The notes below the pieces were generated by a model. That model was given only the letters and a program-made list of their open reading frames with translations. It had not been told where the DNA came from and made no database searches. DNA of 64,000 nucleotides from Halogeometricum sp. S1BR25-6 (GTDB lineage: Archaea > Halobacteriota > Halobacteria > Halobacteriales > Haloferacaceae): the NCBI RefSeq assembly GCF_031624495.1, contig NZ_JAMQOP010000002.1, positions 806,001 to 870,000 of the forward strand, read 5' to 3'. Of this stretch, positions 1 to 64,000 are shown piece by piece; the first letter of the stretch is position 1; the number at the start of each line of letters is the position of its first letter. The translations under genes were made by a program, and so were the position numbers.

Positions 1-259
1 TGACGGGGTGCATCTCGTAGGGGTTGGCGACGCCGGGACCGAGCCGAATCGACTCCGTCTCGCCCGCGAGGCGCGCGAGGACGGCGAACGGGTCGCGGTT
101 GTTGTAGTGACAGGAGACGAACGCCGCGTCGTAGCCCGCCTCCTCGGCGAGGACGCCGCGTCGAACGACTTCGGGGACGGGGTGCTCGGGCGTCAGTTCG
201 ACGCCGAGGGTGGGAGCGCCGGCGTCCCCGTCGCCGTCGCCATCGGTATCTTCACGCAT
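1..259 (-). CDS. mer: 5,10-methylenetetrahydromethanopterin reductase-like (Mer/luciferase-like), N-terminal part
   Basis: Partial: the first 86 codons are visible and the rest lies beyond base 1. After an acidic Asp/Gly-rich leader the protein reads LGVELTPEHPVPEVVRRG, then a stretch ending RLGPGVANPYEMHPV. That is the start of the F420-dependent luciferase-like TIM-barrel family to which methylenetetrahydromethanopterin reductase belongs. The ATG at 259 overlaps the cofE stop by 8 bases, so the two genes are probably translationally coupled. Linkage to F420 ligase supports an F420-dependent reductase acting on a C1-pterin. The exact substrate is inferred, because haloarchaea are not methanogens and several luciferase-like subfamilies exist. 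Confidence 0.75.
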   Translation of the reverse strand, partial: MREDTDGDGDGDAGAPTLGVELTPEHPVPEVVRRGVLAEEAGYDAAFVSCHYNNRDPFAVLARLAGETESIRLGPGVANPYEMHPV

Positions 260-1010
260 CGTCGTGCTCCCAGGCGCGCACGGCCTGCCGGACGAAGTCT
301 CCCTCTATCTCCCGGTAGAGGTTGTCGCTGCCGTCGTGGTCGCCCCACTCGAAGTCCCGAACGACGACGACGGGCGTGCCGCCGTCGCCCTCGCCGACGA
401 GGAGGTTCGCGGCCGCGGCGAGTTCGTCCACGACGCTCTCGACGGTCACGCCGAGTTCGCGGCCGTCGCGGTCGGACTCCCCGCGCCAGTCTCTGGACGC
501 GGACATTCCGGCCCACCCGAGGGCGACGCCGCGTTGCCCGTGGCGGAACGGCCGCCCGCAGGTGTCGGTAACGATGACCCTGTCCGCGGGCAGGTCCGCG
601 CGGAGTCGCGCGGCGCTCTCGGACGGTCGCTCCGGCAGGAGCAGCAGGTCGTTGTCGGCGACGTTCGAGCGGTCGATGCCGGCGTTGACGCCGACGTGGC
701 CGAAGCGCGTCTCGGTGAGGAGAAAGGGCGACTCCATCAGCAGGTCGACGCTCTCTTCGAGGACGGCCTGCGCGAAGCGCGGGTCCTTCTCCTCGCCGGT
801 CGCTTCCTCTAAGTCGGCGGCTATCTCGCGGGCGCGCGGTCCCGCCGGGAAGTCATCCAAGTCGAACAGTCTGCCCTCGGCCTTCGAGACGACCGTCGAG
901 GCGACGCAGACCACGTCCTCCTCCCGCAGGTCGACCCGGTCGCGAATCGTCGCCGCGAGGTCGTCGCCCGGCCGGACCTCCGGCACGTCGGGGACGGCGA
1001 ACAGTTCCAT
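252..1010 (-). CDS. cofE: Coenzyme F420-0:L-glutamate ligase CofE
   Basis: A 252-residue protein of the usual CofE length. It begins MELFAVPDVPEVRPGDDLA and contains the family blocks VVCVASTVVSKAEGR, FGHVGVNAGIDRSNV and IVTDTCGRPFRHGQRGVA. CofE adds glutamates to F420-0 using GTP in the cytoplasm to give the polyglutamylated cofactor. It is the promoter-proximal gene of a two-gene unit: its TGA overlaps the ATG of the F420-dependent reductase downstream. The ATG at 1010 begins directly at the conserved N-terminus, so the start is secure. Confidence 0.93.
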   Translation of the reverse strand: MELFAVPDVPEVRPGDDLAATIRDRVDLREEDVVCVASTVVSKAEGRLFDLDDFPAGPRAREIAADLEEATGEEKDPRFAQAVLEESVDLLMESPFLLTETRFGHVGVNAGIDRSNVADNDLLLLPERPSESAARLRADLPADRVIVTDTCGRPFRHGQRGVALGWAGMSASRDWRGESDRDGRELGVTVESVVDELAAAANLLVGEGDGGTPVVVVRDFEWGDHDGSDNLYREIEGDFVRQAVRAWEHDDA

Positions 1011-1184
1011 GCTCGTCGGTCGGCGCGGGGACGTAAAAAGCGGACAGATGTTGGTGAGTGCAGCCGGTTCCTTGGAGTCGCCAGCGCCGTTGAAGTCCGC
1101 GCGTCCTGACAGAATGCGCGTGCCGAATACAACCTCTGTATTCAGCAGATAAGACGGTCGGTGTTGACCAGTTCGGCGACCGGA

Positions 1185-2630
1185 TCAGGCAGTCGGCGCG
1201 ACGTTCTGATTCCGGTGGAACAGGTTGTCCGGGTCGTACTTCCGCTTCAGTTCCACGAGCCGGTCGTAATTCTCGCGGTAGGCGGCGCGCTCCTCGCCCG
1301 CCTCCTCGGGAATGAAATTGACGTAGACGCCGCCGGTGGCGTGAGGGGCCATCGCTTCGTGAAGCTCACGGGTCCAGGCGATGCACTCGTCGTCTTGGGC
1401 CGGGTCGGTCCAGCGCGTGTGGAGGTTCATGAGGAACTCCGCGTTCCGGTGGGGGTACGCCGTCGCGCCCACGGGTACGTCGTTGATCGCACCGCCGAGT
1501 TGGGCGATGGCAATCTCACTCTCCGGCGTGGGCAGCGACTCGCCGTACGTCACGAAGGTGTCGATCATCCCGTCGGTGAACTCGACGAAGTTGTGGGACT
1601 TCCAGTAGTTCCGCGCTCCGGGGGTGAGCAGGCCGTCGAACCCCTGCTGCCAGCCAGCGTACGAGTGAGGTCCGATGACGTCGGCGATGGGATCGCCGAT
1701 ATCCCGCAGCGGTTGCAGGGCTGTTTCGCCGTCGGCCAGGGTGCCGTCGTAGTAGACTCCGACTACGAGCACCATCTTACCGTGCCACTCCTCCGGGATG
1801 AACGGGAGTGGTGGCGCGTGCCTGATGACCATCCAGGCGGTGACCTCGTCGGGGGCGTCGGCGACGAACTCGCGGTAGGCCGCCATCACCTCGGCCGTGT
1901 CGTCGAACGGATGGACGATCAGCCCCGAGAGCACCTCGGGACCGACCTCGTGGAGGTCGAACTCGAAGGACGTGACGACACCGAAGTTGCCGCCACCGCC
2001 CCGGAGCCCCCAGAAGAGGTCGGAGTTCTCGTCCTCGCTGGCGTGGACGAGACGACCGTCGGCCGTGACCACGTCCGCTCCGCGGAGGTTGTCGGCGGTC
2101 AGACCGTACCGACGGGAGAGCCATCCGAAACCCCCGCCGAGCGTCAAGCCGGAGATGCCCGTCGTCGAATTGTATCCGACGGGCGTGGCGAGACCGAACG
2201 CCTGCGCCTCGTGGTCGAACTCCGCGAGTATCACGCCCGGTTCGACCCGTGCGGTATTCGCCTCCGGGTCGATGCGGATAGACTTCATGGGCGAGAGGTC
2301 GATCACGAGACCGTCGTCGACGATGGCGTTCCCGGCGATGTTGTGACCCGCGCCCTTCACCGCGATGGGCACACCCTGCTCGCGGGCGAAGTTCACCGCC
2401 GCGATGACGTCGGCGACGCCCGCACACTGGGCGATCAGCGCGGGCCGCCGGTCGATCATGGCGTTCCAGACCGTCCGGGCTTCTTCGTACTCCTCAGTCT
2501 CCGATGTGAGGAGTCTGCCGCGGAAGCCCGTCTCTAGTTCTGCTACTATACTATCGTCTAACGGACTGGCGTGAATTGCCACGACAAATTCTCCGAGGTG
2601 ACATACGTGACGTGAGTATAAGTAGTTCAT
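1185..2630 (-). CDS. FAD-binding oxidoreductase, berberine-bridge/6-hydroxynicotine oxidase-like
   Basis: A 481-residue flavoprotein. The PCMH FAD-binding domain occupies about residues 45-215, with the likely 8-alpha-FAD histidine in GVPIAVKGAGHNIAGNAI and the motifs GLTLGGGFGWLSRRYG and WGLRGGGGNFGVVTSFEF. The C-terminal BBE domain ends YDPDNLFHRNQNVAPTA. Such enzymes oxidise sugars, alcohols or alkaloid-like substrates with oxygen; the substrate here is unknown. I chose the ATG at 2630 over the adjacent GTG at 2633 because a TATA box lies about 25 nt upstream and would give a leaderless mRNA. The gene stands alone beside a comparatively AT-rich upstream region, which may indicate acquisition by transfer. 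Confidence 0.85.
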   Translation of the reverse strand: MNYLYSRHVCHLGEFVVAIHASPLDDSIVAELETGFRGRLLTSETEEYEEARTVWNAMIDRRPALIAQCAGVADVIAAVNFAREQGVPIAVKGAGHNIAGNAIVDDGLVIDLSPMKSIRIDPEANTARVEPGVILAEFDHEAQAFGLATPVGYNSTTGISGLTLGGGFGWLSRRYGLTADNLRGADVVTADGRLVHASEDENSDLFWGLRGGGGNFGVVTSFEFDLHEVGPEVLSGLIVHPFDDTAEVMAAYREFVADAPDEVTAWMVIRHAPPLPFIPEEWHGKMVLVVGVYYDGTLADGETALQPLRDIGDPIADVIGPHSYAGWQQGFDGLLTPGARNYWKSHNFVEFTDGMIDTFVTYGESLPTPESEIAIAQLGGAINDVPVGATAYPHRNAEFLMNLHTRWTDPAQDDECIAWTRELHEAMAPHATGGVYVNFIPEEAGEERAAYRENYDRLVELKRKYDPDNLFHRNQNVAPTA

Positions 2631-2649
2631 CACGATTATTGAGTATAGT

Positions 2650-2659
2650 CTTTATATCC
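2650..2659 (-). promoter_or_regulatory. TATA box of the FAD oxidoreductase
   Basis: On the minus strand the sequence reads GGATATAAAG, a good archaeal TATA box centred about 25 nt before the ATG at 2630. Transcription would therefore start at or next to the start codon, the leaderless arrangement common in haloarchaea. Confidence 0.6.
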
Positions 2660-2877
2660 TCTATCTCGATTCTCCGGGTGAAATCTTCCGAGTCACGAGA
2701 GATACCCGCTCTGCACCGAGTCATTCCGTCACTGTGGGCGTTGAGACCGTGACCGACTCTTCTCTTCTATTCAGCAGGTCTCGCCGAATTATCAGTGGCC
2801 GGTTATTTAAACAGAACTGAATCGAGCGAACCGCGGAACTCGCGGGCGTCTCGTCGGACGGGTCCCGCCTGCCGAGT

Positions 2878-3384
2878 TTACTCGTGGTGCAGCGTCACGG
2901 ACACGTCCGACCCGTCGACGGTGAGCCGGTACATCGTCGTCTCGGCGGCCGGTTCGGCCCCCGTCGCGCTCCCGGGATTGAGCAGGCGGACGCCGTCGAC
3001 GAACTCGTCCATCACGTCGTGGGTGTGCCCGCAGATGCCGACGGCGTCCGGTCCGCCTTCCTCGCGGACCGCGTCGGCGACGCGTTCGCGGTAGCCCTCC
3101 AGCGACCCGGACCCGTGAGTGACGACGAAGCGCACGTCCTCCACGTCGAGCGTCGCCGTCTCGGGGAGGTCGAACCCCCGCGGGTCGATGTTGCCGACGA
3201 CGGCCGTGAGGTTGGCCTCGCCGCCGGCGAGTTCGACCACCCGCTCGTACGCCTCCGCGGAGTCGAAATCGCCCGCGTGGACGACGTGGTCGGCCGCGCT
3301 GATGCGCCCTTCGACCCACTCCGGGATGCGCTCCTCGCGCGAGGGGACGTGCGTGTCGCTGACGACGGCGAGGTCCACGGACAT
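2878..3384 (-). CDS. Calcineurin-like metallophosphoesterase (YfcE/MJ0936 family)
   Basis: 168 residues with the phosphoesterase metal motifs in order: D-x-H in LAVVSDTHVPSRE, GDFDS, VVGNID (GNxD), THGSG, and GICGHTHDVMDE (GHTH) followed by LLNPGSATGAEP. These small cytoplasmic enzymes hydrolyse phosphodiesters, often cyclic nucleotides, with two bound metals; the natural substrate is unknown. The ATG at 3384 directly precedes the conserved first strand, whereas the reading frame extends upstream without conserved sequence. It is divergent from the NUDIX/eIF2B gene, with 58 bases between the starts. Confidence 0.88.
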   Translation of the reverse strand: MSVDLAVVSDTHVPSREERIPEWVEGRISAADHVVHAGDFDSAEAYERVVELAGGEANLTAVVGNIDPRGFDLPETATLDVEDVRFVVTHGSGSLEGYRERVADAVREEGGPDAVGICGHTHDVMDEFVDGVRLLNPGSATGAEPAAETTMYRLTVDGSDVSVTLHHE

Positions 3385-3442
3385 ACGAGGAGGTACGCCC
3401 GTCGACCCAAAAACCGTTGTCCCGAGGGATGTAGGGTGTGGC

Positions 3443-4714
3443 ATGGACCACGTCGTCACCTGCTTCGTCCGCAACCGCGGCGAGGTACTGCTCACCCGCC
3501 GCAGCGAGCGAGCGGGCACCTACACCGGCCGCTGGGCGGGCGTCTCGGGCTACGTCGAGGAGGAAAACGAGAAGGCCGAGTTCGACGCCCGGCGGGAACT
3601 GCGCGAGGAGATTGGACTCGGCGGCGCGAGCCTCCGCCTCGTCAGAATCGGCGAGACGCTCGCCGTCGACGACGAGGAAGGGTCGTTCGTCGTCCACCCG
3701 TTCCTGTTCGAGTCGACGACGCGGGAGGTGCGACCGAACGAGGAACTCGCCGCGGTGGAGTGGGCCGACCCGACGGCGATTCGCGACCGGGAGACCGTTC
3801 CGCGCCTCTGGGAGACGTGGCGACGCGTCGCACCGGGCGTCGAGGACGTGCGCGAGGACCGAACGAACGGGTCGGCGTGGATTTCGGCGCGCGCGCTGGA
3901 GGTGCTCCGCGACGCCGCCGTCGACGCCGACGACTGGGAGTCGGTCGCCGAGGTGGGCCGCGAACTCCGCGACGCGCGCCCGAGCATGGCCGCCGTCGCG
4001 AACCGCGTGAACCGCGTGCTCGCGACGGCCGAGCGTCGTCCGGAGGCCGTCGCGGCCGCGGCGGTCCGCGCGCTCTCGTCGGCGCACGCCGCGAGCGAGG
4101 CGTCCTCCGCGACGCTGGTCGACCGCCTCCGCGACGCCGAGGTGACGGGCGTGGCGACGCTCTCGCGGTCGGGGACCGTCTCCGAGTGCCTCCGCGCGTT
4201 CGACCCTGACTCGGTCCTCGTCGCGGAGTCTCGCCCCGAACGCGAGGGCGTCGACGTCGCGGAGACGGCCGCCGAGGAGACGGCGGCGGCGGTGACGCTG
4301 ACCACCGAGGCGGCGCTGCCGGCGGCGTTGGCGGACGGCGACGTCGCTCCGGACGCCGTCGTCGTCGGCGCGGACGCGGTGCTGCCGGACGGGAGCGTCG
4401 TCAACAAGACGGGGACGACGGGACTCGCGTTGGCCGCGCGGGAGGCGGGCGTCCCCGTCTACGTCGTCGCCGCGCGCGACAAGATTCGACCGACGGGTGA
4501 CGACCGGGTGGCCGACGAGGCGTCGCCCGCGGAGTCGGTGTACGACGGCGAGGAGTCGGTCGACGTGTTCGCGCCGACGTTCGAGCGGGTACCCGGTCGA
4601 CTCGTCGACGGCCTCGCCACCGAGGACGGACTGCTCGACGGCGACGACGCGCGGCGGGTCGCCGCCGAACACGCCGAGCACGCGGCGTGGGACGGACGGG
4701 ACGACGAGGACTGA
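3443..4714 (+). CDS. NUDIX hydrolase fused to eIF-2B-like (MtnA/R15P isomerase-fold) domain
   Basis: A 423-residue two-domain protein. Residues 1-140 form a NUDIX domain whose box ends RELREEIGL (residues 51-59, metal-binding E55 and E56). The upstream glycine is displaced by one residue from the consensus spacing. Residues 150-423 resemble the eIF-2B alpha/MtnA/ribose-1,5-bisphosphate isomerase family, with VVVGADAVLPDGSVV followed by NKTGTTGLALAAR. NUDIX enzymes cleave nucleoside diphosphate derivatives, and the partner fold isomerises phosphosugars or regulates eIF2. The fusion suggests two consecutive steps of nucleotide or sugar-phosphate salvage, which is inference. The ATG at 3443 begins the NUDIX domain directly. 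Confidence 0.85.
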   Translation: MDHVVTCFVRNRGEVLLTRRSERAGTYTGRWAGVSGYVEEENEKAEFDARRELREEIGLGGASLRLVRIGETLAVDDEEGSFVVHPFLFESTTREVRPNEELAAVEWADPTAIRDRETVPRLWETWRRVAPGVEDVREDRTNGSAWISARALEVLRDAAVDADDWESVAEVGRELRDARPSMAAVANRVNRVLATAERRPEAVAAAAVRALSSAHAASEASSATLVDRLRDAEVTGVATLSRSGTVSECLRAFDPDSVLVAESRPEREGVDVAETAAEETAAAVTLTTEAALPAALADGDVAPDAVVVGADAVLPDGSVVNKTGTTGLALAAREAGVPVYVVAARDKIRPTGDDRVADEASPAESVYDGEESVDVFAPTFERVPGRLVDGLATEDGLLDGDDARRVAAEHAEHAAWDGRDDED

Positions 4715-5068
4715 CGCCGGGCGGCGGACGGTGGGCGACGAAGGACGCCGGCCGCGGGAGCGGCGATGGCAAGCGTGAAATGCGACGGTCCGCTACCGAG
4801 GGACGGGCGACAGTGACGAGGGTTACCCCCACCGAGCCCCGTGTGACGAGGCAGTTAACGCCCGAGTCGCCCTTCCGAGACGGACCGTCCTCCTTCGACC
4901 CGACGACCGCGAGCGTCCGCGACGACCGAGGCGTCTGTTCAAGCGTTCGATAGTTTTCGCGCCGAGAGCCGCTCGTTAACGGCGACGTAACGCGAAACAG
5001 TGCGAAACGCAACCGTTTTTGAGAAATGGTCGCCGCGATTTAAGTCGCTCGCGGTTCGCCGGGGAAGC
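4715..5068 (+). other. Intergenic region, no gene seen
   Basis: No supportable coding sequence. It holds two GTTAAC hexamers about 120 bases apart (near 4855 and 4976, the second inside CGTTAACG), a repeated GCGAAAC near 4990-5010, and a T-run near 5027. A TATA-like box (GATTTAAG, about 5037-5044) serves the GTG start at 5069. The region may carry regulatory sites for the receiver-PAS gene. Confidence 0.4.
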
Positions 5069-5857
5069 GTGAGCGAGCACGACCCGAGTGCGGACGAGGG
5101 CGTAGGGATACTGCTCGTCGACGACGACCCGGCGTTCGTGGAGGCGGCGGCGACGTTCGTTGGCCGCCACCTCTCGGGGACGAGGACGTACACCGCCGGG
5201 TCGCCGGCCGACGCGCGCGAGTTCATGGCGTCGCGCGGCGACGACGTCGACTGCGTCGTCAGCGACTACGACATGCGGCACGAGAGCGGCGTCGACTTCC
5301 TGCGCGACCTCCGGGAGGCGTTCCCGAACCTCCCGTTCATCCTCTTCACCGGGAAGAGCGCCGACGAGGTGGCGGGCGAAGCGTTCCGGGCGGGCGCGAC
5401 GGACTACCTGAAAAAGGAGATGGGCACCGAGCAGTTCGAGGTGCTCGCCCGACGCATCGACCTGTCCGTCACCGCCGCGCGTGTCGCGTGCGAGGCGGCG
5501 CGGAACCGAAGGCTGCTCGACGCCGCGTTCGACGCCGTCGGCGACCCGTTCTACGCGTTCGACACCGAGGGGCGGTTCCTGCGCTGGAACGACGCGCTGG
5601 TGGCGCAGACCGGGTACTCCGACGAGGAGGTGGCCGAGATGCACCCGACGGAGTTCTTCGAGGGGGCGGATAGAGAGCGGGTCGCGGCGGCCATCGACGC
5701 CGTCGTCGACGACGGGGAGGCGACCGTCGAGGCGTCGGTCCGAACGAAGAGGGGCGACCGCCGCCCGTACAAGTTCACCGGGTCGCTCGTCGTCGACGAG
5801 GCGGGCGACCCGTTCGCCGTCTGCGGCGTCGGCCGCGACCGCTCGGACCGCGACTGA
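5069..5857 (+). CDS. Response-regulator receiver domain with PAS domain
   Basis: 262 residues. The receiver domain spans about residues 10-125, with acidic pocket D18-D20 in ILLVDDDPAF, phospho-acceptor D66 in VVSDYDM, T94 in LFTGK and K115 in DYLKKEM. A PAS domain follows at about 150-258 (FDAVGDPFYAFDTEGRFLRW). No histidine kinase or DNA-binding domain is present, a common haloarchaeal receiver-PAS layout that probably relays a signal to other proteins. I prefer the GTG at 5069 because the box GATTTAAG lies about 27 nt upstream. An upstream ATG at 5000 would add 23 non-conserved residues and lies before that promoter. Confidence 0.85.
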   Translation: MSEHDPSADEGVGILLVDDDPAFVEAAATFVGRHLSGTRTYTAGSPADAREFMASRGDDVDCVVSDYDMRHESGVDFLRDLREAFPNLPFILFTGKSADEVAGEAFRAGATDYLKKEMGTEQFEVLARRIDLSVTAARVACEAARNRRLLDAAFDAVGDPFYAFDTEGRFLRWNDALVAQTGYSDEEVAEMHPTEFFEGADRERVAAAIDAVVDDGEATVEASVRTKRGDRRPYKFTGSLVVDEAGDPFAVCGVGRDRSDRD

Positions 5858-5914
5858 ACCGGGAACTCGAAGCGCTCCTCGACCGCCTCGGCGTCGGGCC
5901 GAACGCCGGGCGCC

Positions 5915-6535
5915 TCAGCTGACGAACTTCAGGAGGTCGTCGCGCTTCTGCTCGTGGAAGTGAGTGCGCAAGGCCTCTTCGAGCGTGTCGAGGCTCCCGC
6001 GCTTGGCGCTGATGGGCGCGACGACGTCGGACCACTGCTTCCACGGCGGCATCAGTCCGAGTCGGTCGCAGAGGTCGTTCAGGCGTTCGTCCCGGTCGTC
6101 GACTTTGTCCATCTTGTTCACCGCGACGACGACGGGAATCCCGAGTTCGCGCAGGAAGTGGAACATCTCCACGTCGTGCGGTATCTCGTCGGGGCCGGAG
6201 TGGCGGTCGATGATGTCGACGGCGCTCTTGCCGTCGACGACGAGGACGCCCGCGAGGATGTCGTCGGCGTTCGACTCGATGTACCGGACGATGTCGGTCT
6301 TTATCTCCTCGCGGCGGTCCTCCTCGACGCCGGACATGAACCCGAACCCCGGCAGGTCGGTGAACATGAAGTCGTCGCCGGCCCAGTCGAAGTGATTCGG
6401 CTGCCGGGTCACGCCGGGTTTCTTCCCCGTCGTGAACTTCGAGTGGCCCGTCAACTCCCGCATGATGGTCGACTTGCCGACGTTGGAACGCCCGACGAGG
6501 ACGACCTCCTGTCGGTCCGGGCGGTCTTCGAACAT
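5915..6535 (-). CDS. engB: EngB/YihA family GTP-binding protein
   Basis: 206 residues carrying a complete set of GTPase motifs: G1 [10 protein letters not shown]3 [11 protein letters not shown]4 VAVNKMDK and G5 PISAKRG. EngB proteins assist large-subunit ribosome assembly in bacteria, and the archaeal form is assumed to do the same. The ATG at 6535 sits eleven codons before the G1 strand, as expected. It lies convergent to the receiver-PAS gene and downstream of the universal stress protein, with no obvious operon partner. Confidence 0.92.
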
Positions 6536-6626
6536 GTGCGAGGAGACGCCGTCGCCGCGGTTAACGCTGGCGTTGCGGTCCGTCGCAGTCGCCGAACGAA
6601 CTCGTCGGCGGCACCGAAGCGGCCCG

Positions 6627-7331
6627 TCACTCCGACTCCGACTCCGGCTTCGACCGCGGCCGCCGCACCACGAGCACCGGCCCGACCGACTCCGCCGCGA
6701 CGCGTTCGGTCACCTCCCCGAACAGGAACGACTGGAGCGAGGGGGCCTGTTCGCCCATCACGATGGCGTCGTGGTCGGGGACCGCGTCGAGAAGCGCCTC
6801 CAAGGGGGCCGCGCCCTCGGCAATCCTCGTCGTCGCGGCGATGCCGGCGGCGTCGAGTCGCTCGGCCGCCGCTTCCATCGATACCGCGCCGTCGTCGCCG
6901 GCGACCCGGAGAAGCGTCACGTCGATGGCGCGGTCGCCGACGAGTTCGGTCACGAACGCGAGGATGCGGTCGGCCGCGACGTCGCCCGAGAGCGACACCA
7001 GTATCCGGTCGACCGCTCCCGTCGCCCCCGAGATGGCGTACGCCCGTGCACCAACCTCGTCGGCGACCCGGTCGACGGTCTTCTGCCGGTCGGCGGTGAA
7101 GACGAGCCGGTAGTCGGCGCTCCCGCCGGCGTCGCGGAACTCCTCGGCGATATCCGCGAGCGCCGCGTTCGCGCGCTCCTCGTACTGGAGGCGTGCCTGA
7201 TCGGGCGGCGTCTGCTCGGGGAGCACGTGGTAGCCGAGAACCGTCACGTCCATCGTGCCGAGGAGGTTCATCAGTCCGAGCGGGACGGCCTCGTTTTCGA
7301 GCACCGCGACGGGCACGAGGACGCGCGACAT
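6627..7331 (-). CDS. Universal stress protein (UspA-like)
   Basis: 234 residues. The N-terminal strand is [16 protein letters not shown], and the C-terminal part carries a degenerate USP nucleotide loop, [17 protein letters not shown], followed by [11 protein letters not shown]. The length suggests two diverged USP folds. Its ATG (7329-7331) overlaps the stop of the amino acid permease gene by one base, so it is the second gene of a permease-USP operon. This pairing is common in haloarchaea, where the USP may sense nucleotides and regulate the transporter (inference). Confidence 0.85.
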
Positions 7332-8752
7332 CAGAGCGCCCCCCTGAGGTTCACGTCGCGAGCGTAGTAGAAGTACCATCCCGCGGCCGCGAGCATGAGG
7401 CCGAGCCCGATGACCTGAGACGCCGTCTGCATGAATCCGATGAGAGCGAAGCTCGCAACCGCGCCGAGCGCCGGCACGACGGGGTAGCCGGGCGTCCGGA
7501 AGTCCGGGTCGTACCACTCGGGTTCGTCGCGGCGGAGGACGACGAGGGCGACGCAGATGAGTCCGTACAGGACGAGGTGGAGGAACGAGGCGACCTCCGC
7601 GAGCACTTCGACCCGCCCGGTCGCCACCAGGACGAGGATGGGGCCCCCGGCCATCCCGAGTGCGACGTGCGGCGTGCCGTACTTCAGATTGATACGGCAG
7701 GCCCACCGCGGCAAGAGCGCGTCCTTCGAGACGGCGTAGATGGCCCGAGACGTGCTCAGAATCGAGGCGTTCGCGCTCGACATCGTCGCCAACAGTCCGC
7801 CGAAGACGATGGCCAGCGCCCCCGCAGACCCGAGGTAGTGCCGCCCGACGTCGACCATCGCCGTCTCGCCGAGGCTCGCGAGGCGCTCGCTCCCGAACGC
7901 GCTCGTCGCGACGAATATCGTCGTAACGTACAGCACGGTCACGACGAGCACGGACCCGACCATCGCCAAGGGGAGGTTCCGACCCGGCCGTTTCATCTCG
8001 CCGGCCACCGTCGCGACCTGTGCGAACCCGAGATAGGAAGTGAACACGAGGGCGGCGGTCGTCAGAACCGGGAACGGACCGAACGGCATGAACCGCTCGG
8101 GCGTGCTCGGTCGGCCGATGAGTCCGAGGGCGTCGAGCGTTCCCCACAGGAGCACGACGGCGAGGATGGAGAGGAGGAGGGCGACGACGCCGTTCTGGAG
8201 CTTCGCCGCGTTCTCGGTTCCGGTGACGTTGAGGAGCGTGAAGCCGACGCCGAAGACCAAGGCGATGGGGATGACCAACTCGGGTCCGAGCACGATACCG
8301 AGTTCCGCGAGCGTGTCGACGGCGTAGAAGCCGAATCCCACGAGGTAGAAGGCCGCGGCGAAGACGAGACCGAACCACAGCGAGAGTCCGACGACGGCGC
8401 CGGCGAGCGTTCCGAGGCCCCGCGAGATGAAGTAGTAGCCGCCGCCGCTCTTCGGCATCGCCGTCGCCAGTTCGGAGGCCGGCAGTGCGACGAGAAGTGC
8501 GACGACGCCGCCGAGTGCGAACGACCCCGCGGCGGCGGGTCCCGCCCGACCGGCCGCCAGCCCCGGAAAGACGAAGATACCGGCACCGATCATCGTTCCC
8601 ACGCCGATGGCGAGGCCGCCCGTGAGTCCGATAGTCCGCTCTAACTCCGAGTCGTCGGTGTAGGTCGCCTCGTCGGTCTCGACGCTCCGCTCGACGTCCG
8701 GCGCTTCCCCTTCGAGGTTCGCCCCGACGTCGGTCGGCTCTTCGGAGACCAT
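7331..8752 (-). CDS. APC-family amino acid permease
   Basis: About 473 residues with some 12 hydrophobic segments after an acidic cytoplasmic N-terminus of about 45 residues. The first membrane segment [23 protein letters not shown] carries the G-x-G-x-x-x-G-x-G-I-F signature of APC transporters. Later [13 protein letters not shown]-like sequence ([16 protein letters not shown]) is also typical. It imports or exchanges an unidentified amino acid across the cytoplasmic membrane. I use the ATG at 8752 rather than an upstream TTG. The downstream USP gene overlaps its stop codon, so the two are co-expressed. Confidence 0.9.
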
Positions 8753-8878
8753 GTGCCGTGTTCGCAACAAACAGTTGTAAGGCTACTCCCCGTTCGAGAG
8801 GAGACGCGGGTGCGGTCGCCCGACGTTCGTCCCCGCTCGGGTGACGAGGTACTAGTACGCGGCCTCGCAAGTGGTGGC

Positions 8879-9586
8879 ATGGAGAAACAGAAGCTCCGAG
8901 AGCGTATCTGGGACGAATTAGAGGAGAGCGGAGAAGCCAGATTTCCATATCCTCCCCATGACAGAATTCCCAATTTCAACGGGGCGGACGAGGCGGCAAA
9001 TCGACTATCGGAGAACGAGGCGTGGCAGGAGGCGGACGTGATTAAGTCCAATCCCGACTCTCCGCAACTTCCCGTCCGGCGGGCGGCGCTGCGGCAGGGG
9101 AAGACGGTCTACATGGCCGTCCCACGACTTCGGGACGAGAACTGTTTCCTTCGGTTGGACCCCGCCGAGATAGACGATATCGACCACGCGACGACCATCG
9201 GCGGGTCGTCGGAGGTCGGCGTACAGGTCGGACCCGACGAGATGGAACCGGTCGACCTGATCGTCTCGGGGAGCGTCGCGGTGAACGGCGACGGTGCGCG
9301 CGTCGGGAAAGGCGAGGGATACAGCGACCTGGAGTTCGCTATTCTTCGGGAGTTCGGACTGGTCGACGACGACACGACAACGGTGACGACGCTCCACGAG
9401 ACGCAGTTCGTCGACAGGGAGATTCCGACGACGCCACAGGACGTACCGATCGAGTGGGTGTTCACGCCCGAACGGTCGATTCGGACGGAGGCATCCGCGC
9501 GGAAACCCTCGGGAGTCGCGTGGGAGGAGGTGACCGACGAACGAATCGAGGCGATACCGGTTCTGGAGCGACTGAAGGGCGAGTAG
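8879..9586 (+). CDS. 5-formyltetrahydrofolate cyclo-ligase-like protein
   Basis: 235 residues starting MEKQKLRERIWDELEESGEAR, where the N-terminal basic helix is typical. Later blocks are RRAALRQGKTVYMAVPRL, PVDLIVSGSVAVNGDGARVGKGEGYSDLEFAIL and VDREIPTTPQDVPIEWVFTP. These match the MTHFS/5-FCL fold, which uses ATP to convert 5-formyl-THF to methenyl-THF. Haloarchaeal members are divergent and their substrate is not established. TACTAGTA about 27 nt upstream of the ATG could be the promoter of a leaderless message. It is divergent from the APC permease. Confidence 0.8.
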   Translation: MEKQKLRERIWDELEESGEARFPYPPHDRIPNFNGADEAANRLSENEAWQEADVIKSNPDSPQLPVRRAALRQGKTVYMAVPRLRDENCFLRLDPAEIDDIDHATTIGGSSEVGVQVGPDEMEPVDLIVSGSVAVNGDGARVGKGEGYSDLEFAILREFGLVDDDTTTVTTLHETQFVDREIPTTPQDVPIEWVFTPERSIRTEASARKPSGVAWEEVTDERIEAIPVLERLKGE

Positions 9587-9789
9587 ACCGCTCTCGACGA
9601 AACGCGTCTCGCGGTTCCCGGGCCGCTCCGCGAAGGAATAGATTCTCCTCCTGACATGACCGAACCCGTGAAAAACACTTATCCGACTCTCCGATGACAG
9701 AATGGCATGCGTTCGCACGCCACAGTGTACGGTGGGTCGAACCACGTTCGAACACCGCGTCGTCGCTCGGGGCCGGGGGTTGAGACGGT

Positions 9790-11490
9790 ATGAGTGACGC
9801 CGGGAAGGGGCGAATCGAGGAGTTCCGAGAGGAGATCGACCCCACCGTCTTCCTGTTCGGTGCGCTGCTGACAGTGGGTGTCATCGTCGCGTTCTTCGTC
9901 AGTCCGAACGCGGTCGAGAACGGCATCTCGTCGCTGAACGACACGCTGCTCGGGATGTTCAACTGGGCGCTCCTGCTGATCGTGTTCCTCGTGGTCGTCT
10001 TCCTGCTGTTTCTCATCGTCGGTCCGTGGGGTTCGATCAAACTCGGCGACGTGTCTCCCGAGTACAGTTTCTTTTCGTTCTTCTCGATGATCTACTCGGC
10101 GGGATTCGCCGCCGGCGTGGTGTTCTGGGGTCCGACCGAGGCGCTTTTCTACTACGCGAGTCCCTCGCCGCTGTTTGGGGGCGTAGAGGGGGGTTCGGCG
10201 GAGGCGATGACCATCGCCGTCCAACAGACCATGTTCCACTGGGCGCTCCCCCAACTGGCCGTGTTCACCATCATGGGAATCGCCATCGGGTACTTCGCGT
10301 ACAACTACGAGAACGTCCCGCTTCGCGTCTCCTCGGCGCTGACGCCCATCATCGGCGCGGACAACCTCGACGGTCCGGCGGCGAAAGTCGTCGACATCCT
10401 CGCCGTCTTCGCGACCATCGGCGGGGTGGCGACGTCTTTGGGCTTCATCGGCAGCCAGTTCGTCACCGGGTTGGACTACCAGTGGGGAATTAGCATGGGG
10501 AACCTCGGCATCCTTCTCGTGGTGACGTTCATGACGCTGCTGTTCACGACGTCGATGGTGCTCGGCGTCGACAAGGGCATCCGCCGGCTCTCGAACTTCA
10601 ACATGATTCTCTTCGTCGTCCTCATGGTGTCGACGTTCCTCGTCGGCCCGACGCTGTTCTTGCTGCTGCTCGGCACGCAGGCGTTCGGCGGGATGCTCTC
10701 GGACTTCGTCTCGATGAGCCTCTTCACCGGGGCGGGACCGATGGGCGCCGGGAACCCGGAGGCCACGAACTGGATGAACGCGTGGACGGTGTTCTACTGG
10801 GCGTGGGCACTCTCGTGGTCCCCGTTCGCGGGCCTGTTCATCGCCCGTATCTCCAAGGGCCGCACCGTCCGCGAAGTCGCGTTCACCGGCATCGTCGCGA
10901 CGTCGGCGGCGACGATTCCGTGGTTCACGTTCGTCGGCGGCACCGCGGTCTGGGCCCAACACAACGGCATCGCGGACTTCGGCGCCGTCATCTCCGGCGA
11001 GGCGGGCGCGGAGGTGTCCGGCTTCATCCTCTTCGAGGCGTTGCAGTTCACGCTGAACATCGGCGGCGCTTCGATGACGCTCCCGGTGGGCACGCTCCTG
11101 ATGTACATGTTCCTCATCCTCGTGACGACGTTCTTCGTCACCTCGGCCGACTCCTCGACGCTGGCCGTCTCGATGATGACGACCGGGGGCAAGGCGCGAC
11201 CGTCGACCATCAACCGCATCTTCTGGGGCGTCGTCCTCGGACTGACCGCGGCGATACTGATGATTCTCGGCGGCACGGGAAGCGCGAACACGCTTCAGCA
11301 GGCGGCAATTATCACCGGCACGCCGTTCGCCTTCGTCTGTCTGCTCGCGTTGCTCTCGCTGATACGGGACTTCGGGTCGAACTACGGCCGCGTGCTCCTG
11401 CAGGAGGAGACGGTCCTCACGGGGTCGAGTCGAAAGCGAAAGTCGGACGCTCCCGGGGCCGGCGACCCGGCCGAATCGGACGACGACTGA
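9790..11490 (+). CDS. BCCT-family transporter (betaine/choline/carnitine type)
   Basis: 566 residues with about 12 membrane helices. The family's tryptophan-rich signature appears as FYWAWALSWSPFAGLFIARI followed by SKGRTVREV, and the early FFSMIYSAGFAAGVVFWGPTE segment is also diagnostic. BCCT carriers import quaternary ammonium osmolytes such as glycine betaine, usually with sodium, which suits a halophile facing osmotic change. The cytoplasmic C-terminus is short and charged. The gene stands alone. It converges on the GH43-like gene, with TATTTTATC between them as a possible shared terminator. Confidence 0.93.
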   Translation: MSDAGKGRIEEFREEIDPTVFLFGALLTVGVIVAFFVSPNAVENGISSLNDTLLGMFNWALLLIVFLVVVFLLFLIVGPWGSIKLGDVSPEYSFFSFFSMIYSAGFAAGVVFWGPTEALFYYASPSPLFGGVEGGSAEAMTIAVQQTMFHWALPQLAVFTIMGIAIGYFAYNYENVPLRVSSALTPIIGADNLDGPAAKVVDILAVFATIGGVATSLGFIGSQFVTGLDYQWGISMGNLGILLVVTFMTLLFTTSMVLGVDKGIRRLSNFNMILFVVLMVSTFLVGPTLFLLLLGTQAFGGMLSDFVSMSLFTGAGPMGAGNPEATNWMNAWTVFYWAWALSWSPFAGLFIARISKGRTVREVAFTGIVATSAATIPWFTFVGGTAVWAQHNGIADFGAVISGEAGAEVSGFILFEALQFTLNIGGASMTLPVGTLLMYMFLILVTTFFVTSADSSTLAVSMMTTGGKARPSTINRIFWGVVLGLTAAILMILGGTGSANTLQQAAIITGTPFAFVCLLALLSLIRDFGSNYGRVLLQEETVLTGSSRKRKSDAPGAGDPAESDDD

Positions 11491-11521
11491 AGCGACGCCG
11501 GCGAAGCGAGCGGACCCTATT

Positions 11522-12670
11522 TTATCTCCTCGGCGTTTCGGGACGGAAACGACTCGCACCCGAGGTGTTCCCGCCGGCGCGCGGAACCGGCGCGGTCCGC
11601 GAGGGCGTTCCCGACCGCACCCGCGGCCACCCGTCGCGCCAGTCCAGTCGGTCGAGCATGGGGACGCGTCGGGGGACGTCGCCGTTCCCCGTCCACGGGT
11701 TCGAGCGCTCGTAGGCGTGATAGAGGAGCCAATCGTCGCCGGCGTGGTCGCGCACGACGGCGTTGTGTCCGGGGCCGGCGAACGCGTCGTCGCCGCGGAG
11801 GATAGTCGTCCCTGACGCCTCCGTCAGCGGCGTCCCCTCCCGGTTCCGATACGGCCCACGGAGCGACTCGGACCGCCCGACGACGACGTGGTAGGTGCTG
11901 TCCGCGCCGGCGCAGCAGGTGCCGCGCGACCCGAAGAAGTAGTAGCGGCCGTTCCGTTTCACGAGGAACGGCGCTTCGACGCCGTCGCCGGCTACCTGAA
12001 ACGGGTCGTCCGCGACCGAGAGACCGTCCGGCGCGAGGCGGACGCCGTAGATACCCCGCTTGCTCCCCCAGAACAGGAACGGCGTTCCGCCCTCGCGGAC
12101 CAGGCAGGGGTCGATGGAGTTCGGCACGCCGATTCCGTCGCTCCTGAGCAGTTCGCCGCGGTCCTCGAACGGTCCCGCCGGCGACGGCGAGACGGCGACG
12201 CCGATGCCGGGGTTGGGGTCGCCGAACCGCGCGTACGAGTAGTAGAGGACGTACCGTCCGCCGAAACGAGCGGCGTCGGGCGCCCACAGCCCCAACCCGT
12301 CGGCGTCCCGCCAGTCGGGCATCGACGCGAACGCCGCGCCGGCGTCCGACCAGTTCACGAGGTCGGTCGACCGGGCGACGGGAATCAGCCGCGAGGACTC
12401 GCGCGCGCCGCCCCACGGATGGTACGTCGCGTAGGCGTAGAAGGCGTCGTCGGCCTCGACGACGGTGGGGTCCGCGAACACCTCCTCGAACACCGGGTTC
12501 CGGTACGTCGCGTTCGGGCCCTCCCGCGCGTCCTCACCGTCCTCGCTCGTACCCGTTCCCGAGCGTGCGGACGTCGCATCAGAGTGTTCGGGCGTAGCGC
12601 CGTCGAGACAACCGCCGCTCACGGCGGCGACAGCGGCGAGGAACGCCCTGCGGTCGACGGTGCGGTGCAC
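11522..12670 (-). CDS. Glycoside hydrolase family 43-like secreted lipoprotein
   Basis: 382 residues. The N-terminus has a twin-arginine motif DRRAFLAAV and a lipobox ending SGGC, so the protein is probably exported by Tat and lipid-anchored. The mature part is a five-bladed propeller of GH43/GH62 type: NPVFEEVFADPTVVEADDAFYAY (catalytic Asp in ADPTV), WAPDAARFGGRYVLYYS, SIDPCLVREGGTPFLFWGS, and a late Glu in GVEAPFLVKRNGRYYFF. These enzymes cleave arabinan, xylan or related side chains; the substrate is not predictable. The GTG start at 12670 begins the signal peptide. It is divergent from the DUF389 gene. Confidence 0.85.
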   Translation of the reverse strand: MHRTVDRRAFLAAVAAVSGGCLDGATPEHSDATSARSGTGTSEDGEDAREGPNATYRNPVFEEVFADPTVVEADDAFYAYATYHPWGGARESSRLIPVARSTDLVNWSDAGAAFASMPDWRDADGLGLWAPDAARFGGRYVLYYSYARFGDPNPGIGVAVSPSPAGPFEDRGELLRSDGIGVPNSIDPCLVREGGTPFLFWGSKRGIYGVRLAPDGLSVADDPFQVAGDGVEAPFLVKRNGRYYFFGSRGTCCAGADSTYHVVVGRSESLRGPYRNREGTPLTEASGTTILRGDDAFAGPGHNAVVRDHAGDDWLLYHAYERSNPWTGNGDVPRRVPMLDRLDWRDGWPRVRSGTPSRTAPVPRAGGNTSGASRFRPETPRR

Positions 12671-12772
12671 GAATCCGCGTAGCGGCGCGTCGGCAATGAA
12701 CCCGGCGCGGACCGTCGAGACCGTCCGTCGCAGGCCGACGGGGTTTTTGCACGCCGCTCGGAACGTTCGTGC

Positions 12773-14077
12773 GTGCGACTCGTACAGGTGATGGTGCCGA
12801 CCGGCAAGCGCGACACGATTCTGCAGACGTTGGACGAGGAGGGCATCGACTACGCCGTCTCCGACGAGACGAGCGGACGCGGCTACACGGCGCTCGTCTC
12901 GTTTCCCCTCCCGGCGCAGGCCGTCGAACCCGTGTTGGCGGAGCTTCGCGACGTAGGTATCGAGCGCGACGCCTACACCGTGGTCGTGGACGCCGAGACG
13001 GTCGTCTCCAAGCGGTTCCAGGACCTCGAAGAGAAGTACGAAGAGGAGAACGAGGACTCGGACCGAATCGCCCGCGAGGAACTCGCCGCCAACGCCAACG
13101 AGTTGGCGCCGCCGTTCCCCTCGTTCCTCCTGATGACTATCGTGAGCGCCGTGGTCGCCACCGCGGGCGTCCTCCTCGACTCGCCCGCCGTCGTCGTCGG
13201 GTCGATGGTCATCGCCCCGCTCGTCGGTCCCGCGATGTCGGCCAGCGTCGGCACGGTCATCGACGACCGCGAGATGGCGCTCCGCGGCATCAAACTACAG
13301 GCCATCGGCGTCGCCGTCGCCATCGCGGCGGCGGCCATCTTCGCCGTGCTGTTGCGTGCGCTCGGCATCGTCCCGATGACGGCCGAGGAGGTGTTCGCGC
13401 TCGGAGAGGTGCACGAGCGACTCGCGCCCGACGTCCTGTCGCTCGTCATCGCCCTCGGCGCGGGCGCGGCGGGCGCCGCTGCCATCTCCTCGGGCGTCTC
13501 GGCCGCCCTCGTCGGCGTTATGATCGCCGCGGCGTTGGTACCGCCCATCGCCGTCGTCGGCGTCGCCCTCGCGTGGGGCCACCCCGTCGCGATGCTGGGA
13601 CCGCTCGTTTTGGTCCTCGTGAACATCCTCTCCATCAACTTCGTCGCCCTGATGGTGCTGTGGCAGATGGGCTACCGCCCGCAACTGTGGTTTCGCGAGG
13701 ACGAGGCGCGGTCGGCGACGGTGTCGCGGGTGGCGACCATCGGCGCCATCCTCCTCATTCTGTCGACGGTGCTCTTCGGCGTCACCTACGGCACCTACCG
13801 GACGTCGACGTTCGAGCAGGAGACGCAGAGCGCCATCGTGAGCGACCTCCCGGAGGACGCCTCGCTCGTGTCGATGAACGTCGAGTACGAGGGCTTCCCG
13901 TTCCAGACGCCGAGTCGCGTCGTCGTCACCGTCGGCTACCCGCCGGGCGGTAACCCGCCGATGCTCGGCGACGATATCCGCCCGCTCATCGACGAACTCG
14001 CCCCCGAACCGCTTGGACCGCTCGGGAGCCGCGACGTGACCGTCGAAGTGCGCTACATCGCGGTCGACGACCCCTGA
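12773..14077 (+). CDS. DUF389 family membrane protein (TIGR00341-like)
   Basis: 434 residues from a GTG start. A soluble N-terminal domain (MRLVQVMVPTGKRDTILQTL, residues 1-110) precedes about six membrane helices that include SPAVVVGSMVIAPLVGPAM and LVGVMIAAALVPPIAVVG, both strongly conserved in DUF389. A soluble C-terminal tail follows from about residue 345. The function of DUF389 is unknown; a transport or sensing role is only suggested. The TIGR00341 subtype is the archaeal form. It sits between the divergent GH43-like gene and the SIMPL gene. Confidence 0.88.
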   Translation: MRLVQVMVPTGKRDTILQTLDEEGIDYAVSDETSGRGYTALVSFPLPAQAVEPVLAELRDVGIERDAYTVVVDAETVVSKRFQDLEEKYEEENEDSDRIAREELAANANELAPPFPSFLLMTIVSAVVATAGVLLDSPAVVVGSMVIAPLVGPAMSASVGTVIDDREMALRGIKLQAIGVAVAIAAAAIFAVLLRALGIVPMTAEEVFALGEVHERLAPDVLSLVIALGAGAAGAAAISSGVSAALVGVMIAAALVPPIAVVGVALAWGHPVAMLGPLVLVLVNILSINFVALMVLWQMGYRPQLWFREDEARSATVSRVATIGAILLILSTVLFGVTYGTYRTSTFEQETQSAIVSDLPEDASLVSMNVEYEGFPFQTPSRVVVTVGYPPGGNPPMLGDDIRPLIDELAPEPLGPLGSRDVTVEVRYIAVDDP

Positions 14078-14154
14078 ACGCGACCCTCCCCGGAGACTGA
14101 AAGAGTTCTTTGCGGTTACGTCGGCTTGATATCCTGAGCCGACGTGTAAGAGGT

Positions 14155-14907
14155 ATGCAACGTAGCTTCAGAACGTTCGTTCTCCCGTTCGCCGTCGCCG
14201 CACTCGTCCTGATGGCCGGCTGTCTCGCCCCCTTACAAGTCGACGGCGGGACCGGCCCCGCAAACCAAGTCTCCGACGCCGAGTCGGGGCGCAGCATCAG
14301 CGTCTCGGGGAACGGTGAGGTGACCGCCGACGCCGACCTCGCCGTCGTCACCGTCGCCGTGACCGCCACCGCGTCCTCGGCCGACGAGGCCCGCGGGCAG
14401 GTGGCCGCCGACTCCGAGCGGATGCGCCAAGCCCTCCGCGACGCCGGCGTCGCCGACGACGCGGTGTCGACCGCCTACTTCCGCGTCGGTCCGCAGTACG
14501 ACTACAGCGGGCAGGAGCGCAACATGACCGGCTACCAGGCCGTCCACGCCTACACCGTCGAAGTCGCCCCCGACGAGGCGGGCGAGGTGATAGACGTCGC
14601 CGTCGGCAACGGCGCCAGCGAGGTCCAGCAGGTCACCTTCACGCTCACCGACGAGACCCGCGCCGACCTGCGCGCGGAAGCCCTGAACGCCGCCATGGAC
14701 GCGGCCCGCACCGACGCCGACACGCTGGCCGAGGCGGCCGACCTCTCCATCACGGGCGTCCGCTCCGTCTCCACGACGGGCGGCTACCAACCCGTCGACA
14801 CCCGCGTCGCCTACGAGAGCGCCGACTCGGCCGGCGGGAGCACCTCCTTCGAACCCGGCCCGGTGACGGTGACCGCGACGGTCAGCGTGACTTACGACGC
14901 CGAGTAG
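14155..14907 (+). CDS. SIMPL (DUF541) domain lipoprotein
   Basis: 250 residues. The signal peptide MQRSFRTFVLPFAVAALVLMAGC ends in a lipobox (MAGC), so the protein is probably lipid-anchored outside the membrane. The rest is a SIMPL/DUF541 domain: RSISVSGNGEVTADADLAVV, VSTAYFRVGPQYDY, GYQAVHAYTVEV, and a C-terminal PVTVTATVSVTY. The family is periplasmic in bacteria, with poorly known roles linked to oxidative stress and signalling. The ATG at 14155 begins the signal peptide; longer versions would place basic residues before it. Confidence 0.88.
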   Translation: MQRSFRTFVLPFAVAALVLMAGCLAPLQVDGGTGPANQVSDAESGRSISVSGNGEVTADADLAVVTVAVTATASSADEARGQVAADSERMRQALRDAGVADDAVSTAYFRVGPQYDYSGQERNMTGYQAVHAYTVEVAPDEAGEVIDVAVGNGASEVQQVTFTLTDETRADLRAEALNAAMDAARTDADTLAEAADLSITGVRSVSTTGGYQPVDTRVAYESADSAGGSTSFEPGPVTVTATVSVTYDAE

Positions 14908-14932
14908 TTCGACGTATCGACGTCAACCCGCC

Positions 14933-15148
14933 TCACTCCGTCACCAGGTTTTCTCCTCGAAGAACCGCCGCCGACGCGGACGTGACGAGCAGAACGAGCA
15001 GGGCGACGTCCCGGAGCGACCGGAGCGTCACGCCCTCCGCGGGCAGGGTGAACAACGTCTCCCAGTGGATGAGGACGGCCCATAGAAGGCAGAGGCCCGA
15101 GAGAACGACGACCTCACCCCACGTTCTCCGTCGCTCGGAAAGCGACAT
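14933..15148 (-). CDS. Small two-helix membrane protein, unknown
   Basis: 71 residues from the ATG at 15148 (another in-frame ATG is at 15166). Two hydrophobic segments, VVVLSGLCLLWAVLIHW and DVALLVLLVTSASAAVL, suggest a hairpin membrane protein. The C-terminus is LRGENLVTE. I do not recognise a family. It converges on the SIMPL gene with 25 bases between stops, and its upstream side faces the end of the NOG1 gene on the same strand. Confidence 0.55.
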   Translation of the reverse strand: MSLSERRRTWGEVVVLSGLCLLWAVLIHWETLFTLPAEGVTLRSLRDVALLVLLVTSASAAVLRGENLVTE

Positions 15149-15227
15149 AATCTGGCGGCTCTTCATACTCGACGAACCCGCTCTGGGAGCGACAGCCGTT
15201 TCCGCGACGGTCGGGCCGGCACGACGC

Positions 15228-16202
15228 TCACTCCTGCCGCGACGGCGGGATGTCGGGCGTCCAGTCGACGGCGGCGACGGCCGCATCCAACACGTCCTCA
15301 ACGCCCTCGTCCGTCTCAATGCTCATGAAGTAGTCCGCCTCCGCGTCCGTCGAGCGGTCGCTCTTGTTGCAGACGGTGAGAACGGGCACGTCTCGCTCGG
15401 CGAACCGCGCCTCGACGGCGTCTCGAAGTTCCTCCTGCGCGTCGAGCGGGTAGCCGCAGGCGCCGCTGGCGTCGACGACGAACAGGACGGCGTCCGCGAG
15501 GTGTTCGAGGGCGCTGACGGCCTGCTTCTCGATGTCGTTCCGGTCCTCCTCGGGCCGGTCGAGGAGACCGGGCGTGTCGATAATCTGGTAGCGAACCCGG
15601 TCGTGCTCGAAGTGACCGATTTGAACTCCTTTCGTCGTGAACGGGTAGCGCGCGATTTCGTTCGAGGCGCGGGTGACGCGGTTGACGAACGACGATTTGC
15701 CGACGTTCGGGTAGCCGGCGACGACGATGGCTGGTTCGTCCGGGCGGATGTCGGGCAGTCCCTTCAGCGAGTCGCGCGCCTCGCCGATGCGGAGCAGGTC
15801 GTCCTCGACTTCCTCGACGATGTCCGCCATGCGAGCGAACGCCTGCTTGCGGTGTTTCCGCGCCGTGTCGGGGTTGGACTTCCGCATCTTCGATTGGTAC
15901 TCGCGGCGAATCTCGGCGACTTGACGGCTCGCCCACGTCACCTCCGAGAGACTCTTGCGGACTTCGTCCACGTCGACGATGGCGTCGGCGAGTTCGTAGT
16001 AGAACGGGTCGACGGTGCCGAAGTCGGGCCACTGGGTGACGACGTTCTCAAGGTTGTCCGAGAGGATGGAGGAGGCCGTCTGGAGCATCGACTCCTGGGC
16101 TTCCAACCCGGACTTCGCCCGACCGGACCGGGCCGCGCGCGAGAACGCCTTGTCGATAAGTTCCTCCGACCGCGGCGTCGTCGGAAGGGACTCGAAAATC
16201 AT
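15228..16202 (-). CDS. NOG1-like GTPase
   Basis: 324 residues. An N-terminal helical domain (about 1-155, starting MIFESLPTTPRSEELIDKAF) precedes a G domain with G1 VVAGYPNVGKSSFVN, G3 IIDTPGLLDRP and G4 VCNKSDRS. The combination is that of archaeal NOG1, which takes part in late assembly of the large ribosomal subunit. It is shorter than eukaryotic NOG1, as is normal in archaea. The ATG at 16202 begins directly at the conserved N-terminus. Confidence 0.92.
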   Translation of the reverse strand: MIFESLPTTPRSEELIDKAFSRAARSGRAKSGLEAQESMLQTASSILSDNLENVVTQWPDFGTVDPFYYELADAIVDVDEVRKSLSEVTWASRQVAEIRREYQSKMRKSNPDTARKHRKQAFARMADIVEEVEDDLLRIGEARDSLKGLPDIRPDEPAIVVAGYPNVGKSSFVNRVTRASNEIARYPFTTKGVQIGHFEHDRVRYQIIDTPGLLDRPEEDRNDIEKQAVSALEHLADAVLFVVDASGACGYPLDAQEELRDAVEARFAERDVPVLTVCNKSDRSTDAEADYFMSIETDEGVEDVLDAAVAAVDWTPDIPPSRQE

Positions 16203-16376
16203 GCTTCGTCCTATTCGGCCGAACGGTAAAAGCGCGTCCGTTCGGCGCTCGCGCGTCGTCGTGGCGACGAGTCGACGCCGAGTCCGCGGGTCGCCGGCCG
16301 TCCCGGACGGAGAGCGGGTGCCCGATACCGGTCGGCGGACGCGGGACTTTTGCCCGCGAGGAGTCTACCCGAAGAC

Positions 16377-16745
16377 ATGAACACGGACTGGCGCGCCGTC
16401 GGCGTCGGCTTCCTCCTGATACTGGTCGTCGGCGCCGTCGGCCTCACGGTACCGGTGCTCGGACAGATAGGCGCGGGTCTCATCGGCGGGTTCGCCGCGG
16501 GCTACCTCGCCGGCGGGGGCCTCGGCGACGGCGCGTGGAACGGCCTCCTCGCGGGGTCCGTCTCCGGAATCGTCCTCACCCTCCTCCTGAGCGTCCTCGG
16601 CGGCGCCCTCGGACTCGCCGGCGGCCCCCTCGGGGCGTTCCTCGGCGGCGCGGGCGTCCTCCTCGTTGGCCTGTTCGCCACCCTCCTGTTCGCCGTCGAC
16701 AGCGCGATAGCGGGCGCCGTCGGCGCGTGGGTGAAGGGGCGCTGA
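16377..16745 (+). CDS. DUF5518-like small membrane protein
   Basis: 122 residues, almost entirely hydrophobic and glycine-rich, with about four membrane segments (WRAVGVGFLLILVVGAVGL, GAGLIGGFAAGYLAGGG, SGIVLTLLLSVLGGALGLAG, LLVGLFATLLFAVDSAIAGA). The layout matches the haloarchaeal DUF5518 family, whose function is unknown. The start is the ATG at 16377, just before a conserved-looking NTDWRAV. It converges with the Tsr3 gene, leaving only 8 bases between stops. Confidence 0.75.
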   Translation: MNTDWRAVGVGFLLILVVGAVGLTVPVLGQIGAGLIGGFAAGYLAGGGLGDGAWNGLLAGSVSGIVLTLLLSVLGGALGLAGGPLGAFLGGAGVLLVGLFATLLFAVDSAIAGAVGAWVKGR

Positions 16746-16753
16746 GACGGCGA

Positions 16754-17293
16754 CTACTCGGACTCCCCGCGGTCCAGATACTCCTGTTGAATCTCGACTA
16801 TCTCCGTCGAGTTCGCGCAGTCTGCGTACCGCCGGAGGGGTTCCTCGTTCAGTTCCAAGAAGGTGTGGCCCCACGTGAACTTCGAGAGCAGGGCCTCGGC
16901 GCGGTCCGCGCGGCCGAAGATGCACAGCGCCGCGGCGAGCGCTTCCACCGTGGTTAGCTGCATCGGCCGCCCGAAGTTGACCGGGTTGGCCGCGACGAGG
17001 TAGGGGAGCGCACGGTGCTCGCCCGGCAGGGAGAACATCGCCTCGCCCGCCGACTCCCACGAGCAGTCGAGGGCGACGACGTTCTTCGCGTCGGAGTCGG
17101 CCGGCGAGAGCGCACGCTCGGCGTGCGGGTTGAGCACGACCCCGTAGGGCGTCGCCCGGTCCGAGCGGTGCAGTTCCGCGAGGTCGAACGACGCGAGTTT
17201 CCGGGCGGTGCACTTCGCTGGGTCGTCGTCGCCCTCGTAGCGGACGTGCACGCCGTACTCTGCCGACTCTCTCTCGGTCGTGTCCGCGGTCAC
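16754..17293 (-). CDS. tsr3: Tsr3: 16S/18S rRNA aminocarboxypropyltransferase (DUF367)
   Basis: 179 residues from the GTG at 17293. Family blocks are [72 protein letters not shown] and [20 protein letters not shown]. Tsr3 transfers the aminocarboxypropyl group of S-adenosylmethionine to a hypermodified small-subunit rRNA nucleotide. I prefer GTG 17293 to the further upstream TTG at 17320 because it matches the family length. A T-rich box lies about 25 nt ahead of it. Confidence 0.88.
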
Positions 17294-17421
17294 GTCCGCC
17301 GGGAGGGGTCGCGCCGACAAAAGCGGTTCGTCGCGCCCGTCGGTCGGGCGGGACGGAACCGGACCGCCTTCCCCCGCGCCGCGACCGAAGGAGGCAGGGG
17401 CCTCGGGGGCGGAGACGGGGT

Positions 17422-17847
17422 ATGGACGCGCAGGACTCCGCGGAAGTCGGAGACGAGGCGAACGAAGCGCGGACGGACGGCGAGGCGGTCGTCCGAGGCT
17501 ACTACGAGGCTGTCGACGCCGGGGAGTACGACAAACTCGCGGCGCTGCTCGTCCCCGAGTTCGTCCACGACCGGCCCGACCGGACGCTGTCGGACCGCGA
17601 GACGTTCGTCTCGTTCATGCGCGAGGACCGTCCCGAGAAGGACACGAGACACGACGTGACGGCGGTGTACCGCGCCGTCGGCGGCGACGGAGACAGGGAC
17701 GAGGATGGGGACGTCCCGGCGGAGGGCTGGGTCGCCCGCGGCCGACTCGTCGGCGCGGACGGGCGCGTCCGCTTCGAGTTCGCGGACGCCTTCTCCCTGA
17801 GCGCCGACGGCGTGACGCGCATCGAGACGTTCGTCCGCGAGGGGTGA
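17422..17847 (+). CDS. SnoaL/NTF2-like fold protein
   Basis: 141 residues. After an acidic 20-residue leader it reads [21 protein letters not shown] followed by [20 protein letters not shown]. It ends [22 protein letters not shown], the cone-shaped alpha+beta fold of SnoaL-like polyketide cyclases and ketosteroid isomerase relatives. The fold binds small hydrophobic ligands, and no specific reaction can be assigned. The ATG at 17422 follows a purine-rich stretch. It converges on serS with 18 bases between stops. Confidence 0.8.
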
Positions 17848-17865
17848 GTCGACTCGGTCGCCGAA

Positions 17866-19248
17866 TCAGTCGCGCTTGCCCGCGCCGACCGCCGACTCGC
17901 CGACCGGGTCGTGCCCTTCCATGGTTTCCAGACCGCCCATGTAGGACTGAAGCGCCTCGGGGACGGTGACGGTGCCGTCGTCGTTCTGGTAGTACTCCAG
18001 GATGGCGACGACGACCCGCGGGATGGCGAGGCCCGACCCGTTCAGGGTGTGCAGGTACTCCGCCGACTCGTGTCGCTCCGGGCGGTAACGCAGACCCGCG
18101 CGGCGCGCCTGGAAGTCCTCGAAGTTCGACACCGACGACACCTCCAGCCACCGGCCGCCCTCCTCGGGGCCGTCGTCCATGTCGTCGCCGGGCGCCCACA
18201 CCTCGATGTCGTACTTCTTCGCCTGGGTGAACCCGAGGTCGCCCGTGCACATCTCTAGGATGCGGTACGGGAGTCCGAGACGGCGGAGCACCTCCTCGGC
18301 GTCGTCCAGCAGTTCGTCGAACCGCTCGTAGGACTCCTCGGGGCGGACGAAGTTGACCATCTCTACCTTGTTGAACTGGTGGACGCGGACGATTCCTCTG
18401 GTCTCGGTCCCGTGCTCGCCCGCCTCGCGCCGGAAGTTGGGCGTGTACGCCTGGTGTTTCACCGGCAAGTCGTCGTTCAAGAGAATCTCGTCGCGGTACA
18501 TGTTCGTGACCGGCACCTCCGCGGTGGGGAGCAACCACAGGTCCTCGTCGTCCCACTCCTCCTCGTTGGACTCGCCGATGCGGTAGGCGTCGTCGGTGAA
18601 CTTCGGGAACTGGCCGGTGCCGACCATCGACCGCGAGTTGACCGGAATCGGCGGGAAGACGTCGACGTAGCCCTGTTCGCGGTGGACGTCCATCATGAAC
18701 TGGATGAGGGCGTGTTCGAGGCGCGCGCCGTCGCCCTTCGCGAAGTAGAAGCCGCCGCCGGTGACCTTCGCGCCGCGTTCGAAGTCGAGGATGTCGAGGT
18801 CCTCGCCGATGTCGTAGTGCGGAATCACCTCGTCGGGCAACGCGCGCAGGTCGTCGAACCCCTCGCGGCGACGTTCGACGTTGTCCGACTCGTCGTCGCC
18901 GACGGGCACGTCCTCGTGCGGAATCTGCGGGAGTTCGAGCAGTTTCTCCTCCAACTCGGCTTCGAGTTCGTCCGCGCGCGACTCCACCTCGCCCAACTCC
19001 GATTTCAGCTCTTGGGAGCGCTCGATGGCTTCCTGCGCCTCTTCGTCCTTCCCCTCGGCCTTCAGGTCGCCTATCTTCGAGGACGTCTCGTTGCGCTCGT
19101 GCCGCAAGTCGTCGCCCTCCTTCTTCAGCGACCGCCACTCCTCGTCCACTTCGAGGACGCGCTCTAAGTCCACGTCCTCGATGCCCTTGTTCCGGAGCGC
19201 CTCCCGAACCGTCTCCGGGTTCTCGCGGAGGAACTGCCTGCTTATCAT
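17866..19248 (-). CDS. serS: Seryl-tRNA synthetase
   Basis: 460 residues, standard length. The N-terminal MISRQFLRENPETVREALRNKG and the long coiled-coil arm (about residues 30-105) bind the tRNA-Ser variable arm. Class II catalytic motifs follow: motif 2 NFRREAGEHGTETRGIVRVHQF and motif 3 around GLAIPRVVVAILEYYQ. It charges tRNA-Ser in the cytoplasm. A T-rich box (GGTTTTTGCG on the minus strand, about 19271-19280) lies about 27 nt before the ATG, consistent with a leaderless mRNA. Confidence 0.95.
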   Translation of the reverse strand: MISRQFLRENPETVREALRNKGIEDVDLERVLEVDEEWRSLKKEGDDLRHERNETSSKIGDLKAEGKDEEAQEAIERSQELKSELGEVESRADELEAELEEKLLELPQIPHEDVPVGDDESDNVERRREGFDDLRALPDEVIPHYDIGEDLDILDFERGAKVTGGGFYFAKGDGARLEHALIQFMMDVHREQGYVDVFPPIPVNSRSMVGTGQFPKFTDDAYRIGESNEEEWDDEDLWLLPTAEVPVTNMYRDEILLNDDLPVKHQAYTPNFRREAGEHGTETRGIVRVHQFNKVEMVNFVRPEESYERFDELLDDAEEVLRRLGLPYRILEMCTGDLGFTQAKKYDIEVWAPGDDMDDGPEEGGRWLEVSSVSNFEDFQARRAGLRYRPERHESAEYLHTLNGSGLAIPRVVVAILEYYQNDDGTVTVPEALQSYMGGLETMEGHDPVGESAVGAGKRD

Positions 19249-19452
19249 TGCGCAGTGCTACTGAAGGGGGCGCAAAAACCGTGTCGCATCCGTGTCAGGC
19301 CAGGACGTGGGGGAGTGGCGGCGGAGTGTCGCTTCGTGCGAGTTCGGACGGCGGGGGCTTTCGAGGTGTTCTCGTCTGCTTCGCCGTTCACGCCGGAGCG
19401 TGATGATAGCCAGGAGCCGAACGCTTTTCATCGCGCGCGTCGGCCATCCGCC

Positions 19453-20367
19453 ATGACACGCGGCGACGTTTCGGCGGTGCCCGGCGCGAAGGACGTCCAC
19501 TACGTCGACACCGGGATGTACGACACCGACCAGTACGGGTCGGTGTACATCCTCGACGCCGAGCGACCGGCGTTCGTCGACACCGGCATCGGGACGAATC
19601 ACGAGTACCTCCTCGACGCCCTCGACGAACTCGACATCGCCCGCGAGGACGTGGCGTACGTCCTGCCGACGCACGTCCACCTCGACCACGCGGGTGGCGC
19701 CGGATTCCTCGCCGAGGCGTGCCCGAACGCGACGGTGCTGACCCACGAAATCGGCGTTCCGCACCTCGTCGACCCCGAGCGACTCGTCGAGGGAACGAAG
19801 GCTGCCGTCGGCCGGCAGTGGGAGTACTACGTCGAACCCGAACCGGTGCCCGAGGACCGCATCGAACCGCTGAGCGACGGCGACGAAATCGACCTGGGCG
19901 ACCGGACGCTGTCGGTGATAGAAGCGCCGGGGCACGCCCCCCACCAGACGATGTTCCTCGATTCGGCCGACGACGTGCTGTTCGCCGGCGACGCGGCGGG
20001 CATCTACGTCCCGCAGAAAGAGGAAGTCAGACAGACGTCGCCGCCCTCGCAGTTCGACTTAGAGCAGTGCCTGACGGACGTGCGGACCATCGAGGAGATG
20101 GAACCCGACGTCCTCTGCTTCGGCCACTTCGGCCCCGTCGAGTACGACGAGGCGCTGATGGAGTCGTACAAACGGACGCTCGTGGAGTGGGTGGAAGCGG
20201 TTCGGCAGAAGCGGGCGGAACTCGGCGACGACGAGGCCGTGGTCGAGCACTTCGCGGAACACACGCAGATGGCCGAAGTGTGGGGCGAACGCAAGGCCGG
20301 CGAGGAGGAGAAACTGAACGCGCGCGGCGTCCTCGGCTATCTGGACTATCAGGCGAAACAGGAGTAG
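19453..20367 (+). CDS. MBL-fold metallo-hydrolase
   Basis: 304 residues. The zinc-binding motif is THVHLDHAGG, with further ligands in IEAPGHAPHQTM, FAGDAAGIYV and CFGHFGPVEYDE. The glyoxalase II-like core is followed by an about 70-residue helical C-terminus. The substrate is not evident; thioester or lactone hydrolysis are family possibilities. The ATG at 19453 is supported by a T-rich box (CTTTTCATC) about 27 nt upstream; the longer open frame has no conserved sequence. It is divergent from serS. Confidence 0.85.
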   Translation: MTRGDVSAVPGAKDVHYVDTGMYDTDQYGSVYILDAERPAFVDTGIGTNHEYLLDALDELDIAREDVAYVLPTHVHLDHAGGAGFLAEACPNATVLTHEIGVPHLVDPERLVEGTKAAVGRQWEYYVEPEPVPEDRIEPLSDGDEIDLGDRTLSVIEAPGHAPHQTMFLDSADDVLFAGDAAGIYVPQKEEVRQTSPPSQFDLEQCLTDVRTIEEMEPDVLCFGHFGPVEYDEALMESYKRTLVEWVEAVRQKRAELGDDEAVVEHFAEHTQMAEVWGERKAGEEEKLNARGVLGYLDYQAKQE

Positions 20368-20410
20368 AGCATCCGCCGCCGAGCGCTCGGCGACACCCGT
20401 CCCCGAACGT

Positions 20411-20424
20411 ACATTCTTTTAAAT
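20411..20424 (+). promoter_or_regulatory. Promoter of the acyl-CoA synthetase gene
   Basis: The AT-rich stretch ATTCTTTTAAATTG stands out in GC-rich DNA and is centred about 27 nt before the ATG at 20446. It fits an archaeal TATA box for a leaderless transcript. Confidence 0.6.
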
Positions 20425-20445
20425 TGTGAACGAATATACTGTTGT

Positions 20446-22434
20446 ATGAACTGGCGGGACTCCGAAGCGACCTTCGAGGACGAGGTCGTCGGCGACGGGA
20501 CGCTGGCGCGGATGTTCGAGGACAGCGCGGCCCGGAACGCCGGCGAACCCGCCCAGCGGTACAAGGGCGGCATCTACGACCGCTCGCTCGCGACCGCCGG
20601 CGTCGTCTCGGCGGCGCCGGACGGCGACTTCGCGACGCTGACGTACGGCGAGATGCGCGGAATCGTCCGGAACCTCGCCGCCGGCTTCCGCGAACTCGGC
20701 GTCGAAGAGGGGTCGCGCGTCGGGATGCTCTCGCACACGCGGATGGAGTGGGCGCAGTGCGACTTCGCGCTCCTCGCGGCCGGCGGCGTCGTCACCACCG
20801 TCTACACCTCCTCCTCCGAGCGACAGGTGGAGTACCTGCTGTCGGACCCCGAGGCGTCGGGCGTCGTCGTCGAGAACGCCGACCTCCTCCGGCGCGTCTT
20901 CGCCGTCGAGGACGAACTCGACTTGGAGTTCATCGTCCTCCTCGACGACCCCGCGGACGGGAGCGGGATGGGCGGCGCCGTCCGCGACCGCTCGGACGTC
21001 TACACGCTCGGCGAGGTGCACGAGACGGGCGCGGCGTCGTTCGACGCGGACGCCTACGAATCGTGGGTCGACGGACGCGACCCCGCGGACCTCGCCTCGC
21101 TCATCTACACCTCGGGGACGACGGGACGACCGAAGGGCGTGAAACTCACCCACCGCAACTTCCGCGCGAACGTGAACCAGTGTTACAAACGGTTCGGCCC
21201 TCGCCCGGACAAGGACGACGACGTGCCCGTCATCTCGACGGGGTCGACCACGCTGTCGTTCCTTCCGCTGGCGCACGTCTTCGAGCGTCTCGCCGGACAC
21301 TTTCTGATGTTCGCGGCGGGCGCCTGCGTCGCCTACGCCGAGAGCCCCGACACCCTCCGCGAGGACTTCCAACTCGTCGAACCGACGACGGGGACGAGCG
21401 TCCCGCGCGTCTACGAGAAGCTGTACGACGCGATTCGGACGCAGGCCAGCGAGTCCGGCGCGAAGCGGCGCATCTTCGAGTGGGCCGTCGACGTCGGCCG
21501 GGAGTACCACGAGGCGGACGCCCCCGGCGTTCTCCTGACGGCGAAACACCGAGTGGCGGACCGACTCGTCTTCGAGCAGGTCCGCGAGGCGCTCGGGGGC
21601 CATATCGACTTCTTCATCAGCGGCGGCGGGAGCCTCTCGCCGGACCTGTGCGCGCTGTATCACGGGATGGGCCTTCCCATCTTGGAGGGGTACGGCCTCA
21701 CCGAGACGTCGCCCGTCATCGCGGTCAACCCGCCCGAGGAACCGAAGATAGGCACCATCGGCCCGCCCGTCACCGACGTGGAGGTGAAACTGGACGACAC
21801 CGTCGTCGGCGAGGTGACGGGCGATGCCGGCGGCGAGGTAGGTGAACTGCTGGTGAAGGGACCGAACGTCACGGAGGGCTACTGGAACCGGCCGGAGGAG
21901 ACCGAGGCCGCGTTCACAGAGGAGGGATGGTTTCGAACGGGCGACGTGGTCGAACTGCGGCCCGACGGCTACGTCGCCTTCCGCGAACGCGCCAAGCAGA
22001 TTCTCGTGCTCTCGACGGGCAAGAACGTCGCCCCCGGCCCCATCGAGGACGCCTTCGCCTCCAGCGACGTGGTCGAGCAGTGCATGGTGCTCGGCGACGG
22101 TCGCAAGTTCGTCTCGGCGTTGGTCGTGCCGAACGTCGAGGGCATCCGCGAGTGGGCCGACCGCGAGGGGTACGACCTCCCGGACGACCTCCGTTCGCTG
22201 TGCCGCGACGACCGGGTCGACGACCGGATTCAATCGGAGGTCGACGCGGTGAACGAGCGCTTCGAACCGTACGAGCAGATCAAGCAGTTCCGGCTGGTTC
22301 CCGAGGAGTTCACCGAGCACAACGACCTGATGACGCCGACGATGAAGAAGAAACGCCGCAACATCCTCGACCGCTACGCCGACCAGGTCGACATGCTGTA
22401 CGATGCGGACGCCGCCGCGGCGAGGAACGGCTGA
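20446..22434 (+). CDS. AMP-forming long-chain acyl-CoA synthetase
   Basis: 662 residues of the FadD15-like class. Adenylation motifs are visible: the P-loop-like LIYTSGTTGRPKGVKLTHRN, the substrate-pocket motif LEGYGLTETSPVIAVN, YWNRPEETEAAFTEEGWFRTGDV, and the A8/A10 region FRERAKQILVLSTGKNVAPGPIE. It activates fatty acids with ATP and CoA in the cytoplasm for beta-oxidation or lipid remodelling. Thiolase and enoyl-CoA hydratase genes lie elsewhere in the window. The ATG at 20446 has a well-placed AT-rich promoter. Confidence 0.93.
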   Translation: MNWRDSEATFEDEVVGDGTLARMFEDSAARNAGEPAQRYKGGIYDRSLATAGVVSAAPDGDFATLTYGEMRGIVRNLAAGFRELGVEEGSRVGMLSHTRMEWAQCDFALLAAGGVVTTVYTSSSERQVEYLLSDPEASGVVVENADLLRRVFAVEDELDLEFIVLLDDPADGSGMGGAVRDRSDVYTLGEVHETGAASFDADAYESWVDGRDPADLASLIYTSGTTGRPKGVKLTHRNFRANVNQCYKRFGPRPDKDDDVPVISTGSTTLSFLPLAHVFERLAGHFLMFAAGACVAYAESPDTLREDFQLVEPTTGTSVPRVYEKLYDAIRTQASESGAKRRIFEWAVDVGREYHEADAPGVLLTAKHRVADRLVFEQVREALGGHIDFFISGGGSLSPDLCALYHGMGLPILEGYGLTETSPVIAVNPPEEPKIGTIGPPVTDVEVKLDDTVVGEVTGDAGGEVGELLVKGPNVTEGYWNRPEETEAAFTEEGWFRTGDVVELRPDGYVAFRERAKQILVLSTGKNVAPGPIEDAFASSDVVEQCMVLGDGRKFVSALVVPNVEGIREWADREGYDLPDDLRSLCRDDRVDDRIQSEVDAVNERFEPYEQIKQFRLVPEEFTEHNDLMTPTMKKKRRNILDRYADQVDMLYDADAAAARNG

Positions 22435-22516
22435 CACCCTCTTCGGCGCTCCTTCTCTTCCCGAGATTTCCCGCACGTTCGTCGGCGTTCACGCGGAAGA
22501 GAGCGCCGTGAATGTG

Positions 22517-22563
22517 TGCTTTTATGCGCATCCGTAACCTCGACGTGCACACATGGAGGAGTC
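22517..22563 (+). promoter_or_regulatory. TATA box and Shine-Dalgarno site deciding a GTG start
   Basis: GCTTTTATGC (about 22518-22527) is a TATA-like box. GGAGGAG at about 22556-22562 is a strong Shine-Dalgarno match placed 4-5 nt before the GTG at 22567. Together they predict a leader of about 20 nt, unlike the leaderless genes around it, and fix the start. Confidence 0.65.
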
Positions 22564-22566
22564 ATA

Positions 22567-24429
22567 GTGGCCGCGGGTTCTAACCTCATCTACATCGTCG
22601 CGGCCATCATCGGTATCGGCGTCGTCTCGCAGGTGCTCTCCGACCGGTTCCAGGTTCCGAGCGTCCTCTTTCTCATCGCCTCGGGCATCGTGCTCGGGCC
22701 GGAGGTGCTCGGCGTCGTCAACCCCGACTCCTTCGGCGGCGGCCTCTCGGCCATCGTCGGCCTCTCGGTCGCCATCATCGTCTTCGAAGGGGCGTTCCAC
22801 CTGCGAATCCAGAAGCTCAGGGAGGCGCCCGCGGCGACGATTCGCGTCGTCACCGTCGGCGCGCTCATCGCGCTCATCGGAACGGCCGCGGCGATACACT
22901 TCCTCTTGGGGTCGCCGTGGACCGTGTCGTTCCTCATCGGCGCACTGCTCGTCGCCACGGGACCGACGGTCATCGCCCCTATCCTCGAAGTCGTCCCGGC
23001 GCGGGACCGCGTTGAGGCGCTGTTGGAGACGGAGGGCATCGTCAACGACGTGACGGCGGCCATCCTCGCCGTCGTCATCTTCGAGGCCATCGTCGCGGAC
23101 GTCACCGAACCGGGGGCGGTCCTCACGCTGTTCGCCGAACGCCTCGGCGTCGGCGTCGTCGTCGGCGCTCTCGTCGCCGCGGCGATGGTCTACGGACTCC
23201 GGTACGTGGACCTCTCGCCGGGCAACGCGCCGCAGAACGCGCGTCTGCTCGTCCTCGCCGGAGCGCTCGTCGCCTACGGCGCGGCGGACTTCATCGCCAC
23301 CGAGGCGGGCATCGCCGCCGTCGCCACGGCCGGCATCCTCCTCGGCAACGCCGACATCCCCTACGAGGAGGACATCTCGGCGTTCAAAGGCGACATCACG
23401 CTCATCGTCCTCTCGTTCGTCTTCATCGCGTTGGCGGCGCTGTTGGACTTCGGGACGCTCATCCGCCTCGGTCTCGGCGGCCTCGGCGTCGTCGTCGTCG
23501 TCGCCCTCGTGCTCCGACCCCTCCTCATGTTCCTGTCGACGCGGGGCGACCGGTTCACGACGGGCGAGAAGTGGTTCATGAGCCTCGTCGGCCCGCGGGG
23601 TATCATCCCCGCGTCCGTGGCGACGCTGTTCGCCATTCAACTGCGAGCGGAAGGACTGACCCAGGCGGCCGACACCCTCGTCGGCACCGTCTTCCTCGTC
23701 ATCCTCGTGACGGTCGTCTTCGAGGGCGGCCTCGCGCGACAGATAGCCGAATACCTCGACGTCATCCCAATGCGTGTACTCATCGTCGGAGGCGGCAAGG
23801 TGGGCCGAACGCTCGCCGAACGCCTCGAAGACCGCGGAGAAAACGTAGTGCTCATCGAACATGACCCGGATATAATCCAGATCGCCCGCAACGCGGGCCA
23901 CACCGTCCACCAAGGTGACGGCACCGACACCGACGTGTTGCGGTCGGCGGGGGCAGGCAACGCGAAAATCGTCGTCGCCGCCACCGGCGACGACGACGTG
24001 AACCTGCTGGTCGCCCAACTGGCGAACTCGAAGTTCGACCCCGAAACCATCATCGCCCGGGCGAACAACCCGAACAACGTCGACGCCTTCGAGGAACTCG
24101 GTGTACGCACCATCTCGTCGGTGCTGGCGACGGCGCAGGCCATCGACAACTACATCGAACGGCCCGCGATGATGAACTGGATGGGCGAGATCGGTCACTC
24201 GGGCGACGTCCAAGAGGTGGAGGTCACCTCCGAGGAGATCGTCGGGCGGACCGTCCGCGACATCGGTCCGGAACTCCCCGAGGGCTGTCTCATCGCGCTG
24301 GTCGCCCGCGACGGGCAGACCAGCGTTCCGAGCGCCGACTACACCATCCAGCACGGCGACCGAATAACCGTCATCGGCGGTCACGACGCCGTCCGCGAGG
24401 CGATGGCGTTCGTCAACCCCGACAGCTAA
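22567..24429 (+). CDS. CPA1-type Na+/H+ antiporter with C-terminal TrkA-N and TrkA-C domains
   Basis: 620 residues. The antiporter part (1-390) has about 12 helices with LLVATGPTVIAPIL and LLETEGIVNDVTAAILAVVIFE, the ion-binding region of NhaP-like exchangers. From residue 402 (MRVLIVGGGKVGRTLAERL) a Rossmann RCK domain follows, with its acidic ligand residue in VVLIEHDPD, and then a TrkA-C domain ending about residue 620. It probably exchanges Na+ or K+ for protons under control of nucleotides or pH. The GTG at 22567 is fixed by a Shine-Dalgarno sequence. Confidence 0.9.
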   Translation: MAAGSNLIYIVAAIIGIGVVSQVLSDRFQVPSVLFLIASGIVLGPEVLGVVNPDSFGGGLSAIVGLSVAIIVFEGAFHLRIQKLREAPAATIRVVTVGALIALIGTAAAIHFLLGSPWTVSFLIGALLVATGPTVIAPILEVVPARDRVEALLETEGIVNDVTAAILAVVIFEAIVADVTEPGAVLTLFAERLGVGVVVGALVAAAMVYGLRYVDLSPGNAPQNARLLVLAGALVAYGAADFIATEAGIAAVATAGILLGNADIPYEEDISAFKGDITLIVLSFVFIALAALLDFGTLIRLGLGGLGVVVVVALVLRPLLMFLSTRGDRFTTGEKWFMSLVGPRGIIPASVATLFAIQLRAEGLTQAADTLVGTVFLVILVTVVFEGGLARQIAEYLDVIPMRVLIVGGGKVGRTLAERLEDRGENVVLIEHDPDIIQIARNAGHTVHQGDGTDTDVLRSAGAGNAKIVVAATGDDDVNLLVAQLANSKFDPETIIARANNPNNVDAFEELGVRTISSVLATAQAIDNYIERPAMMNWMGEIGHSGDVQEVEVTSEEIVGRTVRDIGPELPEGCLIALVARDGQTSVPSADYTIQHGDRITVIGGHDAVREAMAFVNPDS

Positions 24430-24447
24430 AAGAAGAGAACTGCGCTC

Positions 24448-25068
24448 TCAGTCGTTCGAGCGAGCGGCGGCCGCGCCCGCCGCGCCCAGACCGAGGGCGC
24501 CGGCGAGGAACCCGAACCCGGGAATCGCCGACCCGGACCCCGAACCCGACCCGCCCCCGGCCGAACCGGGCGTCTCGATGCTGCTGCTCCCCACTTCTTC
24601 GAGCCGCAGGTTGACGTATCCGCCGCCGCCGCACTGGGTCTGGCTGTTCACCACGAACAGCTTTCCGGGTTGGATGGGGTTCTGCGTCACCGCGAACAGG
24701 ACGATGGACTCTGACTGGTGGTTGTCGTTGTAGGTGTCGATTATCTCGGCGTCGTAGCCCGTCACGCTGTCCTCGCTGTCGACGAACCCGCAACTACCGA
24801 CGCCCTGGTTGTCGGCGTCCCGGTTGTAGCCCGACACCTGGACGAACAGGCCGGTGTAATCGGAGTTGCCGAACGTCGGCGCCGTGTTCTGCACCGCCGC
24901 GGACGGCGTCGCGGCCTCCTCGTCGTCGCCCGACTGGGCGGCCGCCGAGTCGGCGAACGCTGGCGTCAGCGCCGCCGTCCCGGCCGCCGCGGTGCCGGCG
25001 AGGAGGCGGCGACGGCTGAGCGTTCGGTCGCTGTCGGCGTCGCGTGAACGGTCGTTGTCCATGAACAT
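24448..25068 (-). CDS. Secreted PGF-CTERM-anchored protein, unknown
   Basis: 206 residues from the ATG at 25068 (another ATG is at 25062). A Tat signal is clear: [20 protein letters not shown]. The mature domain contains NSDYTGLFVQVSGYNRDADN and ESIVLFAVTQNP, and then a Gly/Ser linker. The C-terminus is a PGF motif, a hydrophobic helix (LAGALGLGAAGAAAA) and a short charged tail. This is the PGF-CTERM signal processed by archaeosortase A and lipid-attached. The function of the mature domain is unknown. A run of six A (T on the minus strand) about 26 nt upstream may be the promoter. Confidence 0.8.
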   Translation of the reverse strand: MFMDNDRSRDADSDRTLSRRRLLAGTAAAGTAALTPAFADSAAAQSGDDEEAATPSAAVQNTAPTFGNSDYTGLFVQVSGYNRDADNQGVGSCGFVDSEDSVTGYDAEIIDTYNDNHQSESIVLFAVTQNPIQPGKLFVVNSQTQCGGGGYVNLRLEEVGSSSIETPGSAGGGSGSGSGSAIPGFGFLAGALGLGAAGAAAARSND

Positions 25069-25182
25069 CTGATACGTTGGACGGACGCTCAAAAAACGTC
25101 GTGGCCGTCGGAACGTCGGGACGCCCGAGCGACGCGTGCGACGCGTTCGGGAGAGTGTGAGACCGGTACGGGGGAGTCCGAA

Positions 25183-26316
25183 CTACCGGCTGAACTCTAT
25201 CGCGGCGCCCTGTCCGAACCCGACGCACAGCGTCGCCAGTCCGCGCTCCTCGTCGCGCTTTATCATCTCGTGGATGAGCGTCACCGGCAGTCGGGCGCCC
25301 GAGGCGCCGAGGGGGTGACCGAGGGCGATTGCGCCGCCGTTGACGTTGTACCGCTCGGGGTCGACGCCGAGTTCGTCGCGCGCGTAGAGACACTGGCTGG
25401 CGAACGCCTCGTTCAGTTCGACGAGGCCGTAGTCGGAGACGTCCCGACCGTTGCGTTCGAGGAGGTTCCGCGTCGCCGGGACGGGGCCGATGCCCATCAC
25501 CGTCGGGTCGACGCCGGCAACGGCGTTCGCGCCCGTCTCGGCGAGGACGTCGAGGCCGTGTTCGTCGGCGAACTCGCGGGAGGTGACGAGGAGGGCGGCC
25601 GCGCCGTCGGTTATCTGCGAGGAGTTGCCGGCCGTGACCGTCCCGTCGCCGGTGAACGCGGGGTCGAGACCCGCCAGCGCCTCCGCGGAGGTGTCCCGGC
25701 GGATGCCCTCGTCCTCGGTGACGACGCCGTCGTCCGTCTCGATGGGGACGATTTCGTCGTCGAAGCGGCCCGAATCGGTCGCCTCGGCGGCGCGTTCGTG
25801 GCTCTGCGCGGCGTACTCGTCCTGCTGTTCGCGGGAGACGCCGTACTCCTCGGCCACCTTCTCCGCGGTCATCCCCATCTGGAGTTGGAAGACGTTGTAC
25901 GTCTCGGATAGTTCGGGGTGGAGGTGCTCGTAGGAGTCGCCGTCCATCGGCACGCGACTCATGCTCTCGACGCCGCCCGCGAGGACGCAGTCGCGGTTGC
26001 CCGCGGCGACGGCGTCGGACGCGGAGATGACGGCCTGCATCGAGGAGGCGCACCAGCGGTTGATGCTCGTCGCGGGCGTCCCCTCCCCGAGTTCGGAGAG
26101 GAGGGCGATGACGCGGGCGACGTTGTTGTCCTGCTCGCCGCGTTGCTGGGCGACGCCCCACATCAGGTCGTCCACGTCCTCGCCGTCGAGGTCGGTCTCC
26201 TCCAGGATGTGGTCGATGAGCGCCACGGAGAGGTCCTCGCTCCGGACGTCCTCGAAGACGCCGCCGGCCTTGCCGAACGGGGTGCGGTACGCGGCCGCGA
26301 TGACTGGCTGAGGCAT
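25183..26316 (-). CDS. Acetyl-CoA C-acyltransferase (thiolase)
   Basis: 377 residues. The acyl-binding cysteine is in TSINRWCASSMQAV, the histidine motif is NVNGGAIALGHPLGASGARL, and the second catalytic cysteine is in LATLCVGFGQGAA. It catalyses thiolytic cleavage or condensation of acyl-CoAs in fatty acid or polyhydroxyalkanoate metabolism; the direction cannot be told. The ATG at 26316 has CATTTATC about 27 nt upstream on the minus strand, favouring it over the longer open frame. Confidence 0.93.
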   Translation of the reverse strand: MPQPVIAAAYRTPFGKAGGVFEDVRSEDLSVALIDHILEETDLDGEDVDDLMWGVAQQRGEQDNNVARVIALLSELGEGTPATSINRWCASSMQAVISASDAVAAGNRDCVLAGGVESMSRVPMDGDSYEHLHPELSETYNVFQLQMGMTAEKVAEEYGVSREQQDEYAAQSHERAAEATDSGRFDDEIVPIETDDGVVTEDEGIRRDTSAEALAGLDPAFTGDGTVTAGNSSQITDGAAALLVTSREFADEHGLDVLAETGANAVAGVDPTVMGIGPVPATRNLLERNGRDVSDYGLVELNEAFASQCLYARDELGVDPERYNVNGGAIALGHPLGASGARLPVTLIHEMIKRDEERGLATLCVGFGQGAAIEFSR

Positions 26317-26402
26317 GGTCGTTTCTCGGTCGTCCGTGGTGATAAATGGGGCAGAACTCGGAGACACGGGCGCGGAGTTTCACTCCCGGCGGGGCGTTCG
26401 GG

Positions 26403-27044
26403 TCAGGGGTCGACGCCGGAGGGGTCGGGTCGGCGGGCGGCCTCGGGGAGGTCCGCCCGGACGTCGACGTCGCGGAGGATGCCGGGCGCGCCGTGGGCGC
26501 GGGCGACCCGTTCGTCGACGACGACCGGACCGAGCGAGGAGCGGAAGGCGCCGAAGCCCCGACGGCCCGTCCGGAGCAGTTCCGAACAGGAGACGAGGCC
26601 GGAGTCGACGTGTATCGCCGCCGGGAACGGTCGGACGCACCGCTCCCACTCCAACACCGCCCCCGTCGCCCCGACTGCCTGCGAGAGCAGGTGTTCGAGC
26701 AGGGGGGTCGACAGCCACGGCATATCGCAGGGAGCGGCGAGCGCGTACGCACCGGTGGCGTGTCTGAGCGCGGTCCGGAGACCGAACAGCGGTCCGCGGT
26801 CGCGGATGGGGTCGAACGCGAGGACGAGCGGAACCGAGAGGTCGCCGACGGCCGCGGTCAGGTCGTCGGCCTGTTCGGGTCGGCAGTTGACGACCAGTTC
26901 GTCCACCACGGGGGCGAACGCGGACGCGACGTGGCGCACGAGCGGTTCGCCGTCGAGCGGTGCGAGCGCCTTGTCGCCGCCCTCGAACCGAGTCGAGCGC
27001 CCGCCGGCGAGGACGACCCCCGTCCGGCGGACGTCAGCCGTCAT
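26403..27044 (-). CDS. mobA: Molybdenum cofactor guanylyltransferase MobA (NasC-like)
   Basis: 213 residues. The nucleotidyltransferase motif is VVLAGGRSTRFEGGDKALAP, followed by RDRGPLFGLRTAL and AAPCDMPWLST, with the metal-binding Asp in CDMP. MobA joins GMP to molybdopterin to make the MGD cofactor of DMSO-reductase-family enzymes. It starts 33 bases after the nitrate reductase stop and clearly belongs to that operon. In Haloferax mediterranei the corresponding nas operon also carries a MobA-like gene (nasC, from memory). Confidence 0.88.
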   Translation of the reverse strand: MTADVRRTGVVLAGGRSTRFEGGDKALAPLDGEPLVRHVASAFAPVVDELVVNCRPEQADDLTAAVGDLSVPLVLAFDPIRDRGPLFGLRTALRHATGAYALAAPCDMPWLSTPLLEHLLSQAVGATGAVLEWERCVRPFPAAIHVDSGLVSCSELLRTGRRGFGAFRSSLGPVVVDERVARAHGAPGILRDVDVRADLPEAARRPDPSGVDP

Positions 27045-27077
27045 CCGTCGGTCGCCGAGACGGTCCGCGGAGGGCCA

Positions 27078-29252
27078 TCAGTCGCTCGCCTCCGCGACGG
27101 GGGAGGGTTCGGGGCGGGGGGTCGAGGGGTGGCGCAGGCGAACCGCGCACTGCTTGACGTTCGCCTCCTTCGAGTGCGGGTCGACGGCGTCGACAGTGAG
27201 GCGGTTCGTCTCGGGGTGGTGGATGGAACACCACAGCAGACCGGCGGGGACCGTCTCGTCGGCTTCGACGACGGCCGGCACGGTGCCGCGGCGGGTGTCC
27301 AGCAGGGTGTGTCGCTCGGACTCCTCGCCGTCCGCGTCGACGGCGGCGTCTCCGGTCTCGTCCGCGTCGACGGCGAGGGCGTCCGCGTGCGCCTCCAGCG
27401 TTTCCGGGGCGGCCCGGACGACGAGCGGTTCCGGTTCGGACTCCCCGCGGGAGCGGACGCCGGTGTTGTAGCCGTCCGACTCGCGGCCGGTGGTGAGCGT
27501 CAGGTCGTACGTGTCGTCCGGTTCCTCGGGGAGCGCCGGGGCGTCGAACGCGGGCGTCGAGACGCGCGCCAGTCCCGAGGGCGTCTCGAAGGACCACGAA
27601 CCGTCGTCGGTCAGGTAGCGGTAGACGGTGCTGTCGGTCGGCCCCTTCGCGGGCCAGCGGACGGCGTACTCCGCATCGAGGCGGTCGTAGGTGATGCCCG
27701 CGCAGTCGGCCTTCGTGCCGGCGGTGAGCCGCCGGAACTCGTCGAATATCTTCGACGGGTCCGCGGGCGGCGACGGAAGGAGGCCGGGGACGACGCGGCG
27801 CGCCACGTCGCAGATGATGTCGAGGTCGGTATGGACGCCCGTCGGCGGGTCGGTGGCCGCGCGGACGCGCGAGACGGTCCGCTCCATGTTTATCGCCGTC
27901 CCCTCCGTCTCGCCCCACGTCGCCGCCGGCAGCACCACGTCGGCGTACTCGGCCGTCTTGGTGCGGAAGGCGTCCTGCACGACGAGGAACGTCTCCTCCA
28001 AGGCGTCGCGGACGGCCCCCCCGTTCGGATAGCCCGCGGCGGGGTTCGTCGCTATCGTCCACAGCACCGTCGGGTCCGAGCGGAGTACGTCGACGGGACC
28101 GGGGCCGGGGTCGTCCGGCAGTCGTTCGACCGGCACGTCCCACTCGTCGGCGACGCGGGCGCGCTCTTCGGGGTCGTCGAAGGCGCGGTGACCGGGCCAA
28201 GAGCCCTTCGAGGAGCAGACGCGGGTGCCCATCGAGTTCGCCTGTCCGGTCAGGGAGAACGGGCCGGACCCGGGGCCGAGGTTGCCCGAGGCGAGACAGA
28301 GGTCGACCAGCGCGCCGGCGGTGGCGCTCCCGCGAACGCTCTGGTTGACGCCCATGCCCCAGTAGACGAGCGTCTTCGACTCGAACGCCGTCGCCAGTCG
28401 CTCCACGGTGTCGACCGAGATGCCCGCGGCCTCGGCGGCGTCCGCGACGGTCGGAAGCGACCGGCGGAGCGAGTCGAAGCCGACGACGTTCTCCGAGAGG
28501 AACGTCTCGTCCACCCGGTCGGTGTCGACGAGGCGACGGAGCACCGCCTGCGCGAGGGCGAGGTCGCCGCCGGGGTCGAGGGCGACGTGTTCGTCGGCCA
28601 GCGCCACCGACTCCGTCTCGACGGGGTCGACGACGATGAGGTCGCCGTCCTGCGCGCTGTCGGTTATCCAGCGGAACATCACGGGATGAGCGACGGCGGG
28701 GTTCGCCCCCCAGACGACGTGTGACTCCGCCTCCGGGATGTCGTCGTAGGAGGGCGGCGGGGCGTCGCTCCCGAACGCGCGGTAGTAGGCGGTGACGGCC
28801 GACGCCATGCACAGCGTCGTGTTCGCGTCGTACAGCCGAGTTCCGAGTCCGCCGCGAGCGAGTTTCCCGAGGGCGTACGCCGCCTCGTTCGTCTGCTGGC
28901 CGCTTCCCAGTATGGCCACCTCGTCGGGGTCCGCGGCCGCGGCGTCGGAGACGGCACTCGCGACCAGACACATCGCGTTCTCCCACGTCGTCGGCACGAG
29001 TTCGTCGTCGCGTCGGACGAGCGGTCGCGTGAGCCACTCCCCCTCCGGTTCCGCTGACTCGCGGATGCCTCGACCGCACGCGAGACCTTGCGAGACGGGG
29101 TGGGCGGGGTCGCCGGTGACGCGTTCGATGCCCGCGCCCGATTCGACCTCGCGGTGGACGTGCCCGCATCCGACCGCACACCGCATGCACGTCGTCGAGA
29201 CCTGTCTAGCCACGGACGCCACCTCCCCCGCCGAGAGTAGACGATTCGCCAC
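27078..29252 (-). CDS. nasA: Assimilatory nitrate reductase NasA-like molybdoenzyme
   Basis: About 724 residues of the DMSO-reductase superfamily. A [4Fe-4S] site C-x2-C-x3-C-x29-C sits at C22, C25, C29 and C59 (TCMRCAVGCG, LACGRG). Cofactor-binding blocks include VYWGMGVNQSVRGSA, PFSLTGQANSMGTR and VVLPAATWGETEGTAINMER. No Tat signal is present, which argues for a cytoplasmic assimilatory enzyme reducing nitrate to nitrite. The adjacent mobA supports this. The start is uncertain: GTG at 29252 or an internal GTG at 29222. No transporter or nitrite reductase gene lies beside it here. Confidence 0.85.
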   Translation of the reverse strand: MANRLLSAGEVASVARQVSTTCMRCAVGCGHVHREVESGAGIERVTGDPAHPVSQGLACGRGIRESAEPEGEWLTRPLVRRDDELVPTTWENAMCLVASAVSDAAAADPDEVAILGSGQQTNEAAYALGKLARGGLGTRLYDANTTLCMASAVTAYYRAFGSDAPPPSYDDIPEAESHVVWGANPAVAHPVMFRWITDSAQDGDLIVVDPVETESVALADEHVALDPGGDLALAQAVLRRLVDTDRVDETFLSENVVGFDSLRRSLPTVADAAEAAGISVDTVERLATAFESKTLVYWGMGVNQSVRGSATAGALVDLCLASGNLGPGSGPFSLTGQANSMGTRVCSSKGSWPGHRAFDDPEERARVADEWDVPVERLPDDPGPGPVDVLRSDPTVLWTIATNPAAGYPNGGAVRDALEETFLVVQDAFRTKTAEYADVVLPAATWGETEGTAINMERTVSRVRAATDPPTGVHTDLDIICDVARRVVPGLLPSPPADPSKIFDEFRRLTAGTKADCAGITYDRLDAEYAVRWPAKGPTDSTVYRYLTDDGSWSFETPSGLARVSTPAFDAPALPEEPDDTYDLTLTTGRESDGYNTGVRSRGESEPEPLVVRAAPETLEAHADALAVDADETGDAAVDADGEESERHTLLDTRRGTVPAVVEADETVPAGLLWCSIHHPETNRLTVDAVDPHSKEANVKQCAVRLRHPSTPRPEPSPVAEASD

Positions 29253-29375
29253 CGGAAGAGCGGATTCGCCGACCGCTCGAAATCTGAATCACGATACTTT
29301 GTGAAATACCACGGCACTTAGAGCTAATCGTTGAACAGATAAGCCTAGAATTGACACCACGGGTGAGCATCAAAT

Positions 29376-29394
29376 ACCTAATACAATAATAGGT
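29376..29394. promoter_or_regulatory. AT-rich near-palindrome between nasA and the AAA ATPase gene
   Basis: ACCTAATACAATAATAGGT is a near-perfect 19-bp palindrome (ACCTA/TAGGT arms) in an unusually AT-rich stretch. It lies in the 238-base gap between the divergent nasA and AAA ATPase genes, about 125 bases before nasA and 97 before the ATPase. Its symmetry suggests a dimeric regulator site, perhaps for nitrogen control. That is inference. Confidence 0.4.
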
Positions 29395-29490
29395 GTGCGT
29401 TCGTCTACTCGGCGTTCGGTTCGGGCGCTCCCGGCGCGCCGTCGGCGGTATTCGACGGTCTTATGCCATCCGGAGGGTAACGTTGTTGGG

Positions 29491-30876
29491 ATGAGTGACC
29501 CGGCTCTCGAGGTGGTCGAGTTCCTCCTCACGGCGAATCTGTACACCGAAAACCGTGAGTTAGATGAGAACGACCTCCCGCCGCGGTATCGCCGCGTCTT
29601 TTGGACGGACCCGCCGGACGACGACGACGAGGACGACAGCGACGAGACGGCCCCAATCGGCATCGAACGCCCCCTGGTGGTGACCGACAGCATCGCCCGT
29701 AAAGCGACCGGCGTCGAACGCCCCTGGGAAGCGGTCTCGGACCTCATGTTCACCCAGCGCGAGGACTTCTCCGGCCGCATCTCGCTCACGCAACCGGACA
29801 TGGCCATCGACTGGTTCCTCGACCGGGCCGACCACGAGCGGTTGTCGACGAACCCCACCGTCGCCGCCGCCGTCGAGGACCGCGAGGAGGTCGACGTGAC
29901 CCACGCGGAGGCGCGCGAGCAAACCCGTTCTATCCAGGCCGACCGCGTCTGGATCGACAGCCTGCTCGACCAGTACTTCGACGAGGAGGAGGACGCCGAG
30001 ATGCTGGACCTCGTGCAGGTCCGCGCGCCCGAGGAGATAGAGATGACCCTGACGGATCTCGTGTTGACGCAGGACCAGGAGGGGGAAATCCAGAAACTGA
30101 TGAAGGCCATCGAACACCGCGAGTACCTCGCGGACATCGGCCTCCGCGAGATAGGCAAGATACTGTTCGTCGGCCCGCCGGGCACCGGGAAGACGACCGT
30201 CTCGCGAGCGCTCGCACACGAACTCGGCCTCCCGTTCGTCGAGGTGAAACTCTCGATGATAACGAGCCAGTACCTCGGCGAGACCGCCAAGAACGTCGAG
30301 AAGACATTCGAGGTGGCCAAACGGCTCTCCCCCTGCATCCTCTTCATCGACGAGTTCGACTCGGTGGCGAAGACCCGCCGGTCGGACGAGCACGCCGCCC
30401 TCAAACGCGCCGTCAACACGCTATTGAAGAGCATCGACGACATCTCGCTCATCCGCGACGAGGTCATCCTCATCGGCGCGACGAACCACCCTGACCAACT
30501 CGACGCGGCGGCGTGGCGGCGCTTCGACGAAATCGTCAACTTCCCCAAGCCGGACCAGCAGATGCGCGCCGACATCCTCCGCATCATCACGAAACGGATG
30601 GACGTCGCGGAGTTCGACCCCGACTCCGTCGCGGAGCGAACCGAGGGACTCACCGGCTCTGACCTCCGCATGGTCCTCCGCGAGGCGGTCCTCGAAGCCC
30701 TCACCGAAGAGCGGATGTCGCTCACGCAGGAGGACATCCTCGACGCCGTGGAGGACTTCGAGGAGCGGGACAACCTGAAGAACATGGACATGATGTCCGA
30801 CGGCGAGCAGTTGGTGGCGGGCGACGGCGGCGGAAGCGGCGACGAACACTCGCACGACCACGGCCACGACGACTGA
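29491..30876 (+). CDS. AAA family ATPase, haloarchaeal type
   Basis: 461 residues. The N-terminal 200 residues carry an acidic stretch (PPDDDDEDDSDET) and no recognised domain. The AAA module follows: Walker A FVGPPGTGKTTVSRALA, Walker B SPCILFIDEFDSVAKTRR, sensor 1 ILIGATNHPDQLD, and an arginine-finger region AAWRRFDEIV. A His/Asp-rich tail closes the protein (HSHDHGHDD). It probably remodels a protein substrate in the cytoplasm; the client is unknown. It is not PAN or Cdc48, since it lacks their N-domains and second AAA module. TCTTATGC about 27 nt upstream is a plausible promoter. Confidence 0.82.
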   Translation: MSDPALEVVEFLLTANLYTENRELDENDLPPRYRRVFWTDPPDDDDEDDSDETAPIGIERPLVVTDSIARKATGVERPWEAVSDLMFTQREDFSGRISLTQPDMAIDWFLDRADHERLSTNPTVAAAVEDREEVDVTHAEAREQTRSIQADRVWIDSLLDQYFDEEEDAEMLDLVQVRAPEEIEMTLTDLVLTQDQEGEIQKLMKAIEHREYLADIGLREIGKILFVGPPGTGKTTVSRALAHELGLPFVEVKLSMITSQYLGETAKNVEKTFEVAKRLSPCILFIDEFDSVAKTRRSDEHAALKRAVNTLLKSIDDISLIRDEVILIGATNHPDQLDAAAWRRFDEIVNFPKPDQQMRADILRIITKRMDVAEFDPDSVAERTEGLTGSDLRMVLREAVLEALTEERMSLTQEDILDAVEDFEERDNLKNMDMMSDGEQLVAGDGGGSGDEHSHDHGHDD

Positions 30877-30948
30877 GGGCGCGGCCTCTCGTCTCTTTTC
30901 TTTCGCCTTCGACTACGCTTATCACCCCGCCGTCCCCTACACCCGACG

Positions 30949-31773
30949 ATGCGCGTCACCCTCCTCGGAACGGGCGACACCACGGGCACGCCGACCGTCG
31001 GGTGCGACTGCGACACCTGCCGCGAGGCGCGCGCCCGGGGCGTCGAGCGGTCGCGCTTTTCGGTCCACATCGAGAACACGCGGACCGGCGAGTCGCTGCT
31101 CGTCGACTTCAGCCCCGACTTCCGCCAGCAGTTTCTGACGCACGACGTCCCCCTCCCCGACGCGGGCCTCGTCAGCCACATCCACTTCGACCACGTCGAC
31201 GGCCTCGGGAACGCCTACCGGGTGTTCGACGACCTGCCGGTCCACGCGGCCGACGAGGTGGACCCGAAGACGGGGCGGAGCGTCGCGGGCACCGTCTCGC
31301 AGAAGTACGACTACCTCGACCGAATCACGGTGCGCGAGCAGACTCCCTTCGAGACGTTCCGGACGTGCGGTCTCGACGTGACGCTCGTCCCCGTCGACCA
31401 CCCGCCGCTGGTCTGCTACGGGCTGACGGTCGAAGACCCCGAGACGGGCGCGAAGCTCTCGCTATCGGGCGATACGAGCTACGGCGTCCCCGAGGAGTCG
31501 CGGGAGGCGCTCGCGAACCCCGACCTCTTCTTGGCCGACGCCATCGTCCCGGCGTCGCTCTGCGAGCACCACCCGCTCGGCGGCAAGCACCACGACGCCG
31601 ACGGCGTCCCGCGGACGTTCGGCACGAAGCACATGACGCGGGAGGGGGCACTGGACCTCGCCGCGGACGTGAACGCCGAACGGACCCGACTCGTCCACAC
31701 GGCGCATTTCTATCCGGTCGAAGAGGCGTTCGAGGAACCGCTGGCGCTCGACGGCGAACAGTACGAGCTCTGA
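30949..31773 (+). CDS. MBL-fold hydrolase, PhnP/RNase Z-like
   Basis: 274 residues. MRVTLLGTGDTTGTPTVGCDCDTC is the typical start of the PhnP-like group, with cysteines that can bind a structural zinc. Catalytic metal ligands follow in SHIHFDHVDGLGNAYRV, LVPVDHP, LSLSGDTSYG and LVHTAHFYP. Family members hydrolyse cyclic phosphodiesters. A small membrane protein starts five bases after the stop. GCTTATCA lies about 30 nt upstream of the ATG and would give an almost leaderless transcript. Confidence 0.85.
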   Translation: MRVTLLGTGDTTGTPTVGCDCDTCREARARGVERSRFSVHIENTRTGESLLVDFSPDFRQQFLTHDVPLPDAGLVSHIHFDHVDGLGNAYRVFDDLPVHAADEVDPKTGRSVAGTVSQKYDYLDRITVREQTPFETFRTCGLDVTLVPVDHPPLVCYGLTVEDPETGAKLSLSGDTSYGVPEESREALANPDLFLADAIVPASLCEHHPLGGKHHDADGVPRTFGTKHMTREGALDLAADVNAERTRLVHTAHFYPVEEAFEEPLALDGEQYEL

Positions 31774-31778
31774 ACCCC

Positions 31779-31985
31779 GTGGAAACACCACCCGGACTCC
31801 CGTACGCCGTCGGCAGTGCCCTCGCCGGCGGCGGCGTCTACGCGGCCGTTTCGGTTGCGCTGACGGGGCGTGTCGACTTTCTCGGCGGCGCCGTCTTCGT
31901 CGTGGTGCTCGGCGTCGTCGTGACCATCGGTCTCGTCCACGCCGACCGGGGGGAGCGCGGAGACGGGAACGGAGACGAGAAGTGA
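31779..31985 (+). CDS. Small two-helix membrane protein, unknown
   Basis: 68 residues from a GTG at 31779, five bases after the MBL hydrolase stop. Two hydrophobic segments, LPYAVGSALAGGGVYAAVSVAL and LGGAVFVVVLGVVVTIGLV (split for reading), precede a charged tail GERGDGNGDEK. I do not recognise it. The tight spacing suggests co-transcription with the hydrolase. It converges on the DUF5787 gene. Confidence 0.55.
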   Translation: METPPGLPYAVGSALAGGGVYAAVSVALTGRVDFLGGAVFVVVLGVVVTIGLVHADRGERGDGNGDEK

Positions 31986-31998
31986 GCGCGAGCCGCGG

Positions 31999-33024
31999 TC
32001 ACAGAAACCGGTCTAGCCCGCTCTGTCGGCGTGCGACGCCCGCGGGGTCCACGACCCACGGCGTCCGGTCGTCTCGGAGCGTCGCGGCGTCGACGGCGGG
32101 CGACTCCCCCGCTTCGAACGCCGGGCAGTCGTCGCCGCAGTCGCGGCCGGGGTCGACGACGCGGCCGAAGTGAGCGCAGTAGGGGCGGCCGTCGTCGGTG
32201 GCCCGTGCGCTGGCGCACGGGGGGAACTCGTACGTCCGCCAGCCCTTGCCGTAGGTCCGCTCTGCGACGCGGAGTCGCGCGAGTCGCTTCTCTTCCGCGG
32301 AGACGACCGTCACGTCGGTTCGGAGGGGGTGCTCGGCGGCGAGTTCGACGCCCGGACCGGCCGCGTCGAGCGGCGTCGGGTCGCGGACGACGGTCCGTTC
32401 GCCCGTCGCCGGGTCGAACCGCCAGACGCCGACCGCCTCGGGGATGCGGTTGAGGTGCGCGCGGGTGACGTGGCTCTCCGTGGCCAACACCACCTCGTCG
32501 AACAGGCCGAGAGAGACGTCCGTCCGGAGTTGACGCTCCAAGTCGCCGGGGGCGTCTAGGTCGGGTTTGTTCTCGACGCCGACGAGCGACGCGAACCACT
32601 CCTCCGGGTAGCGCGTCGTCCGCCGGACGTACTCGCGGCCGCCGCGGACCTCCGAGTCGAAGAAGCCCGCCTCGACGGCGGCGTCGACCGTCTCCCGCGC
32701 CGTCTCGCGGTGGCAGTCGAACGCGTCGCGCCAGAACACCGCCTCGCCGACGCCGACGTCGCTCGTCACTGCGCGGACCGGAATCGTCCGCTCGGAGATT
32801 GCCGCGCGGTCGTCGAACGCCGGGCCGGGGACGAGGCCGCAGACGTCGACGACGCGGCGGGCGGGCGCGGCGACGGCGGCGCCGAGTTGGCGGCCGAGCA
32901 CCCAGTCGGTCGCCTCTTCGAGGTGCGAGCAGAGGGCGAGTTCGAAGGCGAACTCTCGGGGGCCGTCGGCGTCGGCGTGCACGTACCGGACCGTGGGTGC
33001 GGGGCGGGCAAAAGCGACTCGCAC
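31999..33024 (-). CDS. DUF5787 family protein, possible PD-(D/E)XK nuclease with Cys cluster
   Basis: Up to 341 residues from the GTG at 33024. An alternative GTG at 32982, just before the conserved-looking REFAFELALCSHLE, is equally possible. GRQLG, RRVVDVCGL (D60) and VGVENKPDL (E151-x-K153) resemble the D...ExK core of PD-(D/E)XK nucleases. Four cysteines near the C-terminus (C270, C283, C296, C300) plus C32 could bind a metal or an Fe-S cluster. The DUF5787 name is from memory of haloarchaeal annotation and the nuclease idea is inference. It is divergent from the DUF6517 lipoprotein. Confidence 0.7.
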   Translation of the reverse strand: MRVAFARPAPTVRYVHADADGPREFAFELALCSHLEEATDWVLGRQLGAAVAAPARRVVDVCGLVPGPAFDDRAAISERTIPVRAVTSDVGVGEAVFWRDAFDCHRETARETVDAAVEAGFFDSEVRGGREYVRRTTRYPEEWFASLVGVENKPDLDAPGDLERQLRTDVSLGLFDEVVLATESHVTRAHLNRIPEAVGVWRFDPATGERTVVRDPTPLDAAGPGVELAAEHPLRTDVTVVSAEEKRLARLRVAERTYGKGWRTYEFPPCASARATDDGRPYCAHFGRVVDPGRDCGDDCPAFEAGESPAVDAATLRDDRTPWVVDPAGVARRQSGLDRFL

Positions 33025-33086
33025 TCGTATATCAAATCAGATAATTCATGGAAAAAGTACTTTATCGCTCGGGGACGAGATTCGCC

Positions 33087-33941
33087 ATGGAAGGGAACAC
33101 GGAATCGGGCACCGAAGCGAACGAACCGAACCGACGGGCGCGCGACCGGGCGGGAACGACCCACCGCCGCGCGTTCCTCGGCCTCGCGGCCGCGGCGGGG
33201 ACCGCGGCCCTCGCCGGATGTAGCGGCGCGTCGGGGGCCGTCAGCGCGGCGCGCCGGCCGCCGGCCGTGCCGGAGGGACGCCTCTCGGAGGGCGGGTGGG
33301 AGCGCATGGACGACGTGACGCAGGACCCGGCGTTCGAGCAGGACGCCGGACCGGTGACGGTGACGGCGTCGACGCGGACGCTGCTGTACGAGGACGCCGG
33401 CCTGCGCACCGAAATCGAGGAGAAGACGCTCGGGCAGGCGTCCGGACAGTTCGCCACGTTCTTCGCCTCGCGGGTGACGTTCGACCCCGACCTGACGAGT
33501 CTGCCCGCCGGCGCGGGTCGAAAAGAACTGCTCGAACAGGTGGAGTCGCAGTCACGGGCGCAGTTCGAGGCGCGACTGAAAGAGGCCGGCCTCGCGCCGG
33601 TCGAACAAGTCGGAACGGGGTCGTTCGACGTGGCCTCGGGCGCGTCGGCCCGCCTGACCGAGTACGAGGCGACGTACGCCTTCGAGGGGTTCAGCGTCAA
33701 CGTGGGCGCCGAACCCATCACCATCGAGGGCGGCGAGATACCCGTCGCGGGCCACCTCGCGGCGTGGATTGCGAGCGACTCGGTGCTCGTCGCCGGCGGC
33801 GCCTACCCGGCGGCGAACTTCGCGCGCGAGGTGACGGAGTCGCCCTCGGCGGCCATCGACCTCAGCGTGGACATCGACCTCGGGTTGACGCCCGAGGCGT
33901 ACCGAGAGGAACTGTTCGGCCTGATGCGCCGCGTCGAGTAG
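33087..33941 (+). CDS. DUF6517-like Tat lipoprotein, unknown
   Basis: 284 residues. The signal has a twin arginine ([20 protein letters not shown]) and ends at a lipobox cysteine (LAGCSG). The mature part is acidic and alternates strands, including [19 protein letters not shown] and ends [14 protein letters not shown]. It resembles the haloarchaeal DUF6517 family, function unknown, probably anchored on the outer face. I choose the ATG at 33087: ACTTTATCG lies about 27 nt before it, whereas the earlier ATG at 33048 lies ahead of that promoter. Confidence 0.75.
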
Positions 33942-34027
33942 CGACGGGACGGACCCGGACGAGCCGAATCAGGCGTCAGTGCGTGTCTCGGTGGCACGCG
34001 GCGCGCGTCGAGCGCCGCGAGAACAGC

Positions 34028-34080
34028 AACTTTATCAGTCGTTCGGGGCGAAACTTCCCCAAGATTACTCTCAGGAGGTC
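34028..34080 (+). promoter_or_regulatory. Promoter and Shine-Dalgarno site of the aIF2-gamma operon
   Basis: ACTTTATCAG (about 34030-34039) is a TATA-like box and AGGAGG (34073-34078) is a full Shine-Dalgarno sequence, with the ATG three bases later at 34082. The predicted leader is about 20-25 nt. Confidence 0.65.
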
Positions 34081-34081
34081 A

Positions 34082-35314
34082 ATGGTGACACAAAATCCAC
34101 AGCAACCGGAGGTGAACATCGGACTCGTCGGTCACGTCGACCACGGAAAGACGACGCTCGTGCAGGCGTTGTCGGGGTCGTGGACCGACCAGCATTCCGA
34201 GGAGATGAAACGCGGCATCTCCATCCGCCTCGGTTACGCAGACGCGACGTTCCGACAGATTCCCGGCATCGACGCGCCGGAGTGCTACACCGTCGAGGAG
34301 ACGGACGAAGACGGCAACGAGACCGACGTGCTCAGAACCGTGTCGTTCGTCGACGCGCCCGGCCACGAGACGCTCATGGCGACGATGCTCTCGGGCGCGG
34401 CTATCATGGACGGTGCCGTTCTGGTCGTGAGCGCGACCGAGGACGTCCCGCAGGCGCAGACCGAAGAGCACCTGATGGCGCTCGACATCATCGGTATCGA
34501 CAACATCGTGGTCGCACAGAACAAGGTCGACCTCGTCGACCGCGACCGCGCGGTCGAGAACTACGAGCAGATACAGGAGTTCGTGAAGGGCACCGTCGCG
34601 GAGGACGCCCCCATCGTCCCCATCAGCGCCCAACAGGAGGTCAACATCGACCTCCTCATCGACGCCATCGAGCGCGAGATTCCGACGCCCGAGCGCGACG
34701 AGTCGGAGGCCGCGCGGATGTTCACGGCGCGGTCGTTCGACATCAACCGGCCCGGCACGACGTGGGAGGACCTCTCCGGCGGCGTCATCGGCGGGTCCGT
34801 CGTCGAGGGGAAACTCTCGGAAGGCGAGGAACTCGAACTCCGTCCCGGCCGCGAGGTCGACGAGGGCGGACAGACCGAGTGGCGGCCCATCACGACCGAC
34901 ATCCGCTCGCTGCAGGCCGGCGGAGAAATGACCGACGAGGTGCGGCCCGGCGGCCTCTGCGGCGTCGGGACCGGTCTCGACCCCAGCCTCACGAAGGGTG
35001 ACGCCCTCGCCGGACAGGTCGCGGGCGAACCCGGGACGCTGCCGCCGACGCGCGAGGAGTTCACGATGGACGTCGACCTCCTCGAACGCGTCGTCGGCGA
35101 GGACGAAGAGGAGATAGAGGAGATTTCGACGGGCGAGCCGCTGATGCTCACCGTCGGCACGGCGACCACCGTCGGCGCGGTGACGAGCGCGCGGTCGGGC
35201 GAGGCCGAAGTCTCGCTGAAGCGCCCCGTCTGTGCCGCCGAGGGTGCGAAGATAGCCATCAACCGCCGCGTCGGCGCGCGGTGGCGCCTCATCGGTATCG
35301 GGACCCTCAAGTGA
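34082..35314 (+). CDS. eif2g: Translation initiation factor aIF2 gamma subunit
   Basis: 410 residues, full length. GTPase motifs: G1 [15 protein letters not shown], switch region [12 protein letters not shown]3 [12 protein letters not shown]4 [10 protein letters not shown] and G5 PISAQQ, followed by domains II and III ending [16 protein letters not shown]. With the alpha and beta subunits it brings initiator Met-tRNA to the 30S subunit. The zinc-knuckle cysteines seen in many archaeal orthologues are largely absent: only one cysteine (PECYTVEE) remains in that region, as is usual for haloarchaeal forms. Its TGA overlaps the GTG of the PIN gene. Confidence 0.96.
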
Positions 35315-35754
35315 CGACGGAGACACGACACCGGACGGACGCGAACGCGGACGTCGACGCCGGGAGCGCACCGACCACGGTGCTGCTCGACACGAACGCG
35401 CTGATGATGCCCGTGGAACTCGACGTCCGTGTGTTCGAGGAACTCGACCGACTGCTGGCCGCAGACGCCGACCTCGTGGTCCCCGAACCCGTCGCGCGGG
35501 AGTTGGAGAAACTCTCCGACGGGAGCGGGGCCGAGGCCGTCGCGGCGAGCGTCGGGTCGGACCTCGCCGCCGACCGGTGCCGTGTCGTCGACGCCGAGGA
35601 GACGTACGCTGACGACGCCGTGGTGGAACTCGCAGCACGCGGGGCCGACTACGTCGTCACGAACGACAGACCCCTTCGCGACCGACTGCTCGAACGCAGC
35701 GTACGGGTAATCGGTATAAGGGGGCGCGACAAACTGGACATAACAGAGCCTTAG
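35311..35754 (+). CDS. PIN-domain protein (FCF1/VapC9-like) in the aIF2-gamma operon
   Basis: 147 residues from a GTG whose last bases overlap the aIF2-gamma stop (GTGA). Catalytic acids of the PIN fold appear in [54 protein letters not shown]. This is the archaeal relative of FCF1/UTP24, which acts in rRNA processing. Position directly after aIF2-gamma and before rpo7 is conserved in archaea, so a housekeeping RNase role is more likely than a toxin. Confidence 0.88.
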
Positions 35755-35761
35755 CACTACG

Positions 35762-36340
35762 ATGTACAAACGGGTACGACTCACAGACACAGTGGAGGTT
35801 CCGCCGGAGCATCTCGCTGACGTGACCCCCTTGCGGGTCAAGCGACTCCTGCAGGACAAGTTGGAAGGACGGATGGACGAAGACGTCGGGAGCGTCGTGA
35901 GCGTCGTCGACGTACACGACATCGGCGAAGGGACGGTGCTGCCGGGACGGGCGGGCGTCTACTACGAAGCGGAGTTCGACGCCCTCACCTTCGACCCCGA
36001 CATGCAGGAGGTCATCGACGGGCAGGTCGTCGAGGTGGTGGAGTTCGGCGCCTTCGTCGGCATCGGCCCCGTCGACGGCCTGCTGCACGTCTCGCAGATA
36101 TCCGACGAATACCTCGCCTACGACGGCGAGAATCAACAGCTCGCCTCGACGGAGTCGAACCGCACGCTCGGCGTCGGCGACTCCGTGCGGGTGCGCGTCG
36201 TCACGAAGAGCATCGACGAGCGCAACCCGCGCGACTCGAAGATTGGGCTCACGGCGAAACAGCCCGGACTCGGCAAGCACGGGTGGCTCGAATCCGACCG
36301 TCAGGTCACCGAGGCGACGACGGAAGCGGAGGGCCAGTAG
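35762..36340 (+). CDS. rpo7: RNA polymerase subunit Rpo7 (E')
   Basis: 192 residues. The N-terminal RNP-like domain starts MYKRVRLTDTVEVPPEHLAD. The C-terminal S1/OB domain includes GQVVEVVEFGAFVGIGPVDGLLHVSQI. With Rpo4 it forms the stalk of archaeal RNA polymerase, aiding promoter opening and RNA binding. It starts 7 bases after the PIN gene and its TAG directly abuts the spt4 ATG. Confidence 0.95.
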   Translation: MYKRVRLTDTVEVPPEHLADVTPLRVKRLLQDKLEGRMDEDVGSVVSVVDVHDIGEGTVLPGRAGVYYEAEFDALTFDPDMQEVIDGQVVEVVEFGAFVGIGPVDGLLHVSQISDEYLAYDGENQQLASTESNRTLGVGDSVRVRVVTKSIDERNPRDSKIGLTAKQPGLGKHGWLESDRQVTEATTEAEGQ

Positions 36341-36538
36341 ATGGCCAAGCCGCGTCTCGCCTGCCGCGAGTGCCACTACATCAACATGCCCGACTCGCAA
36401 GCGTGCGAGAGCTGCGGTTCGTCGAGCCTCACGGAGGACTGGGCGGGCTACGTCGTCATCACGCACCCCGAGACGAGCGAGATAGCGACCGAGATGAACG
36501 TGGACGAGGCCGGCGGCTACGCGCTGAAGGTCCGCTGA
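36341..36538 (+). CDS. spt4: Transcription elongation factor Spt4 (RpoE'')
   Basis: 65 residues with a zinc ribbon C-x2-C...C-x2-C (LACRECHYIN, ACESCGSSS) and the Spt4 block EDWAGYVVITHPETSEIA. It pairs with Spt5 to keep RNA polymerase processive. It starts on the base after the rpo7 stop and is followed after six bases by the dephospho-CoA kinase gene. Confidence 0.95.
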   Translation: MAKPRLACRECHYINMPDSQACESCGSSSLTEDWAGYVVITHPETSEIATEMNVDEAGGYALKVR

Positions 36539-36544
36539 CCGGCG

Positions 36545-44411: not shown

Positions 44412-45284
44412 CTATTTCTCTTCGGTAGATGCCGACGCCTCGAACCGGTAGGTGTCCCCGCGGTCCACGTACGCGACCCGGTCTTCGAGGCCCGCCGCCT
44501 CGACGGCCTCTTTGAAGTCCGACAGCGGCGACTGAAACACCTCGTAGTCGTCGTAGTGAATCGGGATGTTCTCGTCCGCGTCGAACAGTTCGACGGCCTC
44601 GACGCCCTGTTCGGCGTCCATCGTCAGGAGAACGCCCAGAATCTCGGTCCCGCCCAGATGGAGGAGGGCGAGGTCGATGTCAGGGAAGCGCTCGGGAATC
44701 TCCTCCAACTCGTCGTACATCACCGTGTCGCCCGAGACGAACAGGCGGAAGGAGGTTCCCTCGCCCGCCCCCGCCGGACGGAATTCGAGCACGCTGCCCA
44801 TGACGGGCGGGAGCGCCTTCTCGACCACCGGCGGGCCGTGTCGGCCCGGCGTCGAGGTGATGTCGAGTTCCGCCTCGCCCTTCCGGACGGTCACCTCCTC
44901 CCAGGTGTCCATCGCGTACGTCTCGCGGAACCCTTTCTCTTCGAGTTCCTCGGCGGCGTGTTCGGTGGTCACGATTGGGAGATTCTTATCCAGTTTCTCC
45001 TCGACGATTCGGTCGAAGTGGTCGCCGTGGTAGTGCGACAGCAGGACGAAATCGAGGTCCTCCGGCAGGTCCTCGATGTCGATTGCGGGGTCGGTCTTCC
45101 GTTCCGAGCGAATGCCGTAGCCGAGGTGGACGTGGTCGCCGCTGTGCAGGAAGTTCGGGTCCGTGAGGATTGTGAATCCGGCGTAGCGGACGATGACGGT
45201 GGCCGTCCCGACAAAGAAGATGGAACCGTTTTCGGTCTCTTGTGGTTCCGATTCGGATTCGGGGAGTTCGAGGGTCTGGCTCAC
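44412..45284 (-). CDS. UlaG-like MBL-fold hydrolase
   Basis: 290 residues from a GTG start. After a Ser/Glu-rich leader, GSIFFVGTATVIVRYAGFTI begins the beta-lactamase fold; metal ligands are in LLSHYHGDHFDRI, STPGRHGPP, FVSGDTVMYDEL and IPIHYDDYEVF. This is the L-ascorbate-6-phosphate lactonase (UlaG)-like branch, but the haloarchaeal substrate is unknown. The upstream region up to the tRNA-Thr gene contains palindromes. Confidence 0.83.
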   Translation of the reverse strand: MSQTLELPESESEPQETENGSIFFVGTATVIVRYAGFTILTDPNFLHSGDHVHLGYGIRSERKTDPAIDIEDLPEDLDFVLLSHYHGDHFDRIVEEKLDKNLPIVTTEHAAEELEEKGFRETYAMDTWEEVTVRKGEAELDITSTPGRHGPPVVEKALPPVMGSVLEFRPAGAGEGTSFRLFVSGDTVMYDELEEIPERFPDIDLALLHLGGTEILGVLLTMDAEQGVEAVELFDADENIPIHYDDYEVFQSPLSDFKEAVEAAGLEDRVAYVDRGDTYRFEASASTEEK

Positions 45285-45365
45285 TTCTCGTGGTTGCGTT
45301 CGAGGAAGGTTAGTGGTGGTACTTGCTTATTCAACGGAAAGCCAAAAACGGAGAAAAGGGAATAC

Positions 45366-45463
45366 GGCCGGGATTTGAACTTCACTCGCTAACGCTCGTG
45401 CGTTCAAATCCGCGGGTCCGCCTTTTACCTCACCACCTGTCGCGGCGCGACGAGACGCGCCGC
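45366..45463. repeat. Partial copy of the tRNA-Thr 3' end with hairpins
   Basis: GGCCGGGATTTGAAC (45366-45380) repeats bases 45491-45505 of the tRNA-Thr gene, i.e. its T-arm and 3' side. GGATTTGAAC (45371-45380) also pairs perfectly with GTTCAAATCC (45402-45411) around a 21-nt loop that carries GAGCGTTAGCGAG on the minus strand. A second hairpin, GCGGCGCG-ACGAGA-CGCGCCGC, covers 45442-45463. No functional tRNA can be folded here. The rest of 45285-45484 has no gene. Confidence 0.7.
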
Positions 45464-45484
45464 TCGGAGAGTGAGTTCGTTAAA

Positions 45485-45556
45485 AGCCTAGGCCGGGATT
45501 TGAACCCGGGCTCTCGTCCTTACCAAGGACGCGCTTTACCGCTAAGCTACCCAGGC
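45485..45556 (-). tRNA. tRNA-Thr (anticodon GGT)
   Basis: A 72-nt cloverleaf on the minus strand. The acceptor GCCTGGG pairs with CCTAGGC with one G-U pair; the D-arm is TAGCTTAGCGGTAAAGCG; the anticodon stem-loop CGTCC-TTGGTAA-GGACG gives GGT; and the T-arm is CCCGG-GTTCAAATCCCGG. The discriminator is U. No intron and no encoded CCA. It reads ACC/ACU codons and is a target for t6A37 made by KEOPS. Its T-arm sequence is duplicated 125 bases away. Confidence 0.93.
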
Positions 45557-45640
45557 ACGCATACAGTCGTTGTCCGGATTCGTCTTTAGGCGTTTCGATT
45601 CGGCCCGCCTACGTCACGGAGTTCCACGCGACCGGGAGTC

Positions 45641-46318
45641 CTACCGGTCCGCCGACGACGGCACTCGGTCGTCCGTCGTGCTGGTCACCGACAGCGACGC
45701 GATGCGTTCTGTCGTGGCGTCCGAGAAGGCCGTCGTCGCCGGCGGGAGGTCCTCCTCGGCGTCGCACTCGCGGGCCAGTTCGGCGGCGTATTCGAGGAGG
45801 GCGGGCGGGGCGTCACCGCCGACGGCCGTCGTCCCGGCGACGACGGCGAGGGTGAAGATGTCCGCTTCGAGGTTCCGGTCGACGGCGTCGGCGGCGTCCT
45901 GTTTCCGGCGGAGCGTCTGGTCGCGGCCGAACGCGCGGACCACCTCGACGGCCCGGTCGGCGGCGTCGGTCCGAGCGAGCACGTAGAACCCGCGGGAGAC
46001 GAGCACGTCGGCGGCGATGACGTCCAGGTCGCCGGAGATATCCTCGTCGTCGCCGCTGAGCCACGGTTCCTCGTGCGCCAGGGTCCGCGTGAGTCGGAGC
46101 CCCTCGTAGATGAGTTGGACGCCCGCGGCGCGTTCGGCGAGTCCGTCGGTGTCGGCGTCCGCGCCGGGTTCGAGCGCGCGGGCGCTCAGGAGCGTCAGCG
46201 CACCCGGCGTCATCGAAGCGTCGTCGAGGCGGCCGAACAACACCGCACGGAGGCGGTCCGGCTCGATATCGTCGAGCGCCTCGCGCGCGGCGTCACGGGC
46301 CCGCACGGCGTCGTCCAT
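45641..46318 (-). CDS. Helical protein of unknown function, haloarchaeal
   Basis: 225 residues, alpha-helical and acidic, from the ATG at 46318: MDDAVRARDAAREALDDIEP, LLSARALEPGADADTDGLAE, RAAGVQLIYEGLRLTRTLAH, DDEDISGDLDVIAADVLVSR. The pattern of helices with D-x2-AADVLVSRG resembles a diverged prenyl-synthase-like helical fold, but the Asp-rich catalytic motifs are not evident, so I make no assignment. It is divergent from the enoyl-CoA hydratase gene, with 60 bases between starts. Confidence 0.65.
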   Translation of the reverse strand: MDDAVRARDAAREALDDIEPDRLRAVLFGRLDDASMTPGALTLLSARALEPGADADTDGLAERAAGVQLIYEGLRLTRTLAHEEPWLSGDDEDISGDLDVIAADVLVSRGFYVLARTDAADRAVEVVRAFGRDQTLRRKQDAADAVDRNLEADIFTLAVVAGTTAVGGDAPPALLEYAAELARECDAEEDLPPATTAFSDATTERIASLSVTSTTDDRVPSSADR

Positions 46319-46378
46319 TAGCCGAAAGTTACGGCGGGAAGGGCAAAGACCTTTGGAAAACGCGCAGGAGGGACGCGC

Positions 46379-47092
46379 ATGATTCGAACGACGGCGGACG
46401 GAGCGGTCCGGGTCGTGACCCTCGACCGACCCGACCGACGGAACGCGCTCCGGCCCGCGGACCTCGACGAACTCGCGGCCGCCGTGGCTGGCGCGGACCC
46501 CGAAACGACGCCAGTCGTTTACCTCCGCGGGGCGGGCGGACACTTCTCGGCGGGCGCGGACCTCGATAGCGTGGCGGCGCTCGACGACCCCGAGGCGTTC
46601 GCCCGCCGCGGTCAACGAGTCGCGAACGCCATCGCCGACGCACCCGTCACCGTCGTCGCCGGAATCGACGGCGCGGCCCGCGGCGGGGGCGTGGAACTCG
46701 CTCTCGCCTGCGACGTGCGCGTCGCCACCCCGCACGCGACGTTCGCGGAACCGGGCGTCCGCTTCGGCCTGTTCGGCGCGTGGGGCGGCACCGTCCGCCT
46801 CCCGCGAATCGTCGGCGAGGGCGAGGCGCTGGACTTCGCGCTCTCGGGCCGAGTCGTGGACGCGGCGGAGGCCCGCCGGATGGGACTCGTCTCCCGCGTC
46901 GTCGACGACCCGCGGTCCGTCGCGGACGAGATAGCGGCGAACCGGCCCGACGCCCTCCGCGCGGTGAAAGCGCGCCTCCGCGACGACGCGGACGACGAGA
47001 CGAGAGAGCGGGCCGAAGCGGAGGCGTTCGCCCGGCTACACGGGCGGTACGCCGACGAGATTCGGGAAGTGAGAGACGGCCGAGGCGGATGA
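46379..47092 (+). CDS. Enoyl-CoA hydratase/isomerase family protein
   Basis: 237 residues with the crotonase fold: VRVVTLDRPDRRNALRPADL, the oxyanion-hole segment GGHFSAGADLDSV, GIDGAARGGGVELALACDVR and RLPRIVGEGEALDFALSGRV. It likely hydrates enoyl-CoA in fatty acid beta-oxidation or isomerises a related acyl-CoA. Of the two usual catalytic Glu positions one is not obvious (GAWGGT follows the loop), so the precise reaction is uncertain. It converges on nadE. Confidence 0.87.
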   Translation: MIRTTADGAVRVVTLDRPDRRNALRPADLDELAAAVAGADPETTPVVYLRGAGGHFSAGADLDSVAALDDPEAFARRGQRVANAIADAPVTVVAGIDGAARGGGVELALACDVRVATPHATFAEPGVRFGLFGAWGGTVRLPRIVGEGEALDFALSGRVVDAAEARRMGLVSRVVDDPRSVADEIAANRPDALRAVKARLRDDADDETRERAEAEAFARLHGRYADEIREVRDGRGG

Positions 47093-47124
47093 GGAGAGGG
47101 CCGGTTCGAGGGGTGCCGCCGCTC

Positions 47125-47952
47125 TCAGATATCGAGCGGTTCCGGCGCGGGCGGCATGTGTCGCTTGTGCTCGCTGCGTTCGACCAGTTCGACCACTCGG
47201 TCGACCTGCGCGTCGGTCACGCCGAGGTGGTCGACGGTAGCCGACTTCGAGAGCGGTCCGTCGACGTGCATCGCGAGGATGGCGTCGAGGGTGTCGTAGT
47301 CGAGTCCCATCTCGTCCTCGTCGCTGTGGCCCTCCCACATCTCCGCGGAGGGAGTCTTCATGACGAGGTCCTCCTCGACGCCCATCTTCGCGGCGAGTTG
47401 CCGCACCTGCTGTTTGTACAGGTTTCCGATGGGGTTGCAGTCGACCGCCTGGTCGCCGTACTTCGTGAAGTAGCCCGTCATCGCCTCCGAGCGGTTGCCC
47501 GTCCCGAGGACGAGTTTGTTCTCGGCGTTGGCGACGAAGTAGTTCAACACGCCGCGGGTCCGAACGTAGACGTTGCCGGCGGCCACCTGGTCGTCGGCCG
47601 CCTCGGGGAACGCGTCGAAGAATGTCTCGGCGATGGGCTGAATCTCGATCACGTCGTACTCGATGTCCAACTCCCGGGCGATGCGTTCGGCGTCGCTCAT
47701 GTTCCGGTCGGTGTTCACCTCGCTCGGCATCACCACGCCGTGGACGTTCTCCTCTCCGAGGGCTTCGACGGCGAGGTGGGCGACGGTCGTGCTGTCGATG
47801 CCGCCGGAGAGGCCGAGGACGGCCCCCTCGGCGCCGGCGTTCTCCACGACGCTCCGGACGAACTCGACGATGTGGTCGTGTGTAGCGTCCAGTTCGTCGG
47901 GCGAGAGGCGGAGGTCCAACGGAGCAGTGTCGCTCAGCACGGTGGCTTCCAT
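47125..47952 (-). CDS. nadE: NAD+ synthetase (ammonia-dependent NadE)
   Basis: 275 residues. The PP-loop is AVLGLSGGIDSTTVAHLA, with VLGTGNRSEAMTGYFTKYGD, PIGNLYKQQVRQLA and KTPSAEMWEGHSDEDEMGLD following. It amidates nicotinate adenine dinucleotide with ATP and ammonia; no glutaminase domain is attached. A TATA-like TTTATTAG lies about 30 nt upstream of the ATG at 47952 on the minus strand. The long open frame beyond that ATG overlaps palindromic DNA and is not coding. Confidence 0.94.
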   Translation of the reverse strand: MEATVLSDTAPLDLRLSPDELDATHDHIVEFVRSVVENAGAEGAVLGLSGGIDSTTVAHLAVEALGEENVHGVVMPSEVNTDRNMSDAERIARELDIEYDVIEIQPIAETFFDAFPEAADDQVAAGNVYVRTRGVLNYFVANAENKLVLGTGNRSEAMTGYFTKYGDQAVDCNPIGNLYKQQVRQLAAKMGVEEDLVMKTPSAEMWEGHSDEDEMGLDYDTLDAILAMHVDGPLSKSATVDHLGVTDAQVDRVVELVERSEHKRHMPPAPEPLDI

Positions 47953-48095
47953 AATCACGCGAGAGTACCACCTCGGAGAACTAATAAACACCCATCGCCG
48001 GCGTTCCGTGGACGGACGGTCAGTTTCCCGGCCGCGCGGCGGGAGGGAGGTCAGCGAAACGCTACGTTCAAGTGCGACCGGGCGGTTAGCACGAT

Positions 48096-48190
48096 GTGAG
48101 CGCCGATGGTCAATCGAGCGAAGCGAGATTGACCCCGGAGCGCGAGTGAACGAAGCGCGCCGATGTGTCACCGAACGCGGTGAGGTGACG
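48096..48190. repeat. Copy of the tRNA-Gly 5' end followed by three palindromes
   Basis: GTGAGCGCCGATGGTC (48096-48111) is an exact copy of 48206-48221, which covers the tRNA-Gly 5' end. Three hairpins follow, each with an 11-nt core: GGTCAATC/GATTGACC around GAGCGAAGCGA (48108-48134); GCGC/GCGC around GAGTGAACGAA (48140-48158); GTCACC/GGTGAC around GAACGCGGTGA (48167-48189). One arm of the first hairpin is made from the copied tRNA sequence. No gene lies between nadE and the tRNA. Confidence 0.75.
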
Positions 48191-48209
48191 CGCGGGGCGA
48201 ACAAAGTGA

Positions 48210-48280
48210 GCGCCGATGGTCCAATGGTAGGACATTAGCTTCCCAAGCTAATAGTCCGGGTTCAATTCCCGGTCGGCGCA
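48210..48280 (+). tRNA. tRNA-Gly (anticodon CCC)
   Basis: A 71-nt cloverleaf. The acceptor GCGCCGA pairs fully with TCGGCGC and A is the discriminator. The D-arm region is TGGTCCAATGGTAGGACA, the anticodon stem-loop TTAGC-TTCCCAA-GCTAA gives CCC, and the T-arm is CCGGGTTCAATTCCCGG. It reads GGG. No intron and no encoded CCA. Partial copies of both its ends occur next to it. Confidence 0.93.
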
Positions 48281-48344
48281 CTCCCTACGGTTGCTTGCCG
48301 ACCGACCGTCGCAGACCTGCGGTCTGCTCAGTCCCGGTCGGCGC
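48267..48344. repeat. Duplicated tRNA-Gly 3' end with an intervening palindrome
   Basis: TCCCGGTCGGCGC occurs at 48267-48279 (end of the tRNA gene) and again at 48332-48344. Between the copies lies GCAGACC-TGC-GGTCTGC (48311-48327), a perfect 7-bp stem whose loop reads GCA on the other strand. The arrangement looks like an element bounded by a duplication of the tRNA end. Confidence 0.7.
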
Positions 48345-48375
48345 GTTTTCCGAACGAATCAGACGGTCCGAATCG

Positions 48376-48843
48376 CTACTCGGCAGCCGTCTCCGTCCCC
48401 CTTCCGCACACCGGCGGTCGCTGTTCGGTCCACAGACCCAGTCCGTCGTCCTCGATTCGTACCTCTAGCCCGTAGCAGTCGGCGTCGGTGCTCTCGGTAT
48501 CGAACGTCGTCCACGTCTCGTCGTCGTCGAGGCGGAAGTACAGTAGGTACGTTCCGCCGTCGTCGACCCACGGACCCTTCACCGGAAGCGGCGACGAGAC
48601 GCTGTTGGCCCCGCCGAGGTCGTACGACGACCAGAACGCCACCTCGTCCTCCCGTTCGGCCATGACGTGAACCGTGTGGTCCGTCGCGTCCTCGTTCACG
48701 ACGCGGACGTACCCCAGATTTCTCCGGGCCGCAGCCCGTTCGTTTCGCGCACTCGTCCCCCCGCATCCCGCGATGGCCGCCGCGCCCGCCGCACTCGCGG
48801 CGAGGAGACGACGGCGCGAGAGCGGGGACTCCCATCCATCCAT
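48376..48843 (-). CDS. Tat-exported lipoprotein, unknown
   Basis: 155 residues. The twin-arginine signal is LSRRRLLAASAAGAAAIAGC, ending at a lipobox cysteine. The mature domain is a small beta-sandwich-like protein: YVRVVNEDATDHTVHVMAER, FWSSYDLGGANS, TYLLYFRLDDDETW and DCYGLEVRIEDDGLGLW. Similar small domains are common among haloarchaeal surface proteins of unknown role. The ATG at 48843 opens the signal peptide. Confidence 0.75.
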   Translation of the reverse strand: MDGWESPLSRRRLLAASAAGAAAIAGCGGTSARNERAAARRNLGYVRVVNEDATDHTVHVMAEREDEVAFWSSYDLGGANSVSSPLPVKGPWVDDGGTYLLYFRLDDDETWTTFDTESTDADCYGLEVRIEDDGLGLWTEQRPPVCGRGTETAAE

Positions 48844-48902
48844 ACTCCGAGTTCCCGCCGGAGGGCAAAAACATTCGCTTCGAAGACTGTTCCGATATCA
48901 CA

Positions 48903-49658
48903 TCAGTCGAGGTACGGGTCGAACTCCCGCGACTCGACGAGTTCGAGGAGCGTCGCCGTCGCGTCGGCGTCGAAACGGAGAACGCGCCGCCACCACGGCC
49001 CCTTCCCGGAGTCGTTCGAGAGGTCAGTGACGATGCGGTTCGCGTCGGCGCCCGCCGCGGGCGAGGAGAGGGGAACGACCCGGTCGAACAGCCCCGAGCG
49101 GTCGGTGCCCGCGACCAGCACCGCCGCGTCGAACGTCTCCCGCTTGACGTGGGCGTTGTTGGCGAAGCGGGCGCGTTCGGATTCGGGGAGCGACTCGTAC
49201 TCCTCGGGAGTGAGCGCGACGTCCACCTCGAAGCCGCCGATGAGGTACGCGCCCCATTCAGGCGCGAGGTAGTCCGCGGCCCCGGTGTCGGCGTCGGCGT
49301 CGGACGGACTTTCGTGGCGGTCCAAGGTGGCGTAGAAGAACAGCCAATCGCCCGGGTCGAGTCGGGAGAGCGGACCGGCTTTCACCCCGTGTTCGTCGCC
49401 GTACGTGTGGCGTTCGCAGTGCGGGTAGCCCGCGAACTCCGGGTCGAGGTGGACGCGCGCGTCGCGGACCGATTCGGGGAGTTCGACCGGCGGGTCGAGG
49501 TCCGCGTACGTCGGCACCGACACGTCCGGACGCGTCGGTTCGCGTTCGGGGATGGGGACGTAGGCGAACGTCCCGTCGGGGTAGACGGGGCCACGGACGC
49601 CCGGAAGCGAGGAGTTCGCGGCGACGTTGATGGCGATGGCTCTGGTCACGAGCGTCAC
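48903..49658 (-). CDS. Nmad3-like putative nucleotide-modification protein
   Basis: 251 residues. AIAINVAANSSLPGVRGPVY, FAYVPIPEREP, HLDPEFAGYPHCERHTYGDE and KAGPLSRLDPGDWLFFYATL match the layout I know for Nmad3, a domain predicted to be associated with modified nucleotides in phage and prokaryotic DNA or RNA. The later part includes GAYLIGGFEVD and NNAHVKRE. The activity is unproven and the family call rests on pattern recognition. No other DNA modification or restriction genes adjoin it. Confidence 0.65.
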   Translation of the reverse strand: MTLVTRAIAINVAANSSLPGVRGPVYPDGTFAYVPIPEREPTRPDVSVPTYADLDPPVELPESVRDARVHLDPEFAGYPHCERHTYGDEHGVKAGPLSRLDPGDWLFFYATLDRHESPSDADADTGAADYLAPEWGAYLIGGFEVDVALTPEEYESLPESERARFANNAHVKRETFDAAVLVAGTDRSGLFDRVVPLSSPAAGADANRIVTDLSNDSGKGPWWRRVLRFDADATATLLELVESREFDPYLD

Positions 49659-49740
49659 GGCGCGCCGCGGACGGATAAGCGCGCCCGGTTCGCCGTCGGC
49701 GCGGGGCGGCGGGTCGACGAGTCGACCGAAGCGCCCCCGG

Positions 49741-50067
49741 TCAGGCGAGTCGGTTCGCGCAGTTCCAACAGCGGTCGAACGTCGGGTCGGGTTCGTTCAT
49801 CGTCTCGCACCGGGGGCAGTACCGACCCCGGCTATCGGCGTCTTCGCGAGGGCGTTCGACGCGGCCGGACGCCGCGGCGAGGCCGGTCGGACGGGCCGAA
49901 CCCCCGTGGTCGCTCCCCGAGGTGGCGGAGTCGGGACGGTCGTCCCTGTCGCCGAACACTCGGTCGTACCCCACCTCGTCGTCGCCGTTGAGCAGGTAGC
50001 GATACACCAGCAGCTGGAGTGCCGCGAGGCCGACGGCGTACACCGCGATCCATCCCCACGGGTCCAT
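49741..50067 (-). CDS. Membrane-anchored zinc-ribbon protein, DUF7577-like
   Basis: 108 residues. One N-terminal membrane helix (WGWIAVYAVGLAALQLLVYRY) is followed by a charged, flexible middle and a C-terminal zinc ribbon with C-x2-C...C-x2-C (YCPRCETMNEP, FDRCWNCANRLA). The layout is typical of haloarchaeal one-helix zinc ribbons of unknown function. The ATG at 50067 directly precedes the helix. Confidence 0.72.
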   Translation of the reverse strand: MDPWGWIAVYAVGLAALQLLVYRYLLNGDDEVGYDRVFGDRDDRPDSATSGSDHGGSARPTGLAAASGRVERPREDADSRGRYCPRCETMNEPDPTFDRCWNCANRLA

Positions 50068-50134
50068 ACCGTGCTATTCGTTGGCAAAGCACTTTAGATT
50101 TCGGGGAAGCGGACGGGAGAGTCGGCGGACGAAC

Positions 50135-51067
50135 TCAGCCGTTCGAGTCGGGTTCCGGCGCGTCGGGGGCGTCCGGCGGCGTCAGCGTCCGGCCGAATTC
50201 GTCGAACGCGTCGAGGTCGTCGGGAAGGTCGTACTCGAGTTCCCGTTCGTCCTGTCGGTTGACGAGACTGTCTTCGAGCGGGTCGGCGACGGACTCCCAA
50301 CCGGGCTTGACGCGGATGCTCTTGGCCGGCGTACCGGCGACGATGTGGTGGGCGGGCACGTCGCCCTGCACGACCGACCGCGCGCCGACGACGCTGTTGG
50401 TTCCGACGCGGATGCCCGCGCGGACCATCGCGTCGTAGGTGACGCGCGCGTCGTCTTCGACGACGGTGTGGAAGTTCCGTATCTCGGTCTGGTCGACCAC
50501 GTCGTGGTCGTGGCTGTACAGGTGGACGCCGTCGGAGATGGAGACGCGGTCCCCGATGGTGAGTTTCCCCCGGTCGTCGAGGTGGACGTCGTCGTGGATG
50601 ACGGTGTTGTCCCCGACGGAGATGTTGTGTCCGTAGGTGAACGTGATTCCCTTGAAAAACCGGCAGTTCGTTCCGCAGTCGGCGAAGAGGTGGTCGGCGA
50701 GCATCTCCCGGAACCGAAGGGCGAAGTGGATGTTGTCGGCCATCGGCGTCGCGTCGAACTGCCGCCAGAGCCACTGGAGGTACTTCGACTCCGTGTAGCG
50801 CTCCTCGTCCTTCTCGGCGTAGTACTCCGACTCCAGCGTCGCGTTGCAGGGGTCGTACCCCTGCAGGCGGACCCGTTCGGCCGCCGAGAGGTCCTTTCCG
50901 GCCTGCCAGCGTTCGTACGCCGCCCGGTCGCCGTGGAGGTCCACGAGCGTCTCGGTGACGACTTCGCACGTGTCCTCCGTCGAGGAGAGTCGTTCGTCCA
51001 CCTCGTCGATGAACGCCTGGACGTTCCGTTCCGCCTCCGCGGGGAGAGAGACGTGGACTTTCGTCAT
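50135..51067 (-). CDS. Hexapeptide-repeat acyltransferase (maltose O-acetyltransferase-like)
   Basis: 310 residues. An N-terminal helical region of about 130 residues precedes a left-handed beta-helix: FKGITFTYGHNISVGDNTVI, HDDVHLDDRGKLTIGDRVSI, SDGVHLYSHDHDVVD (active-site His in YSHDH) and RVGTNSVVGARSVVQGDVPA. It probably acetylates a sugar or a surface glycan. The N-terminal extension and acidic tail are longer than in bacterial Maa. It is divergent from the GH68 gene, which may be chance or may tie it to carbohydrate metabolism. Confidence 0.85.
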   Translation of the reverse strand: MTKVHVSLPAEAERNVQAFIDEVDERLSSTEDTCEVVTETLVDLHGDRAAYERWQAGKDLSAAERVRLQGYDPCNATLESEYYAEKDEERYTESKYLQWLWRQFDATPMADNIHFALRFREMLADHLFADCGTNCRFFKGITFTYGHNISVGDNTVIHDDVHLDDRGKLTIGDRVSISDGVHLYSHDHDVVDQTEIRNFHTVVEDDARVTYDAMVRAGIRVGTNSVVGARSVVQGDVPAHHIVAGTPAKSIRVKPGWESVADPLEDSLVNRQDERELEYDLPDDLDAFDEFGRTLTPPDAPDAPEPDSNG

Positions 51068-51195
51068 GGGACGTCGGTTCGTCCCGGTCGAACTAATCCG
51101 TTCGGTTGTGTGCGCTCGTCGGCGAAGCGCAGTAGAGCGACGAGACGCCGGCCGAACGAATCACCACGAGCGTAGTAAACGAATCGAGACCGACG

Positions 51196-51209
51196 GGCAC
51201 TTTACGGAG
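51196..51209 (+). promoter_or_regulatory. Promoter of the GH68 gene
   Basis: CACTTTACGG at about 51199-51208 is a TATA-like box about 25 nt before the ATG at 51228. It supports a leaderless transcript and that start. Confidence 0.5.
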
Positions 51210-51227
51210 TTGCGGGTAGCTAGCGGT

Positions 51228-52526
51228 ATGAGCGGCGACGACGGTCCGAACGCGCCCGACGGTCGGTCGGCGTGGACGCGCGACCACGCGGCGGAGTTGC
51301 GACGCGACGAGACGAACGTGGCACCGATAATCTACCCACCAGCAGATGGTCTGGACGAGGACCTGCACGTCTGGGACACCTGGTGGCTCCGCGACCGAGA
51401 CGGGTCGCCCGCGGAGGTGGACGGCTACCGGGTGATACTCGCGCTGACGTCCTCCTCGGATCTCCTGCCGGGGAAACGACACGACGTGGCGACGCTGCGG
51501 TACTTCTATTCGACCGACGGGAAGTTCTGGGAGACGGGCGGGCGCGTGTTCGAGACGGGGATGCTCGGCTCCCGGCAGTGGGCCGGGTCGGCCCTCCACG
51601 ACGACGGGGACGTGTACGTCTACTACACGGCCGCCGGCGAGGCCGACGAGGCGGACCTATCGTACTCCCAGCGCATCGCTCTCGCGGAGGGCGGGACGAT
51701 TTCGCCCGGCGACGACGGCGACGGCGTCGAACTCGACGGTCCGTGGGAGCACTCGGTGCTCCTCGAACCCGACGGCGAGTGGTACGAACGGGAGGCGCAG
51801 AGCCGCGGGATGACGTACACGTTCCGCGACCCGTGGTTCTTCGAGGACGAGGACGGGGAGACGTACCTGCTGTTCGAGGCGAACACGCCCGTCCCCGAAG
51901 GGTCGGACGCCTGCGGCGGCGACGCGGCGCAACAGGAGTTCAACGGCAGCGTCGGCCTCGCGCACTCGCCGACGGGCGACCCGACGGACTTCGAGCTTCG
52001 ACCCCCGCTCCTCGACGCCGTCTGCGTCAACCAGGAACTCGAACGGCCCCATCTGGTCGTCCGCGAGGGAACGTACTACCTGTTCGTCTCCAGTCACCAC
52101 CACACGTTCGCACCCGGAGTCGAGGGGTACGACGCGCTGTACGGGTTCGCGGCCGACGGTCTGCGGGGCGAGTACGAACCGCTGAACGGGCACGGGATGG
52201 TGCTGACGAACCCCGCGAACGCGCCGTTCCAAGCGTACTCGTGGCTCGCGTACGACCACGGCGACGAACTGCTCGTCACCTCCTTTTTCAACTACTTCGA
52301 CTACGACCGCCCGTCGATGGACGACGTGGCGCTCCTCCTGGAGGACGAGCAGATGCGTCGCTTCGGCGGCACGCTGGCGCCGACGGTGCGCGTCGGACTC
52401 GACGGGCGGGAAACGAGAATCCTCGGCACCCTCGGCCACGGACACCTCCCCCTCGCGCGGGAGGCGCTCCCGGCCGACCCGTTCGCGGGCGCCGACGGCG
52501 CGGGCGACGGGCCGCGGTACTACTGA
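51228..52526 (+). CDS. GH68 family enzyme (levansucrase/inulosucrase-like)
   Basis: 432 residues, the core length of GH68 without extensions. Nucleophile D50 is in HVWDTWWLRD, the transition-state Asp D201 in TFRDPWFFED, and the acid/base Glu E272 in QELERPHLV; all three catalytic residues are present. GH68 enzymes split sucrose and build fructan (levan or inulin) or release fructose. No signal peptide is evident, so it may act inside the cell or leave by another route. It converges with a GH32 gene with only seven bases between stops, an apparent make-and-degrade fructan locus. Confidence 0.9.
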   Translation: MSGDDGPNAPDGRSAWTRDHAAELRRDETNVAPIIYPPADGLDEDLHVWDTWWLRDRDGSPAEVDGYRVILALTSSSDLLPGKRHDVATLRYFYSTDGKFWETGGRVFETGMLGSRQWAGSALHDDGDVYVYYTAAGEADEADLSYSQRIALAEGGTISPGDDGDGVELDGPWEHSVLLEPDGEWYEREAQSRGMTYTFRDPWFFEDEDGETYLLFEANTPVPEGSDACGGDAAQQEFNGSVGLAHSPTGDPTDFELRPPLLDAVCVNQELERPHLVVREGTYYLFVSSHHHTFAPGVEGYDALYGFAADGLRGEYEPLNGHGMVLTNPANAPFQAYSWLAYDHGDELLVTSFFNYFDYDRPSMDDVALLLEDEQMRRFGGTLAPTVRVGLDGRETRILGTLGHGHLPLAREALPADPFAGADGAGDGPRYY

Positions 52527-52533
52527 GACTGAG

Positions 52534-54957
<2,424 letters not shown>

Positions 54958-54986
54958 CTAAGTGTACGGATACCCAACGCCGAAAC

Positions 54987-56108
54987 ATGCACTATCGGAC
55001 GCTGGGCGACTCCGACGTCGAAGTGAGCGAAGTCGGGTTCGGCGCGTGGGTCGTCGGGACCGACTGGTGGGGCGACCGGACGAAGCAGGACTCCATCGAC
55101 CTCATCCACCACGCCATCGAGGAGGGAATCACCTACTTCGACACCGGCGACGTGTACGGCCACGGCGAGAGCGAGAAGATGGTCGGCGAGGCCGTCTCGG
55201 AGTACCGCGACGAGGTGACGCTGGCGACGAAGGTGGGCTACGACTTCTACAACCACCCGCAGGCGGGCCACGGCGAACTCCCGAAGGAGATGACGGGCGA
55301 GTGGGTCCGCTCGGCGACGGAGAAGAGCATCGACCGTCTCGGCGTCGACCACGTCGAGTTGCTCCAACTCCACAACGCGAACGTCGACGAAGTGGACGCG
55401 GACGTGTTGGAGGCGCTCGACGAATTGAAGGAAGAGGGCCTCGTCGACGCCGTGGGCTGGGCGCTCGGCCCCTCCATCGGCTGGTTGGCCGAGGGCGACA
55501 TGGCCATCGAGGAGGAGTTCGACTCGCTGCAACTCGTCTGGAACGCCTTCGAACAGGAGGTCGGCGAGCACTTCCTCGACACCATCGAGCGAACCGGCTC
55601 TTCGACCAGTCTCATCCCGCGCGTACCCCACTCCTCGGGCCTGTTGAACGAGCAGGTGACGCCCGAGACGGGACACGACCTGGACGACCACCGCGGCTTC
55701 CGGCCCGACGCGTGGTATGAGACGGGGTGGGAGAAACTGGAGACCCTGCGCTTCTTAGAACGCAAGGACGAGGGAACCTCGTCCGGCTCCCGGACGCAGT
55801 CCGGGAATGACGGCGAGCGCACGATGGGACAGGCCGCCATCGCGTTCCTCCTGAGCCACGACGCCGTCGCGAGCGTCACGCCGACGTTCCACACGCGCGA
55901 GGACATCACCGAGTGGGCCGCTGCCTCCGACGTGCCGAAACTGAGTGACGAAGAGCTGACCCGCGTAAAGAACCTGTACGCCGACAACTTCGGCATCGAC
56001 CGCGACGACGGGATGGACTCGCTCCGTTCCTCCGTGGACGGCGACGACATCGCCGCCGCCGGCATCGACAAACAGCCCTCGGCCGGCCCGCGCAACTCGG
56101 CGGACTGA
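54987..56108 (+). CDS. Aldo/keto reductase, with an in-frame palindrome
   Basis: 373 residues. The NADPH-dependent barrel carries the catalytic set Asp and Tyr in ITYFDTGDVYGHGES, Lys in TLATKVGYDFY and His in VELLQLHNAN. It reduces aldehydes or ketones; the substrate is not known. Residues 265-273 (SSGSRTQSG) sit in a variable surface loop before MGQAAIAFLLSHDAVASVTP. They are encoded by a palindrome like that in rdgB, so an element seems to have been inserted in frame. A 62-codon membrane gene follows after four bases. Confidence 0.92.
   Translation: MHYRTLGDSDVEVSEVGFGAWVVGTDWWGDRTKQDSIDLIHHAIEEGITYFDTGDVYGHGESEKMVGEAVSEYRDEVTLATKVGYDFYNHPQAGHGELPKEMTGEWVRSATEKSIDRLGVDHVELLQLHNANVDEVDADVLEALDELKEEGLVDAVGWALGPSIGWLAEGDMAIEEEFDSLQLVWNAFEQEVGEHFLDTIERTGSSTSLIPRVPHSSGLLNEQVTPETGHDLDDHRGFRPDAWYETGWEKLETLRFLERKDEGTSSGSRTQSGNDGERTMGQAAIAFLLSHDAVASVTPTFHTREDITEWAAASDVPKLSDEELTRVKNLYADNFGIDRDDGMDSLRSSVDGDDIAAAGIDKQPSAGPRNSAD
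55780..55805. repeat. Palindrome inside the aldo/keto reductase coding sequence
   Basis: Two overlapping perfect hairpins: CGTCCGG-CTC-CCGGACG (55780-55796) and CCCGGAC-GCA-GTCCGGG (55789-55805). The second has the same GGACGCAGTCC centre as the rdgB insertion and encodes RTQSG in the same frame. Confidence 0.7.
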
Positions 56109-56112
56109 CGCC

Positions 56113-56301
56113 GTGACCGCACGCCGAGCGACGAAGGCGTTCGTCGGCCTGACCGCCCTCGTCCACGTCGCCCTCGCGGCGTGGGTTCGACGCGACGCCG
56201 ACGAACGCGGCGTCGACGCCGCCCCGTGGGACCGCCTGACGCTCCTGACGGGGCTGTTCGGCGTCGTCGGCTACCTGCTGTCGCGGCGCGCCGCGGCATA
56301 G
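56113..56301 (+). CDS. Small two-helix membrane protein, unknown
   Basis: 62 residues from a GTG start four bases after the reductase stop. Two hydrophobic segments, AFVGLTALVHVALAAWV and LTLLTGLFGVVGYLL, are joined by a charged loop with RRDADERGVD. The tight spacing suggests co-transcription with the aldo/keto reductase. No family recognised. Confidence 0.58.
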   Translation: MTARRATKAFVGLTALVHVALAAWVRRDADERGVDAAPWDRLTLLTGLFGVVGYLLSRRAAA

Positions 56302-56360
56302 AGGCTCAGAACGCCGCCGACTGCGGCACCCTTACGACGTTCCCGTTCGATTCCGACGCC

Positions 56361-57158
56361 ATGCCGACAGCGTACGCGCCGGGAAGCGTCACCACCGTCT
56401 TCGCCCCGCGCGAGGACGGCGAAGGCTCCTACGGCGTCAGTTTCGCCGTGGCGGACGGCGTCCGCGCGACGGTCGACCCGGCCGACGAGACGACCGTCCG
56501 CCTCGACGGGGAACCGACCGACTTCGAACCGGTCGCGGGCGTCCTCGACTCGCTGGACGTCGCGGCGACGGTGGACCTCGACGCGGAGATTCCCGTCGGG
56601 CGGGGGTTCGGCGCCAGTGGCGCCGCCACGCTTGCGACGGTGCTCGCCGCGGACGCCGCCTTCGAGTTGGACCTCTCGCGCGAGGCGGCCGTCGACGCCG
56701 CCCACCGCGCGGAAGTCGCCGCCGGCACCGGTCTCGGCGACGTGTTCGTGCAGGACCGGGCGGGCCTCGCGTGGAACGCCGGCGACGGGGGCGGACGGAA
56801 CCGCATCGAACGGGACGACCGAATCGAGTACGTCTCGACGGGCGGTATCGCCACCGAGTCCGTCCTCGGCGACGAGGCGTCGATGGCCCGCGTCGCCGAC
56901 GCCGGGACCGACGCGCTCAGGTCGTTCGACCCCGAGGACTCCTTAGAGGAATGGTTCGAGACGGCGTGGACGTTCGCCCGGCGGACGGGCCTGCCGACGC
57001 CCGCCGTCAGGGAGACGGTCGAACGGGTCACCGAGGCGGGCGGCGCCGCGACGATGGCGATGGTCGGCGAGACGGTGCTCGCGGCGGGCGTCGAGGGCGT
57101 CCTTCCCGAGGAGACGCGTATCACGAACGAGGGAGCGCACCTCGTCGACCGGGCGTAA
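56361..57158 (+). CDS. Pantoate kinase (archaeal GHMP kinase)
   Basis: 265 residues. MPTAYAPGSVTTVFAPRED begins the GHMP fold, and the phosphate loop is EIPVGRGFGASGAATLATVL. HRAEVAAGTGLGDVFVQDRA contains the second family motif. This matches archaeal pantoate kinase, which with phosphopantothenate synthetase replaces the bacterial pantothenate kinase route to CoA. CCTTACGAC lies about 27 nt upstream of the ATG. No phosphopantothenate synthetase gene adjoins it, although the two are neighbours in some archaea. Confidence 0.9.
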   Translation: MPTAYAPGSVTTVFAPREDGEGSYGVSFAVADGVRATVDPADETTVRLDGEPTDFEPVAGVLDSLDVAATVDLDAEIPVGRGFGASGAATLATVLAADAAFELDLSREAAVDAAHRAEVAAGTGLGDVFVQDRAGLAWNAGDGGGRNRIERDDRIEYVSTGGIATESVLGDEASMARVADAGTDALRSFDPEDSLEEWFETAWTFARRTGLPTPAVRETVERVTEAGGAATMAMVGETVLAAGVEGVLPEETRITNEGAHLVDRA

Positions 57159-57543
57159 TCGGTCGTTACGGTGGTTAATGGACCCATTCAGGCCGTCGTA
57201 TTCGCCCCTTAGCTAAGTCGGAAGGGCGCCTCGTACCGAGTACGCCTCCCGGCCCTTCGGGGACCGGGGGCGCGAGCGACCAAGCGGTAGGCGCCGCCCG
57301 CGGTAGGCATGGGTCGGGCGGTAGGCATCGTCTCGGTGGTAGGCACCGGTCGGACGGTAGGCACGTTCCGTGCGGTCGGCTCGAACCTCGAACATCTCCA
57401 GTGTTCCCCCCCGCGGCGGCCACCCGCCGCATCCCCCCTTCTATTCGAACTCACGTCGTCGAGCGAGAGCGGTTCCGGCGCTCTCGGACGAGAGCGAGTC
57501 GAAAACGAGTGAAAACCGATTGCGAGCGCCGAGTCGACGCCGA
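57159..57543 (+). other. Intergenic region with GC-rich structure and tandem repeats
   Basis: 385 bases without a convincing gene. Bases near 57206-57240 (CCTTAGCTAAGTCGGAAGGG) resemble a tRNA D-arm, but no anticodon or T-arm can be folded around them. GC-rich hairpins follow (CCCGG...CCGGG near 57250-57272), and then 18-nt tandem repeats (57285-57390). Short open frames over the repeats look incidental. Confidence 0.45.
57285..57390. repeat. 18-bp imperfect tandem repeats
   Basis: Units begin at 57285, 57301, 57319, 57337, 57355 and 57373. The first is 16 bp and the others 18 bp. The conserved part is CGGTAGGCA (TGGTAGGCA in the fourth, CGGTCGGC in the last) and the other half varies. They are head-to-tail without spacers, so this is not a CRISPR. 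Read as protein they would give hexapeptide repeats (VGxxxx on plus, AYRxxx on minus). Confidence 0.75.
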
Positions 57544-59127
57544 CTACGCGAGGAAGACGTGTCGCGGTCGGTCGGCGAGGACGTCGCGGCCCCACTGGAC
57601 CGTGTCGCGGAAGGCGTCCGACCGGAAGAACCCCATCGCGTCCTCTCGGGAGGTCCACTGACTGGCGATGAACATGTCGTTCTCGTCCTCGACGTTCACC
57701 ATCAGGTCGGTGTCCTGATGGCCTTCCGTGTCGGCGAGGACGCCCCCGACGGTGTCGAACTTCTCGACGAAGTCGTCCCTGTAGTCGGGTTTGACGGTGT
57801 AGAACATCCCCATCGTCCCGAATCCGGACTCCTCGCCCGCGCGGGAGACGATGCCGGGGAGTTCCGAGAGGAACCCGGCGGCCGTCTCGGCGGCCGACTG
57901 CGTCTCCCAGATGGAGACGACGGCCGTCCGGCCGCCGTCGCGGGCCTCGTACAGCGCCGTCTTGACGTGCGTGCCGTAGTGGTCGAAGTTGCCGCGCAGA
58001 CCGTCCACCTCGTCGAACAGGTCGTCGGTGTCCGCCTCGGAGTACAGCACCGTCGCGTACACGTCCTCGCCGTGCGGCTTGCCGGCGTAGATGTTCAGGT
58101 CCTCGAGTTCGCCGCGGATGCCGTCGTTGACGGCGTCGGCGTCGGTGTCGGAACTGACGTCCTCGCCGGCCGACTCGCCGTGGGGCGCGTCGCCGTGCAC
58201 GCCGCCGCCGCCTCCGCCGCCGTGGGCGCCGCCGTGACCGCCGTCGTGCGGGCCGTCGCCGTGCGCGTGCCCGTGGGCCGACCCGTGACCGTGGCCGGGT
58301 TCGCCCTCCGCGTGGGCGCCTTCACCGTGCGGGTCGCCTTCCTCGGCCGTCGGGACGGACTCGCCTTCGAGGTACGCGCCGAGGTCGGCGGGCGGGAATC
58401 GGCGGCCGACGTAGAACTGGCCGAACTCGCCGTACTTCGAGGACGCCTCGTCGAAGCGCATCTCGTAGACGATGTTCTTTATCTCGGCGGGGTCCTCGGC
58501 GAACAGCGTCACGCCCCACTCGTAGTCGTCGAAGCCGACGGAGGAGGCGATGACCTGCTTGATCTTCCCGGCGTACTCCTTCCCGGTGTCGCCGTGTTCG
58601 GACATCATCTCCGCGCGCTTCTCGAAGGCGAGGTCGTACCAGTTGTGCGTCTCGCCGCGGCGCTTCGACATCGGGTAGAACGAGACGTACTGGTCCTCGG
58701 GAATCTCGGGCGTGAGTTTCCCCTCGATGTAGCGGCGCAGGCCCTCGTCGATGTCGGCCTCTTCCTCCTCGAAGTACTCCCGCGAGACGTACCCCGACAC
58801 CTCGGTGACGGAGACGTAGGAGGCGGCCTGTTCGGTGTACGACGCCAGCGCGGTTCGCTCGAACTGTCGCTCGGCCCGCGAGAGGTCGTCCAGCGTCGGC
58901 CGGAAGTGGACGACGAGGAGGTCCGCCTTGTGGCCGAGGACCGAGAAGACGGCCGAGTCGCCCTCGGCGGCGTCCTCGACGGCCTCGTGCGTGCGGAGGT
59001 ACTCGACGCCCTCGCCCACGGCGCGGTCCCGTTCTCGTCCGGGCGCGTCCCGCCACGCGTCCCAATCCACGGTTCGGAAGTCGTGCAGGGCGTACCAACC
59101 CTCGTCCGTCGGTGGGGCCTCTGGCAT
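57544..59127 (-). CDS. pitA: PitA-like fusion: chlorite-dismutase-family domain plus ABM domain
   Basis: 527 residues. The N-terminal chlorite dismutase/HemQ-like domain (about 1-250) includes DLLVVHFRPTLDDLSRAERQ, FYPMSKRRGETHNWYDL and the region EYAGKIKQVIASSVGFDDYE, where the heme-ligand His position reads Gln. A His/Gly-rich linker (about 258-320, GHGHGSAHGHAHGDG) leads to an antibiotic-biosynthesis-monooxygenase-like domain (about 345-527). The same fusion is known in Haloferax as PitA. Its function is unresolved; heme handling or metal binding by the linker are inferences. A divergent PadR gene may regulate it. Confidence 0.88.
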   Translation of the reverse strand: MPEAPPTDEGWYALHDFRTVDWDAWRDAPGRERDRAVGEGVEYLRTHEAVEDAAEGDSAVFSVLGHKADLLVVHFRPTLDDLSRAERQFERTALASYTEQAASYVSVTEVSGYVSREYFEEEEADIDEGLRRYIEGKLTPEIPEDQYVSFYPMSKRRGETHNWYDLAFEKRAEMMSEHGDTGKEYAGKIKQVIASSVGFDDYEWGVTLFAEDPAEIKNIVYEMRFDEASSKYGEFGQFYVGRRFPPADLGAYLEGESVPTAEEGDPHGEGAHAEGEPGHGHGSAHGHAHGDGPHDGGHGGAHGGGGGGGVHGDAPHGESAGEDVSSDTDADAVNDGIRGELEDLNIYAGKPHGEDVYATVLYSEADTDDLFDEVDGLRGNFDHYGTHVKTALYEARDGGRTAVVSIWETQSAAETAAGFLSELPGIVSRAGEESGFGTMGMFYTVKPDYRDDFVEKFDTVGGVLADTEGHQDTDLMVNVEDENDMFIASQWTSREDAMGFFRSDAFRDTVQWGRDVLADRPRHVFLA

Positions 59128-59271
59128 GCGTTAGGCTAGGAGTTTCTCCCGTATGGGAGTTGCGAGTCCGCCCGACGTGCGAGGCGCGCACCCGTCCGAA
59201 ACCTGACACCGATTCGGAAATTTCACTCGTGACCGAAACCCTTTCACAGAGCGACTCGGAACTGACACCTA
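59128..59271. promoter_or_regulatory. Divergent pitA/padR promoter region
   Basis: 144 bases between the two starts. AAACCCTTTCACAG (about 59236-59249) is a plausible padR promoter about 27 nt before its ATG. TTCGG(N15)CCGAA around 59215-59239 is a short inverted repeat that could bind the PadR dimer. CATACGG on the minus strand near 59150 may serve pitA. All are sequence-based suggestions. Confidence 0.4.
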
Positions 59272-59793
59272 ATGCGGAAGAGTGGCCCTCCGAAGGGACT
59301 TATCTCGTACCTCGTGCTCGAACTCCTCGCGGAGAAGCCGCGGTACGGCTACGAGATACTGAAGGAGATAAACGACATCAGCGGCGGCCACTGGGAGCCC
59401 TCCTACGGTTCGGTGTACCCCATCCTCTACAAGTTCGAGGACGAGGGGTGGGCCGCCAGAATCGAACGCGAGGAGGAGTCCGACCGGAAGTACTTCGAGC
59501 TCACCGACGCCGGCCGTGAGGAACTCGAAGAGAAGCGCCGGGAGTCGGGCGAGAAGGCCGGCGAGTTCGTCGACATCATCCTCGGGTTCTACCACGTCTA
59601 CGTCGCCTTCGCCACCGACGACCGCTTCGATGTGGCGGCGCCCGAGGGGGCGTGGCGCTTCGACGAGACGGTTAGTTCGTGGGTCATCGAACAACTCATC
59701 CGCCACCACGAACGCGATTTCGGGACGTTCGAGCGAATCGAGGCGACGCCCGAAGAGTTCTACGCGGAGCAGGGAATCGAGTTCGAGGAGTGA
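59272..59793 (+). CDS. PadR-family transcriptional regulator
   Basis: 173 residues. The winged-helix PadR domain is plain: GLISYLVLELLAEKPRYGYE, INDISGGHWEPSYGSVYPIL, then KFEDEGW...YFELTDAGREELEE. A helical C-terminal part (about 95-173) mediates dimerisation in the family. It probably represses itself and perhaps the divergent pitA; the ligand is unknown. The start ATG at 59272 has a T-rich box about 27 nt upstream. Confidence 0.9.
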   Translation: MRKSGPPKGLISYLVLELLAEKPRYGYEILKEINDISGGHWEPSYGSVYPILYKFEDEGWAARIEREEESDRKYFELTDAGREELEEKRRESGEKAGEFVDIILGFYHVYVAFATDDRFDVAAPEGAWRFDETVSSWVIEQLIRHHERDFGTFERIEATPEEFYAEQGIEFEE

Positions 59794-59838
59794 ACCGAGG
59801 GGCCCGCGCGAACCTCGCCCGTCGCCCGCCCGACGCGG

Positions 59839-61650
59839 TCAGTTCAGCATCGTCGGCCCGAACACGAGGAGCACGAGCGACAGCAGCATCGTGACGCCGA
59901 CGCCGGTGGTGATGGTTCTGACGACGGTGTACGGTTCGGAGACGGGCAGGCGCGAGACGACGGCCTCCGCACTGGTTCTGAGGATGCGTCCGCCGTCCAG
60001 CGGGTAGCCGGGGATGCAGTTGAATATCCCGAGTTGGAGGTTGATCCACGCCATCCAGAAGCAGACGTTGGCGAGGAGGAACACGTTCGACCCGAGGAAG
60101 CCGAGCGGTCCGGTCACCGAGTAGAAGTTGGTGACGCTGGCCGTGAATCCCGGGAAGTTAGGGATGCCGAGGACGAGCGAGGCCAGCGGCAGGATGAGCG
60201 CCACGTACACCGCGCTGAGCGGCGACTCCGCGAGAGCGCCGGAGACGCTCCCGGCGCCGGGGCCGCCGTCGCCGCCGAGGAGGGCGACGTACGTGCCCGC
60301 GGGGTACGACTGCGCGCCGAAGTCGGTGAGGAGCAGACCGCTCGTCCCCGGGAAGAGACCGACGCCGAGGAACCCGCCGCCGTCGTTGGGGTTCTCCCCG
60401 AGCGTCACCTGATACGTCGACAGTTCGCCGCCGTCGTAGAGTTCGACGGGCACCGTCTCGCCGGGTCGCGTCCCGTCCAAGACGGTGTCCAAGTCGGACG
60501 AAGAGGTCACGCGCTCGCCGTCGATGGCGGTGACGATGACGCTCCCGTCCGTCGGTGCGCCGGCGTTCGCCAGCGGTCCGTCCCCGGACACCCGCGTGAC
60601 GTACGCGCCGACGGGGATGGTGACCGTGCCACGCGAGGTGGTGAGGCTGGCGAACTTGCTCTCGCCGACGGCCTCCGAGAAGCCCGACTGCGTGTGGACG
60701 GGCGTGCCGTTCACCTGCGAGACGGTTATCGGCTCCCCGCCGACCGAGAGGTTCGCCGGATTGTCCGCGACGGAACCGGCGACGATGAGCGACCGTTCGA
60801 CCGACACCGTCCGCATCTCGCGGTCGGCGGCGCTGTCGCCGCCGTTCAGTTCGACCTGCAGGGTGCGCTCGTCCGTCGAGACGAGCGCCGCGTCCAGCGT
60901 CGACTCGTTGCTCACGGGCGTCCCGCCGACGCTCGTGATGCGGTCACCCTGTTCGATGCCGGCCGCGGCGGCGGGCGACCCGTCGTAGGAGCCCTGCACC
61001 GCCATCCCGGGCGCGACGGCGATGGAGCCGATGACCGGTCCGAACAGGAGGGCGAACGCGACGATGGTAACGGCGAAGTTGTTCGTCACGCCCGCGGCGA
61101 ACATCCGCGTCTTGCCGCCGCGGTCGGCGTTCCGCTGGCTCTCCTCGTCGGGTTGGACGAACGCGCCGAGGGGGAGCAGCGTGAACAGGAAGAGGCCCAT
61201 CGACTCGATGTCGATGCCCTCGACGCGGCAGAGGATGCCGTGTCCCCCCTCGTGGACGACGAGTCCGACGAGGAGACCGAGGACGATTTCGGGGGCGACC
61301 GAGAGGGGGAGGAAGTCGTTGACGCCGGGGATGACGAGGAAGTTCTGCGGCTGGTTGACCGCCGACGGTTCGGGCGGGTTCTGCAGGATAAACAGCCCCT
61401 GCAGGAGCAAGAAGAGGAACATCCCGACCATGATAATGAGGGTGACGCCCAAGCCGAAGTTCGTCCACGCCCGCCAGAAGCGCTTGGGCGTGGCGACCCA
61501 GTCGATGAAGTCGCGTCCGCGCTTCGTGTGCACGGTCGTGAACGGGCCTTGGACGCTGACCGAGGAGGGAAGCAGACCGTACCGACGCAGGAGGAGGGCG
61601 GCGGCGGAGTACGCCAGGATACCGAGGAGAACCCACACTAGGGTGTTCAT
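59839..61650 (-). CDS. Site-2 protease-like membrane metalloprotease (M50) with PDZ domains
   Basis: 603 residues. Zinc motif HEGGH (H133, E134, H137) in VGLVVHEGGHGILCRVEG lies in a membrane helix, and the third-ligand motif NCIPGYPLDGGRIL lies near the C-terminus. Between them are PDZ-like regions, SYDGSPAAAAGIEQGDRITS and DGSVIVTAIDGERVTSSSDL. The enzyme cleaves membrane-spanning substrates, typically in signalling or in processing of anchored factors. The large external insert is usual in haloarchaeal members. The next gene upstream, a one-helix protein, is on the same strand 45 bases away. Confidence 0.92.
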   Translation of the reverse strand: MNTLVWVLLGILAYSAAALLLRRYGLLPSSVSVQGPFTTVHTKRGRDFIDWVATPKRFWRAWTNFGLGVTLIIMVGMFLFLLLQGLFILQNPPEPSAVNQPQNFLVIPGVNDFLPLSVAPEIVLGLLVGLVVHEGGHGILCRVEGIDIESMGLFLFTLLPLGAFVQPDEESQRNADRGGKTRMFAAGVTNNFAVTIVAFALLFGPVIGSIAVAPGMAVQGSYDGSPAAAAGIEQGDRITSVGGTPVSNESTLDAALVSTDERTLQVELNGGDSAADREMRTVSVERSLIVAGSVADNPANLSVGGEPITVSQVNGTPVHTQSGFSEAVGESKFASLTTSRGTVTIPVGAYVTRVSGDGPLANAGAPTDGSVIVTAIDGERVTSSSDLDTVLDGTRPGETVPVELYDGGELSTYQVTLGENPNDGGGFLGVGLFPGTSGLLLTDFGAQSYPAGTYVALLGGDGGPGAGSVSGALAESPLSAVYVALILPLASLVLGIPNFPGFTASVTNFYSVTGPLGFLGSNVFLLANVCFWMAWINLQLGIFNCIPGYPLDGGRILRTSAEAVVSRLPVSEPYTVVRTITTGVGVTMLLSLVLLVFGPTMLN

Positions 61651-61695
61651 CGTCGGAAGAAGGGGGTCAGCGCTGAAAGACGTTCGGGTTGCCCG

Positions 61696-61956
61696 TCACT
61701 CCTCGCTGGATTCGACCGCCTCCGCCGCCTCGTCGTCGAATTCGATCTTCGCGAAGTCCGAGTCGTCTCGCGCCGCGCGGCGACGGCGGTACGCCGCGTA
61801 ACCGACGCCGGCGACGACTGCGACGACGACGGCCCCGCCGAGCAGTCGGCGTCCGGTCGACGACGACGCTTCGTCCTCGTCGAGTCGCGCGTCGGCGGCG
61901 TCTCCGCCCTCTTCGTCGCCCTGTCCGTGCCCCATGTTGAGTTCGATAAGTGCCAT
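61696..61956 (-). CDS. Small single-helix membrane protein, unknown
   Basis: 86 residues from the ATG at 61956. MALIELNMGHGQGDEEGGDA and an acidic stretch are followed by one membrane helix (LLGGAVVVAVVAGVGYAAY), a basic RRRRAARDD and an acidic tail EIFDDE-like (IEFDDEAAEAVESSEE). It is probably co-transcribed with the site-2 protease downstream and could be a partner or substrate of it, which is inference. The frame remains open upstream, but no better start is evident. Confidence 0.55.
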   Translation of the reverse strand: MALIELNMGHGQGDEEGGDAADARLDEDEASSSTGRRLLGGAVVVAVVAGVGYAAYRRRRAARDDSDFAKIEFDDEAAEAVESSEE

Positions 61957-62140
61957 GTGTTCGTCCTCCGCGCCGGCGCGGACGGAGAGCCGGAATCGCC
62001 CGCTCCCGTCCGAACGCCCGGCACAGGTCAAACCGTACGCGAGAGAGCGTCATAAATCTGCCCGCGTTCGCGTCCGTATCTGCGTCCCCGGTCGCGCCCC
62101 CGAAACACTATCCCGCAGAGCGGCGAATCTCCTTCAACAG

Positions 62141-62677
62141 ATGTTCGACGGCGACCACTACGAGGTGCGGCAAAAGATTCGGCTCGGAAACAAGTACCGT
62201 ATCTACGAGGGCGAGGAGGCGATTCTGGAGTCCGCCCAGAAGAAGTTCCGGCTGAAGGAGGACTTCCGCTTTACCGACCCCGACACGGGCGAGGAGCGGT
62301 TCCGCGTGAAGGCCGGGAGCATCCTCGACATCGCGTCGGCGTACGACGTCGTCGACTCGGAGACGGACGAACGAATCGGCTCGGTCAGGCGGAGCGTGAT
62401 GTCCTTCTTCAAACACGAGTACGAACTGCTCGGTCCGGACGGGGACGTCGTCGCGACGGTGACGGAGGACAGCGCGCTGATGGCGCTGGCGCGTCGACAC
62501 GTCACGACGCTCATCCCGTTCAACTACGACATCGTCTCGCCCTCCGGCGAGAAACTGGGCGACGTGAGCGAGTCGTTCTCCGTCCGGGACACGTACTCGA
62601 TAGACGTCACGGGCGACCTCGACCCGCGACTCGCCGTCGTCGGGATGGTCGTCATCGACGCCATCGAGGAGAACTGA
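62141..62677 (+). CDS. LURP-one-related (DUF567) protein
   Basis: 178 residues. HYEVRQKIRLGNKYRIYEGE, KFRLKEDFRFTDPDTGEERF, RVKAGSILDIASAYDVVD, IGSVRRSVMSFFKHEYELLG and YSIDVTGDLDPRLAVVGMVV reproduce the tubby-like LURP-one barrel. In this family the last strand is hydrophobic and buried. Function in archaea is unknown; membrane or lipid association is suggested for relatives. CACTATCC about 30 nt before the ATG at 62141 is a possible promoter. Confidence 0.87.
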   Translation: MFDGDHYEVRQKIRLGNKYRIYEGEEAILESAQKKFRLKEDFRFTDPDTGEERFRVKAGSILDIASAYDVVDSETDERIGSVRRSVMSFFKHEYELLGPDGDVVATVTEDSALMALARRHVTTLIPFNYDIVSPSGEKLGDVSESFSVRDTYSIDVTGDLDPRLAVVGMVVIDAIEEN

Positions 62678-62700
62678 GGGGGCTCGGACCTTCGGCTCGG

Positions 62701-64000
62701 CTACTCCTCGCGCCGGAGTCGCTGCACGACGAACGTGCGGTCGAGGTCGCCGAGGAACTCGCCGAGGCGCGGCCCCTGCGGTTGGTCGAAGAACAGGCGG
62801 TAGCCCGCGCCGAACAGGTCGCCCACCTCTAGGTCGTGCCGCTTGGCCGTCTCGTATATCTCCCCCTGAATCTCGTCGCCGCCGTGGCCGGCGTCGACGA
62901 AGTCGGCGAGTTCGTCCAGCGCCGCCTCCACGTCCGATTCGAGGTGGACGTCCGGCATCTCGACCTGCAGGCGGTAGTTGTACGCGTTGTCCATCCGCTC
63001 GGCCCACGCGCGGGCCTTCTCGACGCGTTCGAGCGCCTCCTCTATCGCCCACTCGGGCGTGTCCTCGGCGAAGTGGCCCTCGTTGCGCGCCATCTCGACG
63101 CGCACTTCGCGGTCGTCGGTCATGCCGAGGACGGCCGCGAACGTGTACGGGAGGCGAACGCGCTCCTCGCGCACCTCCTCGACCACGAACGGATAGGCCC
63201 GTTCGGCGAACGCGGTGAGGTTCTCGTCGTCGACGTCGCCGAAGTACGCGCGCTCGAAGCGGTCGAAGTCGTCGACGAGTTGGTCTAACCGAGAGAGGTC
63301 GAGGTTGCGCGCCTTCCGCGGGTCCAAGGCGAAGAAGTACCGCAGGACTTCGGGTTCCAAGAGCTCCAGAATCTCGGGGACGGTGACGATGTTGCCCGCG
63401 GAGGAGGACAGCGCCTCGCCGTTCAGCGTGAACCACTCGTAGGTCATCGGGACGGGCGGGTCGATACCGAGGACGTTACGCGCGATGTCCTCGCCCGAGG
63501 GCCACGAGCCCTCGGCGTGGTCCTTGCCGAACGGTTCGAAGTCGACGCCGAGCACCTGCCACTGGCCGGGCCACTCGAAGCGCCACGGGAGCTTCCCCTC
63601 TCTGAACGAAGCCGTTCCCTCGTGACCGCACCCGTCGATGGTCTCGTCGCCGACGGTGAGGTCCGTGCAGACGTACTCCACGGTCCGCGAGTCGAGATCT
63701 ATCTCCGTGACCGTCTCCGTGACCTTCCCGCACTCCTCGCAGACGGGGTTGAACGGGACGTAGTCCTCGTCGACCTTCCGCTGGTACTCGCTCAACACCT
63801 CGCGGGCGTTCTCGACGTCCGAGAGCACGCGTTCGACGACGGGGTCGAACGTCCCGTCGGCGTACAGTTCGGTGTTCGATATCATCTCGACGGGGACGCC
63901 CAGTCGGTCGGCGTCGGCCTTGAGCAGGTTCGCGAAGTGGGTGGCGTAGGAGTCGGCCTCGCCGAAGGGGTCCGGGATGGCGGTGTAAGGCTTGCCGAGA
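62701..64000 (-). CDS. lysS: Lysyl-tRNA synthetase, class I (C-terminal 433 residues)
   Basis: Partial: the frame is open past base 64000, so the N-terminus with the HIGH motif is missing. Visible blocks are GKPYTAIPDPFGEADSYATH, a zinc-binding pattern (NPVCEECGKVTE and ...VCTDLTVGDETIDGCGHEG), DFEPFGKDHAEGSW, and the KMSKS counterpart LNGEALSSSAGNIVTV. The C-terminal helical anticodon-binding region ends RTFVVQRLRREE. This is the archaeal class I LysRS, unrelated to the usual class II enzyme. It converges on the LURP-one gene. Confidence 0.95.
   Translation of the reverse strand, partial: LGKPYTAIPDPFGEADSYATHFANLLKADADRLGVPVEMISNTELYADGTFDPVVERVLSDVENAREVLSEYQRKVDEDYVPFNPVCEECGKVTETVTEIDLDSRTVEYVCTDLTVGDETIDGCGHEGTASFREGKLPWRFEWPGQWQVLGVDFEPFGKDHAEGSWPSGEDIARNVLGIDPPVPMTYEWFTLNGEALSSSAGNIVTVPEILELLEPEVLRYFFALDPRKARNLDLSRLDQLVDDFDRFERAYFGDVDDENLTAFAERAYPFVVEEVREERVRLPYTFAAVLGMTDDREVRVEMARNEGHFAEDTPEWAIEEALERVEKARAWAERMDNAYNYRLQVEMPDVHLESDVEAALDELADFVDAGHGGDEIQGEIYETAKRHDLEVGDLFGAGYRLFFDQPQGPRLGEFLGDLDRTFVVQRLRREE

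Follow-up and report, generated by a model that had tools for sequence, protein, structure and literature searches.

The window, i.e. the complete stretch of 64,000 nucleotides that was analysed, belongs to a 4.5-Mb genome of haloarchaeal type in nine contigs and harbors a tRNA-Thr(GGT) gene on the minus strand (45485-45556, called by ARAGORN and Rfam) that anchors a small hairpin unit. On this strand, the end of the tRNA-Thr is followed by a T-run, a first hairpin (hp1), an inverted copy of the T-loop (A'), a hairpin tip and the tRNA 3' end repeated in direct orientation (A''). The copied sequence (A) reaches from the T-loop to nt 73 of the tRNA and was delimited by repeat comparison (45486-45505, minus strand). 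hp1 lies between the tRNA and the inverted arm (45442-45463, minus strand, recognised from sequence and fold) and is composed of GCGGCGCG/TCTCGT/CGCGCCGC; the same stretch is also present downstream of tRNA-Ser(CGA) in this genome. The inverted copy A' follows at 45402-45411 of the minus strand as GGATTTGAAC, with GTTCAAATCC at the same coordinates. The tip, C[GA GC GTTA GC GA]G (45384-45398, minus strand), has a GNNA-type loop with two G-C pairs, and its tandem G.A mismatches form on the tRNA strand only. GAGCGTTAGCGAG is readable here on the minus strand (45385-45397), and the tip with its flanks reads CAC[GAGCGTTAGCGA]GTG. The direct copy A'' (GTTCAAATCCCGGCC, 45366-45380, minus strand, by repeat comparison) has 15 nt remaining; in the genome, most units have 21-24 nt.

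The sequence-only reading of this locus had reported that 15 bases of the tRNA-Thr 3' half recur 125 bases away and pair with an inverted copy, which is confirmed. GGCCGGGATTTGAAC occurs at 45366-45380 and at 45491-45505 with a start-to-start distance of 125, and the copy pairs with the 10-nt inverted T-loop around the GAGCGTTAGCGAG tip. The complete A'-tip-A'' hairpin (hp2, 45371-45411, minus strand, from sequence and fold) comprises 41 nt and reaches -11.4 kcal/mol in a DNA fold (z = -5.6), which was equalled by none of 200 shuffles; the opposite strand reaches -10.1 kcal/mol. Within the 64-kb window, GATTTGAAC is found four times where 0.11 occurrences are expected. The exact GGATTTGAAC..GTTCAAATCC hairpin is a single occurrence in the genome.

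The second tRNA gene considered in the window, tRNA-Gly(CCC) (48210-48281), is followed by a copy of its acceptor end (48332-48344, plus strand, seen in the sequence), TCCCGGTCGGCGC. Its unit is a variant, as the inverted arm copies the acceptor and not the T-loop. A second tRNA with the same architecture, as had been claimed from the sequence, is thus not provided by tRNA-Gly(CCC); it is provided by many other tRNA genes of the genome. The 5' end of tRNA-Gly(CCC) and the bases upstream of it (48206-48221) also have a 16-nt copy about 110 nt upstream (48096-48134). This copy is followed by a perfect 8-bp hairpin, GGTCAATC/GATTGACC with the tip GAGCGAAGCGA, a 5'-side counterpart of the units. 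Elsewhere in the window, two adjoining GNA-type hairpins with the arms ATAGAC/GTCTAT and TCCGAACG/CGTTTGGA are located in an intergenic region without a tRNA nearby (41029-41080). A dispersed repeat, in which ctttttggtccagctttttgcgagg or close forms stand next to GAGCGAAGCGAG tips, is seen at 54874-54940 and at two further loci (L318 and L320); it is apparently a further haloarchaeal repeat family.

Spread across isotypes and genera

The stretches around 47 Rfam tRNA matches of the genome were surveyed, and 45 distinct genes were examined. A copy of the gene's own 3' end is present 8-320 nt downstream in 20 of the 45, two of which are whole tandem tRNAs (Gly-GCC and Asp-GTC). The controls yielded an upstream copy of the 3' end in 3/45 and a downstream copy of the 5' end in 2/45, mostly the same tandem tRNAs. 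The sequence-only reading had proposed to inspect all tRNA loci, and similar arms, whose lack at other tRNA genes would have spoken against that reading, are found at many of them. The copies mostly extend from the T-loop to nt 73, and an inverted T-loop, read by eye, stands ahead of the copy in 15 of the 18 partial cases. The exceptions are Gly-CCC and Arg-TCT, which use the acceptor, and Tyr, which has neither arm. One unit follows a displaced 3' end that resembles that of tRNA-Thr(CGT), and this locus borders an apparent integrase element (L397, C1:1097900-1099500 of the same genome). At L320 (about 930-1060, C2:407600 of the same genome), a tRNA-like 3' end GAGTTCGACTCTCAGCGGTCCCA with a downstream copy was noticed outside the 47 Rfam matches; this may be an intron-bearing tRNA that has a unit of its own. 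The generic GAGCGNAGCGAG repeat was considered as the element and rejected. It occurs 50 times in the genome, and the occurrences read away from tRNAs are largely in coding-like sequence or in another dispersed repeat, so the element is the tRNA-linked hairpin and not the motif alone.

Members of the family are non-coding haloarchaeal units of about 110 bp, found downstream of tRNA genes either alone or in head-to-tail rows. Their order is hp1, the inverted local T-loop, a hairpin body carrying a GNA/GNNA tip and, as a direct repeat, about the last 21 nt of the tRNA from the T-loop to nt 73. Strict patterns that combine the T-arm palindrome with the tip matched 44 of 391 haloarchaeal genomes, and patterns with added T-loop variants matched 85 of 381. 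The mirror-image control of the palindrome-plus-tip pattern was absent from the matches listed. Among 30 loci fetched from the strict search, a tRNA lies within 1.5 kb in 26, in each case on the matching strand. A search for the palindrome alone in 84,980 species returned at least 120 stretches; in the 80 loci studied, most of the haloarchaeal ones are located behind a tRNA.

A covariance model was built from 38 hairpins, hand-picked from 116 listed and nearly all haloarchaeal. It matched 56 of 59 haloarchaeal genomes and 31 of 32 genera, with 1-24 matches in each genome where it is present. In the phylum sample, all 12 haloarchaea were positive and none of the 48 non-haloarchaeal genomes was, i.e. 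the hairpin units are restricted to haloarchaea within this sample. A same-strand tRNA lies 33-384 nt upstream in 31 of 32 inspected model matches, which were taken from the head of the list and from arrays that were visible; the remaining one is L397.

Similar layouts were noticed in other groups. In a Woesearchaeota MAG (L167, about 937-979), an inverted T-loop and then a direct copy of the 3' end stand behind a tRNA-Met, an example of this layout from outside the haloarchaea. In Nitrosocosmicus (L147, L181, L194, L209 and L214), GGATTTGAAC..GTTCAAATCC T-arm palindromes with tRNA-like right ends recur without a tRNA called nearby; perhaps they lie beside intron-bearing tRNAs. In viral contigs, T-arm palindromes are present in 40 stretches, and the haloarchaeal tip in 0 of the 39 matches listed. 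In two proviral contigs (L134, 10968-11016, and L110, 5285-5327), T-arm palindromes without the haloarchaeal tip are 57-61 nt away from a tRNA-Gln and a tRNA-Ser. When plasmids and phages were searched with the window unit, which is a weak test, only its tRNA part recurred among the matches listed; no extrachromosomal form of the unit was seen.

Architecture, strand asymmetry and arm covariation

A collection of 129 units was assembled from tip-conditioned searches (45), a perfect-arm scan (36) and the genome itself with its congeners (48); related units in it are not independent in the unit statistics. Since two of these sources select for tip or arms, tip and arm counts are reported separately for each group. 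The 9-nt arms are exact complements in 87 of the 129 units, compared to 57.1 after shuffling (maximum of 68 in 2000 shuffles). By group, exact complements are found in 38/45 of the tip-conditioned units (22.0 shuffled) and in 14/48 of those from the genome and its congeners (6.7 shuffled); the palindrome-scan group is uninformative by design. A' is present with at most one mismatch in 9 positions in 124 of the 129 units. The arms also covary: in alignment A1, both sides are changed in 25 cells, compared to 6.6 after shuffling, a level reached in 0 of 500 shuffles.

The tip is confined to one strand. In the two groups that were not chosen by tip, GA-NN-loop-NN-GA is found on the tRNA strand in 23/36 and 36/48 units (1.3 and 2.3 shuffled) and on the opposite strand in none of the 36 and 48. 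The loops in these groups are GNA or GNNA in 20/26 and 35/46 cases, and the inner tip pair changes from G-C to A-T with both sides changing together. According to the published rule, GNA or GNNA loops that are closed by two G-C pairs make DNA mini-hairpins extraordinarily stable (PMC4686876). Of the 129 units, 113 fold better on the tRNA strand with DNA parameters and 115 with RNA parameters; as both prefer the same strand, folding energy cannot separate DNA from RNA. The distance from the inverted to the direct core is narrow (median 34 nt, 10-90% range 28-41). The unit interiors measure 51-188 nt in 66 segments and are too short for ordinary-sized genes. All palindromes seen in the inspected units are internal.

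Chance as an explanation is rejected on the repeat count in the window, the tRNA survey, the strand counts of the tip, the covariation and the fold shuffles. The earlier judgement that coincidence is unlikely is strongly supported, with downstream copies at 20 of the 45 tRNA genes and a hairpin that is haloarchaea-wide.

The suggestion that the variable arms are templated by neighbouring sequence is supported in part, as a correlation, in the identity of the arms and in their likeness to the local tRNA end; the bodies are common to several isotypes. Across the genome and three congeners, 240 of 281 significant pairs of interiors are alike across isotypes. The inverted arm tracks the local T-loop and shows partial likeness to the local tRNA end beyond it. 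The outer A' scores a mean likeness of 0.406 to the local tRNA vs 0.273 to other isotypes, and a score of at least 0.5 is reached in 51 of 182 cases (12.0 expected). When the T-stem is excluded, the match signal is weak (3.68 vs 3.46 permuted); it is clearer with the T-stem bases included. Templating by the acceptor only was discarded, given its weak signal once T-loop and T-stem are left out. The arms may match the local tRNA through copying or through selection for pairing.

Gain, loss and reordering between congeners

The tRNA-Thr region was compared across 40 genomes, including the one studied here. In the congener G004, the same hairpin is present at tRNA-Thr with the loop GCCA instead of GTTA, and in G002 and G003 a differently capped hairpin takes this position. 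In the congener G001, a 3.4-kb insert splits tRNA-Thr from the right flank of the window's copy and encodes a gene that reads as a tyrosine recombinase; G003 has an integrase-like gene at tRNA-Thr. The site thus serves for attachment; distinct from this is the hairpin unit, which two congeners have in common.

When four congeners were compared at 21 isotypes, the number of units differed at 20; the isotypes were mostly those with units in the genome studied, and the stretches compared reach 700 nt downstream. Some tRNAs are without any unit. An exact empty site is seen at tRNA-Arg(TCG), where a unit and its copy in G000 are followed by the flank that adjoins the bare tRNA in G001 (33/36), compatible with gain or loss. 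The order of units differs between species at at least three tRNAs (Met, Ser-GGA and Ser-CGA). Behind tRNA-Lys(TTT) of G066, four identical 111-bp units stand in tandem, and their inverted arm corresponds to the tRNA end over nearly its full length.

The ends of six tRNA-gene elements were searched for the inverted T-loop. An integrase gene was recognised beside or inside three of them, in L271 by a partial match. The inverted T-loop was found at 0/6, the best candidates having 3-5 mismatches in 10 positions, which is the random level. The inverted arm is consequently no general attP feature, and the units were rejected as parts of integrase elements on these 0/6 ends. A simple attachment-site explanation in relatives, which had been named as an argument against templated arms, applies by half: the integrase elements at the same tRNA-Thr bring in attachment-site biology, but the six element ends examined lack the inverted arm. 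Such elements are positioned between a tRNA and a pre-existing unit. In Haloferax larsenii (L271, 2900-6710), tRNA-Glu is directly followed by a complete unit that falls barely within an integrase element of 3.5 kb. Another unit, whose hairpin is the same, lies beyond the attR of this element, which may have carried a unit along.

Possible origin and relation to known systems

The units are possibly non-autonomous cassettes that are mobilised in trans, and their folded strand may act at the T-loop in the manner of attC in integrons; we assign this reading a probability of roughly 0.37. The tRNA strand would fold with its inverted T-loop paired to the direct copy, and this pairing would turn the T-loop core double-stranded within a folded single strand. 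A putative tyrosine recombinase acting in trans would exchange the folded core with the T-loop of the tRNA at about G|TTC, in a presumed recombination step that resembles the action of the integron integrase on folded attC. One arm would always be the local tRNA end, while the other would be kept matched by selection for pairing or by fold-back copying. Use of the site as a folded single strand would explain why a core has an inverted core next to it. The layout shared with attC and the absence of the inverted arm from the six element ends favor such an attC-like, trans-mobilised cassette. Against it stand the absence of an integron integrase above the cut-off from 59 haloarchaeal genomes and the plasmid and phage searches, in whose listed matches only the tRNA part recurred. 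Slippage or unequal recombination can likewise produce order swaps and losses between 22-nt direct repeats. If a core came from a different isotype, the tRNA would receive a wrong acceptor end, so spread between isotypes would need an extra step. More doubtful is the wider proposal of a haloarchaeal tRNA-docked integron-like system, in which the T-loop, common to most tRNA genes, would be the docking site, the host would supply the tyrosine recombinase, and folded-strand cassettes of about 110 nt would have one arm rewritten at each tRNA.

Fold-back copying is an unlikely origin of the units. A strand switch would occur twice at stable mini-hairpins while the tRNA 3' end is replicated or repaired, or copying would proceed round a dumbbell with the tRNA end as its stem; A, hp1, A', tip and A'' would be left, and arrays would then grow by slippage. 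The A-hp1-A'-tip-A'' order is the outcome of two snap-backs, and the closeness of the outer A' to the local tRNA, the G066 arm that fits nearly the whole tRNA end and the four identical units in a row agree with it as well. The bodies and hp1 families, however, are common to different tRNAs and genera and are thus not made afresh from local sequence, and the match outside T-loop and T-stem is weak. Rather less probable is that the units are scars of tyrosine-integrase elements that decayed to about 100 bp, with the hairpin as attP sequence and the array changes as slippage. Direct repeats of a tRNA 3' end are described as a hallmark of such integration (PMC8371274); tRNA-Thr of G001, where the right flank is the same, holds the integrase element of 3.4 kb, an integrase element lies at tRNA-Thr of G003, and a 16-kb element is located at tRNA-Leu in L256. 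Yet none of the six element ends examined carries the inverted T-loop that nearly all units possess, the unit size and the core-to-core distance are narrow, and elements are inserted between a tRNA and a unit that was already there.

An RNA role is improbable. The hairpins would act in the post-tRNA transcript as back-up terminators or as trailer processing or stability elements and would be kept by selection. This would agree with the tip on the tRNA strand, with the compensatory changes and with Haloferax volcanii, in which transcription can terminate at hairpins (PMC7237163). The unit number varies at almost every isotype and some tRNAs are without units, however, and the acceptor-end copy serves no obvious RNA purpose. 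Several loops are moreover GNNA and not GNRA (GACA, GTCA, GGCA and GTTA), which fits DNA better. An insertion of the units by a Cas1/casposase-like integrase that duplicates the tRNA end as its target site is very improbable. The A. boonei enzyme is described to read TCAAATC, which equals the T-loop sequence here, and to insert beside or in a tRNA-Pro gene (PMC6614799). Its 14-15-bp duplication is reported downstream of TCAAATC, though, whereas the duplication here includes TCAAATC, and no terminal inverted repeats were seen in the units inspected.

The arrays resemble integron arrays in their head-to-tail units at one anchor and in the reordering of these units. attC sites are described as hairpins with imperfect pairing, whose more stable strand is rich in purines and which contain a spacer without pairing, extrahelical bases and a tip that varies (PMC5371416); the units likewise form imperfect hairpins with inverted core copies at the base, a purine-rich, more stable strand, asymmetric linkers and a variable apical part. 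In contrast to integrons, they have no genes, their core is the tRNA T-loop and their arms follow the local tRNA. A search of the 59 haloarchaeal genomes for the integron integrase (TIGR02249) gave 0/59 above the 265-bit cut-off (best 63.3 bits). The haloarchaeal hairpin arrays are not an integron.

With archaeal tRNA-targeted elements (SNJ2-type, pNOB8-type and others), the units share the direct repeat of the tRNA 3' end and the tRNA genes used. They differ in their size of about 110 bp, into which an integrase gene would not fit, and in the inverted T-loop; integrase genes are found in separate larger elements. REP/BIME sequences are also dispersed short intergenic palindromes, whereas the units have arms that match the neighbouring tRNA and a location tied to tRNA genes. 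In CTX-phi, attP is a folded single strand in which two inverted core sequences form the recombination site. The units fold by two inverted cores as well and differ by having no phage genome and apparently no Xer/dif core. The small mobile repeats SMR-A of Haloquadratum are described as about 110 bp long, with an unknown mobiliser, and insert into IS605-type elements without target duplication (PMC3119063). The units are like SMR-A in size, in the absence of coding capacity and in being haloarchaeal, and unlike SMR-A as described there in being sited at tRNA ends, which are repeated on both sides.

Partial tRNA genes left by integrated elements are well described (PMC9897764, PMC8371274). No description of tRNA-anchored hairpin arrays was found in the titles, abstracts and text passages covered, with subscription papers outside their scope.

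If the cassette reading is right, at least a third of the tRNA genes of a haloarchaeon would carry small arrays of selfish or useful hairpins, with the tRNA end as their address. The arrays would be an archaeal counterpart of integron arrays and a natural case of DNA arms that are re-matched to a neighbour. They would account for many of the partial tRNA sequences behind haloarchaeal tRNAs and would give single-stranded DNA hairpins a testable role in archaeal genome change. Under the plainer alternatives too, the units are a strong and countable marker of recent change at tRNA genes.

What the first reader, a model, noticed from the sequence alone, without database searches (positions are those of the whole stretch)
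48096..48344. tRNA-Gly gene flanked on both sides by partial copies of its own ends plus hairpins
16 bases at the 5' end are repeated 110 bases upstream and 13 bases at the 3' end are repeated 65 bases downstream, with palindromes filling the gaps. One arm of the first hairpin is built from the copied tRNA sequence. This looks like repeated insertion events duplicating target DNA, or copying from the adjacent gene, rather than an ordinary integration scar, since no integrase is present.
Basis: seen in the sequence. Interest (0 to 1): 0.82.

Follow-up and report, generated by a model that had tools for sequence, protein, structure and literature searches.

The report
Hairpin modules copying tRNA gene ends
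In salt-loving archaea, many tRNA genes, including the tRNA-Gly gene in this window, are followed (and a few are preceded) by rows of short non-coding hairpin units, each carrying a spare copy of that tRNA's own end; the rows are gained, lost and reshuffled between species, and I found no description of this as a genome-wide class.

Summary
The tRNA-Gly(CCC) gene (48210-48281) is preceded by two tandem 53-57 nt hairpin modules. It is followed by one 63 nt module ending in a copy of the tRNA 3' end. The genome is a Halogeometricum (haloarchaeon). The arrangement is not peculiar to this locus. In this genome 19 of 47 tRNA genes carry a partial 3'-end copy downstream. Across five Halogeometricum genomes I extracted 119 modules at 78 of 170 tRNA genes. 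The same hairpin bodies sit behind many kinds of tRNA across the order Halobacteriales, each with ends matching its host tRNA. A covariance model finds them in 21 of 24 Halobacteriales genomes and in none of 124 other genomes of the phylum. Empty and filled sites differ by exactly one module. The hairpins show compensatory changes around a conserved tandem G.A motif. Best reading: tRNA-anchored hairpin modules, gained and lost as whole units through the repeated tRNA ends, with hairpin tips exchanged between tRNA genes. How a module reaches a new tRNA, and any function, is not shown.

The parts
48056..48074 (+). Promoter-like element GAAACGCTACGTTCAAGTG conserved upstream of tRNA-Gly(CCC) in relatives
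   Evidence: Relatives without 5' modules have the tRNA 24-33 nt after it; here the first partial copy starts 25 nt after it and the tRNA 135 nt after it. Promoter role inferred.
48100..48156 (+). 5' module 1: copy of tRNA 5' end (GCGCCGATGGTC) + hairpin capped GAGCGAAGCGA + leader GAGTGAACGAAGC
   Evidence: RNA fold z -3.95; same module in G001 and G004 in other order
48157..48209 (+). 5' module 2: copy GCGCCGATG + hairpin GTCACC/GGTGAC capped GAACGCGGTGA + leader GCGAACAAAGTGA
   Evidence: RNA fold z -3.27; the only 5' module in G002
48210..48281 (+). tRNA-Gly(CCC) gene
   Evidence: ARAGORN; Rfam RF00005 73.7 bits
48282..48344 (+). 3' module, type B: trailer 48282-48296, inverted acceptor strand 48297-48306, cap hairpin GCAGACC-TGC-GGTCTGC 48311-48327, direct copy of tRNA 3' end 48332-48344
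   Evidence: fold z -2.66 as RNA, -3.61 as the opposite DNA strand; cap shared with Gly, Ala and Asp tRNAs of other genera
48345..48349 (+). GTTTT after the copied 3' end, possible terminator
   Evidence: Sequence; terminator role inferred
45485..45556 (-). tRNA-Thr(GGT) gene, second tRNA of the window
45366..45484 (-). 3' module of tRNA-Thr(GGT), type A; hairpin 45368-45414, direct copy GTTCAAATCCCGGCC 45366-45380
   Evidence: covariance model R1 33.2 bits, E 2.7e-6

Best explanation
These are members of a haloarchaeal family of non-coding tRNA-anchored hairpin modules. A 3' module is [trailer hairpin][inverted copy of the T-loop and T-stem, or of the acceptor strand][cap hairpin][direct copy of the host tRNA's own 3' end]; a 5' module is the mirror arrangement. 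Shown: architecture, host-matched ends, strict attachment of type A to tRNA genes, whole-module presence/absence at orthologous tRNAs, compensatory base changes, sharing of bodies between tRNA genes. Inferred: because every module ends in a copy of the tRNA end, recombination between copies removes or duplicates whole modules and always leaves an intact tRNA; the short universal T-loop sequence flanking the bodies lets bodies be swapped between tRNA genes by gene conversion or microhomology recombination, which the many genome copies of haloarchaea would favour. The modules persist as largely selfish or neutral passengers, selected mainly to fold away so that the spare tRNA ends do not disturb tRNA folding.
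For: 19 of 47 tRNAs here and 14 of 30 in another family of the order carry 3' copies, against 1 of 32 in two genomes outside the order. 119 modules in five genomes; direct copies start mostly 21-25 nt (type A) or 15-18 nt (mostly type B) from the 3' end. Inverted arms match their own tRNA better than others (mean 2.4 against 4.1 mismatches of 12). The pair outside the tandem G.A switches G-C/C-G (29 and 19 of 57); 46 double-sided changes against 15.8 in shuffles. All 29 haloarchaeal matches to body A1 follow a tRNA gene or tRNA-like 3' end; 17 of 17 model hits fetched from other genera follow a tRNA on the same strand. Empty/filled sites: the flank after the copy in one species equals the flank after the tRNA in another, e.g. 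Arg-TCG and Leu-CAA.
Against: No recombination event was observed. Births at new tRNAs are not explained: both inverted and direct copies must be made to fit the new host. Some tRNAs (Arg-TCG, several Ser) carry modules in many genera, which also fits a useful function. No expression data.
Confidence: 0.55

Rival explanations
1. Functional cis RNA elements: the modules are cotranscribed with the tRNA and aid termination, processing or release of small RNAs, like the repeats of the E. coli tyrT operon.
For: Compensatory changes and conserved tandem G.A; fold z median -3.4 for type A; many modules begin with T-rich trailers; persistence at Arg-TCG across genera.
Against: More than half of tRNA genes lack them; orthologous tRNAs gain and lose them within a genus; type B has the cap motif on the opposite strand.
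Confidence: 0.25
2. Miniature site-specific elements: each module is a tiny element whose attachment site is the tRNA end, inserted by a tyrosine recombinase acting in trans; 5' modules would use enzymes that recognise the 5' half.
For: Duplications start at the T-loop and run to the 3' end, as at integrase sites; module-precise empty/filled sites; 5'-half attachment sites are known for pTN3-like archaeal integrases (PMC8371274).
Against: No recombinase gene among the neighbours tested; module ends fit the host tRNA at many kinds of tRNA, unlike one enzyme with one site; apparent islands of this genome differ.
Confidence: 0.2
3. Replication template switching at the tRNA hairpins makes inverted and direct copies locally; no transfer between genes.
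For: Combination of inverted and direct copies of the same tRNA segment.
Against: Bodies unrelated to the tRNA are conserved between different tRNAs, genera and families.
Confidence: 0.12

Closest known systems
rtT repeats of the E. coli tyrT operon (Rfam rtT; own knowledge, no open paper found)
   Same: Tandem units downstream of a tRNA gene, each containing a copy of the tRNA 3' end
   Different: One operon there; here many tRNA genes of a genome, tRNA-matched inverted arms, bodies shared between tRNA genes, also on the 5' side. No Rfam match other than tRNA and weak tRNA look-alikes
Integrase attachment scars and tRNA remnants of haloarchaeal integrative elements (PMC3119063, PMC7921747, PMC8371274)
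   Same: 3' tRNA segment duplicated; tRNA stays intact
   Different: Tens to hundreds of bases between copies, no genes, defined hairpins, tandem. [quoted passage not shown] its main text gives no explanation
Small mobile repeats, PATEs and MITEs of Haloquadratum (PMC3119063)
   Same: About 100 bp, non-coding, palindromic; SMR-A insert into palindromes of IS605-type ends, and one of our cap hairpins also occurs in palindromes near TnpB-like genes
   Different: SMR-A and PATEs target mobile elements or other sites and do not duplicate a target; type A modules were found only at tRNA ends and carry tRNA-specific copies

Membership tests
Integrative element attachment scar | Integrase-bearing element, or its remnant, between tRNA and copy | tested here: not met
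   50 nt between the tRNA and the second copy here, typically 50-130 nt elsewhere, non-coding; no integrase among eight neighbouring ORFs
Integrative element attachment scar | Copy of the tRNA 3' end | tested here: met
   13 nt here, mostly 15-25 nt elsewhere
rtT-type tRNA repeats | Tandem units each with the tRNA 3' end | tested here: met
   Up to three or four copies per tRNA
rtT-type tRNA repeats | Sequence/structure match to the Rfam family | tested here: not met
   No match besides tRNA at gathering scores in four loci; none to rtT at E up to 1 in window 45000-49500
rtT-type tRNA repeats | Released small RNA | not testable with these tools
   No expression data
MITE / SMR / PATE | Dispersed copies at sites unrelated to tRNA | tested here: not met
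   19 type A model hits in the genome: all lie behind a tRNA gene or a displaced tRNA 3' end; the type B cap alone does occur elsewhere
MITE / SMR / PATE | Too short to encode a transposase | tested here: met
   Inserts mostly 50-130 nt

The most novel reading that the evidence does not exclude
A distinct class of mobile or recombinogenic hairpin modules specialised on tRNA genes: the body moves between tRNA genes and, on arrival, acquires direct and inverted copies of the new host tRNA's end, so that it always rebuilds the tRNA. The 3' type B modules would be 5' modules turned round across the acceptor stem.
Probability: 0.4. Interest if true: 0.88.

Novelty: new variant of a known kind. Interest (0 to 1): 0.7.

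Why it matters
tRNA genes are the classic landing sites of mobile DNA, and partial tRNA copies are usually read as scars of integrated elements. In haloarchaea many partial copies belong to modules of another kind, so counts of 'integration scars' there may be inflated. The modules also give a large natural series (many tRNAs, many species) for studying how structured repeats are born, adapted and lost next to essential genes, and can be tested in Haloferax.

Tried and rejected
Chance repeats: rejected by the cross-flank control. Ordinary integration scar: rejected for size, tandem structure and body conservation. Viral origin: body A1 has one viral-contig match and it is not at a tRNA. Known RNA family: none. 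A first test of host specificity using only five T-stem positions was misaligned and gave no clear answer; replaced by a 12-nt comparison. Literature searches on rtT/tyrT, haloarchaeal tRNA repeats, palindromes and downstream hairpins gave only the papers cited; subscription papers are not held.

Full report
What is there. tRNA-Gly(CCC) occupies 48210-48281 on the + strand. Upstream are two further occurrences of its first nine bases, at 48100 and 48157, so the leader holds two tandem modules: 48100-48156 and 48157-48209. Each is a tRNA 5' end followed by a hairpin and a purine-rich leader. Both fold better than shuffles as RNA (z -3.95 and -3.27). Downstream, 48282-48344 holds a trailer, an inverted copy of the acceptor strand, a perfect 7-bp hairpin, and a direct copy of the tRNA 3' end, then GTTTT.

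Position of the 5' modules. A promoter-like element (GAAACGCTACGTTCAAGTG) is conserved in relatives. Where there is no 5' module the tRNA starts 24-33 nt after it. In the four Halogeometricum loci measured the first partial copy starts 25 nt after it and the real tRNA 78-136 nt after it. The copied end therefore sits where the tRNA would otherwise start, and the gene is displaced downstream by one or two modules. The order of modules differs between species of the genus: two in this genome, the reverse order in G001, one in G002.

Not only glycine. In this genome 19 of 47 tRNA genes have a copy of 13 nt or more of their own 3' end within 250 nt downstream, after excluding second full tRNA genes. 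The control pairs each tRNA with flanks of other tRNAs: 44 of 2150 reach 13 nt. In a genome of another family of the order 14 of 30 do; in two genomes outside the order 1 of 32. Five-prime copies other than second tRNA genes were seen only at Gly(CCC), Gly(TCC) and Gln(TTG).

Anatomy of the family. From five genomes I extracted 119 module candidates at 78 of 170 tRNA genes; a few are second full tRNA copies or fused modules. Type A modules have a trailer hairpin, an inverted copy of T-loop and T-stem, a cap, and a direct copy beginning at the T-loop (mostly 21-25 nt from the 3' end). Type B modules pair with the acceptor strand and copy about 13-15 nt; the window's module is type B. The inverted arms fit their own tRNA better than other tRNAs: mean 2.4 against 4.1 mismatches of 12. 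Caps such as TCAGGGAGC..GCGACCG and CAGCGAGC..GCGAGTG recur behind different tRNAs. Both have two G.A mismatches in a row, and the base pair next to them is G-C in 29 and C-G in 19 of 57 cases. On an alignment of 38 hairpins there are 46 double-sided changes against 15.8 in shuffles. The arms are derived from tRNAs, so part of that covariation is inherited from tRNA; the G-C/C-G switch in the cap is not.

Distribution. The 19-base start of body A1 was sought in one genome for each of 84,980 species: 29 of 37 matches are haloarchaeal and all 29 follow a tRNA gene on the same strand (28 called by ARAGORN, one after a tRNA-Arg-like 3' end), at more than ten kinds of tRNA; the other eight are non-haloarchaeal (mostly cyanobacterial) matches with no tRNA nearby. 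A covariance model hit 21 of 24 Halobacteriales genomes and none of 124 other genomes of the phylum. Of 19 hits in this genome, the three not at listed tRNAs were checked: one follows tRNA-Pro(CGG), two follow displaced 3' ends of tRNA-Thr(CGT) and tRNA-His whose intact genes lie about 11 and 39 kb away. These look like integrated islands, with the modules left outside. All 17 hits fetched from other genera follow a tRNA. The model and the A1 pattern contain tRNA-like arms, so some bias towards tRNA ends is built in.

The window's own cap. GCAGACCTGCGGTCTGCTC and its variant GCAAACC..GGTTTGC occur 31 times in 293 Halobacteriales genomes; every match keeps the pair complementary although the pattern allowed mismatches. 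Of 30 loci read, 16 have a tRNA upstream on the same strand; those with a clear 3' copy are Gly, Ala and Asp. One lies upstream of tRNA-Gly(CCC), where it is part of a 5' module read on the other strand. Seven are in palindromes with one shared sequence, which lie close to TnpB-like genes in two of those examined in detail. The cap is thus not exclusive to tRNA genes. Since the reverse complement of the acceptor 5' strand is its 3' strand, type B modules may be 5' modules turned round. That is inference.

Turnover. For 44 comparisons of orthologous tRNAs, the sequence after a copied end in one species matches the sequence directly after the tRNA in another, above the 99th percentile of control pairs. 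At tRNA-Arg(TCG) H. pallidum has, directly after the tRNA, nearly exactly the flank that follows the 114-nt module in this genome. Whole modules are thus gained or lost without harm to the tRNA. Orthology was assigned by anticodon and flank, not by full synteny.

Mechanism. Shown: the anatomy, tRNA-matched ends, shared caps, module-precise differences and compensatory changes. Inferred: recombination between the repeated tRNA ends, cap exchange through short T-loop homology, and a mainly passive role. A function in transcript termination or processing, or insertion by a recombinase in trans, is not excluded.

Relation to known things. The nearest kinds are the tyrT repeats of E. coli, tRNA remnants at integrated elements, and small mobile repeats of Haloquadratum. 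Each fails at least one tested feature. PMC7921747 remarks on partial tRNAs directly next to full copies in Haloferax gibbonsii, so the raw phenomenon has been noticed; I found no account of the modules in the open papers searched.

Noticed in passing
L237 and L238 (own genome C1:1098644 and C1:390576): Displaced 3' ends of tRNA-Thr(CGT) and tRNA-His followed by modules, about 11 and 39 kb from the intact genes: apparent integrated islands.
   Followed up: partly
L270-L274, L283, L284: The cap hairpin of the window's 3' module also sits in a palindrome with a shared sequence (GAATCCCGCCGTT..GGGCATC..AACGGGCGTGAATC); in L271 and L273 a TnpB-like ORF follows.
   Followed up: partly
L189 (G003), upstream of tRNA-Gly(CCC): H. 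limi has a decayed partial tRNA-Gly copy (about 40-50 nt) directly upstream of the intact gene.
   Followed up: no
window 48116-48126 and module loops generally: Hairpin tips share the form GARC-GNA-GYGA (mirror-symmetric, tandem G.A around a GNA loop), reminiscent of the very stable DNA mini-hairpin GCGAAGC (own knowledge).
   Followed up: partly
own genome tRNA-Gln(TTG), L065 and relatives: A 12-nt exact 5'-end copy lies about 60 nt upstream of tRNA-Gln(TTG) in four of five Halogeometricum genomes.
   Followed up: no
window 48903-49658 -: ORF with an Nmad3 nucleotide-modification-associated domain (Pfam E 2e-53) near the tRNA.
   Followed up: no
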